From Cladosporium sp. IMV 00045 (Eukaryota; Ascomycota; Dothideomycetes; Cladosporiales; Cladosporiaceae): a stretch of 17,561 nt of DNA. The notes below the pieces were generated by a model that searched no databases, was not told the origin of the DNA, and saw only the letters and a program-made list of their open reading frames with translations. Positions 1-17,561 of this stretch are shown in pieces. Both the position numbers and the translations under genes were made by a program. Every line of letters begins with the position of its first letter. Positions within the stretch are counted from its first letter, which is position 1. The stretch lies in NCBI GenBank assembly GCA_001931905.2, contig MSJI02000079.1, forward strand, positions 1-17,561, written 5' to 3'.

Positions 1-1230
1 GTCTCCAGGCAGACGTCTGTTTCTAGCTTTGCGTCTGAGCTTGACGAGCGCTTCAATATTCACCGTGGCCAATTCCCTTACCCCGACGATCTGCCTCCAA
101 CGACTGATCCTCGCATGATTCAAGCAATCACCCAGACCATGATCGGCGAGTATCTCTGGAAGTACACACGCAAGACTGGCCGTAATGAGCAATCGAACAC
201 CAGGCACAAGCGCTTCTTCTGGGTTCACCCCTATACCCGCACGTTGTATTGGAGCGAGCATGACCCTTCAGCCGGCAGCAAGAACATGATGAAGGCCAAG
301 TCCATGTCCATTGAAGGCGTTCGGGTGATTACAGACGACAACACAAACCCACCTGGTCTTCACCGCAAATCCATCATCGTCATCACCCCAGGCCGCGAAA
401 TTGTCTTCACAGCGCCAACAGGACAACGCCACGAGACATGGTTCAACGCACTCTCATATCTCCTCCTCCGCTCTGAGCAAGAGCGCAACGAGGCAGACGA
501 TACGATCAACGAAGAGGACATTGATGAGTTCAACCCCGGCCGTACCCCCGGCAGTGGCTTCACCAACACCTTCACGCGCTCCATCTCCCGCATGACAGGT
601 CGCTCACAAAGCGCCCGCCGCAGCATGAGCAGCTACAACTCCCACTCCCGCCCCTCATCACCCACCAAAGGAGCCAGGGAAGACCCCTCACAACAATCGA
701 CCCTCGCCCGCCCCGCCCTCAACTCCACCCCGACTCTCACACCCACAGCCCACGACAACTACTCCTCCGGCCGCAGCCGTTTCTCAACTTTCACCGGCAG
801 ATTCCGCAACTCGAGCCAGCGCGGCTCTTTCGGCACTGTCAACTCTGCCCGCCCGGGCGCCCAGAGCGCCATGAGCTACCGCACCGGCGGCACGGCCGAG
901 GGCATGGAGGGGAGTGGGATTTACAACGCGTCTGTCATCAGCGACAGCGCGGAGGACTTGCGCGCGGTCATTGAGCGGCAGGAGGCGAATGCGGATCGAT
1001 TGGAGAATGTGAGGAGTTGTTGCGATGGTAAGTGACTATTGCAGATTTAAAAATCCGCCGACGCCTTGAAGGGACCGTAACTGACAACATTTCGCACAGG
1101 CAAACACGACGTCGGCTCGCTCAGTCGCAAGGGAGGCCGCCATGCTTCTATCAACCGTGCTCACTCCCACGGGCATCCTCGTAACGCGACGCCGATTAAA
1201 GAGAGCCAGAAGCCACGGAGGGGTGAATAA
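1..1230 (+). CDS. apsA: Num1/ApsA-type cortical anchor protein, C-terminal part (5' end outside window)
   Basis: The frame is open from base 1, so the start lies upstream. Two exons are visible: 1-1027 and 1100-1230 (stop TAA 1228-1230). They are separated by a 72-nt intron with donor GTAAGT, branch-like CTGAC and acceptor CACAG. The reading DPRMIQAITQTMIGEYLWKY followed by KRFFWVHPYTRTLYWSE is the start of the C-terminal PH domain of the Num1/ApsA/Mcp5 family, about residues 38-160 of the visible part. It is followed by a Ser/Arg/Pro-rich, probably disordered tail ending in RRGE. In the family this PH domain binds PI(4,5)P2 and holds the protein at the cell cortex, where it anchors dynein for nuclear positioning and, in yeast, mitochondria. 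The coiled-coil and repeat parts must lie upstream. The family assignment is strong; the symbol follows Aspergillus usage. Confidence 0.9.
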
Positions 1231-2369
1231 TCCGTTCTCTTCACAAGAATTCCATCTCCTTCGTCCTTTCGGTCGAGCTGCCTCATCTTGAATTCGAGAG
1301 AAAGGGAGGTTCGAAAAGGGGGAGAAACGATTCTCGTATGTTCTTTTCTTGTTCCATTTCTTCCCGCGTTGGGATTTCTGTGGCTGTTTCTTTTCTTCTC
1401 TCTATTTCATCGTCGTCGTTCGTTCCACTTCTACAGGATGGGGGAATTTTTCGCGTGCAAACAGAGAAAAAGAAGTGGGGAATGGGGAAATCGAATAGGA
1501 ATGGATTGAAAGAATGTTTGGTTTGATTGGTTCTGTTTTGGGCGAGGAATAGATCTCCCCTTTGCTCTTTTCTGCTCTCGCAATACTTGGTTTAACTTCG
1601 AGGTTTCGTTTTGTTGAGTCACATATGTGTTGTTTGCTCTTTTTTTATAATAACACGTTATAAACAGCGCGCGATGCAATGTTCTTTTCGATAGCGGACT
1701 TTTGAATGAATCAGATCGTCGAATTTGATCGAAGGTTGCGAACTGCTGCCGTCTAGCTTCTCTTTCCTTGTCGATTGATATACCATGACATACCCCTTGA
1801 GAACGAAGCACAGGGTGATTGAACATGAGTGGAATTGATGCTTTGTTGAAGGAATTCGTTTACGTTGCTTAATAACTCATCGTTTCCAGAAGCTGGAAGA
1901 CAAGCATGCATAACGCCCTCTGATCATCAACAAAGAAACGAAAGGAAAAAAGGTCGTAGGGTTTGTCATATCAGCTCCAAGTCGTGAGGAGTGTGGTCGT
2001 CGTGAATCGTTCGAGGTTTGGTTTCTCATCTTGTCTGTGTTGTTACGGGAATGAAGAAGTATGTGCTCCCTTCTGCTGCAGTCCAGTCTTCTCATTATAT
2101 ACATCATGCACCTCCGGACCTGCGTTTCCCATTCTAACCATCCCATGTCCATTCTGACACTGGCAACACTCCACCGAACAGCTGAGCTATATGACCTCCA
2201 TCTTCATCGCAGGTGCATCGTTTTGGAACGTGCGTCTGATAGAGGGTGACGGACCATCACACCGTCATCAATTGGTCCAAGGCAACAAAGGCCCGTCTAG
2301 GTTCTCTCAGAGCCGCTCGAGAAGACTGAGCATCGATGCCTTCGGAGGAGTCGAACCTAGTCACCAAGT
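1231..2369. other. Intergenic: 3' flank of the num1/apsA gene, no gene seen
   Basis: T-rich and pyrimidine-rich sequence follows the stop codon, with A/T runs near 1640-1660 that could serve 3'-end formation. The short open frames on both strands have no recognisable motif and overlap one another. A sequence like a tRNA A box lies on the minus strand near 2178-2195, but no cloverleaf can be built around it. Confidence 0.5.
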
Positions 2370-2382
2370 AAAAAGATCAAAA
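2370..2382 (-). terminator. RNA polymerase III terminator downstream of the 5S-like gene
   Basis: Read on the minus strand, the end of the 5S-like sequence runs into two runs of five T (complement of 2379-2383 and 2370-2374) separated by four bases. Oligo-T runs of four or more at this position are the usual Pol III stop signal. Confidence 0.55.
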
Positions 2383-2501
2383 ACATACAACAGGCGGGAT
2401 TCCCAGATGGTCACCCACTCTAGTACTAGTCGCCCGGTTCAGTGCTTATGTATGGCAGAGCGGACGAGATACCAGGATTTCAACCCTTCATCCCTAATTT
2501 C
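2383..2501 (-). rRNA. 5S rRNA-like sequence, probable pseudogene with a diverged 5' end
   Basis: On the minus strand the core reads CGTCCGCTCTGCCATACATA, then AAGC, a GGGCGAC block, CTAGTACT, GTGGGTGACCATCTGGGAAT and a final TGTTGTATGTT. These are the hallmarks of fungal 5S rRNA, including the internal box A/IE region (ATAAGC...CGGGC) and box C (GTGGGTGACC...GGGAAT). Length fits about 118 nt. The first ten or so bases should pair with the 3' end as helix I (ACATACGACC-like), but the sequence there is AAATTAGGG, so helix I cannot form. That points to a degenerate copy. Dispersed 5S genes and pseudogenes are normal in filamentous ascomycetes. The 5' boundary is estimated from length. Confidence 0.72.
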
Positions 2502-2769
2502 GATTCCAGGTCATGACTTTGATTACTGTCGTTGCGAGGATGCAGCGACCTATCCCGACGTGACGCGACCTTTCTCACAAGCATAAACATATTTATGAGC
2601 CCTCGGATTGCAAAAGATCCCGACTCAACTTTTCCAGTGCTCTGATCGTGTATTGGCACCATCAATTCGATATGAACACTTAACAGAGCCTACCATAGCA
2701 TCTTCATACACATTTGCCCGGCTAGAAGGCTTTTGGCTCAACAAGCTAACCCTAATCTAGGTTCTGTCA

Positions 2770-3070
2770 TCAAAGGACAAGCAGGACGAACCTGGAATGT
2801 GTTAGCATCCCTCACAGAAATGCGAATGACGCGCTTGAGCTTCAGACGTGTTACTCACGGTGTAGTGTGAACAGAGAGTTCCTGGAATGCTGAAATTAGG
2901 GAGTTGTCGGTGCGCGCTTCAATCGGGCACTCGCGCTGTGATTGGTTGATTTCATCGAGTTGTGGTCTGATTATGCGTCCGATTGCAAGCTGCCTCGAAG
3001 CGAGCTCTGCTCCTCGGCCATACTCCATCTTCTTAGGCAAATCAGCACTTTGTAGTATAATAGCATTCAT
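2770..3070 (-). CDS. Possible small spliced gene, 77 aa, unknown function
   Basis: A minus-strand ATG at 3070 opens a 70-codon exon (3070-2859). It ends at a clean fungal intron, 2858-2792, 67 nt, with donor GTGAGT, branch site TGCTAAC and acceptor CCAG. Splicing joins phase 2 and gives six more residues before TGA at 2772-2770. The predicted product starts MNAIILQSADLPKKMEYG. It is mostly hydrophilic with a hydrophobic last segment (FVLLVL), and has no signal peptide or motif that I recognise. The intron signals are the main support. It lies just outside the RIP-damaged tract and shows none of its base bias. It could also be a fragment of a longer lost gene. Confidence 0.35.
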
Positions 3071-3099
3071 TCTGTCCTATAGGATGACGCAATAGGCTC

Positions 3100-6000
3100 G
3101 AGACCGCCTTTAAGCTAGAGAAGCGGAGCTAGGTTACACCCTCGTTTAGCGTTTTGGCGTTTTGGCATTCAAGTTTCCATTATCCGCCGCATACTATTAA
3201 GCGACGTAACCACCTTCCGCAATTACCGAGGTTGAATAATGGCACATTTACGAGGATATTTTCTTAAAGAGTCTGCACTAAAGCCCGTAATAAATGACAT
3301 ACCTACAATAGATATGATAAGGGCATAACCGCGGACCAATAATCTACTACTTTTAAAGCAGAAACGATCACAAGTAAAAGTCGCTTATACCGCATATCGA
3401 CGTAGCAAAAGCAAGGTTAAGCTCACCAGGACAAGCGCCTAATAATTCGAGGTAATCACTAACTCCCGGATAGTACGACGGTCGAACGCTATTATATAGT
3501 CGGTACGCTTCGAGGGGCGCCGCGTGCGATTACGAGACTAAACCGAATGTCCCTCGTTCGATCTCATTACGTCGATAGTATAATACCCTTTAGGAGGAAG
3601 TAAACCTGCTTAGAGTGCTTAATAAATCTATGCGCGAGTGCTCTAAAGCTAAAGCTATAAACCTCTTACGATAGCTACGCGCGGGAACTAAACCTTTAGA
3701 AGTGCTAAGGTTATTCGTAGACGGAAGAGATATCGCCGGCACTCTAGATAGTATTCTAGCGACTATTAGTACGTTTATTAACGATAAGGCCTTAGATCTA
3801 GACTAAAGTAGCATAGCAAACGAAAGTTAAAGTAACGGAACAATAGCGCATAATAACCTCCTAGTAGACGCTACGTAGTAGTGTCGCACTTTAACTGTCG
3901 CGTATAAGATATTAATGTAGCCTGTCGTATACGCTTACCTTAAGGAGTCTAGCATCTTATCTTCTTCGGATATCTAGTCTATCTTGAAAGAGGGTACGGC
4001 TTAGTTCCTTAAAGGTAATCTATAGAGAAACCTAGACCTATTACCGGCTAATATCGGTCTTTATAAGCCTTTACCTAATTATGCAGCTAGAGAAGGTACT
4101 TACTTAGCCGACACCTAATTTAATGCTCTTACGATAGATGAAATTTACGAAGTTTCTAACGCGTACTTCAATACGTTTAATACTTTACACCCTCTACTCG
4201 ATCGAGCTATATTTAATAACGAGATCGTTAAAAGGCTACTACGATATAGTTATTAGGATAGGGATTCCGATTATATACTTACACTTTTGGTTTTTGCTCT
4301 CGGTTAAGTCGCTATCGAAGGTATTTTTGGCCTATTAATTAATATGGTTAATAATAAGCTAAGCGGCTTTCACGGCGGTTTATCTAGTTATCCACCCGGA
4401 CTTAGTCTATTTAACGAGGCTCGAAGATATCTCGGATTTATATCTATATAATATAGTTTGCGAAACGTATAAATTATGCTTCTTTAGGCTACGTATTACT
4501 AGTTAACTATGCGGCACTTAGATTATTAGCGCTTAACGACTATAGTATCGTCGGCTTGCTAGGTCTTAATCGAATACTAATCCATCGACTAGAACTCTAT
4601 ATATAGTGACTTAGTTAAGCGTGCATACTAGGCCTATATTCTCGTAGAAGGATTCTTCTATATTGAACTCGATTTACTATAGACTTAGATCTATATACTA
4701 GAGAATCTTATACCGCTACTATATAGTTAGGGCTTCGGAGACCCTCTATATAAGCCGACTCTATAACTTCCATCCCTTAGTACAACTATAATAGATAGTG
4801 ATCGCTAGGAGTATTACTTTCTTACGATAATAACCCTTTAACGTATTATAGCTAGAGCGCACGACGAGATCTACATTCACGAGCTTAACTCTAACCCTAC
4901 CGAACCCTTATTTCCTAGAATAGTAGAAGCTACTCGGGACCCGTCTACGCTACCCGACGCTAAAGCTATAGCGTCGTCCTCCTACTTTAGGCTACCTATA
5001 GCCCTAGTCCATAAGTTAGAGAGATAGCTTAGCTACTAGCGCACTATACTACCTATATTTCTGTAATAGGACGATAATAGCTTCTATTATCTGCCATCGA
5101 TATTTATACTAAAAGACGGGCGTATACTACCTATTTTCGGGATTCACGAGGATACCCTAACGTCCGAGTATACGCATAATTATAATATTGCGACCGTATA
5201 CTTACGGACCCGCTTCTATTACGCTTAGTTCATGATCTTCCGTCCGTTCGTTTATAAGGCCTTATATCTTCCAGATTTAATAATAGCCGAAGACTATCGA
5301 TACTACGTACGCGCGATTAAGTCGGTATGCGAATAGCCGCTTCTTCTTTTACTACCTAAGGACAAGAAACGTCTAGTACCATATATATAGGCTTAGCTAT
5401 AGCATTTTATAGGTATACTATTAATACTCGACCTATATTCTAAGAATTACTACTTACGGCGGGTTATCGAGTAGGGATAGGTAGAGTAGTAGGACATTAA
5501 TATAATAGTGTAGTTAATGCTAGAATGGATTCATAATGCTATATAGATAGACGGAATTACGTAACGTAGCTAGCTAATCGTTAAGTTACTTTTTAGGGTG
5601 GATCCGGCTTTAAGCTAGCTAAATACAGGAATCTAAAGACTTCTCAAATAGAAGCAACAAATAATATCGCTAACGGGCTAAGTACTAGCCTTAGAAACAT
5701 TCCTGCCTACGACCTTACGTAGTATAGTAGAAAGATTCGAGGTTTAATCTTCTATATAGACGTTAGATTTCACTATAGCTTCGAGATAGCGTCTAAATTC
5801 AGTTATATTACCGAGTCAAGCTTTTATATCTAAGTTACCAATTCTATCTATCCTGTTTCTACTAATCTAAGTCTATATCGATAATATAACTAGAAATATC
5901 ACTATAGATACGAACTCTAATAAGTTAATAGCCTAGCTAACGTCTACCCCTATATCCTAGGACACCCTAAAAGACGGGTCACTTTATCCGAGATTCGCTA

Positions 6001-6480
6001 TATATCTATCGTCTACGTCCTTCTTATATTGTGACCTATCCCTTACTTTTCTTCGGTCGTTTACCTACTAAGCTAACTATATGCGAGACCCTTACTCGCG
6101 TAGATCGTCGCTCCCTTAATCGAATCATCGCTATCGCTCGTTAACGCCTTAACTTCGAGCGCCGCGCGCGTAGGACGTGTTATTCAAATAAAGGCGAAAG
6201 TGAGTCTAGTAGATGCGCCTCGGCGAAGGGAATAATAAGTAGCCGTCTATAGGGGCCGTTAGTAGAGAATGCGGATCACAAATAAGCACTAAACTAGTAA
6301 CTTAAGGCTTCCTACTATATCTAGGAGATAGATAAGAAAACCGCGCGCGGTGATTTACGCCGAGCGCTCACGCACGCATATAGTAACGTTAAAACTTAGA
6401 TGTAACGATGTGGGGCGTGTAAGTGATTAATATTACTATCTTACGAATATCCCTATACTAGGGAGTTACGTAGTGCTATG
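3100..6480. repeat. RIP-damaged, TpA-rich tract
   Basis: From about 3100 the composition changes abruptly. CTA, TAG, TTA and TATA become very frequent, CAA/CAG are almost absent, and CpG-containing words (TCG, ACG, GCG) stay common. Loss of CpA with gain of TpA and retention of CpG is the signature of repeat-induced point mutation. No frame on either strand stays open for more than 66 codons, yet the tract contains an old gene whose frame is intact (see 3314-5636). RIP acts on duplicated DNA, so this segment probably had at least one further copy. The edges are judged by eye; the right edge blends into the transposase remnant, which also shows CAG-to-TAG changes. Confidence 0.85.
3314..5636 (+). 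pseudogene. RIP-inactivated Zn2Cys6 transcription factor (TF1), full-length fossil
   Basis: Exon 1 is 3314-3415 (ATG at 3314) and exon 2 is 3474-5636, with a 58-nt intron (donor GTTAAG, CTAAC, acceptor GATAG), for about 754 codons. One frame runs through exon 2 without an indel. The zinc cluster is readable as AYTAYRRSKSK then YDGRTLLYSRYASRGAACDY. Cys1-Cys5 are now Tyr (codons at 3386, 3395, 3474, 3495, 3504) and only Cys6 (3525) remains. An LKR-type linker follows (SLRR, LLR-stop-LRAGTKPLEVLRLF), then the fungal-specific regulator domain (NTLHPLLDRAIF near 4180, KRAY near 4620, EYYFL near 4810) and a C-terminal block YYA-stop-FMIFRPFVYKAL near 5215. Hand count gives about 48 internal stops, all TAG or TAA, as expected from CAA/CAG and TGG under CpA-to-TpA change. 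The ancestor would be a nuclear DNA-binding regulator; its targets are unknown. The end at 5636 is uncertain. Confidence 0.85.
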
Positions 6481-6489
6481 TTAGAGGCC
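5637..6489. other. RIP-damaged DNA without an identifiable gene
   Basis: This stretch has the same base bias as the tract to its left. In-frame CAA CAA occurs at about 5652, so CpA loss is a little less complete than inside TF1. Some frames give protein-like runs (for example around 5960-6120, plus strand) but with stops in every frame and no motif that I can name. It may hold a lost 3' exon, a lost neighbour gene, or the far end of the pogo element. Confidence 0.4.
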
Positions 6490-7200
6490 TTAAGAAGCCC
6501 CTGAAGTGAAATATCCGTCTATCCTACCCTATTTAAGACCTCCTAAATGTCTTCTTTGAACTACCTTCTTATACCTCTCTAACCACCTATTATACTCAGT
6601 ATTACAATTATCTGCCTATATCTCATTAAGTTGAGATCCTATAATTAGCGAAGGCAATAGCTTAGTAAGACTGTAGGTAGCTATTTAACTGCTTCATCGT
6701 CTAACTCCTAATTATTAGGAGGGCTAAATAGATTAATCAAATGATGATTAAGGTCCTTAGCGCTATCCTCAACCTGTTTATTAGGTAGATTAAGAATCTC
6801 ATTAAGGTCCATTATCGTGCGGATCCGTTGCTACTGTTCGAGATTGCTAAGGTTGGTTATAGCTCCTTTATAGCCTCATCTATGAAAGTTGGTTTTGCTG
6901 GATTTGGTTCAATATTCACACTTGAGTGAGACTAGTAGCTGGTGAAAGTAGTAACTGCTACTTCATCCTATGCACGAATACACCATTAAACTGCCTTCAG
7001 GATATTCACTATGGATAGGGCATTAAGGCCAAGCTCGTGTTGTTCAATCATGTAGCTGGTCTATTGCTTGCGATAGCGCACTTTAAATGCTGCTATTATC
7101 CCTTGATCCAGTGGTTGTAGTTTGGCTATTGTGTTAGGTGGTAGGAAGCAGATCTCAGTATTCATAAGGCCTGGCCCCTCTGGCATGAAGGTATGACATA
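6490..7200 (-). mobile_element. pogo/Fot1-type DDE transposase, C-terminal remnant
   Basis: The minus-strand frame from about 7200 reads MNTEICFLPPNTIAKLQPLD then QGIIAAFKVRYRKQ. This is the conserved block of pogo/Tigger/Fot1 transposases (DDE_1 superfamily) that lies between the second and third catalytic acidic residues. It continues with WCIRA-stop-DEVAV and, after one frameshift near 6870, with RIRTIMDLNEILNLPNKQVE and DLNHHLINLFSPPNN. A second frame change leads to NTEYNRWLERYKKVVQRRHL and a C-terminal stop-GRIDGYF motif, with stop TAA at 6492-6490. The N-terminal CENP-B-like helix-turn-helix and the first catalytic Asp are missing. Internal TAG/TAA codons stand where Gln or Trp is expected. 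No terminal inverted repeats or TA target duplications could be paired. The copy is dead and truncated on the side facing TF3. Confidence 0.82.
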
Positions 7201-7276
7201 ATCATGCCTGTCACGGCCTGCACCAAGTCTAGGGCGATCGCAGCATTGCTAGAGTATCCTCCGGGGGGCACAGCGG

Positions 7277-7739
7277 TTAAGAACCATTTGCGACATTTTC
7301 GCTGCGAAAAGTTGTGAAAGGGTCTTCAGCGGGTGCACCGGGAGCAGGCAAGGCACGCGCAAATTCCAAGGTAGAATCCACATCGTTGTCCTTCCGGAGG
7401 AACTCAATAATTCTATGGGCGTTGATTTGGGAGACAGATTTCATATGGCTTAGCAGTTGATTGACTTCGGTGGTCTGTCGCTGGAGCGCATGGTGCTTTC
7501 GTTTGAGGGCGATGATTGGAGGAGCTTCAGGTTCTGCAGTGTAGTCATAGCTACAATCACGATCAGCACATCTTGTGCATGTCGGTCGGCGCCCATCACA
7601 CTGTGGCCGTCAGTTTGAAAGTGATTCGTATCAGCTCTGGAGGGGACATTACCTTGACTTTGGCTTTGCGACATTTTTCGCATGCGACTGTGACTTGATG
7701 GCGTTTGCCGTCTTGTGGCCGCCGTCCGCCACCCGGCAT
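7277..7739 (-). CDS. Short Zn2Cys6 DNA-binding-domain protein (TF3), probably a truncated regulator
   Basis: The ATG is at 7739. Exon 1, 7739-7653, encodes 29 residues ending VACEKCRKAKVK. An intron of 52 nt follows (7652-7601, donor GTAATG, acceptor CACAG). Exon 2, 7600-7277, begins CDGRRPTCTRCADRDCSYDY and ends at TAA 7279-7277, 136 aa in all. All six zinc cysteines are present, but Cys5-Cys6 are separated by four residues where the family usually has six to eight. After the cluster comes EAPPIIALKRKHHALQR and a helical, possibly dimerising linker. The middle-homology activation domain is absent. Just past the stop, recognisable pogo transposase sequence begins, so the rest was probably lost there. 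The frame is otherwise undamaged and codon use is ordinary, unlike TF1. It could be a dead stub or an expressed DNA-binding-only protein. Related to TF2, which is divergent from it. Confidence 0.68.
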
Positions 7740-8809
7740 GAAGGCCCTTGGCGCCATTCACGTTGCAGGTCGCAAGTGTCTGACAACACAGGAAACCGTG
7801 GTAATGCTTTGGATACAGTCGGACGTGGGGCAAGTGGTCGAAAAGATGTATATTGTAGGTAGCAAGCGTTCCGCGAGCAACACTTGGTCTGTCGGGGCCC
7901 TCTCCGATATCAGTGTGCTCAGCTGCAACCAGGTACCGAAAGCGCTCAGCATCGCCTCAAGCTACAATACACAGATCGCAAACGACACTGAAGCTGCCAG
8001 CGTTGAAGCAGTACCGCGAATGCCATGGGCCCCACGATTGAGATCTCCACTATGGTAGACACCGGCGACAATAACAACGAGAACGACATCGGCAGCAACA
8101 ATCGCGGTGCAGACGCGCGCGTATACCACCTCCGCCACTTCGCCGCAACAAAATCTCACTCCGACTTCTCAGAGCTTTCGGGAGCCAGTCTCGCTACAAT
8201 GCGCTTGTTACATATACCCTGAGGACGACTGCTTCCTCGTCTATTAACCAATGCTCTAGCTACCTGCATATATGGACCGAGCTATACCAATTCCAGTTTA
8301 CCAAACGCAGTGCCTTCCCTGCCACCAACCAGTCTATGCCCTCGCGGCAGCATTCAGTTTGGTCTGGTTTTCTCGACATCCCCCCAGCACCCTCTTTACC
8401 CCCAATCTCACAGGATTCACGCCGTAGAGAATACTTCGATTCTTCTGTTTGCGATACCGCATGTACTCCTCAGCTCTTTTGCTCAAGCTAGCCCTACATC
8501 TTCGGATCGAGTGCCATATGATCGCCTGACATAATCCGTGCGCGAAATAGAAACTTATGATAGCACGCGCAAAAGCATGGTGAGTCCTGAGTGTAGACTG
8601 TAGACCCATTGGAACGTCTCTGCGTAAGAGCTGTGCGAATTGCCGCTCTACCTTCCCCTGCTATTCTGCTGCTAACCTGAGTGCCAGCGGACGTCAGTTG
8701 CCGCAGAAGATGGCGAGAGCGGCGGCCATCGAGAATCGCCCCACAGGGGGAAGGCCGACGGAGCACAGCGCAGGAGCGACGACCTCAGCTAGTCTCGCCC
8801 ATAGTGGTC

Positions 8810-8831
8810 TGAATCTGAATATTCAGATTCA
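8810..8831. promoter_or_regulatory. Perfect 22-bp palindrome upstream of TF2
   Basis: Positions 8811-8820 read GAATCTGAAT and 8821-8830 are its exact reverse complement. The flanking T at 8810 and A at 8831 also pair, giving 22 bp with no spacer. It ends 162 bp before the TF2 start codon. A perfect palindrome of this length in a promoter position suits binding by a dimeric regulator, but no known consensus is recognised. Confidence 0.45.
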
Positions 8832-8851
8832 AAAGCCGCAGCTCGTGACCA

Positions 8852-8867
8852 TCGGAGCAAGCTCCGA
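8852..8867. promoter_or_regulatory. CGG-N8-CCG inverted repeat, candidate Zn2Cys6 binding site
   Basis: TCGGAGC, then AA, then GCTCCGA: a perfect 7-bp inverted repeat with a 2-bp centre, so that CGG and CCG triplets lie eight bases apart. Zn2Cys6 dimers commonly bind inverted CGG/CCG triplets at a fixed spacing. The site is 127 bp before the TF2 start, which would fit autoregulation or regulation by TF3. Binding is inferred. Confidence 0.45.
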
Positions 8868-8993
8868 AATTTGTTGTGTCATAATGTGACTATGTAACCG
8901 CGCACAGTACTGGATTGTCATCTTCTCAGCACTCGCTGTTTCGAAAGGAAACATATCACAAACCGTGATCAAGATCGAGAGTCGCCAAACATA

Positions 8994-11695
8994 ATGCCTA
9001 ATCATGGAGTCACGGCGGGGCCATCTCGAGGGCATTCAAGCTCTTCCAGACTAGCTAAAAGAGCTCAGGTCGCCGTGGCGTGCGAGAATTGTCGTCGTGA
9101 GTAATGCATTAACTTCACTTCGCGCACTTCGCTGACCTTACGTATATGAACAGGTAGCAAAGTCAAAGTACGTATGCCTTTCGGCTTAGAAAACAACTTC
9201 AGATGAAGTGTCATGTTGACGTCGCGACCGAAATCTTGTCATCAACTGATCGCTATAAGTCGCGTACTTCTAACACTCGTGGGAATATTGTGACGGAGCG
9301 CGTCCAAGTTGCTCGAGATATCGGCAAATCGAGATTGAGTGCACCTACATAGTGCCTTAGAGCGATGCGCCTCCCATTATTGCACTCAAACGCAGTACGC
9401 CATCGAAGTCAAGACTAAATCCGACCGAAAACTGACCTTAGTTTCTCCTATTCTTTAGAGTACTCCGAGCTTTAGCGACAGTCTGCAGACGGACAAGCTT
9501 TATTGCATCAGCTCAGGTCTCTACCCTAACGCGATGCGCACGAAGTACTTAACCGTCTTCGAACAGGTTAAGATCCGGCTTCGGCGCTACAACTCGCACT
9601 CGGATCGCTAGCACCGATAACGCGGGCCGAAAGACTCTCACCTGCGTACCGCGACCATTACCTGGTAGACGGGGGCATCATAGCTTTGCCTCATATTAGG
9701 GATGCTAGTGCCTCTTCTACTTTACGATCGAATGTCAGTAGGGAACGGATCACTCCGAATACGCGGTTGCCAAGGCCTAACGCAGGTGCCTCTCAATAAC
9801 TACCTTCTTTCGCACATCTGACGTATGCTTTGTAGAGCACCTAAGCGACACTTTTTTCGTCGTTTGGCGAAATTCAATAATTGCTGACTCGCTTATAAGC
9901 GCATACATAGGGGACTCCAACTATATAGCACCTCAATCGTCACGCAAATCCCTGCTGAGAAAGTCACCCAGCGCGCCGGAATTCCACCACACGAGAGGCT
10001 TGACATCAGTATCTGTCTTACGGATACCTACTTGGCGAGCTGACTCAAGGCTTGACCGTGCCTACGCTAGAGACTGGGGTGTCTTTTACTTGGAGGATGA
10101 AGCATTCCGGAATATCATATGCTCCTATCTGATATGGGATCACCAAGCTTGGCGTTTCTTCGACGAGGATGACTTCTTGGAAGGGTTGGTGTATGCGCCA
10201 TCAATCTCTTGCAGTCCAGCACTCGTCCATGCGGTCATAGCATTTGGATCGGTTCGTACCAATACATACGTTTCGAGCGCAAAAACGGTTGACACCTTTG
10301 ATAGAGAAACTACGTTTGGATTGATGCCGAGACAGCCGATGCTTCAGGAACAGCTGCCGCTACAGAGGCGGAAAGACTATGGGATATAGAAAATCCAAGC
10401 GACAAACCCCTTGCTACAGCTGCAGCGGGTCTTCTCATTTGGAACAATAACGGGGCTTCGGGACACGACAATACCGGCGAGCCGTATATCCTACGAGTCA
10501 AGCGAGTTGCTGATCACATGAATATGTATGATGGAAGCTCATACGCTACAAAAGACACCAAAGCCAATCGGGCAAAGGCTATCTTCATCTGGGGTGTTTA
10601 CTCTTGGCTTGCGTAAGTCGTTTATTCACACTTCATTCCATGCTAGACGAGAAGTCAACTGACTCGACCATCAAAGGTTTTGTGAGATCACACTTGGGTC
10701 AGAGTTTAGCCTCCCTAAGTTGCCACCCGATTTGACGCCGCTTTTCAATGAAAATTCTGCAGACAAGGAATGGATGCCTTGGCCGCGAAGCGACCCACGG
10801 ATTTTGGCCTTGATAGATGAAATATTCCTTGTGAGATCTTCAATTATGGCGATATTCCTGGATATCGGGGCACTCCAAAGGAATCACAAAGACTCTGGAT
10901 TGACTCAAGAGTACCTTGACGCGTCTCTTGCTCTTTGTCACCGTCTGCGATTGGTATGGAACTCGGCTGGCGTGGTTGCGTGCTCCCTGGATCAAATGAC
11001 TCCCCATCTGCTCCTTCTTCAGTAAGTCACGCAGGCCCACTCACGCATGGTAAGAAGATTGTTCTATTTACCAAACAAGCTAACGCTCCCGGTCCAGTTG
11101 TTGGTACCACTATGCCATTCTGCAGCTCTTCCGTCCTTTTGTGACAACATCTACACTCCCTTCTATTCATTCACTGCCGTTAGAAGCCGCAAAACTATCG
11201 ATTGAGCCTGCTCTATCGACTTCGAGATCTGCTGCGCATCAGCTACGGTCACTGTTGACTCTAGGTTCTACAATATTTGCTGGCCTCCAAGCTCCACTTA
11301 TTTTCTCTCAAGTTGCTGTAGCTGTGGCCCTGGAGACTTTACCATCCGCGTCTGCGCTCAGTACGATCTTTTCGCTAACTGCAGGAACTGTATTCATTAT
11401 TGCTCTTCGTATCCTCTATCGAATGGGCGGAGCGTTTGTCGCTCTCCGTTTTGCACTTCTTGGAATCAAGCAAACGGCGCTGAGACTTCATTTACACGTG
11501 CCTCCAGAGGCAGAAAACATCTTTGGAAAGGTGCAAGAGGAGATTTCTCGCAGGAAGACAACCCGCAGACCCCGAGCTAATTAGGTGGTGGACTTGAGCA
11601 GATCCGGGGCTGATGTCCAAGCGGCGAGGTTAGAGAGTTTAGTTGGTGCATTAAGCGATCTCGATCTCCATTTAGAACAGCAGGGGAGGCTTTAA
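8994..11695 (+). pseudogene. Zn2Cys6 transcription factor, NirA-like type (TF2), broken N-terminal half
   Basis: The ATG at 8994 gives MPNHGVTAGPSRGH... to AVACENCRR. An intron 9097-9153 (GTGAGT...ACAG) follows, then SKVK (9154-9167), a second intron with GTACGT donor at 9168, and CDGARPSCSRYRQIEIECTY at 9289-9348. The fifth zinc cysteine is Tyr (TAT 9319-9321), the second intron has no AG acceptor before 9289, and stops stand at 9358, 9473, 9527 and 9569 with frame changes in the linker. From 9781 one frame is intact through three well-formed introns (10252-10304, 10613-10676, 11022-11097). It reads WDHQAWRFFDEDDFLEGLVY and CSPALVHAVIAFGS, then YSWLAFCEITLGSEF, then YHYAILQLFRPF, all typical of the fungal regulator middle-homology region. 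No in-frame ATG occurs in 9781-10251. TAG at 11582-11584 is followed by 36 more open codons up to TAA 11693-11695, so it may be a late nonsense change. The ancestor was probably a nuclear regulator of a metabolic pathway; its target is unknown. Confidence 0.78.
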
Positions 11696-11793
11696 ACAAA
11701 CCCCATGCGCCAATTTATAGTGTCTAAGCAGTGCAACGCCAAGAGGTCAACCCCGGAAGGAAATGACTACATCTCGCTACCTATAGCCATTGG

Positions 11794-11818
11794 TTTGATT
11801 TGATTTGATTGGATTGGA
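11794..11818. repeat. Short pentanucleotide microsatellite
   Basis: TTTGATTTGATTTGATT is followed by GGATTGGA, that is about three TTTGA units running into two ATTGG units. It lies downstream of TF2 in sequence without a gene. Confidence 0.6.
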
Positions 11819-11919
11819 TATACCGTTTTCGCAGTGTAGCTCCCTTAAAAGGATCATGCTAGGCTGTCACTGTGTGCGGTATCAGGGAGGAAAGCCGTAG
11901 CGTAAGCCCGGGTGAAAGC

Positions 11920-12580
11920 TCAATCCTCTAGTAAGTGTGAGCGCACATGAAGCCGCGAAGCCCTGTTTGCACAGTCTGCAACCACGATTACGAACATCCT
12001 GCGGATATCTCTTTTCTGATGTCTAGAAAGTGGCTGAAGAACCAGCTGTTTCCCTTGGTCCTGCAGTGTCTCATTCGCGATCTGACAGTGTTCCCCCTCA
12101 GAGTCATGCATATACTGGTGAATACCTGGCGCTTTACTGTCTGCAAGCCGGCAAGCAATGGTTGTAACGAACATTCCGATATGACCGGAGTCCCCTAGAC
12201 CCTTAGAGAAGAAGTAATTCGCTGCAAGGCGCGCCCTTTAACAATAATGGCGCGCGACAGTGCGAGCGATCGCCGATTTCCCCGTACCAGGCCGGCCACC
12301 CAGCCAGATGATGCAGCTCTTGCTGTCACTATCCACCCACTCGTGGATTATCACAAGAACGTCGACCCATGTTCCAGGCAAGCGGTCAGAGTCATTTTGT
12401 CTGTGGCATGCATTGAATGTCGCATTAGAAGCAAAGGGAAGGCGCCTTAGGGGGCCCTCGAGTTATGGCGCACATCTCAGCTTGTTCCTCGCAGGTCTCA
12501 GGCTTCTACATACCATAATGATTTACGATATGCGCTCGAGCACTGTCCGTTACATTCATGCCTTGGTAGTAGTTGCCGCC
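11920..12580 (-). pseudogene. NACHT-type STAND NTPase (NLR-like) remnant
   Basis: On the minus strand a degraded segment near 12560-12517 (VTDSARAHIVNHYG) leads, after a frame change, to LPFASNATFNACHRQNDSDR and GTWVDVLVIIHEWVDSDSKS, the linker that precedes NACHT domains in fungal NLR proteins. Next comes IIWLGGRPGTGKSAIARTVA, whose Walker A motif GRPGTGKS (12297-12274) is intact. A TAA at 12240-12238 interrupts the frame, which then continues as RLAANYFFSKGLGDSGHIGM, FVTTIACRLADS and QGKQLVLQPLS, all in family order. The Walker B region (expected V-DALDEC-like) reads FVIVVADCANR, apparently missing the acidic residues. The frame ends at 11922-11920. The N-terminal effector domain and C-terminal repeats are absent. 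Such proteins act in heterokaryon incompatibility or immunity-like responses; this copy can hardly work. Confidence 0.8.
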
Positions 12581-14618
12581 AGCCGCTGGTGGTCAGCGCC
12601 TGGTTCATGCTGTCTACGTCTCTTCATTGCTATGACCGGCTGGAAGCGTAGACTTTGCCAGAATGCACCGCCAAATATGTCGGTTGCGCAAGGCACGATC
12701 TGCGTATCCGAGCGAGGGTTCAACATTGTATGCCAGTGTCTCGCTATGCTGCCGTTTGCTTACGTCTCGTTCGGCGCAACCAGAATATCAAGGGTCCGTA
12801 CAGTATGGAGATGTGCGAGTGTTCCGAGCGAATCTGTCAACAAAGCGATATCAATACTTGAAAGATAACCTGATCGATTTGAGTGAACATAGCAACGTCT
12901 ATCAGGTCACGTATACACTACGTTGTCCAGGCAGGAAGCTCGGAAGGGTGGCGTAAGACATGCTTCAGCTAGCAATAGTGAGGGGTTTGGCCTGGCGTGC
13001 AGAAACCACGTGGGTAAAGCGCAGATTCACCAAGCGAGCTACAGTACTGGAGACGTAGGTTACGTTGGGTACATACTGTGGCTCCTAAGTAGCCTAAGCT
13101 ACTTCATTAAGAGCGCGTCCTTACACTGACAGGCAACGTTCAGCAGCTGCGACTGATCTGCGGCTATCACGCTTGCAAGCTGCGTGTGCGCGGCAGGATA
13201 TGTACAGGCGGCACAACCCACACTCGGCAGCGGTAACTGGTCAAAGAAAGTGTAGCGGCAAATTCGCCGTCTTCCCCGCTGTTGCGGCTCCAGTGAGATC
13301 ACATGATCAGCGCGTCGCAGGCTCCATCTTGGTCCCTACTCCTAGGATCATGAATCCCGCATTCCATATCGATATGCAGGAGATAAGCGCGCGCGCTGGC
13401 TTCAAAATTGAAGCTCCTAGTAGTTGACCGAATAATCGTCTAGCCGGAATCACAGAGCAGTAATTAGCTAAAGAGGCAAGTCAGGAACCAGGAAGCGGGA
13501 ACTAGGAAACAGGAATGGGAGCTTGGAAGGGACAAGCTGGCCAGATGCTGTTGTCGTATTTCTCTCGCAAGATATTACTATGATTAGGAAGCTTTGCACT
13601 ACACATATGTTCGGGATCTTCAACCTGGAACCAAAAAAATTCTCAAAAAGTCTGATCGGAATGGTGTTAGGCTTTTTGCCGAGCGCAATCCACCAATCGA
13701 AATGCAATGTTTACAAAAATCTCTCGTAGTCTACCGCAAATCAGAAAACTAGTATCTGGCTTCCACATCCTGCCTTTGTTCAGTAGTATAATATCAATCT
13801 TGATTTGAGCTGAGCTTGGCAAGTGCAGTCCCAATTTACGACGTTTGCAATTCCCGAGCCTGACTAATCCTGACCTGAGGGAGTCGGCCAGAAGTCGGGT
13901 TCCTACAGCAAAGAGATAACAACACGCTGGGATCCTGTAACCGTGAACGACGGTGAGAATAGGGGATTTCGGACGGGATGCCCAGTTTTCACTGACCTAT
14001 GGTCGTATGTACCTAGAACTTGCGTTTGCACATCATAATCTTAAGCTGCTAGCAAAAGCAGCGACATGAGAGCCATGACCATTCCTGCACTTGAGGTGGA
14101 TTCAGGTATAATGGAACCACAGCTCAAACACCAATTCGAATGATAGATGGGTTACGACCATCTCGAGGATCGATTCAATGTAATCATTCCGTCTTGCTTT
14201 TGTTGATATGGCCCGCTGCGTTTCTAGCTTCCCTCTTTTCGTTAACGGCTTGCCCTTGAGTAGTACGAAATGAAATCGAGCAAACGGACATGAGTGCCAA
14301 AATCTTTCGAGCTCTCTAGTTTTTCATTAAGAACATACCTATATGTCAAAAGGAAGTGTTGTCTTTCAGTAAAGCGTACACGTACATTCTCTCCTCCATT
14401 GCTTCCACCTGTGGTAACAACGATCTTGATTTTAAAGGGACCTTGAGAAAGGAAAGTAGGGAAAAAGACATGATTGGAAAAAATCAACGCCATGGCTGTG
14501 CATATACATACAGTAAAGAAACTCAAGGAAAAGTAGTGAAAAAGAAAAAGTCAGAAACCACCTCGCCCCATCCTTTTCAGTCGCTTCCATCCTCCGCAGA
14601 AACGCTTACATCGCCACT
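12581..14618. other. Intergenic: no identifiable gene; right part is the 3' flank of mlp1
   Basis: Sequence of ordinary composition with only short overlapping frames on both strands. The left part may contain further unreadable pieces of the NLR gene. At 13480-13517 there is a purine-rich run of irregular AGGAA units. The last few hundred bases before 14618 should hold the 3' untranslated region of the nucleoporin gene, which is transcribed leftwards. A low-complexity AAAAAGAAAAAG run lies near 14540. Confidence 0.45.
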
Positions 14619-17561
14619 TCAAGCACTAGGCCCACCGCCCCTCTGCCTCTTCTCATCTCCGCCGGCAGGACCACCATCGTGAGTCCTCTTCATGCCCTGG
14701 CCCTGGCCCGGACCGCCTCTGCCTCCTCCACGACCACCTCTGCCGATCTGGCTACCGCCGCCGCCTCTGGGAAGGCCGGTACCTTGCGCTCCACCGCGGC
14801 CGGGACCGGTTGCGGCGCCTTGAATGTTCAGACCTTGAGGGCCTCCTCTGCCGATTCCGCTCGGGCCACCGCCGCGGGGGAGACGAGAGCCGCCAGGACC
14901 TGGGATGCCGCTGCTCAGACCGCGGAGAGCTGCTGGGCCGGTTCCGAAGGTGGGCTTGTTCTCTCCTCCTGGTGCGCCTGTTTGGGGTGCGAAGGAGGGT
15001 GCGTTGGGGTTGGGCGGCGTGCCGGCTCCGCCTTGAGGGAAGCCTGGACGGCCTAGTTGAGGTTGCGATGCTGGAGTGCCGAACGGCTGGGCTGCCTGGC
15101 TGGGTTGACCGAATGAGGGCTGGCTGGGTTGGCCGAATGCAGAGGCGTTTGGTGCCTGCATGCCAGGTGGCGCGTTGCTTGGCTGTCCGAAAGTTCCGGT
15201 GCCTTGAGCGCCGAATCTTGCTTGACGAGCTTGCAGCTTAGCTTGCTCACTTTCTTGCTCTGGCTGCGGTTGTGGGACAGCAGGCGTGGTTTGAGCCGGT
15301 GATGGTGAGGCGACACCGGCGGACTTCGGGGTTCCAGGTGCAGGCGCAGCCTTAGGAGCTGGCTTAGCGACCTTAGCGATCTCCCAGACCTCGCCGACGC
15401 CCTTCTCGGGTGTCTCTTGTGCAGCCTTGACGACGACTGCGATCTTGGCTTGCGCGATGTCACGCTGGCTGATTTGGACCTTGGTTTTCTTCTCAGCGTT
15501 CTCGATCGCTTGTTTGACAGCTGCTTCTCTCTCCTTTTGTGCGTTTTCGAGTTTGCTCTTCAGGTCTTCAATCTCTGCGCTGTTCGCCTGAGGGCCCTCG
15601 TTGGAGCCGGAGGCCAGACTGGCCACGGTCGCACGAGCAGACTCAAGCTGAGAAGTGAGACGGGAGATCTCAGCATCCTTCTCAACAATAGTCTTGTTGA
15701 GAGCCTCGGTGTCCTTGGCGGTAGTCTTCTTCACATTGTTGGTGAAGATGGTGCGCAGGCGAGCGTTCGATTTGAGCAGCTCAACTGCCTGTTCATCGGT
15801 AATGTCAGGCAATCCATTGGACTGAGGCTGATCGGTAGGAGTTGGCTCAGCCTTGACGCCCTGCTGTTCCTTGTTCTGGGCTTGTTGCACAGCAGCGCTG
15901 CCTTCTTTGCTCAGGCGTTCAAGCTCTGCTTGGTGCTCCTTCTTAAGCGTCTCAATCGTGCTGGCTTGCTCGTCCTTCAGTTTCTGGACCTCGACCTCGT
16001 GCTCCGAGACAATCTGTTGGCGGATCTCAGTTGTCAACTCGTTACGCATCTTCTCGCGTTCGTCCTTCAACTGGCGTGTGAGGTTGTTCTTCATGGACTG
16101 TATCTTCTTCTCGCAAGCCTCCTCGACTTGTTTGACAGACACTTGATGCTGGGATTCCATTTCGACGCGTAGGCGCTCAACCTCTTCAGCGACTTGTTGA
16201 GAGACCGGCTTTTCCCCTTCGGCAGGCTCAGCGTTGGTCACAGCTGGGTTACCTTGGGCGTCTGACTGAGCGTTGGCACGAAGGGTCTCCACCTCTTGCT
16301 GAGCGGTAGAGAGCTCCTGTCGAAGCTTCTCGAGAGCTTCATTGCCGGTTCCAGTCTCGTTGATTTCACCCTCATCTTGGCCACCGCTGTTCGCATTGGC
16401 CTGTGCGGTCTCAAGCTCAGACTGCAAGTTTGCCACCTGAGCCTCAAGCTCTTCCACTCGGCTTTGCAATGTCTGCGTCTGGTTGCTGAGAGACTCAGCA
16501 CGAGCAGCGTGGTCGGCAGCTTGTGTCTCGGCTTCGGCGATGCGTGCATGAAGACGCACATGCTCTTCACCCCCTTCAGCAACCTGACCCTCTTCCTGGC
16601 CCGTCTTCTCAGCAGCGGCAGCCTCAGCCCGGGAGACAGCCTCGTCTCTGGCCGTCTTAGTTTGCTCAAGTTCAGCCTTCAGGGTCTCAAGCTCGCCGCT
16701 AAGTCTGGTCTGCTCGGCCTGCGCGGCATCGAAGCTGGTTTTGCTCTCGATTAGGCGTTGGTTTTGCTTGCGGTTTTGCTCTTTCGCCTGCTCTTTGAAT
16801 CTCTCCAGGCGGTCAATGAGGCTCGCCGACGCCTCCTTTGCTGCGGCTTCGATACGTCCGTCGACGCCCTCGAGCTGTTCCTTTAGCGGGGCCTGCTCAG
16901 CCTCAAGGCGCTCTTTCTCGGCCTTCAACGCCTCCATTTGCTGTTTCATATCCTCCAGCTCGGCAGGATCGACACGGTCGTACTTCGAGATGATGTTCTG
17001 AGTGCGCTCACGCCAGTGGTCACGATCGTCCTGGAGAAGCTTCATCTCGCCCTCCTTGCTCTCCAGCTCGCCCTCGAGCTCACCAACACGAGCCTTGAGA
17101 GGGTCAATCTCCGCAACAAGGCGATCGATTTCTTGACTCTTCTCTTCGAGCTTCTCTCGTGCCTGACGGGCTTCGTTTCGCAGGGTGGTCGAGCTCTCAC
17201 GGTAAAGGTTGAGCTCGTTGATCGTCTGCATTAGCTTGTTGGTGCTTCCCTCATTGGTGAGACGATCAGAAGATTGCCTTCGCTCTTCGGCAAGCTTCTG
17301 GCGCACATCATCGAGCTGACCGTTGGCGTAGTCGAGTTGTTGCTGCAGGCGTTTCGCTTCCTGAATGGAGAGCTCGTACTGAACGTCCACGATCTCCTTC
17401 TCACGGCGCAGATACTTGATAACCTCGTGGAGGTTGCCTGAGTCGCCACCTGGTGGAGGTGAAGCAGCTTCATCGCCTTCCGCAGTGGAAGGAACAGCAC
17501 GACCCTGTCGGAGGGCCTGAAGTTCCGATGAGAATGCCTCCATCTGTTGGTGGAGCAGCTT
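14619..17561 (-). CDS. MLP1: Mlp1/Tpr-type nuclear basket nucleoporin, C-terminal 980 residues (5' end outside window)
   Basis: The minus-strand frame is open from base 17561 (KLLHQQ precedes MEAFSSELQALRQGRA) to TGA 14621-14619 without an intron, so the Met at 17543 is internal. Residues 1 to about 680 are nearly continuous heptad coiled coil rich in Glu, Gln, Lys and Leu. The block NARLRTIFTNNVKKTTAKDT near residue 610 is typical of fungal Mlp1/Tpr proteins. The tail is disordered and Pro/Gly/Gln-rich with FGQPSN, AFGQPSQ, SFGQPSQ and PFGTP repeats. It then has Gly/Arg-rich RGGGP, GRGG and GRGGRGGGRGG stretches, and ends KRTHDGGPAGGDEKRQRGGG, a probable nuclear localisation signal. The protein forms filaments of the nuclear basket and works in mRNA quality control and spindle checkpoint scaffolding. 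Codon use is normal and there is no RIP damage. Confidence 0.9.
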   Translation of the reverse strand, partial: KLLHQQMEAFSSELQALRQGRAVPSTAEGDEAASPPPGGDSGNLHEVIKYLRREKEIVDVQYELSIQEAKRLQQQLDYANGQLDDVRQKLAEERRQSSDRLTNEGSTNKLMQTINELNLYRESSTTLRNEARQAREKLEEKSQEIDRLVAEIDPLKARVGELEGELESKEGEMKLLQDDRDHWRERTQNIISKYDRVDPAELEDMKQQMEALKAEKERLEAEQAPLKEQLEGVDGRIEAAAKEASASLIDRLERFKEQAKEQNRKQNQRLIESKTSFDAAQAEQTRLSGELETLKAELEQTKTARDEAVSRAEAAAAEKTGQEEGQVAEGGEEHVRLHARIAEAETQAADHAARAESLSNQTQTLQSRVEELEAQVANLQSELETAQANANSGGQDEGEINETGTGNEALEKLRQELSTAQQEVETLRANAQSDAQGNPAVTNAEPAEGEKPVSQQVAEEVERLRVEMESQHQVSVKQVEEACEKKIQSMKNNLTRQLKDEREKMRNELTTEIRQQIVSEHEVEVQKLKDEQASTIETLKKEHQAELERLSKEGSAAVQQAQNKEQQGVKAEPTPTDQPQSNGLPDITDEQAVELLKSNARLRTIFTNNVKKTTAKDTEALNKTIVEKDAEISRLTSQLESARATVASLASGSNEGPQANSAEIEDLKSKLENAQKEREAAVKQAIENAEKKTKVQISQRDIAQAKIAVVVKAAQETPEKGVGEVWEIAKVAKPAPKAAPAPGTPKSAGVASPSPAQTTPAVPQPQPEQESEQAKLQARQARFGAQGTGTFGQPSNAPPGMQAPNASAFGQPSQPSFGQPSQAAQPFGTPASQPQLGRPGFPQGGAGTPPNPNAPSFAPQTGAPGGENKPTFGTGPAALRGLSSGIPGPGGSRLPRGGGPSGIGRGGPQGLNIQGAATGPGRGGAQGTGLPRGGGGSQIGRGGRGGGRGGPGQGQGMKRTHDGGPAGGDEKRQRGGGPSA

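Follow-up and report, generated by a model that had tools for sequence, protein, structure and literature searches.

A FacB-like Zn2Cys6 regulator gene bearing the marks of RIP in the leftmost part of an 11.5-kb insertion within a 5S rRNA gene

The window, by which we mean the whole 17,561-nt stretch of DNA that was analyzed, is contig C79 of a Cladosporium genome assembled into 954 contigs (49.87 Mb). Positions 3236-5618 were confirmed to hold a two-exon gene for a Zn2Cys6 (FacB-like) regulator that is interrupted by 47 premature stops, and this ruined gene occupies the left end of an insertion by which a 5S rRNA gene is cut in two. The following features were delineated in the window.

2370..5637, plus strand: duplicated segment in common with contig C747 (86.4% identity to C747:23567-20288)
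2382..2466, minus strand: left part of a 5S rRNA gene (antisense, positions 1-85, 100% identity)
2467..13969, no strand: inserted DNA (about 11.5 kb) dividing the 5S gene, with the direct repeat CGGACG at 2461-2466 and 13970-13975
3236..3415, plus strand: exon 1 of the ruined Zn2Cys6 regulator, placed by the in-frame start of the open copy (C747:22689) and by alignment
3251..6750, no strand: RIP tract (13 RIP-positive 500-bp windows of 69)
3416..3473, plus strand: intron of 58 nt, GT-AG, present in the window and C747 copies
3474..5618, plus strand: exon 2 to its natural TAG, with 46 premature stops and no indels relative to C747
7277..7609, minus strand: third regulator, a fragment (34% identical to the C747 protein over 7370-7600, E 4.4e-10)
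8896..11773, plus strand: second regulator region, Zn2Cys6-type by eye, 82% identical to C508:15405-12515, with little RIP
12238..12462, minus strand: fragment of STAND/NLR type with a P-loop (Pfam NPHP3_N, 32.9 bits, cut-off 24.8)
13970..14010, minus strand: right part of the 5S rRNA gene (antisense, positions 80-120, 100% identity)

A DNA search of the genome revealed an open copy of the ruined gene in the minus-strand segment of C747 that matches window 2370-5637. There, C747:22689-20307 is an open frame of 774 amino acids: exon 1 runs from the ATG at 22689 to 22510, is followed by a 58-nt GT-AG intron, and exon 2 extends from 22451 to a natural TAG that ends at 20307. The encoded protein scores above the Pfam cut-offs for both PF00172 (Zn_clus, 40.2 bits, cut-off 21), with all six cysteines present, and PF04082 (Fungal_trans, 24.7 bits, cut-off 23). 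A database search with this protein returned 124 proteins at E<=0.001. The top match covers 86% of the query at 100% identity, the best named matches are hypothetical proteins of Meristemomyces and Hortaea, and among the matches listed (120 of 124) two bear names that relate them to FacB, the acetate regulator. The nearest homologue, P0004, is 75% identical. No match was found when exon 2 of the open copy was scanned against NCBIfam, a prokaryotic library. The genome yielded no third copy of the gene by DNA search, and in further long protein matches the identity does not exceed 52%.

Aligned with the open copy, the exon-2 stretch of the window (3474-5636) pairs over 2,163 bp with no indel, and the intron keeps its place and borders, just as the preliminary description of this DNA had proposed when it traced one indel-free frame of 2.16 kb behind a correctly placed 58-nt intron. 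The gene limits that it gave, 3314..5636, need revision. The codon at 3314 is ATG in the window and GTG in C747, an in-frame ATG-ATG lies at C747:22689, which places the window start near 3236, and the natural stop is the TAG at 5616-5618 in both copies; the ATG at 3314 is probably a by-product. Within the single frame of the exon-2 stretch we counted 12 TAA and 36 TAG codons, no TGA and no CAA or CAG, in agreement with the earlier tally of about 48 stops of these two kinds, and exon 1 (3314-3415) contributes one further stop, a TAA. As the remaining five frames of the stretch contain 57-75 stops each, the number of stops alone hardly marks the frame; homology does. The damage extends to the zinc cluster, in which five of the six zinc-binding cysteines are now Tyr and one is left; both cysteines encoded by exon 1, numbers 1 and 2, are among those lost. 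Searching with the stop-masked translation, a check suggested in the preliminary description, placed the window copy in the same family as the open copy by full-length homology (115 proteins at E<=0.001, the best named ones again from Meristemomyces and Hortaea) but recovered no Pfam domain.

The differences between the two copies run mostly in one direction. Over exon 2, 329 of 2,163 aligned positions mismatch, and 282 of these are C:G to T:A in the window copy; with the window taken as derived, they comprise 146 T from C and 136 A from G, beside 21 reverse transitions and 26 transversions. With C747 as ancestor, 261 of 352 CpA/TpG sites in 3314-5636 (74%) are converted, compared with 40 of 835 cytosines in other contexts (about 5%; CpT 10/294, CpG 19/300, CpC 11/241; Fisher p ~2e-136), and under the opposite polarity, with the window as ancestor, the count at CA is 2/86. 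Homologues support C747 as the ancestral state. At amino-acid-altering codons with RIP-type changes only, the residue in P0004 is that of C747 at 133, that of the window at 14 and a different one at 38, and across 30 homologues the commoner residue is that of C747 at 148 and that of the window at 18, with 19 ties. Synonymous changes make up 93 of the 293 RIP-type changes, against a neutral expectation of 0.341. Three marks by which RIP is recognized are thus found together, namely C-to-T change on both strands (exon 2), CpA preference (3314-5636) and a duplicated target longer than a few hundred base pairs (3.27 kb in common with C747). The comparison of the copies thereby bears out the earlier proposal of a complete Zn2Cys6 gene changed from CpA to TpA on both strands.

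Most of the stops can be traced to their former codons. The exons as drawn in the preliminary description contain 49 stops, and once the natural stop and a single stop downstream of it are set aside, 47 premature ones remain. Premature stops fall on Gln or Trp codons of C747 in 43 of 47 cases (CAG to TAG 18, TGG to TAG 13, CAA to TAA 10, CAA to TAG 2); the claim that such codons account for every stop therefore holds for these 43 and not for all 47. The other four stand on CTC, CGG, CTG and CGA, once each. At the CGG and CTG positions P0004, alone among the 30 homologues, has Gln, and C747 may be the changed copy there. The CGA position is Arg in 29 of 30 homologues and the CTC position is a gap in 26 of 30, so that what is left is an Arg codon that could have become a stop in two C:G-to-T:A steps, together with an exon-1 codon that lacks an explanation. 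The absence of TGA is expected if TpG is itself a RIP target.

RIP indices, which the preliminary description had proposed to compute in sliding windows, confine the damage to one tract. All windows that pass the RIPper thresholds (stated in PMC9453070 for 1-kb windows and applied here to 500-bp windows) lie between 3251 and 6750, where TpA/ApT is 1.45-1.94 and (CpA+TpG)/(ApC+GpT) is 0.25-0.62; on either side the former is lower and the latter higher. Toward the right, the tract passes the end of C747 similarity at 5637 and enters a dispersed repeat (5938-6302). Toward the left it fades: CpA conversion is 2/21, 0/22, 3/25 and 0/23 in the first four 150-bp bins (2370-2969), then 6/23, 9/22, 15/27 and 11/19, and 61-88% from 3570 onward. 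The flank at 2370-3060 carries a C-to-T excess in the window copy (23 of 349 cytosines versus 4 of 328 in reverse) with no CpA preference (CT 7/83, CC 6/83, CA 8/105, CG 2/78). The open copy has normal indices (0.65 and 1.22), and a weakly RIP-positive window lies just past the common segment at C747:19501-20000 (1.59 and 0.73).

RIP is sparse in the other parts of the genome that we sampled. Including the weak window on C747, 7 of 397 windows in 25 other loci are RIP-positive, with strong patches at C811:23951-24700 (1.76 and 0.27) and C641:50455-51204. The patch on C811 is close to a FacB-like relative (C811:25451-27484, locus L046). Two other FacB-like relatives, on C290 and C499 (L049 and L050), are identical over 4,053 bp, and none of 15 windows in the C290 copy is RIP-positive, so either RIP misses some pairs or these contigs are redundant; the identity could reflect assembly redundancy, loss of heterozygosity or a very recent copy. 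Relatives of the dispersed repeat occur on C759, C641, C353, C918 and C662, and the loci around them (L011-L015) contain two RIP windows in 60, both on C641. A link between this repeat and the DUF3435 gene on C759 was considered and dropped although the two adjoin, the repeat on C641 being located beside an ORF with a Cys-rich end stretch that looks retroelement-like by eye.

Changes of other kinds bear on the age of the duplication. Setting RIP-type changes aside, the coding parts differ at 52 of 2,244 sites (748 codons, about 2.3%), by 24 reverse transitions and 28 transversions. The synonymous shares of these (10/24 with a neutral expectation of 0.343 and 6/28 with one of 0.182) are near the neutral values and indicate no strong constraint. 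Where altering codons have non-RIP changes only, P0004 agrees with the window at nine, with C747 at seven and with neither at nine, and where RIP and non-RIP changes are mixed the corresponding numbers are one, four and five, so that both lineages have changed since parting. With roughly 50 substitutions few indels would be expected anyway, and hence the absent indels do not date RIP. The earlier suggestion of a recent or single burst, drawn from the lack of indels, is not supported, the copies also differing by the 52 non-RIP changes. Five indels beside 25 non-RIP substitutions in the flank 2370-3313, versus none beside 53 in the exons at 3314-5636 (Fisher p 0.005), hint that the frame was under selection part of the time; the contrast is weak, with one of the five at the alignment edge and another, of 11 bp, within short tandem sequence around 3144, and dating by indels was given up. 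The gene itself was apparently intact when RIP hit it, as had been supposed: coding indels are lacking, the intron borders are kept and the stops fall, with four exceptions, on Gln and Trp codons.

The ruined gene is located just inside a broken 5S rRNA gene. When the flanks are joined in silico, a 5S gene is restored that matches the intact gene of locus L022 without a difference along 131 bp, and the joined flanks align across the site with C334 (77%, 419 bp) and C715 (74%, 341 bp). From the split halves and their restoration on joining we conclude that about 11.5 kb entered the gene by an insertion flanked by a short direct repeat. At all four loci tested in this genome, the intact 5S genes were recognized as RF00001 across the whole model; the window gave no match in an Rfam scan at the gathering threshold, presumably because its 5S gene is split. 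The C747 copy starts at the same 5S left junction as the window insertion. The right end of the C747 insertion was not found, and an intact 5S gene is situated at C747:18911-19030. On the regulator's side of the C747 junction, past the intact 5S gene, lie an NB-ARC gene (L027:8743-9891) and a protein-kinase-like gene (L025:2458-3978). Beyond the junction, and thus outside the element, is a single-exon gene (C747:25943-28354) whose best named match, from Cladosporium halotolerans, is 79% identical over the full length; the best unnamed match reaches 80%.

The right junction recurs elsewhere in the genome. A search with the 20-mer of the right junction (at most two mismatches) returned 27 places including the window, 12 of them exact, and none with the reversed pattern. 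The 5S end was confirmed by sequence at the right junctions of the window, C662, C745, C811, C709, C932, C184 (twice) and C863, and also on C3. Two further insertions are complete, one of about 2.0 kb on C863 and one of about 3.2 kb on C184, each with a 10-bp direct repeat. Contig C55 also carries both junctions.

We next consider what the insertion carries. Besides the ruined gene, its 11.5 kb hold two further regulator genes or pieces, three in all, and one NLR-type piece. The second regulator region shows ordinary divergence from its C508 relative, with 13 gap runs and a weak CpA bias (65/390 against 28/364 in reverse), and that relative also adjoins a truncated 5S piece. The third is a fragment in which Pfam Zn_clus stays below its cut-off (14.2 against 21 bits). 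Regulator matches at E<=1e-40 occur on 13 contigs. On the 12 that remain when that of the window is excluded there are five right junctions (two on C662, two on C184, one on C811) where 0.28 would be expected by length, which gives a Poisson p of about 1e-5; counted by contig, the figures are 3/12 versus 22/953 (p 0.002). Places that share a contig are not independent of one another, and a right junction is lacking on nine of the 12. The association suggests, short of proof, that the FacB-like regulator travels with the element.

The reading that we regard as very probable is that a FacB-like regulator gene occupies the left end of a 5S-inserting element at two places, the window and C747, and that the window copy was converted by RIP while a near-identical duplicate existed. 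Acting on both strands between about 3.0 and 6.7 kb, RIP would have changed some three quarters of the CpA/TpG sites into TpA, and in doing so would have made stops of Gln and Trp codons and Tyr of the Cys codons for zinc ligands. The change was presumably made before meiosis by the RIP machinery; PF00145 matches are present on six contigs, with C443 and C941 forming a pair at 90.9% DNA identity, and none was assigned to RID. The window copy would then be dead and the C747 copy working, and the 5S insertions would be mobile. Textbook RIP mutates both members of a duplicate pair. The C747 copy could have stayed unmutated through meiotic segregation (an unmutated resident copy coming from the other parent), through arrival after RIP, or because the partner was a third copy that has been lost.

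Arrival after RIP, by transposition or by transfer from another strain, deserves separate attention as a substantial possibility that still falls short of an even chance. It would account for normal RIP indices in a copy that starts at the same 5S left junction, and the 52 non-RIP coding changes between the copies fit it as well; RIP needed a partner at the time, however, and no third copy is found in the genome by DNA search. Improbable, in our view, is a hybrid genome in which the copies represent a single locus, as alleles or homeologues, and no transposed duplicate. Three gene pairs (L055/L056, L005/L006 and L002/L003) are indeed 88-91% identical over kilobases, which suggests that the genome may be hybrid or otherwise doubled, but these pairs differ by 9-12%, several times the non-RIP difference between the regulator copies. 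Moreover, similarity to C747 begins about a dozen bases beyond the left 5S piece and stops at 5637, and no second copy of a gene in the window's flanks came up in the DNA search of the genome: 14450-17561 matches itself alone, while 1-2330 matches itself, an identical 848-bp contig end on C846 and about 100 bp on C715. The match to C846 (window 1-848 against C846 1-848, minus strand) is probably an assembly overlap, and a gene with an Mcp5_PH domain is found there.

Still less credible is an origin of the stops by AT-biased decay or by deamination of methylated cytosine without RIP. The usual kind of such deamination targets CpG, and in 3314-5636 CpG is converted at 6% against 74% at CpA; across the 748 codons there are 28 transversions against 293 directional transitions, and it is the weak, context-free C-to-T excess of the left flank (2370-3060) that agrees with such decay. 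Finally, continued use of the window copy through stop readthrough or a different code can practically be dismissed, for the indel-free frame that would speak for it is contradicted by 47 premature stops of two kinds, by the replacement of zinc cysteines with Tyr, by a masked protein without a Pfam match and by a neutral synonymous share among RIP-type changes.

Returning to RIP of a duplicated, element-borne gene, we consider the locus ordinary in kind and unusually well documented, owing to its open sister copy; its greater interest lies in the 5S setting. The literature already documents RIP, Starships inserted in 5S genes, and Starships that have undergone RIP. With an open and a mutated copy in one genome, the locus offers a clean natural measurement of RIP outside the usual models: conversion amounts to 74% at CpA and about 5% at the remaining cytosines, the edge is mapped, and the origin of nearly all stops is accounted for. 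A regulator within a 5S-breaking element would, in addition, connect at a single locus the cargo of mobile elements, the growth of gene families and genome defence. One may go further and propose that an unnamed family of 5S-targeting elements carries a FacB-like regulator as its regular left-end passenger, that the regulators multiplied with it and that RIP silenced a near-identical copy. This extension is tentative and, to our minds, rather doubtful; if true, RIP limits the rate at which a mobile regulator family spreads.

Compared with known systems, the window copy resembles RIP of ascomycete duplicates in its C-to-T change on both strands, strong CpA preference, indices over published thresholds and duplicated segment. 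It departs from RIP in ascomycetes in that one of two copies is mutated and about 600 bp at the segment edge are nearly spared. With respect to FacB-like Zn2Cys6 factors of Dothideomycetes (PF00172 and PF04082), the C747 copy conforms, having both domains over cut-off, whereas the window copy lacks five of the six zinc ligands.

Judged from its sequence, the insertion resembles a 5S-targeting Starship in the way it would work, yet we do not file it as one because the DUF3435 captain (PF11917), the tyrosine recombinase that forms the first gene of a Starship, has no match on C79. The genome has four DUF3435 matches, one on C3 and three on C759. The captain-like frame on C3 (L037, C3:25236-26624) has five internal stops (two TGA, one TAG, two TAA); it points inward and is situated some 2.3 kb within a 5S right junction. 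Starships that target 5S rDNA, such as Osiris navis of the Enterprise family in Aspergillus fumigatus, are described in PMC12153272, where direct repeats longer than 6 bp are linked with the 5S target. The insertion in the window is, like these, site-specific with direct repeats at 5S: it splits a 5S gene, with repeats of 6 bp here and of 10 bp at C863 and C184, and its interior, holding regulators and an NLR-type fragment, can be likened to theirs. The 11.5-kb, ~2.0-kb and ~3.2-kb insertions are all smaller than the Starships with which they were compared from the table of PMC12153272, and the direct repeat in the window differs from the Voyager target sequence as given in PMC10128009. RIP-affected Starships have been reported in Gaeumannomyces (PMC12134995), and the signature of RIP within a large mobile element is common to both cases. 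What sets the present locus apart from the Gaeumannomyces Starships is a single regulator gene for which the genome also has an unmutated copy, so that the two can be set against each other at every base.
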